This document shows, in pieces, positions 1 through 42,345 of a DNA stretch of 42,345 nt (position 1 is its first letter; each line of letters begins with the position of its first letter). The position numbers and the translations under genes were made by a program. The notes below the pieces were generated by a model. It saw only the letters and a program-made list of their open reading frames with translations. It had not been told where the DNA came from and ran no database searches. Origin of the DNA: an uncultured Bacteroidales bacterium (lineage in GTDB: Bacteria > Bacteroidota > Bacteroidia > Bacteroidales > ML635J-15); contig CALJNE010000042.1 in assembly GCA_937982115.1 (NCBI GenBank), positions 1 through 42,345 on the forward strand, given 5' to 3'.

Positions 1-173
1 CACACAAATGTTCTCTTTTCCTCTTCGCCGTTGGGTTTTATAAACATTGTCAACACATCTTCAAAATTATTTGTTATTCTGCAAATGCCCATTTTTATTT
101 TAACTATATTCAACAACCTTATTTTCAATCTGAACCACAAAATTCATATAAGCTCACATCGCAGCACCACTTT

Positions 174-206
174 CCTCTTTTCCCTTTTACCTTTCACCTT
201 TCACCT
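174..206. repeat. Degenerate pyrimidine heptamer repeat
   Basis: Units resembling CCTTTCA or CCTTTTA are repeated about four times with a period of 7 to 8 bases; the last two units are identical. No gene is attached to it. Confidence 0.5.
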
Positions 207-316
207 AATTTTTAACAACATAATTTTGAACATAAATCTTTTATAAAACTACTTAATATTGCTCCCCTACCCGTTCAACTATTCTATGATTAACCCCTAA
301 CTCTGCAAATGTTTTT

Positions 317-411
317 TAGTCAGTTGGTTAGTTAGTCAGTTGGTTAGTTAGTCAGTTAGTCAGTTAGTCAGTTGGTTAGTTAGTTAGTTAGTTAGTTAGA
401 TGGTTGGTTAG
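317..411. repeat. GTTA/GTCA/GTTG tetranucleotide tract, copy 1
   Basis: About 95 bases are built almost entirely from four-base units GTTA, GTCA and GTTG (plus strand), ending in a run of GTTA. The same unit set occurs in opposite orientation at 38621-38771. Such tracts can change length by slipped-strand replication. Here no gene overlaps it inside the window. Confidence 0.85.
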
Positions 412-678
412 GAAATTTGAAAGTTAAAGAAAATCTGTTGAGTGAAAAGGAAATAAATTATAAGAATACTTTTAAATTATCGCAGATAATTTGCAGAATG
501 CTCAACGAGTTTCTGTCGCATTCTGAATTTTTTCGTCAAAATCCAAAAAAATCTAAAGATTTTTTTCTACTTCGTAGCGACTTTGATTTTGTAAGTCTTT
601 CCTTTCGCCTTCTGCTACGGAAATCCAAACAAAATCTATGTCGGGATTAACCTGGATGCTCCACACGTGCCTGCACAC

Positions 679-712
679 TTGAAAATAGAATTTCTCAAAA
701 TTCTATTTTCAA
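679..712. repeat. Perfect 15-bp hairpin
   Basis: Arms 679-693 and 698-712 are exact reverse complements around a four-base loop (CTCA). It has no clear T-run and no adjacent gene end, so it may be part of a dispersed intergenic repeat rather than a terminator. Confidence 0.75.
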
Positions 713-857
713 ATCCGGGTTGAAAATCATCAAGCAGGGATTGGACTAAACAAAAATTCCGGTTGGGTTGTGGGATGAGCCGTGTATTATTTTTGCTGTG
801 GCTGCGGTTTGATAGATTTTTAGAAAAAATTCAGACAGCGACGAGCTTTTTCTTTTG

Positions 858-895
858 TTACTTTTCTTTTTTAGCGATTGCAAAAAGAAAAGTAA
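858..895. repeat. 14-bp inverted repeat in a Bacteroidota-type intergenic element
   Basis: Arms 858-871 and 882-895 pair perfectly (TTACTTTTCTTTTT and its complement) around a ten-base loop. The context resembles dispersed intergenic elements I associate with Bacteroidota genomes; that link is from memory, not from a search. Confidence 0.6.
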
Positions 896-1140
896 ATACC
901 ACAAAACGGATAACCCACTTAAACTCTAACAGACATAGTACCTCTAAACAGCTTACGACATAATTAAATTAAATTAAACATTAGGTAAATACGTTTGAAC
1001 ATATAATTGTAAAGCCTTAAATTTCAATGCAATACCTTTATGTATTACGTATTTTTATCGAAGTCATGGATTAAATCTTTGTTTCTTAATTTTACCACTC
1101 TTTCACTTTTTATTTATTATCTTCGCAAAAATTTTTTTCG

Positions 1141-3174
1141 ATGAAAAAGTTTAAACGTTATACAGTTACTTCAGCATTACCTTATGCTAATGGACCGGTA
1201 CATATTGGACATTTAGCCGGAGTTTATGTTCCTGCGGATATTTATTGCAGATATTTAAGATTAAAAGGCGAAGATGTTGTTTTCATAGGCGGCAGTGATG
1301 AACATGGTGTTCCGATCACTTTAAGAGCACGCAAAGAAGGTGTTTCTCCTCAAGATGTAGTTGACAGATATCATAATCTCATTAAAAAGTCTTTTGAAGA
1401 TTTTGGTATTAGTTTCGACATTTATAGTCGTACAAGTAACAAAACTCATCACGAAACAGCTCAGGAGTTTTTTCTTACTCTTTATAATAAAGGAGAACTT
1501 ATCGAAAAAACCGAACATCAGTTTTATGACGAAGTCGAAAATCAATTTTTAGCCGACAGATATATTTTGGGAACATGTCCTAAATGCGGAGCCGAGGATG
1601 CTTATGGTGATCAATGTGAAAAATGCGGAAGTTCACTATCCCCAACTGAACTTATTAATCCACGATCAGCAATTAGCGGAAGCAAACCTGTCCTGAAACA
1701 AACAAAACACTGGTATCTGCCACTCGATAAATACGAACAAGAGCTTAGTCATTGGATTCTTGAAGAACATAAGGAGTGGAAACCTAATGTTTACGGGCAA
1801 TGTAAATCTTGGTTGGATTCCGGATTATTGCCAAGAGCTGTAACACGTGATCTCGACTGGGGGGTTCCTGTTCCTTTGAAAGAAGCTCAAAATAAAGTGC
1901 TTTACGTTTGGTTTGATGCTCCCATCGGTTATATTTCGGCTACAAAAGAACTAACTCCTGATTGGGAAAAATACTGGAAAGATCCCGACACAAAATTGGT
2001 TCATTTTATTGGAAAAGACAATATTGTTTTTCATTGTATAATTTTTCCTTCGATGCTTAAACATGAAGGTTCATATATTTTGCCTGATAATGTGCCGGCA
2101 AACGAATTTTTGAACCTCGAGGGCGACAAAATAAGCACATCAAGGAATTGGGCGGTGTGGCTGCACGAATATCTCGAAGAGTTCCCCGGAAAACAAGACG
2201 TATTAAGATATGTTCTTTGTGCTAATGCTCCCGAAACTAAAGATAATGATTTTACATGGAAAGACTTTCAAACAAGAAACAACTCTGAACTGGTTGCTAT
2301 TTACGGAAATTTCGTCAACAGAGCATTGGTTCTTACTCACAAATATTTCGAAGGTAAAGTTCCCGAACCAAAAGTCATCACTGAATACGAAAACTCTATA
2401 AAAGAGGAAGTTCGCAGGATTAAACTTGCAATAGAAAATAATATAGAGAATTACCGTTTTAGGGAAGCTCTCCGCGAGGCAATGAATATCAGCCGTCTTG
2501 GCAATAAATACCTTGCAGATACAGAGCCCTGGAAAATATTTAAAACCGATCCCGAAAGAGTTGCTACTATTCTTTATTATTCAATTCAACTTTGTGCTAT
2601 TACGGCAGTACTCACAGAACCTTTTCTCCCATTTACATCAAATAAGCTTTTCAATATATTGAATATCAAAAAAAACATCTGGGAAGAAACAGAAAAGTTT
2701 GATTTAATTCCTGTAAATCATACACTCAATAAACCAGAACTCCTTTTCGAGCAAATTGACGATGCTACTATTGAGAAACAAATTGAAAAATTATTGAAAA
2801 CAAAAGAAAGCAATCAAAAACAAATGAAAAATATTGCTCCTCAAAAAGAGACTATCAATTACGAAGATTTTGCTAAGCTCGATTTAAGAATTGGTACAAT
2901 TCTCGAAGCAGAAAAAGTTCCTAAAGCAGATAAACTTTTAAAACTTACTATTGATACCGGATTGGATAAAAGAACTGTTGTCAGCGGTATTGCGGAATTT
3001 TTTACACCGGAACAGATAATTGGTCAGAAAGTTTGTATTTTAATAAATTTAGCCCCCAGAAAATTACGAGGTATTGAATCGCAAGGAATGATTTTAATGG
3101 CTAAAGATAATGACGGAAGATTAAAATTTGTTACGGTTAACGACACTTGCGATAACGGATCTGAAGTCAGCTAA
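1141..3174 (+). CDS. metG: Methionine-tRNA ligase (class I, with C-terminal tRNA-binding domain)
   Basis: This cytoplasmic enzyme charges tRNA-Met with methionine. The 677-residue product has the full architecture. The HIGH motif is residues 21-24 ([10 protein letters not shown]). A knuckle has four cysteines (C146, C149, C159, C162). The KMSKS-equivalent loop reads KISTSR at 330-335, followed by NWAVW, a form I associate with Bacteroidota enzymes. The C-terminal EMAP/Trbp111-like domain starts near residue 575 ([14 protein letters not shown]). The gene stands alone after a long non-coding stretch. The ATG at 1141 starts the conserved N-terminus directly. A weak -7-like box (TATCTTCG) lies at 1118-1125, so the leader is short. 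It converges on a lipoprotein gene 33 bp away. Confidence 0.97.
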
Positions 3175-3207
3175 TAAATTATCTTGATCTTTATGACTTT
3201 GATTTTT

Positions 3208-3696
3208 TTATCTTAACAGAGAAATATACCCGGTACTATCTATATTGCTTTTATTTCCGGCTCTATCTACAATATAAAATTTATACATTATTGTGTCATA
3301 GTCTAAAGGATAGTATTCATTTAAATCATTAACAATCATTTCTCCTTTTAATGTTTTATTATTACCGGTTTTAACAAATTTCGGAACATAAAAGATTAAA
3401 GGAACAAGAAGGTCTAATTTAATGGCTACACCATTCTCAATCTTATATTTATCAAGAAAAATAGTATTTTTTCTTTCTCCGATTGTATCAAAACCAATGT
3501 CTCCATCTCCATCAACAAAATTAAATGACAGCGTACCGTTGAGTACTCTGTTCCCGAGAATATCAACCGAATCTCTAATTACAAAAGAATTAAATGTTAC
3601 CTGAGGAACATCGGGATAAGTTACGATTTTAAAACATGAACTTAAACCTAAAGACAAAAGTATAACTATCCCTAATATTTTTTGAAAATTTTTCAT
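3208..3696 (-). CDS. Small lipoprotein of unknown function
   Basis: The 162-residue protein begins with a lipoprotein signal peptide: a basic start, a hydrophobic core and a lipobox ending LSSC with the acylated Cys at residue 21. The rest is polar and beta-rich, with an acidic glycine stretch (FVDGDGDIGFD) that could bind calcium or form a loop. A periplasmic or surface location is inferred from the signal alone. I do not recognise the family beyond a general similarity to small Bacteroidota lipoproteins. It lies after the terminator that closes the rpoBC operon and has its own -7-like box (3701-3708), so it is probably a separate transcription unit. Confidence 0.85.
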   Translation of the reverse strand: MKNFQKILGIVILLSLGLSSCFKIVTYPDVPQVTFNSFVIRDSVDILGNRVLNGTLSFNFVDGDGDIGFDTIGERKNTIFLDKYKIENGVAIKLDLLVPLIFYVPKFVKTGNNKTLKGEMIVNDLNEYYPLDYDTIMYKFYIVDRAGNKSNIDSTGYISLLR

Positions 3697-3700
3697 ACGA

Positions 3701-3708
3701 CAAAATTA
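3701..3708 (-). promoter_or_regulatory. Probable -7 box for the lipoprotein gene
   Basis: On the minus strand this reads TAATTTTG, an exact match to the Bacteroidota -7 consensus TAnnTTTG, four bases before the ATG. No convincing -33 TTTG sits at 19-20 bp. If used, the transcript would be almost leaderless. Confidence 0.4.
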
Positions 3709-3725
3709 AAAAATATTTCAATCAA

Positions 3726-3758
3726 AAAAGCCGGAATGTAAAAACATCTCCGGCTTTT
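3726..3758 (-). terminator. Rho-independent terminator of the rpoBC-DUF3467 operon
   Basis: Arms 3726-3735 and 3749-3758 pair perfectly (AAAAGCCGGA with TCCGGCTTTT), and the stem continues with ATGT/ACAT after one mismatch. On the minus strand it is followed by a T-run. It lies 25 bp after the DUF3467 stop and before the next minus-strand gene. Confidence 0.85.
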
Positions 3759-3782
3759 GAAGTTTAACTATTAATAAAAACT

Positions 3783-4094
3783 TTAGGCTTGTGCTGTCGG
3801 TCCTCCAAAATTCATCGGAATAGGATTACCTTGCTTAATTTTTATTGGACCGTTAACTGATTCAAATTTTTGAATATTTTCCTGTAATGCACCAAGAAAT
3901 CTTTTTGCATGTTCAGGTGTTAGTATCACTCTTGACTTTACTTTTGCTTTCGGTAATCCGGGCATAATTCTTACAAAATCAATCACAAACTCCGAAGGAG
4001 AATGAGTTATCACTGCAAGATTTGCGTATGTTCCTTCTCCAACCTGATCATCTAATTCGATGTTGATTTGATTTTGTTTAGCTTTATCTTCCAT
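3783..4094 (-). CDS. DUF3467 family protein
   Basis: This 103-residue protein matches the small DUF3467 family, which in Bacteroidota commonly sits right after rpoC. Recognisable parts are the beta-rich N-terminus (YANLAVITHSPSEFVIDF), the MPGLPKAKVKSRVILTPEHA segment and a C-terminal helix with ALQENIQKFE. It has no signal peptide or membrane segment. It starts 11 bp after the rpoC stop and ends just before a strong terminator, so it is the last gene of the operon. The position suggests a link to transcription or stress physiology, but no biochemical function is established that I know of. Confidence 0.9.
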   Translation of the reverse strand: MEDKAKQNQINIELDDQVGEGTYANLAVITHSPSEFVIDFVRIMPGLPKAKVKSRVILTPEHAKRFLGALQENIQKFESVNGPIKIKQGNPIPMNFGGPTAQA

Positions 4095-4105
4095 ATTATT
4101 CTTTT

Positions 4106-7100
4106 TTATTTTTCTTTATAAATTTCAAGTTCTTCATCTTCTTTGAGAGCTTTTTTAGCTTCATCAATGTGATAAACTTCTATTTTTTGATATTTTCTAA
4201 GACCGGTACCCGCCGGAATCAAATGACCAACAATGACATTTTCTTTCAAACCTTCTAGATAATCTTCCTTAGCTCTGATTGCTGCTTCGTTAAGAACTTT
4301 GGTTGTTTCTTGGAATGAAGCTGCTGACATAAAGCTGTTTGTTTGAAGAGCTGCTCTTGTGATACCTTGTAATATCTGGCTTGATGTTGCCGGAACAGCA
4401 TCACGCACCTGAACAAGTCTTAAGTCTTTTCTCTTCAACATTGAATTTTCGTCTCTCAACCTACGATAAGAAATCATCTGTCCGGTATGGAAATTGGTAG
4501 AATCTCCCGGATCTATAACAATTTTTTTATCAAAAATTCTATCATTTTCTTCTCTGAACTCCCATTTATCAACTATCTGTTTTTCAAGGAATTGAGTATC
4601 TCCGGGTTCTTCAACTATCACCTTACGCATCATTTGACGTACAATAACCTCGAAATGCTTATCGTTAATTTTAACGCCTTGCAGACGGTAAACATCTTGA
4701 ATTTCGTTTACGAGATATTCCTGTACTTCTGTTGGTCCTTTAATAGCAAGAATATCGCTGGGTGTTACTGCTCCGTCAATGAGAGGAGTCCCAGCTTTTA
4801 CAAAATCGTTAGGTTGAACGAGAATTTGACGTGAAAGTGGCACTAAATACCGTTTAATATCACCTTCTTTGGATCTGATTTCAATTTCACGATTACCTCT
4901 CTTGATTTTACCGAAGAATACTTCTCCATCAATTTCAGAAACAATTGCCGGATTTGATGGATTACGAGCTTCGAATAATTCTGTAACTCGTGGTAAACCT
5001 CCGGTAATATCACCACCTTTACCAACAACACGTGGCATTTTAATTAATATATCTCCGGCTTTGATATATTCTCCGTCTGTTTTTAATAAACGTGCACCTA
5101 CCGGCAAGTTATATGAAGCTAAAACATCTCCGTTTTCATCGAGAATGTTAGCCATCGGAATTTTTGATTTATCCTTGGTTTCGATGATTATACGTTCCGT
5201 AAATCCCGTTTGAGATGCTATTTCTTCTTTTAAGTTAACGCCTTCAATTAAGTCTTCGTATTGTAACTTTCCTGAATTTTCAGCAACAATTACAAGGTTG
5301 TAAATATCCCATTCGCAAATTTTGTCTCCTTTCTTAACTGTATCTCCGGCCTTAAAGTACAAACGAGAACCATAAGGTACAGGTTTATTAAGGATAGCTA
5401 TTTTTGTGTTTGGGTCTAAAAGTCTCATTTCAGCCATACGAGAAACGACGATATCAACAAATTTTCCATCGCCTTCGTCATGAGACACAGTACGTAATTC
5501 ATCAAATTCAAGAATACCATCGTATTTTGAAACTATTGACGACTCTGTGGTAATGCTTCCTGCAACACCCCCCATGTGGAATGTACGCAAGGTCAACTGC
5601 GTTCCCGGTTCGCCGATTGATTGTGCTGCAATTACTCCAACAGCTTCTCCTATTTGAACCATTCGGCGTGTAGCTAAATTACGTCCATAACATTTTGCAC
5701 AAACACCTTTACGTGATTCACAGGTTAAAACTGAACGTATTTCAACTTTTTCGATTGGGGATTCTTCTATGATTTTTGCAATTTTTTCGGTAATTTCTTC
5801 ACCACTGGTAACAATCAATTCTCCGGTTTGTGGATGATATACATCATGAACACTTGTACGACCTAATATTCTTTCATACAATGTTTCGATTACCTCTTCG
5901 TCGTTTTTTCGCAATTCGGTGGCTACTAAACCACGTAAAGTACCACAATCTTCTTCGGTAATTACAACATCTTGAGCAACGTCAACTAACCTTCTGGTTA
6001 AGTAACCGGCATCAGCAGTTTTAAGAGCTGTATCAGCCAACCCTTTACGTGCACCGTGTGTCGAAATAAAGTACTCAAGAATTGTTAGTCCTTCTTTAAA
6101 ATTAGAAAGAATCGGGTTTTCAATAATTTCACTGGTTGAAGTAACTCCGGATTTTTGAGGTTTTGCCATAAGACCTCTCATCCCACAAAGCTGAGAAATC
6201 TGTTCCTTTGAACCTCTTGCCCCTGAATCAAGCATCATATACACAGAGTTGAATCCTTGATTGTCGGTGGAGAGTTTCTTCATAACGGCAAAACTGAGGC
6301 GGGCATTGATATTTGTCCAAACATCAATTACCTGATTATATCTTTCGTTGTCGGTTATAAAGCCGTTTTCGTAGTTAAACATAATTTCTTCAACCTGCTC
6401 GTATCCTTCTTGAATTAGTTCGGCTTTTTCTTCCGGAATAATCAGATAATCAAGATTGAATGATAATCCACCGTAGAATGCATTCATAAAACCTAATTCC
6501 TTAATATCATCAAGGAATTTAGCAGTAACGTCTGTACCACATTTACTTACGAGTTGCCCGATAATATCACGAAGTGATTTTTTTGTAAGAAGTTCGTTTA
6601 TATAACCATACTCCTTAGGAACAATTTGATTGAAAATGACTCGTCCTGTTGTAGTTTTAATCATCCTTACGATGCTTTCGCCATTTTCATCAATATCTTC
6701 AACCTTTACATTTATTATTGCATGCAAATCAAGTTTACCTTCGTTGTAAGAAATAATAACTTCTTCAGGTGAATAAAAATATTGTCCTTCGCCTTTACAT
6801 CCTTTACGTTCTTTTGTAAGATAGTATAATCCTAATACCATATCCTGTGATGGTACAGTGATAGGAGCTCCATTAGCTGGGTTAAGAATGTTATGCGAAG
6901 CCAACATTAATAATTGAGCTTCAAGTATTGCTGCATTTCCAAGAGGCAAATGCACTGCCATTTGGTCACCGTCGAAGTCGGCGTTAAATGCTGTACATAC
7001 TAATGGATGCAACTGAATCGCTTTTCCTTCAATCAATTTTGGTTGGAAAGCTTGAATACCAAGTCTGTGCAATGTCGGAGCACGGTTAAGCAATACAGGA

Positions 7101-8392
7101 TGCCCTTTTAGTACGTTTTCTAAAATATCCCAAATAACAGGATCTTTACGTTCTACTATTTTCTTTGCAGATTTTACTGTTTTAACAATACCTCTTTCGA
7201 TTAATTTTCTAATAATGAAAGGTTTGTATAATTCAGCAGCCATATCTTTCGGTATCCCGCACTCATGCATTTTTAATTCGGGACCTACAACGATTACCGA
7301 ACGAGCTGAAAAGTCAACACGTTTACCAAGCAAATTTTGACGGAAACGACCTTGTTTACCTTTCAAACTATCGCTCAACGATTTTAATGGACGATTTGCA
7401 TCTGTTTTTACTGCATTCGACTTTCTTGAATTATCAAACAAAGAATCTACTGCTTCCTGAAGCATACGTTTTTCGTTTCTTAATATTACTTCAGGTGCTT
7501 TGATTTCCAGAAGTCGTTTTAAACGATTATTTCTGATTATTACTCTGCGATACAAATCATTAAGGTCGCTGGTAGCAAAACGTCCGCCATCAAGAGGTAC
7601 CAAAGGTCTTAATTCCGGTGGAATAACAGGAACAACTTTCACTATCATCCATTCCGGTTTATTTTTCACTTTCGACAATCTGAATGATTCAACAACATTC
7701 AATCTCTTTAAAGCTTCGCTTTTACGTTGTTGTGAACCTTCTTTTGACGCTTTATCTCTTAATTCGTATGACAATTTATCCAAATCCAAACGCTGAAGTA
7801 AATCATATATAGCTTCAGCTCCCATTTTAGCAATAAATTTATTTGGATCTGAATCATCAAGTTTTTGATTTTCAGCTGGTAATGTATCTAAAATTTCGAG
7901 ATATTCATCTTCAGAAAGAATATCCATTTCGTTTACACCATCAATAGCTTTAATACCTGGCTGAATTACAATATATCTTTCAAAATAAATTATTGCTTCG
8001 AGTTTTTTACCCGGAAGACCTAATAAATATCCAATTTTATTCGGTAAGGTTTTAAAATACCAAATGTGAGCTACAGGAACTTCGAGTTTTATATGTCCCA
8101 TGCGTTCGCGACGAACTTTCTTCTCAGTAACTTCAACACCGCATCGGTCACAGACTATCCCTTTGTATCTAATCCTTTTATATTTACCGCAGTGACATTC
8201 ATAATCTTTTACCGGACCAAAAATTCTTTCACAAAATAAACCATCTCTTTCAGGCTTATAAGTTCGATAATTTATGGTTTCCGGTTTAGTAACTTCACCA
8301 CTTGACATTTCCTGAATTTCTTCCGGAGAAGCCAAACTGATTGTAATTTTGGTAAAGTCGGTTTTTAATTTGTTTTCTTTTCTAAAAGCCAT
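4106..8392 (-). CDS. rpoC: DNA-directed RNA polymerase subunit beta'
   Basis: This is the largest catalytic subunit of RNA polymerase, 1428 residues, a normal length for Bacteroidota. The N-terminal zinc site is seen as C66, C68, C81 and C84. The active-site magnesium loop [12 protein letters not shown] lies near residue 470, and the second zinc cluster ([13 protein letters not shown]) follows near residue 890. The trigger loop and bridge helix region is present ([19 protein letters not shown] and following). The ATG at 8392 gives the conserved start [10 protein letters not shown]. It follows rpoB after 32 bp, with DUF3467 next. Nothing unusual is seen. Confidence 0.98.
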
Positions 8393-8424
8393 ATTTTTAG
8401 CTATTAATTTTCATTAAAATAAAA

Positions 8425-11400
8425 TTAATCTAAATCTACTCTCAAGCACAATCCTCTTAACTCATGCAACAATACATTGAGGGATTCGGGAATGCCTGGT
8501 TTCGGTAATTTTTCCCCTTTAACAATTGCTTCGTAAGTCTTTGCACGACCAACAACATCATCAGACTTAACAGTAAGTATTTCTTGCAAAATGTGAGCAG
8601 CCCCGAATGCTTCGAGGGCCCAAACTTCCATTTCTCCGAAACGCTGTCCACCAAATTGTGCTTTACCACCCAAAGGCTGTTGAGTAATTAACGAATATGG
8701 ACCTATCGAACGAGCATGCATTTTATCTTCAACCATGTGTCCGAGTTTTAACATATAAATTACCCCAACAGTAGCCGGCTGGTCAAATCTCTGACCTGTT
8801 CCGCCATCATATAGATAGGTCTTTCCATAACGTGGTAACCCTGCTTTGTCAGTATATTCTGTGATTTGATCCAGACTTGCTCCATCAAAAATTGGTGTCG
8901 AAAAATGTAATCCTAATACTTTTCCGGCCCAACCCAACACAGATTCATAAATCTGACCAAGGTTCATACGAGATGGTACACCCAGAGGATTAAGTACAAT
9001 ATCAACAGGTGTTCCGTCTTCGAGGAATGGCATATCTTCTTGTCGTACAATTTTTGCAAGAATACCTTTATTACCATGACGTCCTGCCAACTTGTCTCCA
9101 ACTTTTATCGTACGTTTATTTGCTATATACACCTTTGCAAGCTGCATAATTCCCGCAGGTAATTCGTCACCCAAAGTAATATCGAGTTTCTTACGACGAT
9201 AGTCTCCATCTATCTTTTTCTGTTCTACAAAGTAATTGTACAACAACTTAGAAATGGATTCATTTCTGTCTTTATCTGTTGTCCATCTGTTTGGATTAAC
9301 ATTTATATAATCAATATCATTCAGAATCTTTTGCGTAAATTTTGTTCCTTTAGGAATAATTTCATTATCGAAATTATCTTTTACTCCTTGCGAAGTTTTA
9401 CCATTAACCAGAACAAATAATTTTTCTATTAATCTTGCTCTTAGTTTTGCAGATTCTTCTTGATATTTGCTTTCAAGATTTTCGAGTAAAATCTTATCCT
9501 GATTCTTTACTCGTTTATCTTTAATAGTTTTTGAGAATAATTTTTTGTCTATCACTACTCCATAGGTAGATGGAGACGCTTTTAGTGATGCATCCTTTAC
9601 ATCTCCGGCTTTTTCACCGAAAATAGCACGTAAAAGTTTTTCTTCCGGTGATGGCTCACTTTCTCCTTTTGGAGTTATTTTACCAATCAATATATCACCG
9701 GGTTTTACATAGGCACCTATACGAACAATCCCGTTTTCATCAAGGTCTTTTGTTGCTTGTTCGCTAACATTCGGAATATCTGAGGTAAGCTCTTCCATTC
9801 CACGTTTAGTCTCGCGAACTTCTAATTGATATTCAGTTACATGAACCGAAGTGAATAAATCATCTCGAACAACTCTTTCCGAAATAACGATAGCATCCTC
9901 AAAATTATAACCTTTCCATGGCATAAATGCTACCATCAAGTTTCGACCAAGAGATAATTCTCCATTTTCGGTAGAGTAGCCATCGGTTAAAATATCGCCT
10001 TTTTCAACAACATATCCCTTACGAACTATTGGCCTCAGATTGACACAAGTGTTCTGATTTGTCTTTTGGAATTTTGGAATTTTATATTCAACAAGATCAT
10101 CTGTAAATTTCAAAAATCTTTCTTCTTCCGAACATTCGTATCTTATGATTATTTTCTGAGCATCAACATATTCAACAACACCACGCCCTTCAGCAACCAT
10201 CATCATGCGTGAATCTTTCACTACATCTGCTTCTATTCCTGTTCCAACAATCGGAGCTTCTGGTTTTAACAATGGTACCGCCTGACGCATCATGTTAGAT
10301 CCCATCAAAGCACGGTTTGCATCGTCATGTTCAAGGAATGGTATCAAAGATGCCGCAATTGATGCAATCTGGTTTGGTGCTACGTCCATTAAATTTAATT
10401 GCGAAGGATCTACTACAACATAATCTCCTTCGTTACGAGATCTAATTCTTGTATTTAAAAACAGACCTTCATCATTTATCTTTGCATTTGCTTGGGCAAT
10501 AACTTGATTGTCTTCTTGTTCTGCACTTAAATAAACGATATCATCAAAATCCACCTTACCGTCTTTTACTTTTCTGTAAGGAGTTTCGATAAAGCCTAAT
10601 CTGTTTACTTTAGCATAAACACAAAGCGATGAAATAAGACCAATATTCGGGCCTTCAGGTGTTTCAATCGGACACAAACGTCCGTAGTGAGTATAGTGAA
10701 CGTCACGCACTTCGAATCCGGCACGTTCTCTTGATAATCCACCGGGACCCAGTGCTGATAATCGGCGCTTATGTGTTAACTCAGAAAGTGGATTTATTTG
10801 ATCCATAAACTGAGATAACTGGTTTGTTCCAAAGAATGAATTTAAAACAGACGATAAGGTTTTTGAGTTAATTAAATCTACCGGATGGAATACCTCGTTA
10901 TCACGAACATTCATTCTTTCACGAATGGTACGAGCCATTCTTGCCAAACCAACACTAAACTGACCGGCTAACTGTTCTCCAACTGTTCTTACGCGTCTGT
11001 TGCTCAAATGATCAATATCGTCAACATCAGCTTTGGAGTTTAACAATCCGATCAAATATTTTATAATTTCAATTATGTCCTCTTTTGTTAAGACTCTTAT
11101 TTCGTCAGGAATGTTAAGATTTAACTTTTGATTCATTCTGAATCTTCCTACTTCTCCAAGATCATAACGTTTGTCGGAGAAGAATAATTTATCAATAACA
11201 TCCCTTGCTGTTGCTTCGTCAGGTGGTTCAGCACTTCTGAGCAATCTGTATATGTGGAATATAGCTTCTTTTTCCGAATTACACGGATCTTTTTGAAGCG
11301 TATTATAAATTATTTCGTATTCAGTGATTTTTTGTCCTTCTTTGTGAAGCAATATAGTTTTTGCACCAGATTCAACGATTAAGTCAATATGATGATTTTC

Positions 11401-12228
11401 TAAAACTGTTTCACGGTCAAGAACAACTTCAGTACGTTCGATAGAAACCACTTCTGCTGTATCTTCGTCAACAAAATCTTCGAACCATGTTTTTACAACA
11501 CGGGCAGCAAGTCGTCTTCCAACGAGTTTTTTAAGTGCAGTTTTTGAAACTTTTATTTCGTCAGCCAGACCGAAAATTTCAAGTATATCTTTGTCGGTTT
11601 CAAAACCAATTGCACGCAACAAAGTTGTAACCGGCAATTTCTTTTTTCGGTCAATATAAGCATACATGACAGCGTTTACGTCTGTTGCAAATTCAATCCA
11701 TGAACCCTTGAACGGTATAATTCTGGCTGAATATAACTTTGTTCCGTTTGCATGAACAGAATGACTGAAAAATACACCCGGAGATCTGTGCAACTGAGAA
11801 ACAATAACTCTTTCTGCACCATTTATTACAAATGTTCCTGTTGGTGTCATGTATGGAACTGCACCAAGCCATACATCCTGTACCGAAGTTTCGAAGTCTT
11901 CATGCTCCGGATCAGTACATGAAAGTTTCAACTTCGCCTTCAAAGGCACACTATATGTTAGACCTCTTTCAATACATTCCTGAATGCTGTATCTAGGAGG
12001 TTCAAAAGAATAATCAAGGAAATCTAATACAAAAGTATTTCTTGTATCAGTAATTGGGAAATTTTCCTTGAAAACCTGATATAAACCTTCTTTTTTTCTT
12101 TGTTCTGAATTGGAATCTACTTGAAAGAACTCCTTAAATGATTCTATTTGAATTTCCAGAAAATCCGGATACTGTAATTGCTTTTTAGTTGTTGAAAAAC
12201 TAATTCTTTGTTTTTTTCTAATTGCCAT
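8425..12228 (-). CDS. rpoB: DNA-directed RNA polymerase subunit beta
   Basis: This is the 1267-residue beta subunit. The rifampicin pocket is intact ([11 protein letters not shown], then [13 protein letters not shown]), with the usual Gln, Asp, His and Ser at resistance positions, so no resistance substitution is visible. The C-terminal signatures [12 protein letters not shown] and [19 protein letters not shown] are present, and the protein ends at the beta' contact region. It starts 96 bp after rplL. The gap carries a strong hairpin that may tune polymerase against ribosomal protein output. Together with rpoC it forms the distal part of the nusG-rpl-rpo block. Confidence 0.98.
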
Positions 12229-12269
12229 TTGTGGAATAATTAAATATGAACCTAAACATTAACAACGAA

Positions 12270-12301
12270 AGGTTTAAAACCCAAAATCGGGTTTTAAACC
12301 T
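12270..12301 (-). promoter_or_regulatory. rplL-rpoB intergenic hairpin (attenuator or processing site)
   Basis: Arms 12270-12282 and 12289-12301 form a perfect 13-bp stem with a six-base loop, between the rplL stop and the rpoB start. On the minus strand the stem is followed by TTTCGTTG rather than a long T-run, so it looks like a leaky terminator or an RNase site. In Escherichia coli the same junction carries an attenuator and an RNase III site; the parallel is positional only. Confidence 0.7.
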
Positions 12302-12324
12302 GTAGAGTTTACAACTAAAGTTGT

Positions 12325-12708
12325 TTATTTAAGTTCGACTTCAGCACCAGCTTCTTCTAACTGAGCTTTAAGTGCGTTTGCTTCGTCTTTGCTAACACCT
12401 TCTTTGAGTGTTTTTGGAGCTTCATCAACGAGAGCTTTTGCTTCTTTAAGACCTAAACCTGTTAATTCTTTTACTAACTTAACGATTTGTAACTTTTGAG
12501 CACCAGCTGATTTGAGGATTACATCAAATTCGGTTTTTTCTGCCGGAGCTTCTTCACCTGTTGCACCACCTGCTACTGGTCCTGCTACTGCTACTGCAGC
12601 TGCTGCGGGTTCAATACCGTATTCTTCTTTTAAAATATCAGCTAATTCGTTTACTTCTTTAACAGTCAGGTTAACTAATTCTTCTGCTAACTTTTTAAGA
12701 TCTGCCAT
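12325..12708 (-). CDS. rplL: Ribosomal protein bL12 (L7/L12)
   Basis: This is the stalk protein of the large ribosomal subunit, which binds translation GTPases. Its 127 residues show the N-terminal dimerisation helices, a flexible Ala/Gly/Pro hinge around residues 35-55, and the conserved C-terminal domain ([20 protein letters not shown], then [15 protein letters not shown]). It follows rplJ by 36 bp, the usual pairing of stalk base and stalk. It is followed by the rplL-rpoB hairpin. Confidence 0.98.
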
Positions 12709-12744
12709 TTTTCTAAAATTTTAACTTGTTATAACATTTAATTT

Positions 12745-13263
12745 TTACTCTCTTTCGGATAAGGTTTTAACTAAACCACCCAATATGTGCTTTCCTGATT
12801 GTAACTGACCAAGAACTTTCTTCATTGGTGATTGTAACAACATAACAACATCACCGATAAGCTCTTCTTTAGACTTCAAGGATGCAACTACATCAAGCTG
12901 ATTTTCACCAACGAAAGCAGATTCTGCTAAAAATGCTGCTTTAAATCTTGGTTTATCACTTTTTTTATTCAGCTCTTTTATCAATTTTCCGGGAACGTTT
13001 GCAACTTCGCAAAACATTACAGCGGAGTTTTCTTTAAGAGCATTATAAATACCTGAATAATCGCGTCCTGTTCTTTCTAGAGCCTTTTTGAAGTAAGTAT
13101 TTTTTACTACAACCAGCTTAATACCTTTCTCGAAACATTTTTTTCTGAGCTCAAATGTTTCTTGAGCATCAAGACCTGAGAGATCAGTTATATAAAACTG
13201 ATTATACTCCTCTATGGTCGCTTTTAAGCTTTCGATTAGGGCATTTTTATCTTCTCGTTTCAT
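12745..13263 (-). CDS. rplJ: Ribosomal protein uL10
   Basis: uL10 anchors the bL12 dimers to 23S rRNA. The 172-residue protein shows the typical start (MKREDKNALIESLKATI), the KLVVVKNTYFKKAL motif and a C-terminal helix that carries bL12. It lies 19 bp downstream of rplA, leaving no room for the long L10 leader known from enterobacteria, so any autoregulation must work through another site. Confidence 0.97.
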   Translation of the reverse strand: MKREDKNALIESLKATIEEYNQFYITDLSGLDAQETFELRKKCFEKGIKLVVVKNTYFKKALERTGRDYSGIYNALKENSAVMFCEVANVPGKLIKELNKKSDKPRFKAAFLAESAFVGENQLDVVASLKSKEELIGDVVMLLQSPMKKVLGQLQSGKHILGGLVKTLSERE

Positions 13264-13282
13264 AACCGGTTCTTTCTAATTA

Positions 13283-13975
13283 CTAGTTAAAAGACTTGGG
13301 ATCAATTTCTATTCCGGGACTCATGGTACTGGAAAGGAAAATACTTTTAATGTATGTACCTTTCGCTGCAGCCGGTTTTAATTTTATAATAGTCTGAACT
13401 ATTTCCTGTGCATTTTCAACAATTTGTTGAGGTGCAAAAGAAACTCTTCCTATGCCGGCATGTATTATACCATATTTGTCAACCTTAAAATCAATTTTCC
13501 CTTTTTTTACCTCTTCAACGGCTTTTCCAACATCCATAGTAACAGTTCCGGCCTTGGGATTAGGCATCAAGCCGCGAGGACCTAAAATTCTTCCTAATTT
13601 ACCAATCTTTGCCATTACTTGCGGCATTGTGATAATGATATCAACGTCTGTCCAACCTCCTGCTATCTTTTCGATATAATCATCCAAACCAACGTAATCT
13701 GCACCTGCATCTTTTGCTTCTTGTTCCTTGTCCGGAGTACACAATACCAAAACGCGAACAGTTTTTCCTGTACCGTGTGGAAGAGTTGCTATACCTCTTA
13801 CCATTTGATTGGCTTTTCGTGGATCTACTCCCAAACGGACATCAATATCAACAGATGCATCAAACTTGGTGTAAGTTATATCTTTCACAAGTTTTGCCGC
13901 TTCTTGAATGTCGTACTTCTTGCCCTTTTCGATTTTAGCCAAAGCTTCTTTTCTTTTCTTGCTTATTCTTGCCAT
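13283..13975 (-). CDS. rplA: Ribosomal protein uL1
   Basis: uL1 forms the mobile L1 stalk near the E site and in many bacteria represses its own operon. The 230-residue protein carries the family signature ([20 protein letters not shown]) and the start [15 protein letters not shown]. It is 17 bp downstream of rplK, as in almost all bacteria. Confidence 0.98.
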
Positions 13976-13992
13976 TTCAAAAAGTACTTTAA

Positions 13993-14436
13993 TTATTTTT
14001 TAATCGGAGATTCACCCTTGATGGTAACCCCCATACTTCTAGCTGTGCCGGCAACCATACTCATTGCTGATTCTAAAGTAAATGCGTTTAAATCTCGCAT
14101 CTTATTCTCAGCAATTTCCTTCACCTGATCCCATGTTATTGATCCTACCTTATTTCTGTTCGGTTCGGATGAGCCTTTCTTTATCTTGGCCATTTCCATT
14201 ATTTGAACAGCTACAGGCGGATTTTTAATAATGAAATCAAAAGATTTATCGGTGTAATATGTTATTACTACCGGTAAAATTTTTCCGGCTTGATCCTGAG
14301 TTCTACCGTTAAACTGTTTGCAGAACTCCATAATATTAAGCCCTTTTGATCCCAATGCAGGTCCCAAAGGTGGAGAAGGATTGGCGGCACCCCCTTTTAC
14401 TTGTAGCTTAATAATACCACTAATTTGTTTTGCCAT
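13993..14436 (-). CDS. rplK: Ribosomal protein uL11
   Basis: uL11 is part of the GTPase-associated centre and is needed for RelA-type stringent signalling. The 147-residue product has the N-terminal segment [20 protein letters not shown] and the RNA-binding C-terminal domain with [11 protein letters not shown]. It follows nusG by 24 bp. Confidence 0.98.
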
Positions 14437-14460
14437 AACTTTTTTTTCTTAAATAAAAGA

Positions 14461-15012
14461 TTACTCTTTTTCAACCTGCATGAATTTCAATTCAAGAGGA
14501 GTTTTCCTTCCAAAAATCTTTACACTTACTATCAACTTCTTCTTCTCCTCATGAACTTCCTCCACGATACCACTGAAACCATTAAACGGGCCATCTATAA
14601 CCTTTACTGCCTCACCAACAAAAAATGGAATACTCACGTCTTCAATATTTTCCGATAATTCATCAACCTTTCCTAAAATTCTCGCAACTTCTTCGGGGCG
14701 TAAAGGTACAGGCTTTCCGTCGGTTCCCATAAAACCTATTACTCCGGGGATTCCTTTTAATATGTGCTCTATTTCACCGTCTAAAGCAGCATGTATCAGA
14801 ATATAACCCGGAAGGTAATTTCTTTCCTTCTGAATAGGTTTTCCTTTCCGCAACTGATAAACTTTCTCTGTCGGAATAAGTACCTGTGAAACTTGTTCTT
14901 CAAGTTTCAACTTTGCTATTTCAGCCTCAATATACTCTTTCACCTTCTTTTCCTTCCCACTTAAGGCTCTTACAACATACCATTTTTTTGCTATTTCACT
15001 CATAGCCGACAA
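14461..15012 (-). CDS. nusG: Transcription termination/antitermination factor NusG
   Basis: NusG binds RNA polymerase and links it to Rho or the ribosome. The 183-residue protein has the NGN domain (WYVVRALSGKEKKVKEYIEA, then LPGYILIHAAL) and a C-terminal KOW domain (GEAVKVIDGPFNGFSGIVEE). The start could be Met1 or Met4 (MSAMSEIAKKW); the first is kept. It sits between secE and rplK, the standard order. Confidence 0.97.
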   Translation of the reverse strand: MSAMSEIAKKWYVVRALSGKEKKVKEYIEAEIAKLKLEEQVSQVLIPTEKVYQLRKGKPIQKERNYLPGYILIHAALDGEIEHILKGIPGVIGFMGTDGKPVPLRPEEVARILGKVDELSENIEDVSIPFFVGEAVKVIDGPFNGFSGIVEEVHEEKKKLIVSVKIFGRKTPLELKFMQVEKE

Positions 15013-15039
15013 AGAAATTTAGTTTTGGATAATTAAATT

Positions 15040-15234
15040 TTAATAAAACAGACCGTAGATTAAACTTAATAATTCTTTGAACGAAAAATCCATTAAGAAT
15101 ACTACTACGGATATGATCAAGGAAGCAACCATTACCACAACTGCACTGCTCTGTAATTCTGACAACTTAGGCCAGGTTACTTTGTGCACCAATTCATTGT
15201 AAGTTTCAACGAAATATGTCTTAATTTTATTCAT
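15040..15234 (-). CDS. secE: Protein translocase subunit SecE
   Basis: This is the small essential subunit of the SecYEG channel. The 64-residue protein is the minimal form: an amphipathic helix with ETYNELVHKVTWPKLSELQ, then one membrane span. The VTWP motif is diagnostic. Its start is only 19 bp after the 3' end of tRNA-Trp, so the two must share a transcript. Confidence 0.96.
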   Translation of the reverse strand: MNKIKTYFVETYNELVHKVTWPKLSELQSSAVVVMVASLIISVVVFLMDFSFKELLSLIYGLFY

Positions 15235-15253
15235 CTTATTAAGAATAACTTTG

Positions 15254-15326
15254 CACGGGAGGAGCGACTCGAACGCCCGACACTCGGTTTTGGAGACCGA
15301 TGCTCTACCAACTGAGCTACACCCGT
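15254..15326 (-). tRNA. tRNA-Trp (CCA anticodon)
   Basis: A 73-base cloverleaf on the minus strand with anticodon loop CTCCAAA, D-arm GTAGCTCAGTTGG and T-arm GTTCGAGTC. The discriminator is G and no 3' CCA is encoded. One T-T mismatch is seen in the acceptor stem. Its 5' end abuts the T-run of the tuf terminator. Confidence 0.95.
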
Positions 15327-15357
15327 AAAAAGTGAGAAAGACTTAAATCTTTCTCAC
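15327..15357 (-). terminator. Terminator after tuf, abutting tRNA-Trp
   Basis: Arms 15332-15341 and 15348-15357 form a perfect 10-bp stem with a six-base loop; on the minus strand it is followed by five T. The T-run ends exactly at the first base of tRNA-Trp. There is no space for a promoter between it and the tRNA, so downstream genes need read-through or a promoter inside or before the hairpin. Confidence 0.85.
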
Positions 15358-15367
15358 CAATTTATTA

Positions 15368-16555
15368 TTAGTCAATAACTTCTGTAATCTGACCTGCACC
15401 TACTGTACGTCCTCCTTCGCGGATAGCGAAACGTAAACCAACGTTCAAAGCTACTGGGTAAATCAATTCTACTATTATTGATACATTATCACCAGGCATT
15501 ACGATTTCAACACCTTCAGGAAGAAGTATTTCACCTGTAATGTCCAAAGTTCTGAGGAAGAATTGTGGACGATAATGATTTTTAAATGGAGTGTGACGAC
15601 CACCTTCTTCTTTCTTCAAAACGTAAATCTCAGCTTTGAATTTTTTGTGAGGTTTAATTGATCCCGGAGCAGCAATTACTTGACCTCTCTTAACTTCGTC
15701 TTTATCTACTCCACGTAACAATAGACCTACGTTGTCACCTGCTTCTCCTCTATCGAGAATTTTACGGAACATTTCAACACCTGTTACAACAGTCTTACGT
15801 GCATCAGTTCCTAAACCAATAATGTGAACTTCGTCTCCGGTTTTAACAACTCCTGTTTCAATACGACCGGTAGCAACTGTACCACGACCTGTAATTGAGA
15901 ATACGTCTTCAACAGGCATGAGGAATGGTTTTTCGTTATCACGAGGAGGAATTGGGATCCATTCGTCAACTGCTGCCATTAATTCTTCAACTTTTTCTTC
16001 CCATTTTGGTTCACCATTCAATGCTCCTAAAGCAGAACCTCTGATAACAGGAGTGTTATCGCCGTCAAATTCGTAGAATGATAATAAATCACGAACTTCC
16101 ATTTCAACGAGCTCTAACAATTCTTCGTCGTCAACCATATCAACTTTGTTGAGGAAAACAACGATTTTAGGAACGTTTACCTGACGAGCCAGAAGAATGT
16201 GTTCGCGAGTTTGAGGCATGGGACCGTCAGTTGCAGCAACAACAAGAATTGCACCGTCCATCTGAGCAGCACCGGTTACCATGTTCTTTACATAGTCAGC
16301 GTGACCCGGACAGTCAACGTGTGCATAGTGGCGAGTTGCTGTTTGATACTCAACGTGAGCAGTGTTAATAGTAATACCTCTTTCTTTTTCTTCAGGAGCA
16401 TTGTCAATTTGATCAAAATCAACAACCTGAGATAAACCTTTTTTTGCTAATACCTTTGTAATAGCAGAAGTTAAAGTGGTCTTACCATGGTCAACGTGAC
16501 CAATTGTTCCGATATTTACGTGCGGTTTCGACCTTTCAAATTTTTCTTTAGCCAT
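15368..16555 (-). CDS. tuf: Elongation factor Tu
   Basis: EF-Tu delivers aminoacyl-tRNA to the ribosome. The 395-residue protein has all GTPase motifs: GHVDHGKTT near residue 20, the switch segment [21 protein letters not shown] and NKVDMVDD. The C-terminal domain ends [15 protein letters not shown]. It lies directly after four tRNA genes, the same arrangement as E. coli thrU-tyrU-glyT-thrT-tufB, and is followed by a clear terminator. Confidence 0.99.
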
Positions 16556-16615
16556 GGTCTAAAATAATTAAATATTAATAATTAAACTTTAATCACTAAA
16601 ATGATAAAAAAATTG

Positions 16616-16687
<72 letters not shown>

Positions 16688-16691
16688 ACTT

Positions 16692-16765
<74 letters not shown>

Positions 16766-16776
16766 CTCGCATGTTG

Positions 16777-16859
16777 TGGGGGGAGAAGGATTCGAACCTC
16801 CGAAGGCTTCCGCCAACAGATTTACAGTCTGCTCCAGTTGACCGCTTTGGTATCCCCCC
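16777..16859 (-). tRNA. tRNA-Tyr (GTA anticodon)
   Basis: An 83-base class II tRNA with a long variable arm, acceptor GGGGGGA/TCCCCCC, anticodon loop CTGTAAA, discriminator A and no encoded CCA. Confidence 0.95.
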
Positions 16860-16873
16860 TTTACAAAAAATTG

Positions 16874-16946
16874 AGCCGGTGGACGGACTCGAACCGCCGA
16901 CCGGCTGATTACAAATCAGCTGCTCTACCAACTGAGCTACACCGGC
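16874..16946 (-). tRNA. tRNA-Thr (TGT anticodon)
   Basis: A 73-base cloverleaf with acceptor GCCGGTG/CACCGGC, anticodon loop TTTGTAA, discriminator T and no encoded CCA. First gene of the tRNA-tuf unit, about 50 bp downstream of a consensus promoter. Confidence 0.95.
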
Positions 16947-16959
16947 CAATCTTTATAAA

Positions 16960-17022
16960 AATAATTCATACATTTTAAAGAACATTCCCCGTTCAAAAGG
17001 GACTGCAAATGTATGAATTATT
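16960..17022. repeat. 16-bp inverted repeat spanning the tRNA-tuf promoter and leader
   Basis: Arms 16960-16975 and 17007-17022 are perfect reverse complements with a 31-base spacer. One arm covers the -7 box; the other lies in the early transcribed leader. The spacer contains a small TCCC/GGGA stem. Because the promoter arm is upstream of the start point, the RNA cannot form this stem; a DNA-level role such as an operator is more likely. Confidence 0.7.
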
Positions 17023-17036
17023 ATTTTATTATCAAA
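17006..17036 (-). promoter_or_regulatory. Consensus promoter of the tRNA-tuf operon
   Basis: On the minus strand: TTTG (17033-17036), 19 bp, TACATTTG (17006-17013), an exact match to the Bacteroidota consensus TTTG-N19-TAnnTTTG. The expected start is about 17000, roughly 50 bp before the first tRNA. Confidence 0.85.
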
Positions 17037-17064
17037 ATATTTTTATATTTTTTTTTATTTTTTT

Positions 17065-17364
17065 TTATCCCCTCTGTTTTTCTTTGAATTTTTTCAACTG
17101 TCGTCTTAATGCTTCCGTTGCTAAATCTACGGCTTCTTCAAATGTCTTTGCTTGTTTCTTCGCAAAAACATCGTTGGCTTTTGGAATGTTAATCTTTATT
17201 TCTGCAACTTTATTGTCCTTTTCTTCCGAATTTTCCAGCCGCAAAATAACATCTGCATCTAAAATGTCTCCTGCAAATTGCTCTAATTTACCAACTTTTT
17301 GTTCGATGTAGGCTAAAAGTTTTTTGTCTGCGTCGAAACGCACTGATTGAATTTTAATGTTCAT
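17065..17364 (-). CDS. hpf: Ribosome hibernation promoting factor, short form
   Basis: A 99-residue HPF/YfiA family protein that binds the 30S decoding region in slow growth. It has the family start MNIKIQSVRFDADKKLLAYI, a central beta-rich domain and a basic C-terminus. There is no long C-terminal extension, so it is the short form. It starts 17 bp after the recombinase stop and is third in an rpsU-recombinase-hpf unit. A basic tail (RRQLKKFKEKQRG) could contact rRNA. Confidence 0.93.
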   Translation of the reverse strand: MNIKIQSVRFDADKKLLAYIEQKVGKLEQFAGDILDADVILRLENSEEKDNKVAEIKINIPKANDVFAKKQAKTFEEAVDLATEALRRQLKKFKEKQRG

Positions 17365-17381
17365 AGCTGACTCCTTTCTTT

Positions 17382-18278
17382 TTATGCTCTAGGATGAGCT
17401 TGTTTATAAACTGTTTTTATTTTCACAAAAGTATTATGCGTATAAACTTGTGTAGCTGCCAAACTTGAATGTCCCAACAATTCTTTTATGGCATTCAAAT
17501 CTGCTCCGTTATTTAACATGTGTGTAGCAAATGTATGCCGTAATACATGCGGTGATTTCTTATCCAACCCTGTTACCATTCCCAAATAATGATTTACTTT
17601 ATTATAAACAAATTTAGGATACATTGGTTCGCCATTATCTCGAACAAATAAATAAGATTCGCTTCCTGTATCAAAACCATTTGCTTCCTTAATTTTTAAA
17701 TAATCACTGTATATATTAATAATATAGGTATTCAACGGACAAATTCTTTCCTTATTTCTTTTTCCTAGAATTTTTATTGTCGAAGACGCTTTATCAATGT
17801 CTCGATGTTTTAAGTTTATAAGCTCGGATAAACGCATACCCGTAATATAAAACAGCTCAAGCATGAACCTGTCTCTAATACCACTGAAATCATCACTAAA
17901 ATAATTGTTACTACTGCTTTCTAATTGTACCATGGAATCTTCACTGACAAATTCGGGCAAACGCTTTTTCAATTTTGGTTTAATTATTTTAGCCATGGGT
18001 TCTCCAACAAATCCATGGTATTTCTTTAAGTAATTTATGTATGTTTTGAGGGAAGATAATTTACGATTTATACTGCGACTCGAAACCGACAATTCATTGA
18101 GGTTATATATCCAGGCTCTTATGTTTTGGTATGTTAAAACTTCTTGTTCCGATAATTCTGTACTTCCATCACAACAAAAATCCAAAAACTGTTCAATATC
18201 AGTTTGGTAGGATTTTACTGTGTGCTTGGAATATCGCTTTTCGTTTTGAAGATATTTTAAAAAAAGATCAACTTTCAT
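17382..18278 (-). CDS. Tyrosine recombinase, XerC/XerD family
   Basis: A 298-residue site-specific recombinase, probably one of the Xer enzymes that resolve chromosome dimers at dif. The N-terminal SAM-like DNA-binding domain (residues 5-90) is followed by the catalytic domain with all active residues: R149, K173, H244, R247, H270 and the nucleophile Y279 (QVYTH). A GTG four codons upstream could start the frame at 18290, but it lies inside a GGAG sequence well placed as ribosome binding site for the ATG at 18278, so the ATG is chosen. It lies between rpsU and hpf in a housekeeping operon, not in a mobile element. Whether it is XerC or XerD cannot be decided here. Confidence 0.92.
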   Translation of the reverse strand: MKVDLFLKYLQNEKRYSKHTVKSYQTDIEQFLDFCCDGSTELSEQEVLTYQNIRAWIYNLNELSVSSRSINRKLSSLKTYINYLKKYHGFVGEPMAKIIKPKLKKRLPEFVSEDSMVQLESSSNNYFSDDFSGIRDRFMLELFYITGMRLSELINLKHRDIDKASSTIKILGKRNKERICPLNTYIINIYSDYLKIKEANGFDTGSESYLFVRDNGEPMYPKFVYNKVNHYLGMVTGLDKKSPHVLRHTFATHMLNNGADLNAIKELLGHSSLAATQVYTHNTFVKIKTVYKQAHPRA

Positions 18279-18351
18279 ACTAATCTCCACAAATCTTTTG
18301 TATTGATTAATACGAAAAGTTGATTAAATTGTTACAAAAACTAATAAAAAA

Positions 18352-18549
18352 TTAATTCTGTTGTTGTTTGTTCAACAATTGCTGAATGTAAATAGCTTTT
18401 AATTTCTGTTGACGTCTTGTTACAGATGGTTTTTCGTAAGCCTGACGTCTTCTTAATTCCTTTACAACACCAGTTTTTTCAAATTTTCTTTTGAAACGTT
18501 TTAATGCTCTATCAATGTTTTCGCCTTCTTTAACAGGTACAATTATCAT
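18352..18549 (-). CDS. rpsU: Ribosomal protein bS21
   Basis: A 65-residue small-subunit protein with the bS21 start (MIIVPVKEGENIDRALKRFK) and the basic ELRRRQAYEKPS segment. bS21 lies near the 16S anti-Shine-Dalgarno in Bacteroidota ribosomes. It is the first gene of the rpsU-recombinase-hpf unit under a consensus promoter. Only a weak purine run (GAAGAA) precedes the ATG. Confidence 0.96.
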   Translation of the reverse strand: MIIVPVKEGENIDRALKRFKRKFEKTGVVKELRRRQAYEKPSVTRRQQKLKAIYIQQLLNKQQQN

Positions 18550-18588
18550 TTCTTCAAAATTTAATGTTACATTTATTTTTCAGGGCTG

Positions 18589-18619
18589 CAAAATTAAAAC
18601 AATTTTTTTACCGTTCAAA
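18589..18619 (-). promoter_or_regulatory. Consensus promoter of the rpsU operon
   Basis: On the minus strand: TTTG (18616-18619), 19 bp, TAATTTTG (18589-18596), an exact consensus. The expected start is near 18582, giving a leader of about 33 bases before rpsU. Confidence 0.85.
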
Positions 18620-18699
18620 ACTATTACACGAATTTTTTTAATATTTTTTCTTTTTATAAACAATTTAATATTTATTTACTTTGCATAAAAATTAAACTT

Positions 18700-20088
18700 A
18701 TGACTCTTATTAAATCTATTTCAGGTATTAGAGGAACTATTGGTGGTAAAACCGGAGATAATCTAACACCATTTGATATTTCAAAATTTAGCTGTGCTTT
18801 TGGCTCATGGTTGAAAAAGCAAAATTTGAATAACAAGTCTGTAGTTGTCGGCCGTGATGCCAGACCTTCCGGATTTATGGTCGAAAGCATTGTTACTTCA
18901 TGTCTTGCTTCTATGGGATTTGATGTAATTAACATCGGTCTTGCAACCACTCCTACTGTTGAAATTGCTGTAACCGCTGAAAATGCCTGCGGAGGTATTA
19001 TCATTACTGCAAGTCATAATCCTATTCAATGGAATGCTCTAAAACTATTGAATCATAATGGAGAATTTCTGAATGCTAAAGATGGCGAAGAAGTATTAAA
19101 AATTTCCGAATCATTAGATATTGAATTTGAAACATTAAACAATCTTGGTAGAATTATCAATAAAAGCGGTTATGAATTTATTCATGCTGATTTAATTACA
19201 AAACTTTCGCTCGTTAACACCGAAGCAATTAAAAAAGCCAACTTCAAAGTTGCTATTGATTGTGTTAACTCTGTTGGAGGTATTGCCTTACCGGTTTTAC
19301 TAAAAAAACTCGGTATAGCAGAAATTTTTGAATTATATTGTGACACAAACGGACAATTTCCTCACAACCCCGAACCACTGCCCGAAAATCTTAAGGATAT
19401 TAGCAAGTTCGTTGTTCTGAATAAGGCTGATGTTGGTTTTGTTGTTGACCCAGATGTTGACAGACTCGCCATTATTTGCGAAGACGGAACAATGTTTGGC
19501 GAAGAATACACACTTGTTGCAGTTGCCGATTATATTTTATCGAAAAATCCCGGAAATACTGTTTCAAATCTTTCTTCAACACAGGCTCTTAAAGATATAA
19601 CTGAATCTTATGGCGGTAAATATTTCTCTGCTGCTGTTGGTGAAGTTAATGTGGTGGCAAAAATGAAAGAAGTAAATGCAATAATCGGCGGAGAAGGTAA
19701 TGGCGGCGTTATTTTCCCTGATTTACATTATGGCAGAGATGCTCTCATAGGTATTGCATTGTTCTTATCCCTATTAGCCGAAAGAAAAATTAAAGTTTCC
19801 GAATTGAGAAAAACCTACCCGAATTATTTCATATCAAAAAATAAAATTGAACTTTTACCCGGTTCTAATCTCGAAAATATTCTCAATCTTGTTAAAGATA
19901 GATTCAAAGAATTTCCTGTTGATACCTGCGACGGATTAAAAATTTCATTCCCCGAAAAAAAAGAATGGGTTCATCTCAGAAAATCCAATACCGAACCCAT
20001 TATTCGAATTTATGCCGAAAGTACATCTGTAACCGATGCCGATAATCTTGCCAAAAAATTTCTTGATATAATTAAAGACTTGATTTAA
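18700..20088 (+). CDS. glmM: Phosphoglucosamine mutase / phosphohexomutase family enzyme
   Basis: A 462-residue alpha-D-phosphohexomutase. Best reading is GlmM, converting glucosamine-6-phosphate to glucosamine-1-phosphate for UDP-GlcNAc and cell-wall synthesis; phosphomannomutase cannot be excluded. Seen are the phosphoserine loop TASHNP (S105), the magnesium loop DPDVDR (D250, D252, D254), the sugar-binding GGEGNGG loop and the phosphate-binding RKSNTEPIIR near the C-terminus. The gene diverges from rpsU and converges on the SSB cluster 21 bp away. The start ATG follows a short AT-rich leader. Confidence 0.9.
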   Translation: MTLIKSISGIRGTIGGKTGDNLTPFDISKFSCAFGSWLKKQNLNNKSVVVGRDARPSGFMVESIVTSCLASMGFDVINIGLATTPTVEIAVTAENACGGIIITASHNPIQWNALKLLNHNGEFLNAKDGEEVLKISESLDIEFETLNNLGRIINKSGYEFIHADLITKLSLVNTEAIKKANFKVAIDCVNSVGGIALPVLLKKLGIAEIFELYCDTNGQFPHNPEPLPENLKDISKFVVLNKADVGFVVDPDVDRLAIICEDGTMFGEEYTLVAVADYILSKNPGNTVSNLSSTQALKDITESYGGKYFSAAVGEVNVVAKMKEVNAIIGGEGNGGVIFPDLHYGRDALIGIALFLSLLAERKIKVSELRKTYPNYFISKNKIELLPGSNLENILNLVKDRFKEFPVDTCDGLKISFPEKKEWVHLRKSNTEPIIRIYAESTSVTDADNLAKKFLDIIKDLI

Positions 20089-20109
20089 GTTTTAATATTT
20101 TTCAACAAA

Positions 20110-20469
20110 TCAGGCTGTTTTTAATCTCTGCATGTCCCATAGTGGAGGATTCTTTATTAGAAATGTTTCCGCCACAACCTCATAAACAACATGCCAATTT
20201 TCCATAGAATCTTTAAATTTTCGTTTTACCATTCTTCCGTCAACTACCATTTCCGTGCCTTTCATTATTTGTGCAGCATTGCGTTCTGCAAGTTCGTTCC
20301 ATGCAACCACACTATGATACTGAATATCTTCTTTCTTTTTATCATTCACTAAAATTGTATCTACAGTTTTCAATGTAAAACTTAATCTGGTGGAATTGTT
20401 TTGCCCGCTTTTCAGTACAGGTGTACTGCTAACAACCCCTGTTAAGTGTATTCTGTTATTCAAATTCAT
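20110..20469 (-). CDS. Short single-stranded DNA-binding protein paralogue (third, divergent)
   Basis: A 119-residue OB-fold protein of the SSB family (MNLNNRIHLTGVVSSTPVL, then YHSVVAWNELAERNAAQIMK and VDGRMVKRKF). It is the most divergent of three tandem copies: the GNLG turn of the others is GVVSS here. It lacks the acidic DDDIPF-like C-terminal tip by which housekeeping SSB recruits partners. A terminator-like hairpin sits 16 bp upstream of its start, so expression may depend on read-through. Function may be accessory, for instance in DNA uptake or recombination; that is inference. Confidence 0.85.
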   Translation of the reverse strand: MNLNNRIHLTGVVSSTPVLKSGQNNSTRLSFTLKTVDTILVNDKKKEDIQYHSVVAWNELAERNAAQIMKGTEMVVDGRMVKRKFKDSMENWHVVYEVVAETFLIKNPPLWDMQRLKTA

Positions 20470-20483
20470 AATCCAAAAATTTT

Positions 20484-20518
20484 AAAAGCTCTTCCCCTGT
20501 TTTTTGGGGAAAGAGCTT
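20484..20518 (-). terminator. Terminator or attenuator between SSB paralogues
   Basis: Arms 20486-20497 and 20506-20518 pair over 12 bp with a single bulged base and an eight-base loop. On the minus strand the stem is followed by TTTTAAAATTTTT, then the ATG of the third SSB gene. It sits after the second SSB stop and leaves no room for a separate promoter. Confidence 0.75.
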
Positions 20519-20527
20519 GATTAAACA

Positions 20528-20863
20528 CTAACTTGCTTTATTAACTCGAGGACGACAGATTATGTCTTCTACATGAACCTCCATGTCATAACGTTTTAGT
20601 CCTCTTTTGTCGGTGTAATTGTTGTTTCTCAGTTTTCCCAAAATTACTACCTCTGTCCCTTTTGAACATCTTTTTTCAATAAATTCTGCAACCTTATTCC
20701 AGGCAACTACTGTAAACCATTGAGTAGTTTCTTTGCCTTTAATCCCATAAAACTCCGTTGTTGCTACCGAAAATTTTGCTACTTTCACATTGTTTTTAGA
20801 AACAGAGATTTTCGGGTCAGAACCTAAATTACCAATTAACTGTACGTGATTTCTCAAACTCAT
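20528..20863 (-). CDS. Short single-stranded DNA-binding protein paralogue (second)
   Basis: A 111-residue SSB-family OB-fold protein (MSLRNHVQLIGNLGSDPKIS, WFTVVAWNKVAEFIEKRCSK, VVILGKLRNNNYTDKRG). It ends ICRPRVNKAS without an acidic tip. It lies 39 bp downstream of the first paralogue and is most similar to it, as expected for tandem duplication. Either of these first two could bind ssDNA as a tetramer; neither has the protein-recruiting tail. Confidence 0.9.
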   Translation of the reverse strand: MSLRNHVQLIGNLGSDPKISVSKNNVKVAKFSVATTEFYGIKGKETTQWFTVVAWNKVAEFIEKRCSKGTEVVILGKLRNNNYTDKRGLKRYDMEVHVEDIICRPRVNKAS

Positions 20864-20902
20864 AACTCATAACTTTTAAATTATACACTAATTTTAATTA
20901 CA

Positions 20903-21295
20903 CTATGCTCTTTGATTACTTTGTTCGTTCTTATGTCTTTCAATCTCTATGCGATAATTTCTGCATAAAATACTTTCTGCCATAACTTCAGAAATTTTAC
21001 GTGTATTACCACTTCTATCGGTAAAAGATGTAGTTACGAGACTTCCACTAATAATGACTTCATCACCTTTGTACAACTTCTCCTGAGCTATCTCTGCATT
21101 TTTGCCCCAGGCTGTTACATTAAACCAGGTTGTAACTTTCACCAATTCTTTTTCTTCTTTACCAATTTTTTTTATCAGATGTAATTCATCCGATGCAACT
21201 GTAAAACGTGCCATTTTTTTACCATTTTTAAATTCTTTGATAATAGGATCTGCTCCTAAATTTCCAATCACCTGCACATGATTTCTAACTTTCAT
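20903..21295 (-). CDS. Short single-stranded DNA-binding protein paralogue (first)
   Basis: A 130-residue SSB-family protein (MKVRNHVQVIGNLGADPIIK, WFNVTAWGKNAEIAQEKLYK, VIISGSLVTTSFTDRSG). It carries a short lysine-rich insertion near residues 43-52 and ends in a polar tail (RHKNEQSNQRA) instead of the acidic tip. It is the first gene of the three-gene set. A weak -7-like box (GATCTTTG on the minus strand, 21366-21373) lies upstream. Confidence 0.9.
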   Translation of the reverse strand: MKVRNHVQVIGNLGADPIIKEFKNGKKMARFTVASDELHLIKKIGKEEKELVKVTTWFNVTAWGKNAEIAQEKLYKGDEVIISGSLVTTSFTDRSGNTRKISEVMAESILCRNYRIEIERHKNEQSNQRA

Positions 21296-21739
21296 AACTT
21301 TAAATTTTAAAATTCAACACAAAATCAACTTCACCGAAACTGCCTTTTTTCCAGACGTTTTCGATGCAAAGATCTGATGACATTTTAGCCTGATTCGGTT
21401 TTTTACCGCTTATTTTCGATTTAATTTTGTTTGTTGTTGCTTACACTCGTTTACAAACGTGTATATTGTTGATATTCTGAACATTATAATAATAAACCCA
21501 AAAAGCAATTAAAAGATTCTGAGTTTAGTTTTTAAAATAAATTGATTCAAAGGCTCAGCTTTAATAGGATATTTTTTTGGAATTTATTGATTATTATTTT
21601 CCTAAAAAATTTTCCCCTAAAAAAAAGAAATTGTAAAATATTAATATCGTAACCTTATTTTAGAAATAAATTAAAATGTATATTTGTGAAAGGATTAGAA
21701 TGTTTAACTGTAAACATTTTCTAGGACGAGATTAAATAA
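21296..21739. other. SSB upstream region, no gene
   Basis: No gene is seen. The half near the SSB genes may hold their promoter; an imperfect palindrome lies at 21442-21463 (TACAC and TGTA ends around CGTTT/AAACG). A hairpin (arms 21699-21706 and 21711-21718, loop ACTG) sits just past the stop of the LuxR remnant and may be its old terminator. Confidence 0.5.
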
Positions 21740-21967
21740 TTATATTTGAATCACCCTATTCCTTATCGCCCACTTTATTAAATCGGGCAAAGTTTTCAAT
21801 CCGAGTTTAGACATAATGCTGTTTTTGTGGGTTTCCACTGTGCGTGGACTGATAAAAAGTTTTTCGCCAATTTCTTTATAAGTTAAACCATCGGCAAAGA
21901 GCTTTAAAACCTCAATTTTACGCTCTGATAATGAGCTTTGATGTGTGATGTGTGGAATTATCGTTAT
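21740..21967 (-). pseudogene. C-terminal remnant of a LuxR/NarL-type regulator
   Basis: Minus-strand translation gives a complete LuxR-type helix-turn-helix: LSERKIEVLKLFADGLTY, then KEIGEKLFISPRTVETHKNS and IMSKLGLKTLPDLIKWA, with the stop at 21740. Upstream the frame runs only to a stop codon at 21968-21970 and has no plausible start or receiver domain. It is thus the 3' end of a truncated response-regulator-like gene. Confidence 0.8.
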
Positions 21968-22098
21968 TTAATTTTGAGAAAGTTTTAAATAGTAGTTTTG
22001 ATATAAGTGATTTGTCCAAAGGCATTTACTTTGTAAAACTTTTAGGAGGCAACGAAACAGTGACAAAAAAAACTTATAATTCAATAAATTTAAACTAA
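21951..22098 (+). pseudogene. C-terminal remnant of a type IX secretion cargo protein
   Basis: The plus strand encodes a typical T9SS type A sorting-domain end: VLNSSFDISDLSKGIYFVKL, then LLGGNETVTKKTYNSINLN and a stop. The DLSKGIYFVK motif is diagnostic. No start codon or upstream protein is present; the frame begins where the LuxR remnant also ends. The stub implies that the lineage uses, or used, type IX secretion. Confidence 0.75.
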
Positions 22099-22105
22099 TG
22101 AAAAA

Positions 22106-22248
22106 TATCTCGGCTTAAAAAAAGTTTACAGATTAACATTAAAATCCCACCACGAATTAACCCATAAATTAATTCAAAAAATAAGTTTACCATTTATTAT
22201 CTTTTATAATTTCTTTTTCTTTGAGTAAACTTTTTTTAAGCCGAGATA
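22106..22248. mobile_element. MITE-like element with perfect 24-bp terminal inverted repeats
   Basis: Arms 22106-22129 and 22225-22248 are exact reverse complements (outer end TATCTCGGCTTAAAA), enclosing 95 bp without a gene. It lies between the T9SS stub (+) and the HAD gene (-), ending four bases from the HAD stop codon. No clear target-site duplication is visible. It could instead act as a long bidirectional terminator. Confidence 0.55.
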
Positions 22249-22251
22249 AAG

Positions 22252-22932
22252 TTAACTTACCTTCACCCTAAAAACTTTTATAACATAAAGCAACTGATAT
22301 AATGATGATATTTTTAAATCAGCAAGTTCAAATCCTTTTTTATCGAAATCTTCTCTGCTTGGCATTGCAATAACTGTCATTCCGGCATTTTTTGCAGCTT
22401 TTACGCCTACAATTGAATCCTCTATTACCAAACATTTCTCCGGAACAACTCCAAGAGATTTTGCAGTATAATAATAAATTTCAGGATCAGGTTTGCCTTT
22501 TGTAACATCTTCTGCCGAAGCAACAAAATCAAAATATTCTTTAACTCCTACTTTCTTAAGTACAACCTCAATAAGATCATGTGATGAGTTTGATGCTAAA
22601 GCCAACCTAAAATCTTTTTTTCGTAAAAATTTCAAAACATTTTTTACCCCTAGAATCTCTGTGTCGTGTGTTTTTATCAGTTGAATAACCTCAGCAACTA
22701 TTAATTCTTCGATTTTCTTAAAATTCTTTTCCCCCCATGGATATTTTTCATAAAACATTTCGCATAACTCTACTACTGTCAGAGCAGATGATTCGTTAAT
22801 TTCTTTTTCACTAACCGGAACGCCTAATTTTGAAAAAATATTTTTCTCAGCAATTTTCCATAAGGGCTCGGAATTAATTACCACACCGTCCATATCGAAT
22901 ATTACCGCTTTTAAATAACTATTATCCTTCAT
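22252..22932 (-). CDS. HAD-superfamily sugar-phosphatase (HxpB/YniC-like)
   Basis: A 226-residue cytosolic HAD phosphatase with a helical cap. Motif I is DMDG (D13 nucleophile, D15), motif II has S114 (LALASNSS), motif III K147 (GKPDPEIYY) and motif IV E171-D172. Overall similarity, including NSEPLW after motif I and the PWGEKN cap segment, points to the hexitol/2-deoxyglucose-6-phosphatase type, with beta-phosphoglucomutase as an alternative. A TAATTTTG box at 22979-22986 (minus) is a candidate promoter. It diverges from yaaA. Confidence 0.88.
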   Translation of the reverse strand: MKDNSYLKAVIFDMDGVVINSEPLWKIAEKNIFSKLGVPVSEKEINESSALTVVELCEMFYEKYPWGEKNFKKIEELIVAEVIQLIKTHDTEILGVKNVLKFLRKKDFRLALASNSSHDLIEVVLKKVGVKEYFDFVASAEDVTKGKPDPEIYYYTAKSLGVVPEKCLVIEDSIVGVKAAKNAGMTVIAMPSREDFDKKGFELADLKISSLYQLLYVIKVFRVKVS

Positions 22933-23026
22933 TTGTTTTAAATGTTATTTTTTCATTAATTCTAAATATAAATTTCAACAAAATTAAATTTTAATTGTTA
23001 ATTTTACACTAAAAATATATAAAATT

Positions 23027-23791
23027 ATGATGATAATAATATCAGCATCAAAATCTTCTAATTTTAAAGCTCAGCATATTACAAATCTTTTTACAATTCC
23101 TTTGTTTAATGACGAGAGAAATAAGATTCTGGAGGTTTTACTAAAGTTCTCCAAAGATGATTTAAAACAGCTCATGGAAATAAGCGACTCATTGGCAGAA
23201 TTGAATTATGAGCAACTAATTGAAATGAAATATTTTCCAAAAAGATTAAAGCACAAACAAGCAATACTGGCTTATTCCGGCGATGTTTACAAGTGTTTAA
23301 ATCCATCGGATTTTGAAACGGAAGATTTTGAGTTTGCTCAAAAAAATCTTAGAATTTTATCTGCCTTATATGGGATTCTTCGCCCTCTTGACTTAATTGA
23401 ACCGTATCGCCTTGAAATGAAAATTAAAATTAAACCGGAAGGATTTGAAAACCTTTATAAGTTCTGGTCTAATATAATTACCGATAAAATCAATAAAGAT
23501 AATAAATCTGGAATACTGTTAAATTTAGCTTCTGAAGAGTATTTCAAAGTAATTAACAGAGAAAAATTAATCTCAAAAATTATTCAACCGGTTTTTTACG
23601 ATATCATTGACAATAAAAAAAGAATTATTCCAATTCATGCCAAAAAAGCCCGAGGGTGCATGACAAGAGAAATTATAAAAAAAAGGATTGAGGACCCCAA
23701 CGAATTAAAAAAATTAAATATAAACGAATTCAAATATTCGGAAGAAGACTCCGATGACGAGATTTTTGTTTTTTTACGTAAACAAAAATAG
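23027..23791 (+). CDS. yaaA: YaaA family protein (peroxide stress response)
   Basis: A 254-residue member of the YaaA/DUF328 family, which in E. coli limits free iron and DNA damage under peroxide stress and has DNA-binding ability. Diagnostic segments are the start IIISASKSSNFK, AILAYSGDVYKCL, LSALYGILRPLDLIEPYRLE, LLNLASEEYFK and HAKKARGCMTR. Two Met codons open the frame; the first is kept. It converges with the DUF364-type gene, only three bases separating the ends. Confidence 0.93.
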   Translation: MMIIISASKSSNFKAQHITNLFTIPLFNDERNKILEVLLKFSKDDLKQLMEISDSLAELNYEQLIEMKYFPKRLKHKQAILAYSGDVYKCLNPSDFETEDFEFAQKNLRILSALYGILRPLDLIEPYRLEMKIKIKPEGFENLYKFWSNIITDKINKDNKSGILLNLASEEYFKVINREKLISKIIQPVFYDIIDNKKRIIPIHAKKARGCMTREIIKKRIEDPNELKKLNINEFKYSEEDSDDEIFVFLRKQK

Positions 23792-23794
23792 TTA

Positions 23795-24589
23795 TTATGC
23801 TCCTTTTTCGATTGTAATTTTACGAGCACAGAATTTGAAAAAATGATAACCCGAAGCAGCTTCGCAAACTAATTTCAATGCTTGTTCTTTGTTGGTAAAT
23901 TCCGTAGCACCAATGATGTTTATCCCATTTTGAAATAAAATTTCAGGAGGAATATTAGCCGACGGACCGATGAGTACTGAGATTTTTCTGTCACCTAGAT
24001 GTTTTTGTATCAGCGGGAAAGTATCATTTACGAGACTTAGTCCGGTAATAATTACAATATCGGAGTTTTCAATCGTTTCTGCTGTTTTGGAAACATCCAC
24101 AAAATATGATCTGAATTTTTCAGGTATAGCTTCAAAATCTAATTCTATTATTTTAAAATTTACCGAGTTAATATCAAAAAACTCGATATACGATTTGAAA
24201 GCTCCAATAAGAGCAACCTGCTTGTTTTTAAAGCTTAACAGTTCAATGGGATCTTTATCATAATGGATTTTATATTTTGAAAAATCAGTGTATCTGTAAT
24301 TCAGAGCATTGATACATGCAAATTTCAATGAATTTAAAACCGAAAAATTATCCTTGCTCATTAGCAAATCGTAAACATTTTGTCCACATATATTTCCTGG
24401 CGAAAACTTACCGAAATATTTTTGATTCGATGATTCGGCCGTTTTTAAATCTATAGTTCCGGCAACACCAAAACTTCCGTTCGAAAGCTCTACGAAACTA
24501 AATCGTAAACCAATAACAACACAAGAAATTTTTAGATCTTTAAAATCAGAAAAATTCCTAAAATACTCTATACACTTTTCAATAATCAT
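23795..24589 (-). CDS. DUF364/DUF4213 family protein (putative heavy-metal chelation)
   Basis: A 264-residue cytosolic protein. The N-terminal part matches DUF4213 (CVVIGLRFSFVELSNGSFGV), and the C-terminal part matches DUF364, a Rossmann-like domain (QVALIGAFKSYIEFF, SDIVIITGLSLVNDT, KISVLIGPSANIPPEILF). The family is suspected to bind metal or a cofactor precursor; no enzyme activity is established that I know of. The frame could open at 24643, but a full-consensus promoter lies at 24614-24644, so the ATG at 24589, about 18 bases past the expected start point, is chosen. No metal transport gene lies beside it, so context does not help. Confidence 0.85.
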   Translation of the reverse strand: MIIEKCIEYFRNFSDFKDLKISCVVIGLRFSFVELSNGSFGVAGTIDLKTAESSNQKYFGKFSPGNICGQNVYDLLMSKDNFSVLNSLKFACINALNYRYTDFSKYKIHYDKDPIELLSFKNKQVALIGAFKSYIEFFDINSVNFKIIELDFEAIPEKFRSYFVDVSKTAETIENSDIVIITGLSLVNDTFPLIQKHLGDRKISVLIGPSANIPPEILFQNGINIIGATEFTNKEQALKLVCEAASGYHFFKFCARKITIEKGA

Positions 24590-24613
24590 TTTTAAAATTT
24601 TGCCAGGCTCAGA

Positions 24614-24644
24614 CAAAATTAATAATAATAAACTGTTTGGCAAA
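24614..24644 (-). promoter_or_regulatory. Consensus promoter of the DUF364-type gene
   Basis: On the minus strand: TTTG (24641-24644), 19 bp, TAATTTTG (24614-24621), an exact Bacteroidota consensus. It overlaps the upstream part of the open frame and so fixes the start at 24589. Confidence 0.8.
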
Positions 24645-24713
24645 AAATAATGTAAACGACCAAACAGGAAGAATTTTAATTATAATTTAAATTTTTATGC
24701 AAAAATTTTTAAT

Positions 24714-25211
24714 CTAACTATTCAGAAAACCGTAAGAGACTCCGGCAATGAGAATAGCAATTACATAAATTATAACATAAATAATAGTTATAATAACACC
24801 CCATAGAAGAGTTGCTTTAGCCCAGGATGCTTTACTTGGATTTGTTGTTGAACTAAAAGCCCAAACCAATAGTAAAATAAAACCAACAATTGGAATAAAG
24901 GCAACAAACATTGTCCACATCCACTCTCCCATTTTTACGGGAGGATATAATTTTTCAGTATTATTTTGTCTATAATTTTGTTGTTGCCGATATTGATATT
25001 GTTGATTTATAGGTTGCTGATATGATTGCTGATATGGTTGCTGAGGTTGTTGATATACAGTTTGTTGCAGCGGTTGTTGATAAACAGGATTAGGTGCAGG
25101 TTGAGGCTGAGGATTATTTACCGGTGGTACCGGAGGTGGAACAGGTGGATTTGGTTGTGAGCTTTGGCTCGGATCCGGAACTCTTCTTGCAGGGTCTTGT
25201 AAGTTTTGCAT
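24714..25211 (-). CDS. Pro/Gln-rich membrane protein with two membrane segments
   Basis: A 165-residue protein. Residues 1-85 are a disordered proline- and glutamine-rich segment with repeated YQQP units. A membrane segment follows (WTMFVAFIPIVGFILLLVWA), then a short loop with TNPSKASWAKA, then a second segment (LLWGVIITIIYVIIYVIAIL). The pattern resembles small Bacteroidota inner-membrane proteins with a cytosolic low-complexity tail. I do not recognise a function. A TAAATTTG box lies at 25236-25243 on the minus strand. Confidence 0.8.
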   Translation of the reverse strand: MQNLQDPARRVPDPSQSSQPNPPVPPPVPPVNNPQPQPAPNPVYQQPLQQTVYQQPQQPYQQSYQQPINQQYQYRQQQNYRQNNTEKLYPPVKMGEWMWTMFVAFIPIVGFILLLVWAFSSTTNPSKASWAKATLLWGVIITIIYVIIYVIAILIAGVSYGFLNS

Positions 25212-25408
25212 ATCTATAAATTTTAATAATTTCTACAAATTTAAAAAAAATTTCGATTGAATCTAATTTTACAAAAATAAAATTCAAATTCATAAAATTT
25301 TTCCACATATTGCAAACATAAAATTTCGTAAAACAATTTTCTTTCAATCAAATTGCAAAACCAAAGAACTAATCTTTTAATTAATAATCAAGTTAAATAA
25401 ATTTTTAA

Positions 25409-25416
25409 TAGTTTTG
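25409..25416 (+). promoter_or_regulatory. Probable -7 box of the LysM-SGNH-MBOAT operon
   Basis: TAGTTTTG matches TAnnTTTG and is followed by CA, 22 bp before the ATG. No clear -33 TTTG is seen at 19-20 bp, so the promoter may be weak or activated. Confidence 0.45.
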
Positions 25417-25438
25417 CAGCCTGATTTGAAAATTCATA

Positions 25439-26884
25439 ATGCAGAGATTTTTATTGATATTACTAAAATTTAGCTTATTGACGATTATTACTTCTCAGAA
25501 TCAGGCACAAATTTCTATTGTGAATGATTTAAAGAAAAACTTAAAAATCTTCTGCAACGATTGTAATGAAGAATATTTTTCATTCTGTACCGAAAATTAT
25601 AATCATAGAAAAAATACTGCACTCGCCTCTTACGTATATATTGGAAATGAAAAGTTTGCCATAAGCTCCCGAGCAGAAAAAATAAAAAACGAACTCGATA
25701 ATCTTAGACTTTCAGAAAAATGCAAATTAAAATACTGTTACTTTTACTTTTCAAAGGTATCAGACTTTGATATGTCATTCCCAAAAGAAATTGCTCTTTT
25801 GCCAATTGCGATAAGTGCTCTGGATATAAACCACACCACAAATTACAAAGGTGTGGGAGTTTGGGGACTTCAATATGTACCGGCAGCAAAATTCGATTTT
25901 CCAGGCGATATTAACTTCGATAACAGACTCAATCCACAATTTTCGTCAAAAACGGCGGCAAAATATCTGTCTCACTTATACACAATATACGGGAGATGGG
26001 ACTATACTATTGCAGCATACCTTACATCACCAATCTATATTAACAAAATTATTGATTCCTCAAGGGATGAGAACTTTTTTTCTGTTTTGCCGGAAGATAT
26101 TATTCAGATTTTTGACAGATTAGTTGCCTTAATTTATTGGTTTGAAGAAAATCCGATAACAGAAAGTTTCAATTTATGTCCCGAGAAAAGCATTGATACT
26201 GTAAAAATAATTGATAAAATTCATTTTGAACAAATTGCTGCAGTTTTAAATATTGATATTGCAGAATTAAAAAATCTGAATAATGTTTTCATTTCGGAAA
26301 TAATTGATGGAAAAAGACGTGAAAAAATATTTTTACTTCCTGCCGGATATGGTCAAAAATTTTATGAACTTTATGATTCAATTTGTTCATACAATGTGGA
26401 AAAATATTTTCCAAAAGGAATGGAGAATATTACAGACTCTTCTAAAGATTTAAATCCCCCTCACGTACCGGGGCCGGACTACGAAAAAATCTATTATATA
26501 ATAGTTTCGGGAGATAATTTAGGAAGCATAGCTCAAAAATTTGGCGTAAAAATTTCAGAAATTCAGGAATGGAATAATATTGACGGTACAAAAATTTATG
26601 CAGGGCAGGAAATAGTTATTTGGAAGAAAAAAGGCGAAATCAATCAAGTTCGTAATAACATTACAAATAATGAAGTAAAATTTCAAACAAATAAGCAAAA
26701 TTTTGACCCATCAAAATACGAGCTTGTAGAAACTTACGAGGTAAAAAAAGGCGACTCTGCTTATAAAATAGCTCAAAAATACAGTTGGGCAACCGCCGAT
26801 GAAATTCTTGAATGGAATGGAATTTCGGATCCATCAAAATTGCAGGTTGGACAAAAACTAAAAATTTACAGGAAGAAAAAATGA
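25439..26884 (+). CDS. Secreted LysM protein with a degenerate lytic-transglycosylase domain
   Basis: A 481-residue envelope protein with a signal peptide (about residues 1-24). Residues 113-200 align with the MltD-type transglycosylase fold: PKEIALLPIAISALD, then GVGVWGLQYVPAAKFDF and DYTIAAYLTSP. Where active enzymes have the catalytic E-S pair (LPLVES), this protein has I125-S126, and the AAYNAG motif is AAYLTS. It is therefore probably catalytically dead. A linker resembling a degenerate LysM (260-300) and two good LysM modules (about 351-396 and 431-477) should bind peptidoglycan. The ATGA overlap with the next gene indicates tight coupling in a four-gene operon. Confidence 0.85.
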   Translation: MQRFLLILLKFSLLTIITSQNQAQISIVNDLKKNLKIFCNDCNEEYFSFCTENYNHRKNTALASYVYIGNEKFAISSRAEKIKNELDNLRLSEKCKLKYCYFYFSKVSDFDMSFPKEIALLPIAISALDINHTTNYKGVGVWGLQYVPAAKFDFPGDINFDNRLNPQFSSKTAAKYLSHLYTIYGRWDYTIAAYLTSPIYINKIIDSSRDENFFSVLPEDIIQIFDRLVALIYWFEENPITESFNLCPEKSIDTVKIIDKIHFEQIAAVLNIDIAELKNLNNVFISEIIDGKRREKIFLLPAGYGQKFYELYDSICSYNVEKYFPKGMENITDSSKDLNPPHVPGPDYEKIYYIIVSGDNLGSIAQKFGVKISEIQEWNNIDGTKIYAGQEIVIWKKKGEINQVRNNITNNEVKFQTNKQNFDPSKYELVETYEVKKGDSAYKIAQKYSWATADEILEWNGISDPSKLQVGQKLKIYRKKK

Positions 26885-28323
26885 AAGTAAGGGATGTTTT
26901 GCTTTTTGTGTGGGGCGTAATTGCTATTTTAGGAATTATTATGTTAGTATTCCCTAAAGATGGCATAAAAATCACAGATAATTTCATTCTGTATTTTCCT
27001 ACCTTCGAAGAAATGTTCTACACTTCAAAAAACAACAAAGATATCCCCAAAATCGAAAAGCAACAAGATATTGACGAACTTATTGACGAGAACAAAGAAT
27101 TCGATATAGAAGATATTAAATCAAAAATTACTCCTCTGGAATTTCCCGATAATAATCCACATGCCTTAGACCGATTTTTTGCAAAACTTGAAAACGAAAC
27201 ACAAAACGGAAAAGTTAGAATTATGCACTATGGCGATTCTCAAATCGAAGGAGATAGAATTACCGCTTATTTGCGAAACCGATTACAATCAAAATTCGGT
27301 GGATTTGGTTGCGGAATGTTGTTGCCAGTAACTATTTATGCACAGTTTAGTATCAAACAAATTGCCTCCGAAAACTGGATGCGTTTTAGCGGATTTGGAT
27401 ATAGCAACTACACAGCAAGTCATAACCGTTACGGACCTATGATTTCGTTTTGCAGATATTCTTACCCCGTTGATACTCCATTCCATAATCCGGCACAGCC
27501 TTACAAAGCATGGGTAGAGTTTTTCGAATCCGATCTGGCATACTCAAATACAAAAACATTCCGCGAAATTCAAATTTTATATGGAAATTCAAAAACAAAA
27601 ACATTTTTGACAATTAAATCAGGCGACAATATATTAAAAACAGACTCCCTTGAAAATGGTATAGGTCCATTTTTATATAAATATACACATGCCGATTATT
27701 TGAACAAAATCCGTTTTGAGTTTGAATCCTACGATAGTCCGGATATTTATGGAATTTCACTCGAAGACCAAACCGGAGTTGTAATAGACAACATAGCTCT
27801 CAGAGGCAGTAGCGGAACAGTTTTCACAACAACAAATACAGAATTATTGGCCAACTCATTTAATTTATTGGGTGTTGATTTATTCATTTTACAATTTGGG
27901 GGAAATTCAGTTCCCGGATTGCCGGATAAAAAATCAGCTGAAAATTTTGCCAATTATTTCTACTATCAAATAGCTTTTCTAAAAAATATTATGCCCGATG
28001 CTTGTTTTATTGTGATTGGTCCAAGCGATATGGCATATAAAGAAAAAGATGCCTATATATCCTATCCTAATCTCGAAAACATAATTAATGAACTCAAAAA
28101 AGCTACTCATCGAGCAGGCGGAGTTTATTGGGATCTTTACAAAGCTATGGGAGGAAAAAATTCTATGGTAGCATGGGTCAATGCAAATCCGCCTCTGGCT
28201 GCTCCCGATTTTATTCATTTCACTCCTCAAGGTGCTCAGATTGCAGCTAATATGCTTTACAGTGCTATATTTTTGGAATATACTAATTATAAAAATCAAC
28301 AAAATAAATCTGCCCAAAAGTGA
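26881..28323 (+). CDS. Membrane-anchored SGNH/GDSL hydrolase-family protein
   Basis: A 480-residue protein with an N-terminal membrane anchor (residues 4-25, VRDVLLFVWGVIAILGIIML) and a large periplasmic SGNH domain. Block I is HYGDSQIEGD (nucleophile S120), block III reads QFGGNSVPG, and block V is APDFIHFTPQG (D443, H446), so the catalytic triad is intact while GxND is GGNS. SGNH proteins next to MBOAT proteins often transfer or remove acetyl groups on glycans. The frame is open from 26812, but the ATG at 26881 overlaps the previous stop as ATGA and starts the hydrophobic anchor, so it is preferred. The next gene overlaps by four bases (GTGA). Confidence 0.85.
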   Translation: MKVRDVLLFVWGVIAILGIIMLVFPKDGIKITDNFILYFPTFEEMFYTSKNNKDIPKIEKQQDIDELIDENKEFDIEDIKSKITPLEFPDNNPHALDRFFAKLENETQNGKVRIMHYGDSQIEGDRITAYLRNRLQSKFGGFGCGMLLPVTIYAQFSIKQIASENWMRFSGFGYSNYTASHNRYGPMISFCRYSYPVDTPFHNPAQPYKAWVEFFESDLAYSNTKTFREIQILYGNSKTKTFLTIKSGDNILKTDSLENGIGPFLYKYTHADYLNKIRFEFESYDSPDIYGISLEDQTGVVIDNIALRGSSGTVFTTTNTELLANSFNLLGVDLFILQFGGNSVPGLPDKKSAENFANYFYYQIAFLKNIMPDACFIVIGPSDMAYKEKDAYISYPNLENIINELKKATHRAGGVYWDLYKAMGGKNSMVAWVNANPPLAAPDFIHFTPQGAQIAANMLYSAIFLEYTNYKNQQNKSAQK

Positions 28324-29588
28324 AAATATCACCAATACATATTGCTTTTACTTTTAATTTTATTTTCATTGCCACTCAATTGATGGCTCAACATAACGGA
28401 TCTCATTATTATATCCCCGAACAAATATATATCAATACTGACACAAATTATTTCCAGCATTTTGGAGCTAAAAACTCAATAAGTAAATTTTACGAAAAAA
28501 TAGAAAATTTATGCCTTTGCGGTGATGAAAAAGTAACAATCTTACATATTGGAGCATCACATGTTCAAGCTGGAGCATGGTCATGGGAGTTAAAGAAAAA
28601 ATTCGAAGAATTATGCCCTTTTTCCGAAGGAGCTCCGGGCTACGTTTTCCCATTTTCAATTGCAAATACTAATCATCCAATATTTTACCGCAGTGAATTT
28701 TCGGGGAAATGGGATTTTACAAGAATTACGGATAAAGAACTTAAACACACAACAGGATTAAGCGGAATAGCAGCTTTTACCCAGGATAGTATTGTAGAAC
28801 TGAAATTTTTCTTTAATAAAATTGCAGAAATTGAAAAACGTAAATTCAGCAGGATTAGAATTTTTTCAAATTTAAGCGATACTCTTTCTTATTCAATAAT
28901 AATTAATGGTAATACTGATTTGCAAAATATCACATTTGATACAATTACAGGCAGTATCATTGCTGATTTTAATACACTTCAAGATTCCATTTCTGTTTTG
29001 TTTTGTAAAAAAGACAGTACAAACACAGAGTTGATTTTTTACGGAATTTTAACAGAAAATCTCCAACCTTCTTTTAATTTCATTAGTATCGGCATAAATG
29101 GTGCCTCAACGTCATCATATCTAAAAGCTGAACTTTTTGAAAAACATCTTTCAGCCATAAATCCGGATCTGGTTATTTTTTCTATCGGTGTTAATGATGC
29201 CTCAGCTAAAGATTTTAATCGAAACAGATATTTTGCAAATTATCAAAACCTCATCAATAAAGTAAGAAAAATCAATCCCAACTGTGCTATAATTTTAACG
29301 ACAAATACCGATTTCTTCAATTCTCGTTCGGGCGTAAACAAAAACTACAATGAAGTTTATTCTGTGATGAAAGAACTCGCAGAAAAAAATGATTGTGTTG
29401 TGTGGAATCTTTTTAGCGTTATGGGGGGAGAAAAATCTATTTTATTATGGAAAAACGACAACCTTGCAACAAAAGATAAAATTCACTTTAGCTCCGAAGG
29501 ATACAGGATTATTGCAAGATTGATATTCAATGCTTTTTTGGAAGATTTTGTGGTTTATTTGAATAATAAGGGAAATGATAAATTTTAG
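28320..29588 (+). CDS. Secreted SGNH hydrolase-family protein
   Basis: A 422-residue protein with a signal peptide ending near residue 23 (TQLMAQ). SGNH block I is ILHIGASHVQAG (nucleophile S80, GAS instead of GDS), block III is the canonical SIGVND, and block V is KDKIHFSSEG (D386, H389). It starts at GTG, overlapping the previous stop by four bases (GTGA), and overlaps the MBOAT start by 14 bases. Together with the preceding SGNH protein it makes a non-identical pair, one anchored and one soluble, suggesting donor and acceptor or transferase and esterase roles. Substrate is unknown. Confidence 0.85.
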   Translation: MKISPIHIAFTFNFIFIATQLMAQHNGSHYYIPEQIYINTDTNYFQHFGAKNSISKFYEKIENLCLCGDEKVTILHIGASHVQAGAWSWELKKKFEELCPFSEGAPGYVFPFSIANTNHPIFYRSEFSGKWDFTRITDKELKHTTGLSGIAAFTQDSIVELKFFFNKIAEIEKRKFSRIRIFSNLSDTLSYSIIINGNTDLQNITFDTITGSIIADFNTLQDSISVLFCKKDSTNTELIFYGILTENLQPSFNFISIGINGASTSSYLKAELFEKHLSAINPDLVIFSIGVNDASAKDFNRNRYFANYQNLINKVRKINPNCAIILTTNTDFFNSRSGVNKNYNEVYSVMKELAEKNDCVVWNLFSVMGGEKSILLWKNDNLATKDKIHFSSEGYRIIARLIFNAFLEDFVVYLNNKGNDKF

Positions 29589-31242
29589 TGAAATAATCAA
29601 AAATATTTTTTCGTACAGTGAAACTTCTCCCCTGCTGTTCACTAAGTTTTTTTATTGGGCATTTTTTGCTGTAGTTCTTTTAGGATACACATTTTTAGCA
29701 AACAAAAGGGTATCCAGATCTCTGTATTTAATGCTCGTTAGTTTATTTTTCTATTACAAGTCCAGCGGATTCTTTTTCATTTTACTTATTTTCAGCACCG
29801 TAGTTGATTTTTATATCGGAAAATGGATTTATAACACCGAAAAGTCCGGAAAACGTAAGTTTCTGCTTTTTCTGAGCATGTTCATAAATCTTTTTCTATT
29901 GTCATATTTTAAATACACTTATTTTTTCACATCCGCAATCAACGACTTATTAGGGACTAACCTGGTAGCCTACAATTATCTGGCAGAGTTTTCAAATTTG
30001 TTTATGGGAACAAGTTTTGATACTTCTAAAATCTTTCTGCCCGTAGGTATATCTTTTTTCACATTTCAAACAATGTCCTACACGCTGGATATCTACAGCC
30101 GAAAACTTGAACCTGTAGAGAACATTTTGGATTTTGGTTTTTATGTATCATTTTTCCCGCAACTTGTTGCCGGACCAATAGTTAGGGCATCGGAATTTAT
30201 CCCACAGATATACAAAAAGTTTTCACTAACAAGATATGAGTTCGGCTGGGCATTGTTCATGATTTTAAAAGGATTGATTAAAAAAATCATGATTGGGGAT
30301 TACATAGCGGTAAACTTTGTTGATAGAGTATTTGCTAATCCGAGCATGTACACAGGTTTTGAGAGTATGATGGCAATGATTGGTTATTCGCTTCAGGTTT
30401 ACGTTGACTTTTCGGGTTATACAGATATGGCTATCGGTGTTGCTTTGCTAATGGGATTTAAACTGCCAAAAAACTTTGACTCCCCATATAAAGCACGAAA
30501 TTGTGCCGAATTCTGGAAACGTTGGCATATATCACTCTCTACCTGGTTGAAAGATTATCTTTATATACCTCTCGGAGGTAACCGAACTGCAACAAAAGGA
30601 ACCTGGATTAATTTCGGACTGATAATACTTATTTTTATTCTTCTTGCCGCAAATACATTAGCAACAATTTCACTTATTGCTTTCGGAATTATTATTTATT
30701 TAATTTATAAATTTAGCGAGAAAGCAAAAAAAGGAATTGTTACAAACATAAATACCATGATCACCATGTTACTTGGAGGATTATGGCATGGGTCAAGCTG
30801 GAATTTCTTAATTTGGGGAGGATTGAACGGAATTGGAATTTTAGTGTATAAGTACTGGAGAAAAATTAGCCCCTGGGAACAAAAAAACGGAAGATTGGCA
30901 ACCATTTGGAAGATAGCTCTTACTTTTAGCTTTATTACCTTTACAAGAGTATTTTTCAGAGCTCCGGATTATCCAATAGCGTCAACAATGCTTCATAGAA
31001 TATGGAATAATTTTCATCCGGAATTAATTCCAAAAATTATGGCCGGATACTACAAAGTATGGTTAATTATGCTTTTTGGTTTTATCACACATTGGTTAAG
31101 TTATAATTTCAAAGATAAATGGATGGAAAAATTCATTGCTTTACCACATTGGCAACAAGCATTTATTTCGGCAATTGTTGTTTTCATTGTTTATCAAAGC
31201 ATCTGTGCCGATATGCAACCATTTATTTATTTTCAATTTTAA
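29575..31242 (+). CDS. MBOAT family O-acyltransferase (AlgI/PatA/DltB type)
   Basis: A 555-residue polytopic membrane protein. It shows the MBOAT signatures: LPVGISFFTFQTMSYTLD (155-172), FFPQLVAGPIVR, YVDFSGYTDMAIG (276-288), FWKRWHISLSTWLKDY (313-328, H318) with YIPLGGNR, and GGLWHGSSWNF (401-411, catalytic H405). Relatives move acyl groups, usually acetyl, across the inner membrane to periplasmic glycans (alginate, peptidoglycan) or D-Ala to teichoic acids. Between GGNR and LWHG there are about 65 residues, more than the roughly 20-25 usual, with hydrophobic stretches that may add one or two membrane spans. It is the last gene of the operon. Confidence 0.92.
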   Translation: MINFSEIIKNIFSYSETSPLLFTKFFYWAFFAVVLLGYTFLANKRVSRSLYLMLVSLFFYYKSSGFFFILLIFSTVVDFYIGKWIYNTEKSGKRKFLLFLSMFINLFLLSYFKYTYFFTSAINDLLGTNLVAYNYLAEFSNLFMGTSFDTSKIFLPVGISFFTFQTMSYTLDIYSRKLEPVENILDFGFYVSFFPQLVAGPIVRASEFIPQIYKKFSLTRYEFGWALFMILKGLIKKIMIGDYIAVNFVDRVFANPSMYTGFESMMAMIGYSLQVYVDFSGYTDMAIGVALLMGFKLPKNFDSPYKARNCAEFWKRWHISLSTWLKDYLYIPLGGNRTATKGTWINFGLIILIFILLAANTLATISLIAFGIIIYLIYKFSEKAKKGIVTNINTMITMLLGGLWHGSSWNFLIWGGLNGIGILVYKYWRKISPWEQKNGRLATIWKIALTFSFITFTRVFFRAPDYPIASTMLHRIWNNFHPELIPKIMAGYYKVWLIMLFGFITHWLSYNFKDKWMEKFIALPHWQQAFISAIVVFIVYQSICADMQPFIYFQF

Positions 31243-31260
31243 TTCTTTTGGCATTTTAGT

Positions 31261-31291
31261 TTTCATAATTAAATTTTTCTGAATATATTTG
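31261..31291 (+). promoter_or_regulatory. Promoter of dxs
   Basis: TTTC (31261-31264), 19 bp, TATATTTG (31284-31291): the -7 box is exact and the -33 box has one mismatch. The dxs ATG is five bases further on, so the transcript would be leaderless or nearly so. Confidence 0.65.
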
Positions 31292-31296
31292 CTTTT

Positions 31297-33207
31297 ATGT
31301 TCGATTCTGCAAAATACAAATACTTGAAGGACATAAATGGTCCTGAAGACCTAAGAAAATCTGACATAAAAGATTTACCTGCCATTTGTCAGGACTTAAG
31401 GTGTTTTATTATTGAGTCCGCATCTACAAATCCCGGACATTTTGGAGCAAGTCTCGGAGTTGTGGAACTTACTGTTGCTTTACATTATACATTCAACACT
31501 CCTCACGACAGAATAGTTTGGGATGTCGGACATCAAGCTTACGGACATAAAATACTTACCGGCAGACGCGATGTATTTCATACAAACCGAAAATATAAAG
31601 GCATAAGCGGATTCCCAAATCCAAAAGAAAGCGAATACGACAGTTTTGGCGTTGGACATTCATCAACAAGTATTTCTGCTGCTCTTGGAATTGCAAAAGC
31701 CTCTGCTCTTTTAGGTATAAAAAGAAACACTATCGCAGTAATTGGCGACGGATCTTTAAGCGGAGGTATGGCATTCGAAGCCCTGAATAACCTGGCTGCC
31801 TCTAATACTAATGTACTTATTGTTCTTAACGACAATAAAATAGCAATAGATTCTAATACTGGAGCTTTAAAAGAATATTTAACCGATATTGCAACATCAA
31901 AAACTTATAATAAGGTTAAGGACGATGTCTGGAATTTTTTGGGAAGAATAAACAGATTTGGGCCAAGCCTGCAAAGTTTTACTCAAAAAATTGACAATGC
32001 AATTAAATCTATTGTCATGCGAAACTCTAATCTTTTCGAATCGCTTGGCATAAGATATTTTGGACCTGTTGATGGTCATGATGTTGTTTTACTTGCTCGA
32101 CTTTTCGAAGATTTAAAAGATATTCCCGGCCCTAAACTTCTACATGTAATTACAAAAAAAGGAAAAGGATTTGTGCAGGCAGAGAAAAACCAAACACTCT
32201 GGCATGCTGCACCTGGAAAATTCGATATACAAACCGGTAAAATACTTGATGCTGACTGTTCGGAAAATGAACCACAAAAATTTCAGGATATCTTTGGGGA
32301 TGCTATTGTAGAACTTGCCAAAACTAACGAAAAAATTGTTGCCATTACTCCGGCAATGCTTACAGGCAGTAGTCTAAACAAAATGATGGAAACATTTCCC
32401 GAACGAACTTTCGACGTAGGAATTGCAGAACAACATGCTGTTACTTTTGCAGCAGGACTTGCCATCGAAGGAATGATTCCGTTTTGCAATATCTACAGCA
32501 GTTTTTCTCAAAGAGCTTACGACCAGATTATTCATGATGTTGCACTTCAGAACTTGCACGTAATTTTCTGCCTCGACAGAGCCGGTCTTGTTGGTCAAGA
32601 TGGAGCTACACATCATGGAGCCTTCGATATCTCGTTTTTAAGGTGTATTCCAAATTTAGTAATTGCAGCTCCCAGAGACGAATTTCAGCTCCGCGACCTT
32701 TTGTACACTGCCCAACTCGAAAAATATAAATTTCCTTTTGTAATTAGATATCCAAGAGGTAAATCTACATCTCCTAAAAGCAAAATAGAATTTCACGAAA
32801 TCCAAATAGGTAAAGGCAAAATTATTTTCGAAGGTAACGATATTGCAATAATTTCAATTGGAACCGCAGGAAATATTGCATATAAAGCTGTAAGAAATTT
32901 AAAAAATGAAGGAATAAATATTTCTCTCTATGATATGATTTTTGCTAAACCTTTAGACACTGAATTGCTGGATAAAATTTTCGAAAAACATAAATTAGTA
33001 ATAACTATCGAAGACAACGTAATTTCGGGAGGATTCGGATCAGCAGTTTTAGAATATAAATCTGATAAAAACTATGCTGCAAACCTGATTAGACTTGGCA
33101 TTCCGGACAGGTTTATTGAACACGGTACTCAAGATGAACTGATTAAAGAATGCGGATTTGATGAAAGTTCTTTACAAGAACTTGTTAAAAAAAATATAAA
33201 ATGTTGA
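31297..33207 (+). CDS. dxs: 1-deoxy-D-xylulose-5-phosphate synthase
   Basis: A 636-residue thiamine-diphosphate enzyme that joins pyruvate and glyceraldehyde-3-phosphate, the first step of the MEP isoprenoid pathway. The cofactor motif GDGSLSGG starts at residue 150 and its partner VLNDNKIAI follows; the catalytic glutamate is E378 in VGIAEQHAV; the substrate-region segment GLVGQDGATHHG is present. Length and domains are normal. It has its own promoter 54 bp after the MBOAT gene. Isoprenoid precursors also feed undecaprenyl phosphate and quinones. Confidence 0.97.
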   Translation: MFDSAKYKYLKDINGPEDLRKSDIKDLPAICQDLRCFIIESASTNPGHFGASLGVVELTVALHYTFNTPHDRIVWDVGHQAYGHKILTGRRDVFHTNRKYKGISGFPNPKESEYDSFGVGHSSTSISAALGIAKASALLGIKRNTIAVIGDGSLSGGMAFEALNNLAASNTNVLIVLNDNKIAIDSNTGALKEYLTDIATSKTYNKVKDDVWNFLGRINRFGPSLQSFTQKIDNAIKSIVMRNSNLFESLGIRYFGPVDGHDVVLLARLFEDLKDIPGPKLLHVITKKGKGFVQAEKNQTLWHAAPGKFDIQTGKILDADCSENEPQKFQDIFGDAIVELAKTNEKIVAITPAMLTGSSLNKMMETFPERTFDVGIAEQHAVTFAAGLAIEGMIPFCNIYSSFSQRAYDQIIHDVALQNLHVIFCLDRAGLVGQDGATHHGAFDISFLRCIPNLVIAAPRDEFQLRDLLYTAQLEKYKFPFVIRYPRGKSTSPKSKIEFHEIQIGKGKIIFEGNDIAIISIGTAGNIAYKAVRNLKNEGINISLYDMIFAKPLDTELLDKIFEKHKLVITIEDNVISGGFGSAVLEYKSDKNYAANLIRLGIPDRFIEHGTQDELIKECGFDESSLQELVKKNIKC

Positions 33208-33259
33208 TAAAATGTTAATAAAAAATAATATCTTTACAACCAAAATCAAAATCACTAAC

Positions 33260-35917
33260 ATGAAAAAGCTATTTTGTTTTTTTATATTGATGTTTGGAGC
33301 AACTCTGATTTTTGCACAAGAGATAAATCCTGATCGTACTTTTGTAAATCATTTTTATGATGCAGAAGCATACATGTATGAAAAAAACTTTGATGCTGCA
33401 TTGGAATTATTGCTGAAGTTAGAAGAAATGGATCCCAAAAATCCAAATATATGGTATAAAATAGGCTACTGCTACCTCAACACCAGATTATACAAAAAGA
33501 AAGCACAGGTTTATTTGGAAAAAGCCGTAGATTATGCAAATCCGAATTATAAATCAGACAACCATCGCGAAACTACAACGCCATTGGAATCATACTTATA
33601 CCTTGCTATTGCATATAGAGTAAATTACCAGTTCGATCTCAGTCTCGAAGCTCTCGACATGTTAAGACGTAAACTTAATCCCGCTAAAAAAGAAGATCAG
33701 GAGTTATTGAAGTTAATTGAAAGAGAAGAATTTATTACTAAAAATGCAATTTATTTTTACAATAACCCTGTTGAAGCTTATCTGAAAAATTTAGGTCCTG
33801 AAATAAATTCACCTTATGCCGATCACTCGCCGGTAATAGATTTCAACGAAAAAGTTTTGATTTATACATCTAAAAGACCTCGTGATGGTCAAGCTCCTCA
33901 AAATCAGGACGAAGATATTTTTATAAGCAAAAGCAATAATTACAAATGGCAAAAACCTCAAAGACTTGATGCTCCGGTAAATACAAAAGAACATAATGAG
34001 GCCTCTATCGGTCTTTCGCTTGATGGAAAACAATTGTTCTTCTATCGCTCGGCTTATAATTTTGCAGGAAATGTATATGTTACAGAATCAGAAGACGGAT
34101 ATAATTGGAGCGAACCAAAATTATTACGAGAAGACGTAAATACAAAATATCGCGAAACTCACGCAACAATAACTCCCGATGGCAATGCTATATTCTTCAC
34201 CAGCGACCGTAAAGGAGGTTTTGGCGGTACCGATATATATGTAATGCGAAAACTTCCAAACGGAAAATGGAGCCGCCCTCAATTATTACCAGAGCAAGTT
34301 AATACCCCATACGACGAAGAATCTCCATTTGTTCATCCCGACGGAATCACCTTGTTTTTCTCCTCTAAAGGACATAACACAATGGGAGGCTATGATGTAT
34401 TCTACACTAAAATGAACAGAGACGGAAGTTTTACCGAACCTGTTAACCTTGGATACCCTATCAATACTCCCGATGATGACGTTTCTTATGTAATGAACAT
34501 GGATGGACGAAGAGGTTATATTGCAACTGTTAAAGATGACAGTTTCGGAGACCTCGACATTTACGAAATTATTCAATCCGGAATTTATGACAATAACTTA
34601 ATCGTTTACGACGGCATTGTTTCCGATATCAATAATAATATCCCTTCAGACCTTATTGTAGCTGTTAGAGATGTTAAAACCGAAGAATATGTTGGAATTT
34701 ACAGACCAAATAAAAGAGACGGAAAATATTTGATTGTATTACTCCCCGATAACTCTTATGAAATCTCTTATGAAGCTTCCGGATTTTTAATCCATTCTAT
34801 AGAATATACTCCTACTCGCGATGATGTAAAAAAATTCTCAACTTCATTTTTACCAATAGAACTTGACCCCGTTCTGCTACAGGCTTATTTGATGCACGAC
34901 TTTGTTTATTTTAACGAAGGCGACATGGAACTCGATAGCGAAGCTATCTCAATTTTAAATAAAGTGATTCAAAAGTCTAATGAATGGAAAGGAGAATCTC
35001 CTGCCGGACTTATCATAAATATTAACCTCCCCATAGTTGGAGCTGATCCTATAAAAGATAACAAAAGATCGAGTGCTATTATTTCGTATCTGACTTCTAA
35101 AGGAATTGACAAATCCAAAATTTATCTTAATGGTTCTTATCCGCAAGGATATAATGATGTTTATGGTCTAGACATTCGTGAACGTAAACAACTTATTGCT
35201 TCTAACCTCCCTGTAGAAGAAGAAAGTGTTACTAAAGAAAAGAAAACTATTACAATTGAAAACATTTTATTCGACTTTGACAAATACAACATTAAGACGC
35301 AATACATTCCAAATCTCGAAATTCTTGCTAATTTCTTGATTGATAATCCAAATGCTCAGATCGAAATCGAAGGACATACCGATATTCTTGGTTCGAATGA
35401 ATACAACTATTTACTCTCTTATCGAAGAGCAAAAGCTGTTAAAGACTTCCTGGTCAACAAAGGTGCTAAACCAGAAAATATTATTACAACAAAATACGGA
35501 AAAGACAGACCTATTGCTGCCAACACAACACTTGACGGTAGAGACAATCCTGCCGGTAGAAGACTTAACAGACGTGCAGAATTTAAAGTTTTAAATCAAG
35601 GATACGAAAGTCTGTTAGTGGTTAAACCTTTAACTCCTGATCAAAGTCTGGCATTGGCTGATAATCTTAGCGGTACTAATGTTGTAGTTGATCCAAGTAA
35701 AAAATACACTATTCAGATTTTCGCTCTTAAAAATCCAAAACCAATCGAATATTTTGCTGACCTCGTAGGTGTTAAAATGCACGTAAGCGAAGACGGTTGG
35801 TATAGATATTATGTCGGAGAATTTAATTCCTACAAAGAGGCAAAAGACGCTCTGGAAAATCTGAAAAAACAAGGATATAACCCGTTTATCAGAAAATTAA
35901 ACTTCTTTGAAAAATAA
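33260..35917 (+). CDS. PorE-like periplasmic protein: TPR, PD40 propeller, two OmpA-like domains, SPOR
   Basis: An 885-residue secreted protein with a signal peptide (cleavage near residue 20, LIFAQ). Domains in order: TPR-like helices (about 25-165); a PD40/WD40-like propeller (about 185-440) with repeats such as GGFGGTDIYVM; a carboxypeptidase-regulatory-like beta domain (447-530); a degenerate OmpA-like domain (546-625); a canonical OmpA peptidoglycan-binding domain (664-780, with IEIEGHTDILGSNEYN and RLNRRAEF); and a C-terminal SPOR domain (813-881). The first four types match PorE, which links the type IX machinery to peptidoglycan, but no lipobox Cys is present and SPOR is extra. The ATG at 33260 starts the signal peptide; the frame is open from 33212. 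Confidence 0.85.
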   Translation: MKKLFCFFILMFGATLIFAQEINPDRTFVNHFYDAEAYMYEKNFDAALELLLKLEEMDPKNPNIWYKIGYCYLNTRLYKKKAQVYLEKAVDYANPNYKSDNHRETTTPLESYLYLAIAYRVNYQFDLSLEALDMLRRKLNPAKKEDQELLKLIEREEFITKNAIYFYNNPVEAYLKNLGPEINSPYADHSPVIDFNEKVLIYTSKRPRDGQAPQNQDEDIFISKSNNYKWQKPQRLDAPVNTKEHNEASIGLSLDGKQLFFYRSAYNFAGNVYVTESEDGYNWSEPKLLREDVNTKYRETHATITPDGNAIFFTSDRKGGFGGTDIYVMRKLPNGKWSRPQLLPEQVNTPYDEESPFVHPDGITLFFSSKGHNTMGGYDVFYTKMNRDGSFTEPVNLGYPINTPDDDVSYVMNMDGRRGYIATVKDDSFGDLDIYEIIQSGIYDNNLIVYDGIVSDINNNIPSDLIVAVRDVKTEEYVGIYRPNKRDGKYLIVLLPDNSYEISYEASGFLIHSIEYTPTRDDVKKFSTSFLPIELDPVLLQAYLMHDFVYFNEGDMELDSEAISILNKVIQKSNEWKGESPAGLIININLPIVGADPIKDNKRSSAIISYLTSKGIDKSKIYLNGSYPQGYNDVYGLDIRERKQLIASNLPVEEESVTKEKKTITIENILFDFDKYNIKTQYIPNLEILANFLIDNPNAQIEIEGHTDILGSNEYNYLLSYRRAKAVKDFLVNKGAKPENIITTKYGKDRPIAANTTLDGRDNPAGRRLNRRAEFKVLNQGYESLLVVKPLTPDQSLALADNLSGTNVVVDPSKKYTIQIFALKNPKPIEYFADLVGVKMHVSEDGWYRYYVGEFNSYKEAKDALENLKKQGYNPFIRKLNFFEK

Positions 35918-35933
35918 TGGCTATCATAAATTT

Positions 35934-35970
35934 AAAAGACCATCAAAAAAATAAGATGGTCTTTTTTTTT
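35934..35970. terminator. Terminator between the PorE-like gene and dnaG
   Basis: Arms 35934-35944 and 35955-35965 form a perfect 11-bp stem with a ten-base loop, followed by T to 35970 on the plus strand. It lies between convergent genes; on the minus strand the stem is followed by only four to five T, so it may work both ways with a stronger plus-strand effect. Confidence 0.85.
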
Positions 35971-37909
35971 ATAATATCACAATGTTCCCGTGTTTTGCTA
36001 GTTCATTGATAAGTTTCACCGTTTCGTTGATTTTTACTAATAGCTCCGATTTTTTTTCTGTATCGTGATTTTCAATTGCAGTTTTCAATTCAGACTGTAG
36101 TTTTTGTTGTAGTTCTCTAAGAATCTTGAGTTTATACAGTATAAAAAGAGATAACAATATTTCAACGAGATTTTTTTCTTCGGATACAGGCGTGGAATTA
36201 AATCTTTCCCAGATCTTACTTATTTTATATTTATCGGTAATAACATTAATAGCTGTTTTGGAGATTTCGGGATCAGGATGATTCACAAAATATGAAACCT
36301 GAATTTCTTCAGCTTTTTGATTTATTTCATCTATAATTTTAAAAATCTTCTCGTGAACAACATTTTTTAACTCAAGTTCATCATTTTTCAATTCATAGAT
36401 AATATAATCTGCTACTTTAACATCAATTTTTTCGTTATTATCGGTTCTAAATGTTACTATTTCATTCCCGTAAAGCAATAATATTCTAATGATAAGATTT
36501 TCCTGTTCTTCATAAGTAATTCCGGGAGCGTAAGATGGCAGTTTTGGAATCTTAGCGGCAATGGTTCGCTCCTTTATTTGCTGTAATTTATTCTGGTCAT
36601 TTATTATTTTACTTCTTATTTTTGCAACTTCTGAATATATTACAGATTCTTCTATTTCTAATCGCATTTCACATTCCTTGATATAGACAGTACGTTTAAT
36701 ATCATCGTCAATTACAGCAATACTTTTAACAATTTCTTTAATTAGATTTGATTTTTTTACCGGATCATTTTTGGCATCTTCTTTAAGGATAGAAATTTTA
36801 AATTCGATAAAATCTACCTCATTTTCGTTTATAAATTTTAAGGTTTCTGCAGCACCATGTTTTCTTGCATAAGAATCCGGATCTTCACCATCCGGAAACA
36901 ACACTACCCTCACGTTTAAACCCTCGGACAATAACATATCAATCCCACGCAAGGAGGCTTTAATCCCTGCAAAATCGCCATCGTAAAGTATAGTTACGTT
37001 TTCGGTGAACCTGTGTATCAATCTGATTTGATCCTCAGTAAGGGACGTCCCAGACGAAGCTACAACATTTTTTATTCCGCTCTGGTGTAACGATAAAACA
37101 TCAGTATATCCCTCTACAAGATAGCACTTTTCTAATTTTATGATTTCTTGTTTAGCCTGAAATAATCCGTATAAAACTTTTGACTTATTGTAAACTATTG
37201 ACTCCGGAGAATTAAGGTATTTCGCTACGGATTTATCCGAGCTCAAAGTTCTTCCGCCGAAACCAATCACTTTTCCCGTAAGGTTAAAGATGGGGAACAT
37301 AACCCTACCCGCAAAACGATCAATATTTTCCGTACTGCTTTTTACAATAGTAAGCCCTAATTTTTCGAGTTTATCGAGTTTATATCCTTTGGACAATGCA
37401 AGTTTAGTTAAATAATTCCTTTCCGATGGGCTATATCCAAGTTTGAATTCTTTGATAATTTTTTCTGTAAATCCCCTTTCTTTAAAATATGACAGCCCGA
37501 TAGTCTTTCCCTCATCGTGATTAAATAAAACATCAGCAAACTGATTTGCGGCAAATTCGTTTACGATAATCAGGCTTTCCTTCTCGTTAATAAGATTTTT
37601 TTCTTCGTCGCTAAGTTCTCTCTCTTCGATTGGGATTCCATACTTGGATGCAAGGTATTTAAGAGCCTCTACATAACTCATGTGCTCGTACTCCATGATA
37701 AAATTGATCGCATTTCCGGCTTTGCCACAACCAAAACATTTATAAATGCCCTTTGCTTCGCTTACAGTGAAAGAAGGTGTTTTTTCATTATGAAAAGGAC
37801 AAAGTCCAAGATGATTTGCCCCCTTACGCTTTAAAGAAACAAAATCCCCTATCACATCTACAATCTTTGCAGTTTCAATTATTCTGTCTATTGTTTCTTT
37901 ACTTATCAT
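35969..37909 (-). CDS. dnaG: DNA primase
   Basis: This enzyme makes RNA primers for replication. The 646-residue protein has the CHC2 zinc finger (C37, H40, C58, C61), the primase catalytic core with GFGGRTL, and the TOPRIM motifs LVEGYTDVLSL, YDGDFAGIKAS and FPDGEDPDSY. The C-terminal part is a long helical helicase-binding region with low similarity, as usual. It ends in the shared terminator and diverges from the HD gene. Confidence 0.96.
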   Translation of the reverse strand: MISKETIDRIIETAKIVDVIGDFVSLKRKGANHLGLCPFHNEKTPSFTVSEAKGIYKCFGCGKAGNAINFIMEYEHMSYVEALKYLASKYGIPIEERELSDEEKNLINEKESLIIVNEFAANQFADVLFNHDEGKTIGLSYFKERGFTEKIIKEFKLGYSPSERNYLTKLALSKGYKLDKLEKLGLTIVKSSTENIDRFAGRVMFPIFNLTGKVIGFGGRTLSSDKSVAKYLNSPESIVYNKSKVLYGLFQAKQEIIKLEKCYLVEGYTDVLSLHQSGIKNVVASSGTSLTEDQIRLIHRFTENVTILYDGDFAGIKASLRGIDMLLSEGLNVRVVLFPDGEDPDSYARKHGAAETLKFINENEVDFIEFKISILKEDAKNDPVKKSNLIKEIVKSIAVIDDDIKRTVYIKECEMRLEIEESVIYSEVAKIRSKIINDQNKLQQIKERTIAAKIPKLPSYAPGITYEEQENLIIRILLLYGNEIVTFRTDNNEKIDVKVADYIIYELKNDELELKNVVHEKIFKIIDEINQKAEEIQVSYFVNHPDPEISKTAINVITDKYKISKIWERFNSTPVSEEKNLVEILLSLFILYKLKILRELQQKLQSELKTAIENHDTEKKSELLVKINETVKLINELAKHGNIVIL

Positions 37910-37975
37910 CTTCTGTTTTTATTTTGGCTAAATTAGTTATTTTTAGGGCTATTTTGAAATTTAATTATTAACAAA

Positions 37976-38611
37976 ATGAATAAAGAAATTTTACTAAAAG
38001 AGGCTTGTTTACAATTTTTAAAAGAAAACCTTAATAATGTTGATCCAGGTCATGATATTTTACATGCGGTCAGAGTTTTAAATCTTTCTCTAAAAATTGC
38101 CAGAAATCATATGGTGAACAATAATCTTATAATTGCTGCCTCGCTTCTACATGATGTGGCAGATCATAAATTTCCCAAAAACCAGAAATTTATTAAAAAT
38201 AAAATATACACCTTCCTTGATAATCAATATCTCAATCCTTCTGAAATTGATGAATTTTTCTTCATAATCGAAAACATTTCTTTTTCTAAAAACAGTTCCT
38301 TAAACGACAATTGCAGTTTAGAATTAAAAATAATTCAGGATGCAGACAGACTTGATGCAATTGGAGCAATTGGTATTGCCAGAGCTTTCAGCTATGGAGG
38401 TTTTAAAAACAGACCTATTTTCTGTAGTTCGGATAATCTATACTCACAAAATCCCGAAAAAAATTCAACAATACAACATTTTTACGATAAACTACTGCTG
38501 ATAAAAAATCTTTTAAACACACCCGAAGCAAAGCAAATTGCCGAAAAAAGACATAATTTTATGCAAGATTTCTTAAATGAATTCTATTCAGAATGGTTTT
38601 TACAAATCTAA
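37976..38611 (+). CDS. HD-domain phosphohydrolase (YedJ-like)
   Basis: A 211-residue cytosolic HD protein. Metal ligands are visible as H30 (GHDILHAVRV), H59-D60 (LLHDVADHKF) and an aspartate in IIQDADRLDAIGAIG (D122 or D124). Similarity to the YedJ-type family is strong in the last motif. Substrate is unknown; a nucleotide or phosphate ester is likely for the superfamily. It diverges from dnaG with 66 bp between, and its stop is 10 bp before the second tetranucleotide tract. Confidence 0.88.
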   Translation: MNKEILLKEACLQFLKENLNNVDPGHDILHAVRVLNLSLKIARNHMVNNNLIIAASLLHDVADHKFPKNQKFIKNKIYTFLDNQYLNPSEIDEFFFIIENISFSKNSSLNDNCSLELKIIQDADRLDAIGAIGIARAFSYGGFKNRPIFCSSDNLYSQNPEKNSTIQHFYDKLLLIKNLLNTPEAKQIAEKRHNFMQDFLNEFYSEWFLQI

Positions 38612-38620
38612 TATTAAAAC

Positions 38621-38771
38621 TAACCAATCAACTATCCAACTAACTATATAACTACCCAACTAACTAACTAACTGACTAACCGACTAACTAACTAACTAAC
38701 TAACTGACTAACTGACTAACTGACCAACTAACCAACTAACCAACTAACCAACTGCCTAACCAACCTATCAA
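38621..38771. repeat. GTTA/GTCA/GTTG tetranucleotide tract, copy 2
   Basis: About 150 bases of CTAA, CTGA and CCAA units on the plus strand, that is, the same units as at 317-411 but inverted. Its right part, about 38728-38771, encodes the last residues and the stop codon of the transglutaminase-like gene. The left end is more degenerate (ACTATCC, ACTATATA, ACTACCC). Confidence 0.9.
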
Positions 38772-41328
38772 CAGAAACTAAATATCCCGAATGTAGAAAA
38801 ATAATCTCGTTATTAATATTAATAAGTATTAAAAGTGGAAGTTTTCTAATTTCACTGTTTAAATTCAATAGTTCATAATTTTTATCAACAAAAAACTCCA
38901 CATTAAATTTTTCAATTGCAGATAAATGATTTTTATTATCATCGATTAGAAAAATTGTTTTAATCTTATGTTGATGCAAGTCTTTATTTTCTTTATTAAG
39001 ATCTGATATTAAATGCATAGAAGGTTCCTCGTTTGGATTAACCCAGCACAAAACCGTAAAACCGTTTTTATTCAGGATTTCAGATGAATTTATCGCAGCA
39101 GAATACTTATTATAAACACTTTTATTTTTAAAAACTTTCTTCTCAACTTTAAAATCTGGAACTTCCGGACTATAAAATGGTACTACAGTAACTTTATTTT
39201 TAGAAATATTGAAATATGTTCTTTTAACATACGAATTTCCGTTTAAATCTCTTTTGGAGATTGTTATCATATAATTGCCTTCAGGAAATTCAATTCCTTC
39301 AATAAAATTTTGAATTGAGACACCCCACTCATATTCTAGAGTTTGTATTTTATTGTTGTCTATATTTGCGATTGTAAAATCACTCCAGTATTTTTGATCT
39401 GTACTTCCGCTTTGAATGTTAAGTTTTAAAGTTCCTCTATCTTTGCTCAATTCGTTATAAAACTCGTACCAACACTTATTATTTATATCGTATATATGCA
39501 CAGACTTAAAGACCTTATCGAAATACGCAGGGATTCCCAAACTCCTGCATAAAGCAACACAATAAATTAACTTTGACTTAACATCTGCAATTTTATATTT
39601 ATTAACAGAGGCCGGAGATATTACAACATTATAAGAATTTAATTGAGAAAAATCAATGCGATCATAAGTAGTAATTACAGTGTCAACGTAATTTATAATA
39701 TTTTCGACATTCGAATAAAAAAGATTTTTCAGGCCGTCATCAATGCTGTCCAGAATATTTTTTCGATATTTCCTGAGCGGTTCAAATTCAATCCTTGGAG
39801 ACAAGACAAATTTTTCAAATATTTCATCATCCAGTTCCAGATTTTTATTTGCTAAAGAATAAAGTAAATGTTCCTCAAGTATTTCGGCTTTAGTGTCAAT
39901 TAAATCTTTTTCAGACAAATTATAAATCAGTTCTGTTGCATATTTCTGCAAATTTTTATATGATGCTGAAATTAAAAAATTCTCAATTTCCTGCCAATTT
40001 CCGGCTGCTCTGATAAGGTATTCCTGAATTTTATTATCATATTTGAATGTTTTGCAAAACAAATCTCCTATGTTTTTATTATAAAATCCAGAAGTCTTGC
40101 TGTTTCTTACAGAATCATTATAACGAATTCTTTTTTGAGTTTCAGTAAAATCTATTTCCGGTCGGTTAATTTTATGCCCCACGGGAGCAAAATAAACAGA
40201 ATATTCATCAGGCAGATTATTTTGTTTTAAATCAATTTTAATCACACCAGTACTTTCAGGTAACAAATGAACAAACCCAAATAAGGAATCTTTAACTGCA
40301 ATTACATCAAGACTACCGTATCCTGTTTCAAAAATGCTGTAACCCTTAAATCCTGAGATAGAGCTATGAATAGAATATAATTCACAATAATTCAGAACAT
40401 AAAATTTAATTTCAGCATTTAAAACAGGTATTCCATCTATTACAGGGACAACAATTATTTTTTTTGTTTGAGCATAATCCGATGTTCTATTTATAAATCT
40501 AAAGTTAGGATTAACCGATAAAGTTTTTGAAGTTTGATTTTTCCCGCCAAATTCTCTTGTATGCACCAGCATAGCTCTTGTTGCAGGTTCGTCAAACCAA
40601 CCGTAATTTATTGTTGGAGACGGCTCGCAAGCACCGATATATTTCCAATTGCCATTAACATAAACTTCTACCCAGGCATGATTATCATCTGAGTGAGACC
40701 AACGTGGCACATAAACCTGCCTTGCAGGAATACCAACAGAACGCAATGCTGTTACAAGAAAAGTAGATTCTTCCCCACAACGACCATAGCAGGCCTTAAT
40801 TGCATCCATCGGACTTATGGTACGTTCATCTGTTCCACGATAAGTAATCATTGAATGACACCTGTTGTTTACTTCAAGAGCAACACTTTCAACACTGCTG
40901 TCTTGCCATAGTTTTAAATCCTGAAACAAATTATAAAAATAAATCCGTGCAGTATCAGGAACTTCATTATTAACTCTATATGGTAATACATAATGTTTAA
41001 AAATTTCCTCCGGAATATCTTTTAACCATGAAAAATTGTTTCGGGCTAAAATAGCATAATCAACCTGAGTTTTAAAAAAATCGAAATCAAATTCCATAAT
41101 ATCAGATAATGGCATATAAGCCACTAAAAATTTTAAATATTCGCGTTGAAGAGAATCTATTTCAGAATTTTCGATTTCATCAAAAACTTTTATGCCATAT
41201 TTGGATAAAATTTCTTTTTTAAAATTATATTCTTCTGAAAAATCATTAGTTTTATTTGTTGAGTATTTTCCACAGGAAATTAGAATTAATGCAAGAAATA
41301 TAGATAAAAAACAAAAAGAAAATTTCAT
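38728..41328 (-). CDS. Transglutaminase-like lipoprotein with a thioredoxin-like C-terminus
   Basis: An 866-residue lipoprotein (lipobox LISC, acylated C19). A transglutaminase-like domain spans about 140-260: the nucleophile C184 in YGRCGEES, H217 in DDNHAWVEVY, and GACEP near 232-236, where an acidic residue completes the triad. A second, degenerate copy of the fold may lie near residues 585-650 (CRSLGIPAYFD). The C-terminus resembles a thioredoxin fold without CxxC. The last dozen or so residues (RLVRQLVSWLVG) are encoded by the tetranucleotide tract. The frame could start at TTG 41337, overlapping the regulator stop, but the ATG at 41328 directly before the signal peptide is preferred. 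Periplasmic or surface proteolysis or cross-linking is likely; substrate unknown. Confidence 0.87.
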   Translation of the reverse strand: MKFSFCFLSIFLALILISCGKYSTNKTNDFSEEYNFKKEILSKYGIKVFDEIENSEIDSLQREYLKFLVAYMPLSDIMEFDFDFFKTQVDYAILARNNFSWLKDIPEEIFKHYVLPYRVNNEVPDTARIYFYNLFQDLKLWQDSSVESVALEVNNRCHSMITYRGTDERTISPMDAIKACYGRCGEESTFLVTALRSVGIPARQVYVPRWSHSDDNHAWVEVYVNGNWKYIGACEPSPTINYGWFDEPATRAMLVHTREFGGKNQTSKTLSVNPNFRFINRTSDYAQTKKIIVVPVIDGIPVLNAEIKFYVLNYCELYSIHSSISGFKGYSIFETGYGSLDVIAVKDSLFGFVHLLPESTGVIKIDLKQNNLPDEYSVYFAPVGHKINRPEIDFTETQKRIRYNDSVRNSKTSGFYNKNIGDLFCKTFKYDNKIQEYLIRAAGNWQEIENFLISASYKNLQKYATELIYNLSEKDLIDTKAEILEEHLLYSLANKNLELDDEIFEKFVLSPRIEFEPLRKYRKNILDSIDDGLKNLFYSNVENIINYVDTVITTYDRIDFSQLNSYNVVISPASVNKYKIADVKSKLIYCVALCRSLGIPAYFDKVFKSVHIYDINNKCWYEFYNELSKDRGTLKLNIQSGSTDQKYWSDFTIANIDNNKIQTLEYEWGVSIQNFIEGIEFPEGNYMITISKRDLNGNSYVKRTYFNISKNKVTVVPFYSPEVPDFKVEKKVFKNKSVYNKYSAAINSSEILNKNGFTVLCWVNPNEEPSMHLISDLNKENKDLHQHKIKTIFLIDDNKNHLSAIEKFNVEFFVDKNYELLNLNSEIRKLPLLILININNEIIFLHSGYLVSVDRLVRQLVSWLVG

Positions 41329-41333
41329 AAAAA

Positions 41334-42035
41334 TCAACCCAAATTAGAAATCTTTTGCAACATTTTAATATCAATAATTTTAATTCGACGTCCTTCAACT
41401 GAAATTACTCCTTCCTGAGCAAAAGACGACAATGTTCTTATGGCATTACTGGTTGTCATATTGCTCAGACTTGCCAGATCTTCGCGTGAAAGAAGAGCCT
41501 TAATTGTTTTGCCATCTTCATAAAATCCGTAATGATCAATCAAAAACAGTAAAGATTCTGCTAATCTTCCGCGTATATGTTTTTGTGTAAGACTTACTGT
41601 ACGCATATTTGATACCCCAAGCTCTGTAGCAAGAGATTTTAAAATAGCAAAAGTAAAATCCATATTTTTTTTCATTACATAAAACAGTGCATTTCTTTCT
41701 ATGGTGCAAGTTATGCAGTTTTCGAGAGCTACCGCTGAAGCAGAATAATTTTGTTCGGCAAAAAGGGCTCTATAGCCAATAAAACCTCCCGGTTTCGACA
41801 ATCGAATAATTTGATCGCGGTTTCCGGCTCCTTCCTTAAAAATCTTTGCTTTTCCCTCAACCAAACATATTAAACCTGAAGGTTTTGTATTTTCTTGAAA
41901 TATAATCTCATTTTTTTTATAGCTCTTACAGTCAGTATTATCCAATAAAAATCTTTTTTCCTCCTGAGTAAGTTTCATAAACATTGAATCAGGAGTTTCA
42001 AACAATTTCTCTTTTGCCGACAAATATTGTTTCAT
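41334..42035 (-). CDS. Crp/Fnr family transcriptional regulator
   Basis: A 233-residue regulator with a cyclic-nucleotide-binding-like domain (about 20-130, including GLICLVEGKAKIF), a long dimer helix and a C-terminal winged helix (183-222, LLSREDLASLSNMTTSNAIR). The N-terminal cysteine set of oxygen-sensing Fnr is absent (Cys only at 36, 57, 107 and 110), so the ligand is unknown. A TTG at 42050 could extend the frame by five codons; the ATG at 42035 fits the promoter better. The gene ends five bases before the transglutaminase-like lipoprotein start, so the two are very probably cotranscribed. Confidence 0.9.
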   Translation of the reverse strand: MKQYLSAKEKLFETPDSMFMKLTQEEKRFLLDNTDCKSYKKNEIIFQENTKPSGLICLVEGKAKIFKEGAGNRDQIIRLSKPGGFIGYRALFAEQNYSASAVALENCITCTIERNALFYVMKKNMDFTFAILKSLATELGVSNMRTVSLTQKHIRGRLAESLLFLIDHYGFYEDGKTIKALLSREDLASLSNMTTSNAIRTLSSFAQEGVISVEGRRIKIIDIKMLQKISNLG

Positions 42036-42050
42036 AATAGTTATTATCAA

Positions 42051-42345
42051 AATAATTTAACAAAAATATAAATTTTAAGTTAATCTGAGAAAATTAAAGC
42101 TTCTTTAATTAAAAAATTATTTCTTACAAGTCCTGAATAAGTAATTACAATTACCTTATATAATAAAAAAATATTTCGTGCTTGAGTAAAATGAAGAGTT
42201 TTCAAAATAATTTCAGCATAATTACAATTGAAAAAAAACTAATGTATTAACCTAAAATCTTGATTTTCAATTTAAAATTTCCAAAATTGCGAATCTTAGC
42301 AATATTTAATCAAAGACTATTTTATGTTTTTTTTTTTTTTTTTTT
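42051..42345. other. Right-end non-coding stretch ending in a T-run
   Basis: AT-rich, no gene seen. It holds the promoter of the Crp/Fnr gene. The last 19 bases (42327-42345) are all T, probably the point where assembly stopped. Confidence 0.6.
42061..42092 (-). promoter_or_regulatory. Promoter of the Crp/Fnr-transglutaminase unit
   Basis: On the minus strand: TTTC (42089-42092), 20 bp, TATTTTTG (42061-42068). The -7 box is exact; the -33 box has one mismatch. The start point would be about 20 bases before the ATG at 42035. Confidence 0.6.

Follow-up and report, generated by a model that had tools for sequence, protein, structure and literature searches.

A probable Bacteroidota-type peptidoglycan O-acetylation operon with a predicted non-catalytic, LysM-bearing relative of the lytic transglycosylase MltD

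Four overlapping genes in a 42,345-nucleotide stretch of DNA from an uncultured Bacteroidales bacterium (the window) probably form a peptidoglycan O-acetylation (OAP) operon of the Bacteroidota type, extended by a non-catalytic subunit that docks on peptidoglycan. The genes and their overlaps (Table 1) are as the first-pass annotation had read them, with the start of gene 2 at ATG 26881, the ORF-finder start at 26812 being too early. That annotation also held that the four must be translated together. This goes too far: coupling is suggested by the overlaps, and 12 of the 22 same-genus genomes with a gene 1 do not have it next to gene 2 (the 12 include G253, 73% complete, where gene 2 was not seen). 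Upstream of gene 1, a search for a Bacteroidota-type promoter turned up only a -7-like TAGTTTTG at 25409 and not the pair of boxes. Downstream of the operon lie dxs and an OmpA/PD40/SPOR gene, also present in the nearest relative (L065) and with matches in L088 and L163; they are not counted as part of the four-gene system.

Table 1. Position of the four genes, their overlaps and selected sites in the window
Feature	Position	Strand	Detail or basis
Gene 1 (pseudo-lytic transglycosylase, MltD-derived)	25439..26884	+	481 aa; Pfam LysM 2.6e-29, SLT 5.3e-6
Gene 1 codon 125 (Ile), position of the MltD catalytic Glu	25811..25813	+	alignments
Gene 1 LysM 1 (residues 353-395)	26495..26623	+	Pfam
Gene 1 LysM 2 (about residues 432-476)	26732..26866	+	Pfam and alignment to MltD
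ATGA overlap, gene 1 stop / gene 2 start	26881..26884	+	sequence
Gene 2 (Ape1b-type SGNH protein)	26881..28323	+	480 aa; best PDB profile match NmApe1 4k3u, 1.2e-34
Gene 2 block I Ser120 (GDSQ)	27238..27240	+	invariant in 21/21 aligned sequences
GTGA overlap, gene 2 stop / gene 3 start	28320..28323	+	sequence
Gene 3 (Ape1c-type SGNH protein, block I GASH)	28320..29588	+	422 aa, GTG start; Pfam GDSL 1.8e-18
14 bp overlap, gene 3 end / gene 4 start	29575..29588	+	sequence
Gene 4 (PatA-type MBOAT acyltransferase)	29575..31242	+	555 aa; Pfam MBOAT 7.2e-25
Gene 4 C-terminal hexapeptide FIYFQF (FXYXXF, PatA acyl-Tyr shuttle motif)	31222..31239	+	sequence

An OAP cluster, ape1b-ape1c-pat, was described in Bacteroides and Porphyromonas by Weadge, Pfeffer and Clarke (2005; PMC1199599), whose accessible text gives peptidoglycan acetate values of 69.4% for B. 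fragilis and 27.0% for B. thetaiotaomicron. Genes 2 to 4 represent the same three families in the same adjacent order, with the MBOAT gene last. Therefore, the acylation core is not new, and the earlier remark that no described system of this composition was known is not supported. As far as the accessible text of that paper goes, no transglycosylase gene is mentioned, and the Bacteroides clusters have a cation-efflux gene upstream (PMC1199599). Other families and orders carry the complete four-gene arrangement too, so that it is more than a chance juxtaposition and does not exist only here. Cultivable carriers are Maribellus luteus (L260) and Draconibacterium aestuarii (L265).

The reading of gene 4 as an MBOAT membrane transferase is borne out by Pfam, and the protein also matches DltB structures (1.4e-18). 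It has the catalytic His of the MBOAT domain (WHG, kept in 161 of 162 MBOATs) and, at its C-terminus, the acceptor Tyr within the hexapeptide FXYXXF (151 of 162), described as a motif of PatA in the accessible text of PMC12148441. The presence of a PatA-type MBOAT beside two Ape1-type SGNH proteins supports, at the level of motifs and families, the earlier suggestion of a system for acyl export, transfer and removal.

That two SGNH proteins are encoded was likewise confirmed. Gene 2 has only a weak Pfam GDSL match, below the cut-off, one N-terminal hydrophobic segment in a simple hydropathy scan, and a triad of Ser120, D443 and H446 across 21 aligned sequences. Its AlphaFold2 model (pLDDT 86) has the Ape1 fold with the inserted beta domain (4k3u, Z 37.2 over 342 residues, 2.6 A), while the PatB structure 8tlb matches at the level of the core fold only (Z 13.2 over 188 residues). 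Where PatB has Ser or Asn in block II (PMC12148441, accessible text), gene 2 retains the Gly usual in hydrolases: Gly309, mapped to the NGA of Ape1 by alignment, is invariant in the 21 sequences. Gene 3 matches the NmApe1 4k3u profile at 1.5e-39, and its triad (S80, D386, H389) is invariant in 15 aligned sequences; its N-terminus has nothing above the hydropathy threshold and is signal-like to the eye. Its block I reads GAS instead of GDS; among 154 gene 3-type proteins, this block is GGSH in 90, GDSH in 52, GASH in 8, GQSH in 2 and missing in 2. The labels 1b and 1c for genes 2 and 3 follow position and anchoring rather than the motifs of Weadge et al.

Which of the two proteins transfers acetyl groups has to be considered in the light of the fact, missed by the first-pass annotation, that neither resembles PatB. 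Gene 2 has no match to PF04311 (DUF459/PatB), gene 3 scores 22.1 bits under a cut-off of 27.2, and neither protein retrieved a PatB structure at E 1 or better in PDB profile searches. Among 26 genomes of the genus, none encodes a PatB-family protein over the PF04311 cut-off, and 17 have a weak match. Thus, if the system works like PatA/PatB, one of the Ape1-type proteins must be the transferase, most likely gene 2. We infer this division of labour, as well as peptidoglycan as the substrate. The roles might be reversed, with gene 2 the esterase and gene 3 the transferase, or both proteins might do both. Indeed, Weadge et al. named both Ape1b and Ape1c esterases (PMC1199599, accessible text), the retained block II Gly of gene 2 and the loss of the block I Asp from most gene 3 copies point the same way, and the sub-threshold DUF459 match belongs to gene 3. 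The genome counts argue otherwise: gene 2 is found in 101 of 198 genomes of the order, 13 of them without gene 3 (including G426, whose contig ends within the start of a gene 3), while the reverse is seen in 2, counts that, unlike the sample of loci, were not drawn by gene 2. At least 9 of the 13 pair gene 2 directly with an MBOAT. A counter-example is G396 (82% complete; locus L333), where gene 3 and the MBOAT are adjacent without gene 2. Against reversed roles, it is gene 2 that bears an N-terminal membrane segment of the kind proposed for PatB (PMC12148441, accessible text), whereas LysM is fused to gene 3-type proteins only (12 of 160, against 0 of 206 gene 2-type). In genome G287, which shows no gene 2, an isolated Ape1c hits the transglycosylase profile as well, probably through a LysM; the examined stretch lacks an MBOAT. 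On balance, an exchange or sharing of roles does not seem very likely.

Gene 1 consists of a degenerate SLT domain followed by two C-terminal LysM modules. It resembles MltD 8rhe by sequence, and its AlphaFold2 model superimposes on 8rhe with Z 16.7 (243 aligned residues, rmsd 4.8). The N-terminus shows no segment above threshold in a simple hydropathy scan and is signal-like to the eye. The segment around the catalytic site reads LPIAISALD, compared to LPVIESAYN in MltD and LPIIESALN in relatives: Ile125 occupies the place of the catalytic Glu of the MltD family, and the AYN motif is lost as well. Gene 1 is thus best described as an MltD-type lytic transglycosylase that has lost its catalytic Glu and is predicted to be non-catalytic, in keeping with the first reading of it as a non-catalytic LysM protein; an active MltD was set aside on the same grounds. 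The residue in place of Glu varies among copies (I, V, F, L, Y, C, Q, A, K, S, R or G), suggesting that this site is no longer under constraint, and AYN is lost in 28 of 29 Glu-less copies but kept in 29 of 29 Glu-bearing ones. The exception, L144, is Glu-less with AYN and looks like a separate, recent loss. We do not claim many independent losses, since the trees need only one or two changes: one suffices in a quick tree of 109 rows and one or two in a careful tree of 58 rows (one in 20% of bootstraps), numbers that are unsure because of long branches. In the tree labels, ten dispersed genus copies (L071-L080) are marked 'linked' though not adjacent to ape1b.

Glu-less transglycosylases are a widespread family in Bacteroidota, something the first-pass annotation had no means of seeing, and are tightly coupled to the OAP cluster. 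Of 79 named OAP loci, 26 have a Glu-less copy before ape1b; they come from Bacteroidales, Marinilabiliales, Flavobacteriales and Cytophagales. Among copies of at least 300 aa, Glu is replaced in all 19 gene 1 copies of the first set and in 10 of the 44 transglycosylases linked to a cluster in the order set; the shorter copies omitted include one with Glu in L099, some 5.5 kb past the OAP genes, and a fragmentary one in L167. Away from OAP clusters, 45 of 46 copies keep the Glu. With duplicates removed, the frame overlaps ape1b in 30 of 43 Glu-less neighbours versus 3 of 47 Glu-bearing ones (Fisher 2e-10, uncorrected for kinship), most of the latter coming from a separate ParA-ParB-DUF5683-MltD locus. 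LysM lies within Ape1c in 12 of 70 loci lacking an adjacent transglycosylase versus 0 of 80 having one (6e-5, likewise uncorrected). Since the sampled loci are related, these counts overstate independence. Five named loci (L253, L254, L271, L286, L326) duplicate the unnamed L066, L070, L124, L127 and L157; before their removal the figures were 30/44 versus 3/50 and 12/72 versus 0/85, the second pair with a looser sense of 'adjacent'. The remaining 58 of the 70 loci have neither an adjacent transglycosylase nor a LysM on Ape1c, and gene 1 is therefore dispensable in some clusters. In the genus, the orthologous MBOAT is present in 25 genomes, 22 of which have gene 1, linked or not (G256, G281 and G282 lack it); G247, the sole genome without this MBOAT, also lacks gene 1. 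A Glu-less copy occurs without a detectable Ape1b in G429.

Such data could also mean that gene 1 is a decayed duplicate of MltD that happens to sit beside the OAP cluster and has no part in O-acetylation. The Glu-bearing MltD of the ParB-DUF5683-MltD locus does adjoin ape1b in many genomes, a tandem of MltD (with Glu), pseudo-MltD and ape1b is seen in L149, L152 and L158, and the genomes of the genus with a dispersed gene 1 fit this explanation. However, in seven of seven scanned Glu-less relatives, from several orders, the long open frame, the SLT match and both LysM modules are intact despite the loss of Glu; overlap with ape1b is typical of the Glu-less copies; and fusions of LysM to Ape1c exist. 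That gene 1 is a mere bystander is unlikely.

The most probable reading remains an OAP operon with a docking subunit. In the proposed scheme, the MBOAT (gene 4, PatA) would use acetyl-CoA to charge the Tyr of FIYFQF with an acetyl group. The membrane-tethered gene 2 product, acting in the PatB role though outside the PatB family, would take this group onto its Ser and pass it to C6 of MurNAc, and the periplasmic gene 3 product would remove it. Gene 1 would bind the glycan strand via LysM and its degenerate cleft, and would place or stimulate the Ape1-type enzymes there without cutting. We infer this scaffold role, to which the LysM-Ape1c fusions may lend indirect support. That the operon acylates another envelope glycan, such as a surface polysaccharide, is quite unlikely: several polymers are acetylated by MBOAT-SGNH pairs (PMC12148441, accessible text) and further MBOAT paralogues are present in the same genome, but the LysM, the transglycosylase fold and the Ape1 fold all indicate peptidoglycan, and a Pfam scan of six flanking genes in the window revealed no glycan-synthesis gene. 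AlgI/J/X-like exopolysaccharide acetylation was set aside, as genes 2 and 3 gave no AlgX or AlgJ match in Pfam or PDB searches, although such searches could miss a partner of that type. It is very improbable that gene 1 still cleaves glycan through another residue: the fold is retained in the predicted model, but Glu and AYN are both lost and their replacements vary. More tentatively, the locus may represent a third architecture of peptidoglycan O-acetylation, in Bacteroidota, with no PatB, a membrane-anchored acetyltransferase of the Ape1 fold, and a dedicated dead lytic transglycosylase that reads glycan strands to position acetylation or de-acetylation on the sacculus, a part that a LysM carried by the esterase could play instead.

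Bacteroidota are among the major bacteria of the gut, the mouth and the sea. When MurNAc is O-acetylated, both lysozyme and the cell's own lytic transglycosylases are blocked, so that a dead transglycosylase in an acetylation operon would be a pointed regulatory design. As far as our searches go, gene 1 is new as part of an OAP locus: we found neither a published report of an OAP cluster that includes a LysM protein or an inactive lytic transglycosylase nor a paper settling which SGNH protein of Bacteroidota is the acetyltransferase, subscription journals being mostly outside the search. The locus makes both the identity of the transferase and the role of the dead transglycosylase accessible to simple gene-deletion and enzyme assays.

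Compared to patA-patB-ape1 of Neisseria and Campylobacter, the operon shares an MBOAT with FXYXXF and the Ape1 fold, but it has two Ape1-type proteins instead of a PatB (DUF459) over the cut-off, and its MBOAT gene comes last, not first. With the lytic transglycosylase MltD (P. aeruginosa 8rhe/8rhf; Bacteroidota ParA-ParB-DUF5683-MltD), gene 1 shares the fold and the LysM, whereas it has lost the catalytic Glu and AYN and overlaps ape1b. A functional parallel is found in N. meningitidis, where, according to the accessible text of PMC7083599, the lytic transglycosylase LtgA and Ape1 form a complex and stimulate each other; the pat operon deleted in that study comprised patA, patB and ape1. By analogy, this would be a precedent for gene 1 helping Ape1-type enzymes, except that LtgA is an active Slt70-like enzyme, whereas gene 1 has lost its catalytic Glu.

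Judged from sequence, the locus is a variant of the known O-acetylpeptidoglycan (OAP) cluster with a conserved, predicted non-catalytic transglycosylase subunit and without PatB. Its four overlapping genes, joined by ATGA (genes 1/2), GTGA (genes 2/3) and a 14 bp overlap (genes 3/4), are present as the first-pass annotation described them, only the start of gene 2 having been corrected to 26881 from the 26812 of the ORF finder. Pfam likewise matched the LysM protein, the two SGNH proteins and the MBOAT protein named there. The further claim, that no described system has this composition, fails for all but gene 1: genes 2 to 4 are ape1b-ape1c-pat, reported by Weadge et al. (2005, PMC1199599) from B. 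thetaiotaomicron, B. fragilis and P. gingivalis, with base-labile peptidoglycan acetate of 27.0% in B. thetaiotaomicron and 69.4% in B. fragilis relative to muramic acid. The pseudo-transglycosylase subunit is new as far as the literature search showed, which found no paper describing a conserved non-catalytic transglycosylase subunit in the OAP cluster.

Features of the operon and of sampled loci (L, locus; G, genome)
Feature	Position or loci	Strand	Remarks
Gene 1	25439-26884	+	Pfam LysM x2 + SLT
Gene 2	26881-28323	+	Pfam GDSL, weak
Gene 3	28320-29588	+	Pfam GDSL
Gene 3 block I	28551-28562		GASH
Gene 4	29575-31242	+	Pfam MBOAT
TPR-PD40-OmpA-SPOR protein	33212-35914		directly downstream of dxs
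Tandem MBOAT gene pair after ape1b	L090:9239-12201; L099:9252-12214
Orphan Glu-less MltD-type gene	L241:4958-6490		genome G429
Gene 2 beside MBOAT, without gene 3	L142, L168, L170, L173, L179, L187, L194, L199, L242		gene 2 frame shortened in L242
ParA-ParB-DUF5683-MltD, unnamed set	L121-L125, L128-L130, L135, L136, L139, L157, L160, L169, L170, L173
ParA-ParB-DUF5683-MltD, named examples	L258, L271, L328
LysM in gene 3, internal	L113 (8294-9712), L114, L181, L182, L191		Pfam-verified in L113, L114
LysM in gene 3, C-terminal	L110, L180, L184-L186, L190, L197		Pfam-verified in L110

In single-sequence and profile searches, the top match of both SGNH proteins is Ape1 of N. meningitidis, a peptidoglycan O-acetylesterase (4k3u), and the second-best are the C. 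jejuni Ape1 structures 8gkd and 8gld. For gene 2, the AF2 model (pLDDT 86) aligns with 4k3u over 342 of 350 residues (Z 37.2), against just 188 residues and Z 13.2 for PatB (8tlb). The MBOAT C-terminus, FIYFQF, is consistent with FXYXXF, the acyl-Tyr shuttle motif demonstrated for PatA (PMC12148441). Block I of Ape1c lacks the usual Asp in most of 154 proteins (GGSH in 90, GDSH in 52, GASH in 8). A Bacteroidota-type ape1b-ape1c-pat trio is also carried by the record CP034120.1 (L317), which bears the name of a gammaproteobacterium, Glaciecola amylolytica; either transfer or a mislabelled record would account for it. The protein downstream of dxs is related to the CHU_0125 and PorE families, with scores below their cut-offs.

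Gene 1 groups with P. aeruginosa MltD by sequence and by its AF2 model (pLDDT 83; Z 16.7, 243 residues, rmsd 4.8 against 8rhe), and its Ile125 occupies the position of the catalytic Glu. The genomes behind all counts that follow are related to one another, many being metagenome bins, and the loci were picked via gene 2. The 19 copies longer than 300 aa from the genus, G186 and G045, ten of which are dispersed copies from one genus group, carry I, F, L or V at this site. Of 80 OAP loci retrieved for the order, 42 have an MltD-type transglycosylase upstream of ape1b, and the 44 readable transglycosylases of that set comprise 34 with Glu and 10 without. Three loci have tandem transglycosylases, the outer with Glu and the inner, beside ape1b, with Gly (L149, L152) or Leu (L158). 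Away from the OAP cluster, Glu is kept in 45 of 46 copies, the sole exception being an isolated copy (L208) in G429, a genome where Ape1b was not detected. The 79 named loci include 26 Glu-less copies (Maribellus, Draconibacterium, Cyclobacteriaceae and Flavobacteriales among them), 19 Glu-bearing ones and 28 without an upstream transglycosylase; in the rest, three are unreadable at the site, one copy lies about 5 kb off and two have less than 600 bases upstream. One split gene, scored unreadable (L254), has Phe at the site in its larger fragment; on this contig (also sampled as L070, Marinilabiliales BM703) gene 1 occupies two frames, through a frameshift, a stop or a sequencing error. Among chosen copies, the AYN motif is kept in 29/29 Glu-bearing and missing in 28/29 Glu-less proteins. 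Since the trees fit either a single origin of the Glu-less copies or two, these are best regarded as an ancient family of their own, derived from MltD.

The Glu-bearing neighbours of ape1b are mostly part of another locus. ParB or DUF5683-like genes lie upstream of 23/31 of them in the unnamed set (six of the other eight have less than 900 bases of upstream sequence), against 0/30 Glu-less or unreadable loci, ten dispersed genus copies included; the named set gives 15/19 Glu-bearing, 0/26 Glu-less and 0/4 others. With duplicate loci removed, the spacing to ape1b has a median of -1 in Glu-less loci (overlap in 30/43) and of 24 in Glu-bearing ones (overlap in 3/47; Fisher 2e-10, related loci counted apart), the larger overlaps stemming from the choice of the first possible start codon. 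The order ParA-ParB-DUF5683-MltD recurs in the order, often with the OAP cluster immediately behind, an adjacency that links a chromosome-partition locus to wall acetylation.

PatB, originally named Ape2, belongs to DUF459 (PMC9487903). A profile search gave no over-cut-off match to this family in the window or in the 26 genus genomes; weak matches occur in 17 of these, many on gene 3 itself. If the PatA mechanism applies, an Ape1-type protein would thus have to be the transferase. Gene 2 was found in 101 of 198 order genomes and gene 3 in 92, or 90 after removal of cross-matches to gene 2 (G271, G358): both occur in 88, gene 2 alone in 13 (counting G426, whose contig ends within the start of a gene 3) and gene 3 alone in two, G287, with a lone Ape1c, and G396 (82% complete), where it adjoins MBOAT. 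In at least nine of the 13, gene 2 directly adjoins MBOAT. An N-terminal hydrophobic segment is predicted in 95% of gene 2 copies (n=206), and a membrane segment has likewise been proposed for PatB (PMC12148441). On these grounds gene 2 is probably the transferase, the block II Gly that it retains counting against this role.

Gene 1 is present in 22 of the 25 genus genomes with an orthologous MBOAT, and the single genome without one, G247, also lacks gene 1. Gene 1 and gene 2 lie apart in 12 of these 22. MBOAT too is far from genes 2 and 3 in several of the 12 (G251, G259 and G261, for example), but it lies only about 5 kb off in G263 and follows gene 3 at a distance of no more than about 450 bases in G258. 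The gene set therefore tends to persist in the genus even where dispersed. The orphan Glu-less gene of G429 misfits this pattern. LysM occurs inside gene 3 in 12/70 loci without an adjacent transglycosylase versus 0/80 with one, and on neither gene 2 (0/206) nor MBOAT (0/169). The clusters thus appear to obtain LysM in cis, as part of Ape1c, or in trans, through gene 1; 58 of the 70 loci without a transglycosylase lack it as well, so the docking function would be dispensable there or supplied otherwise. In Neisseria, LtgA binds Ape1 and boosts its activity without a shared substrate (PMC7083599). LtgA is an active transglycosylase, whereas gene 1 is without the cutting residue; by analogy, gene 1 may be an LtgA-like partner of Ape1 minus the cutting activity.
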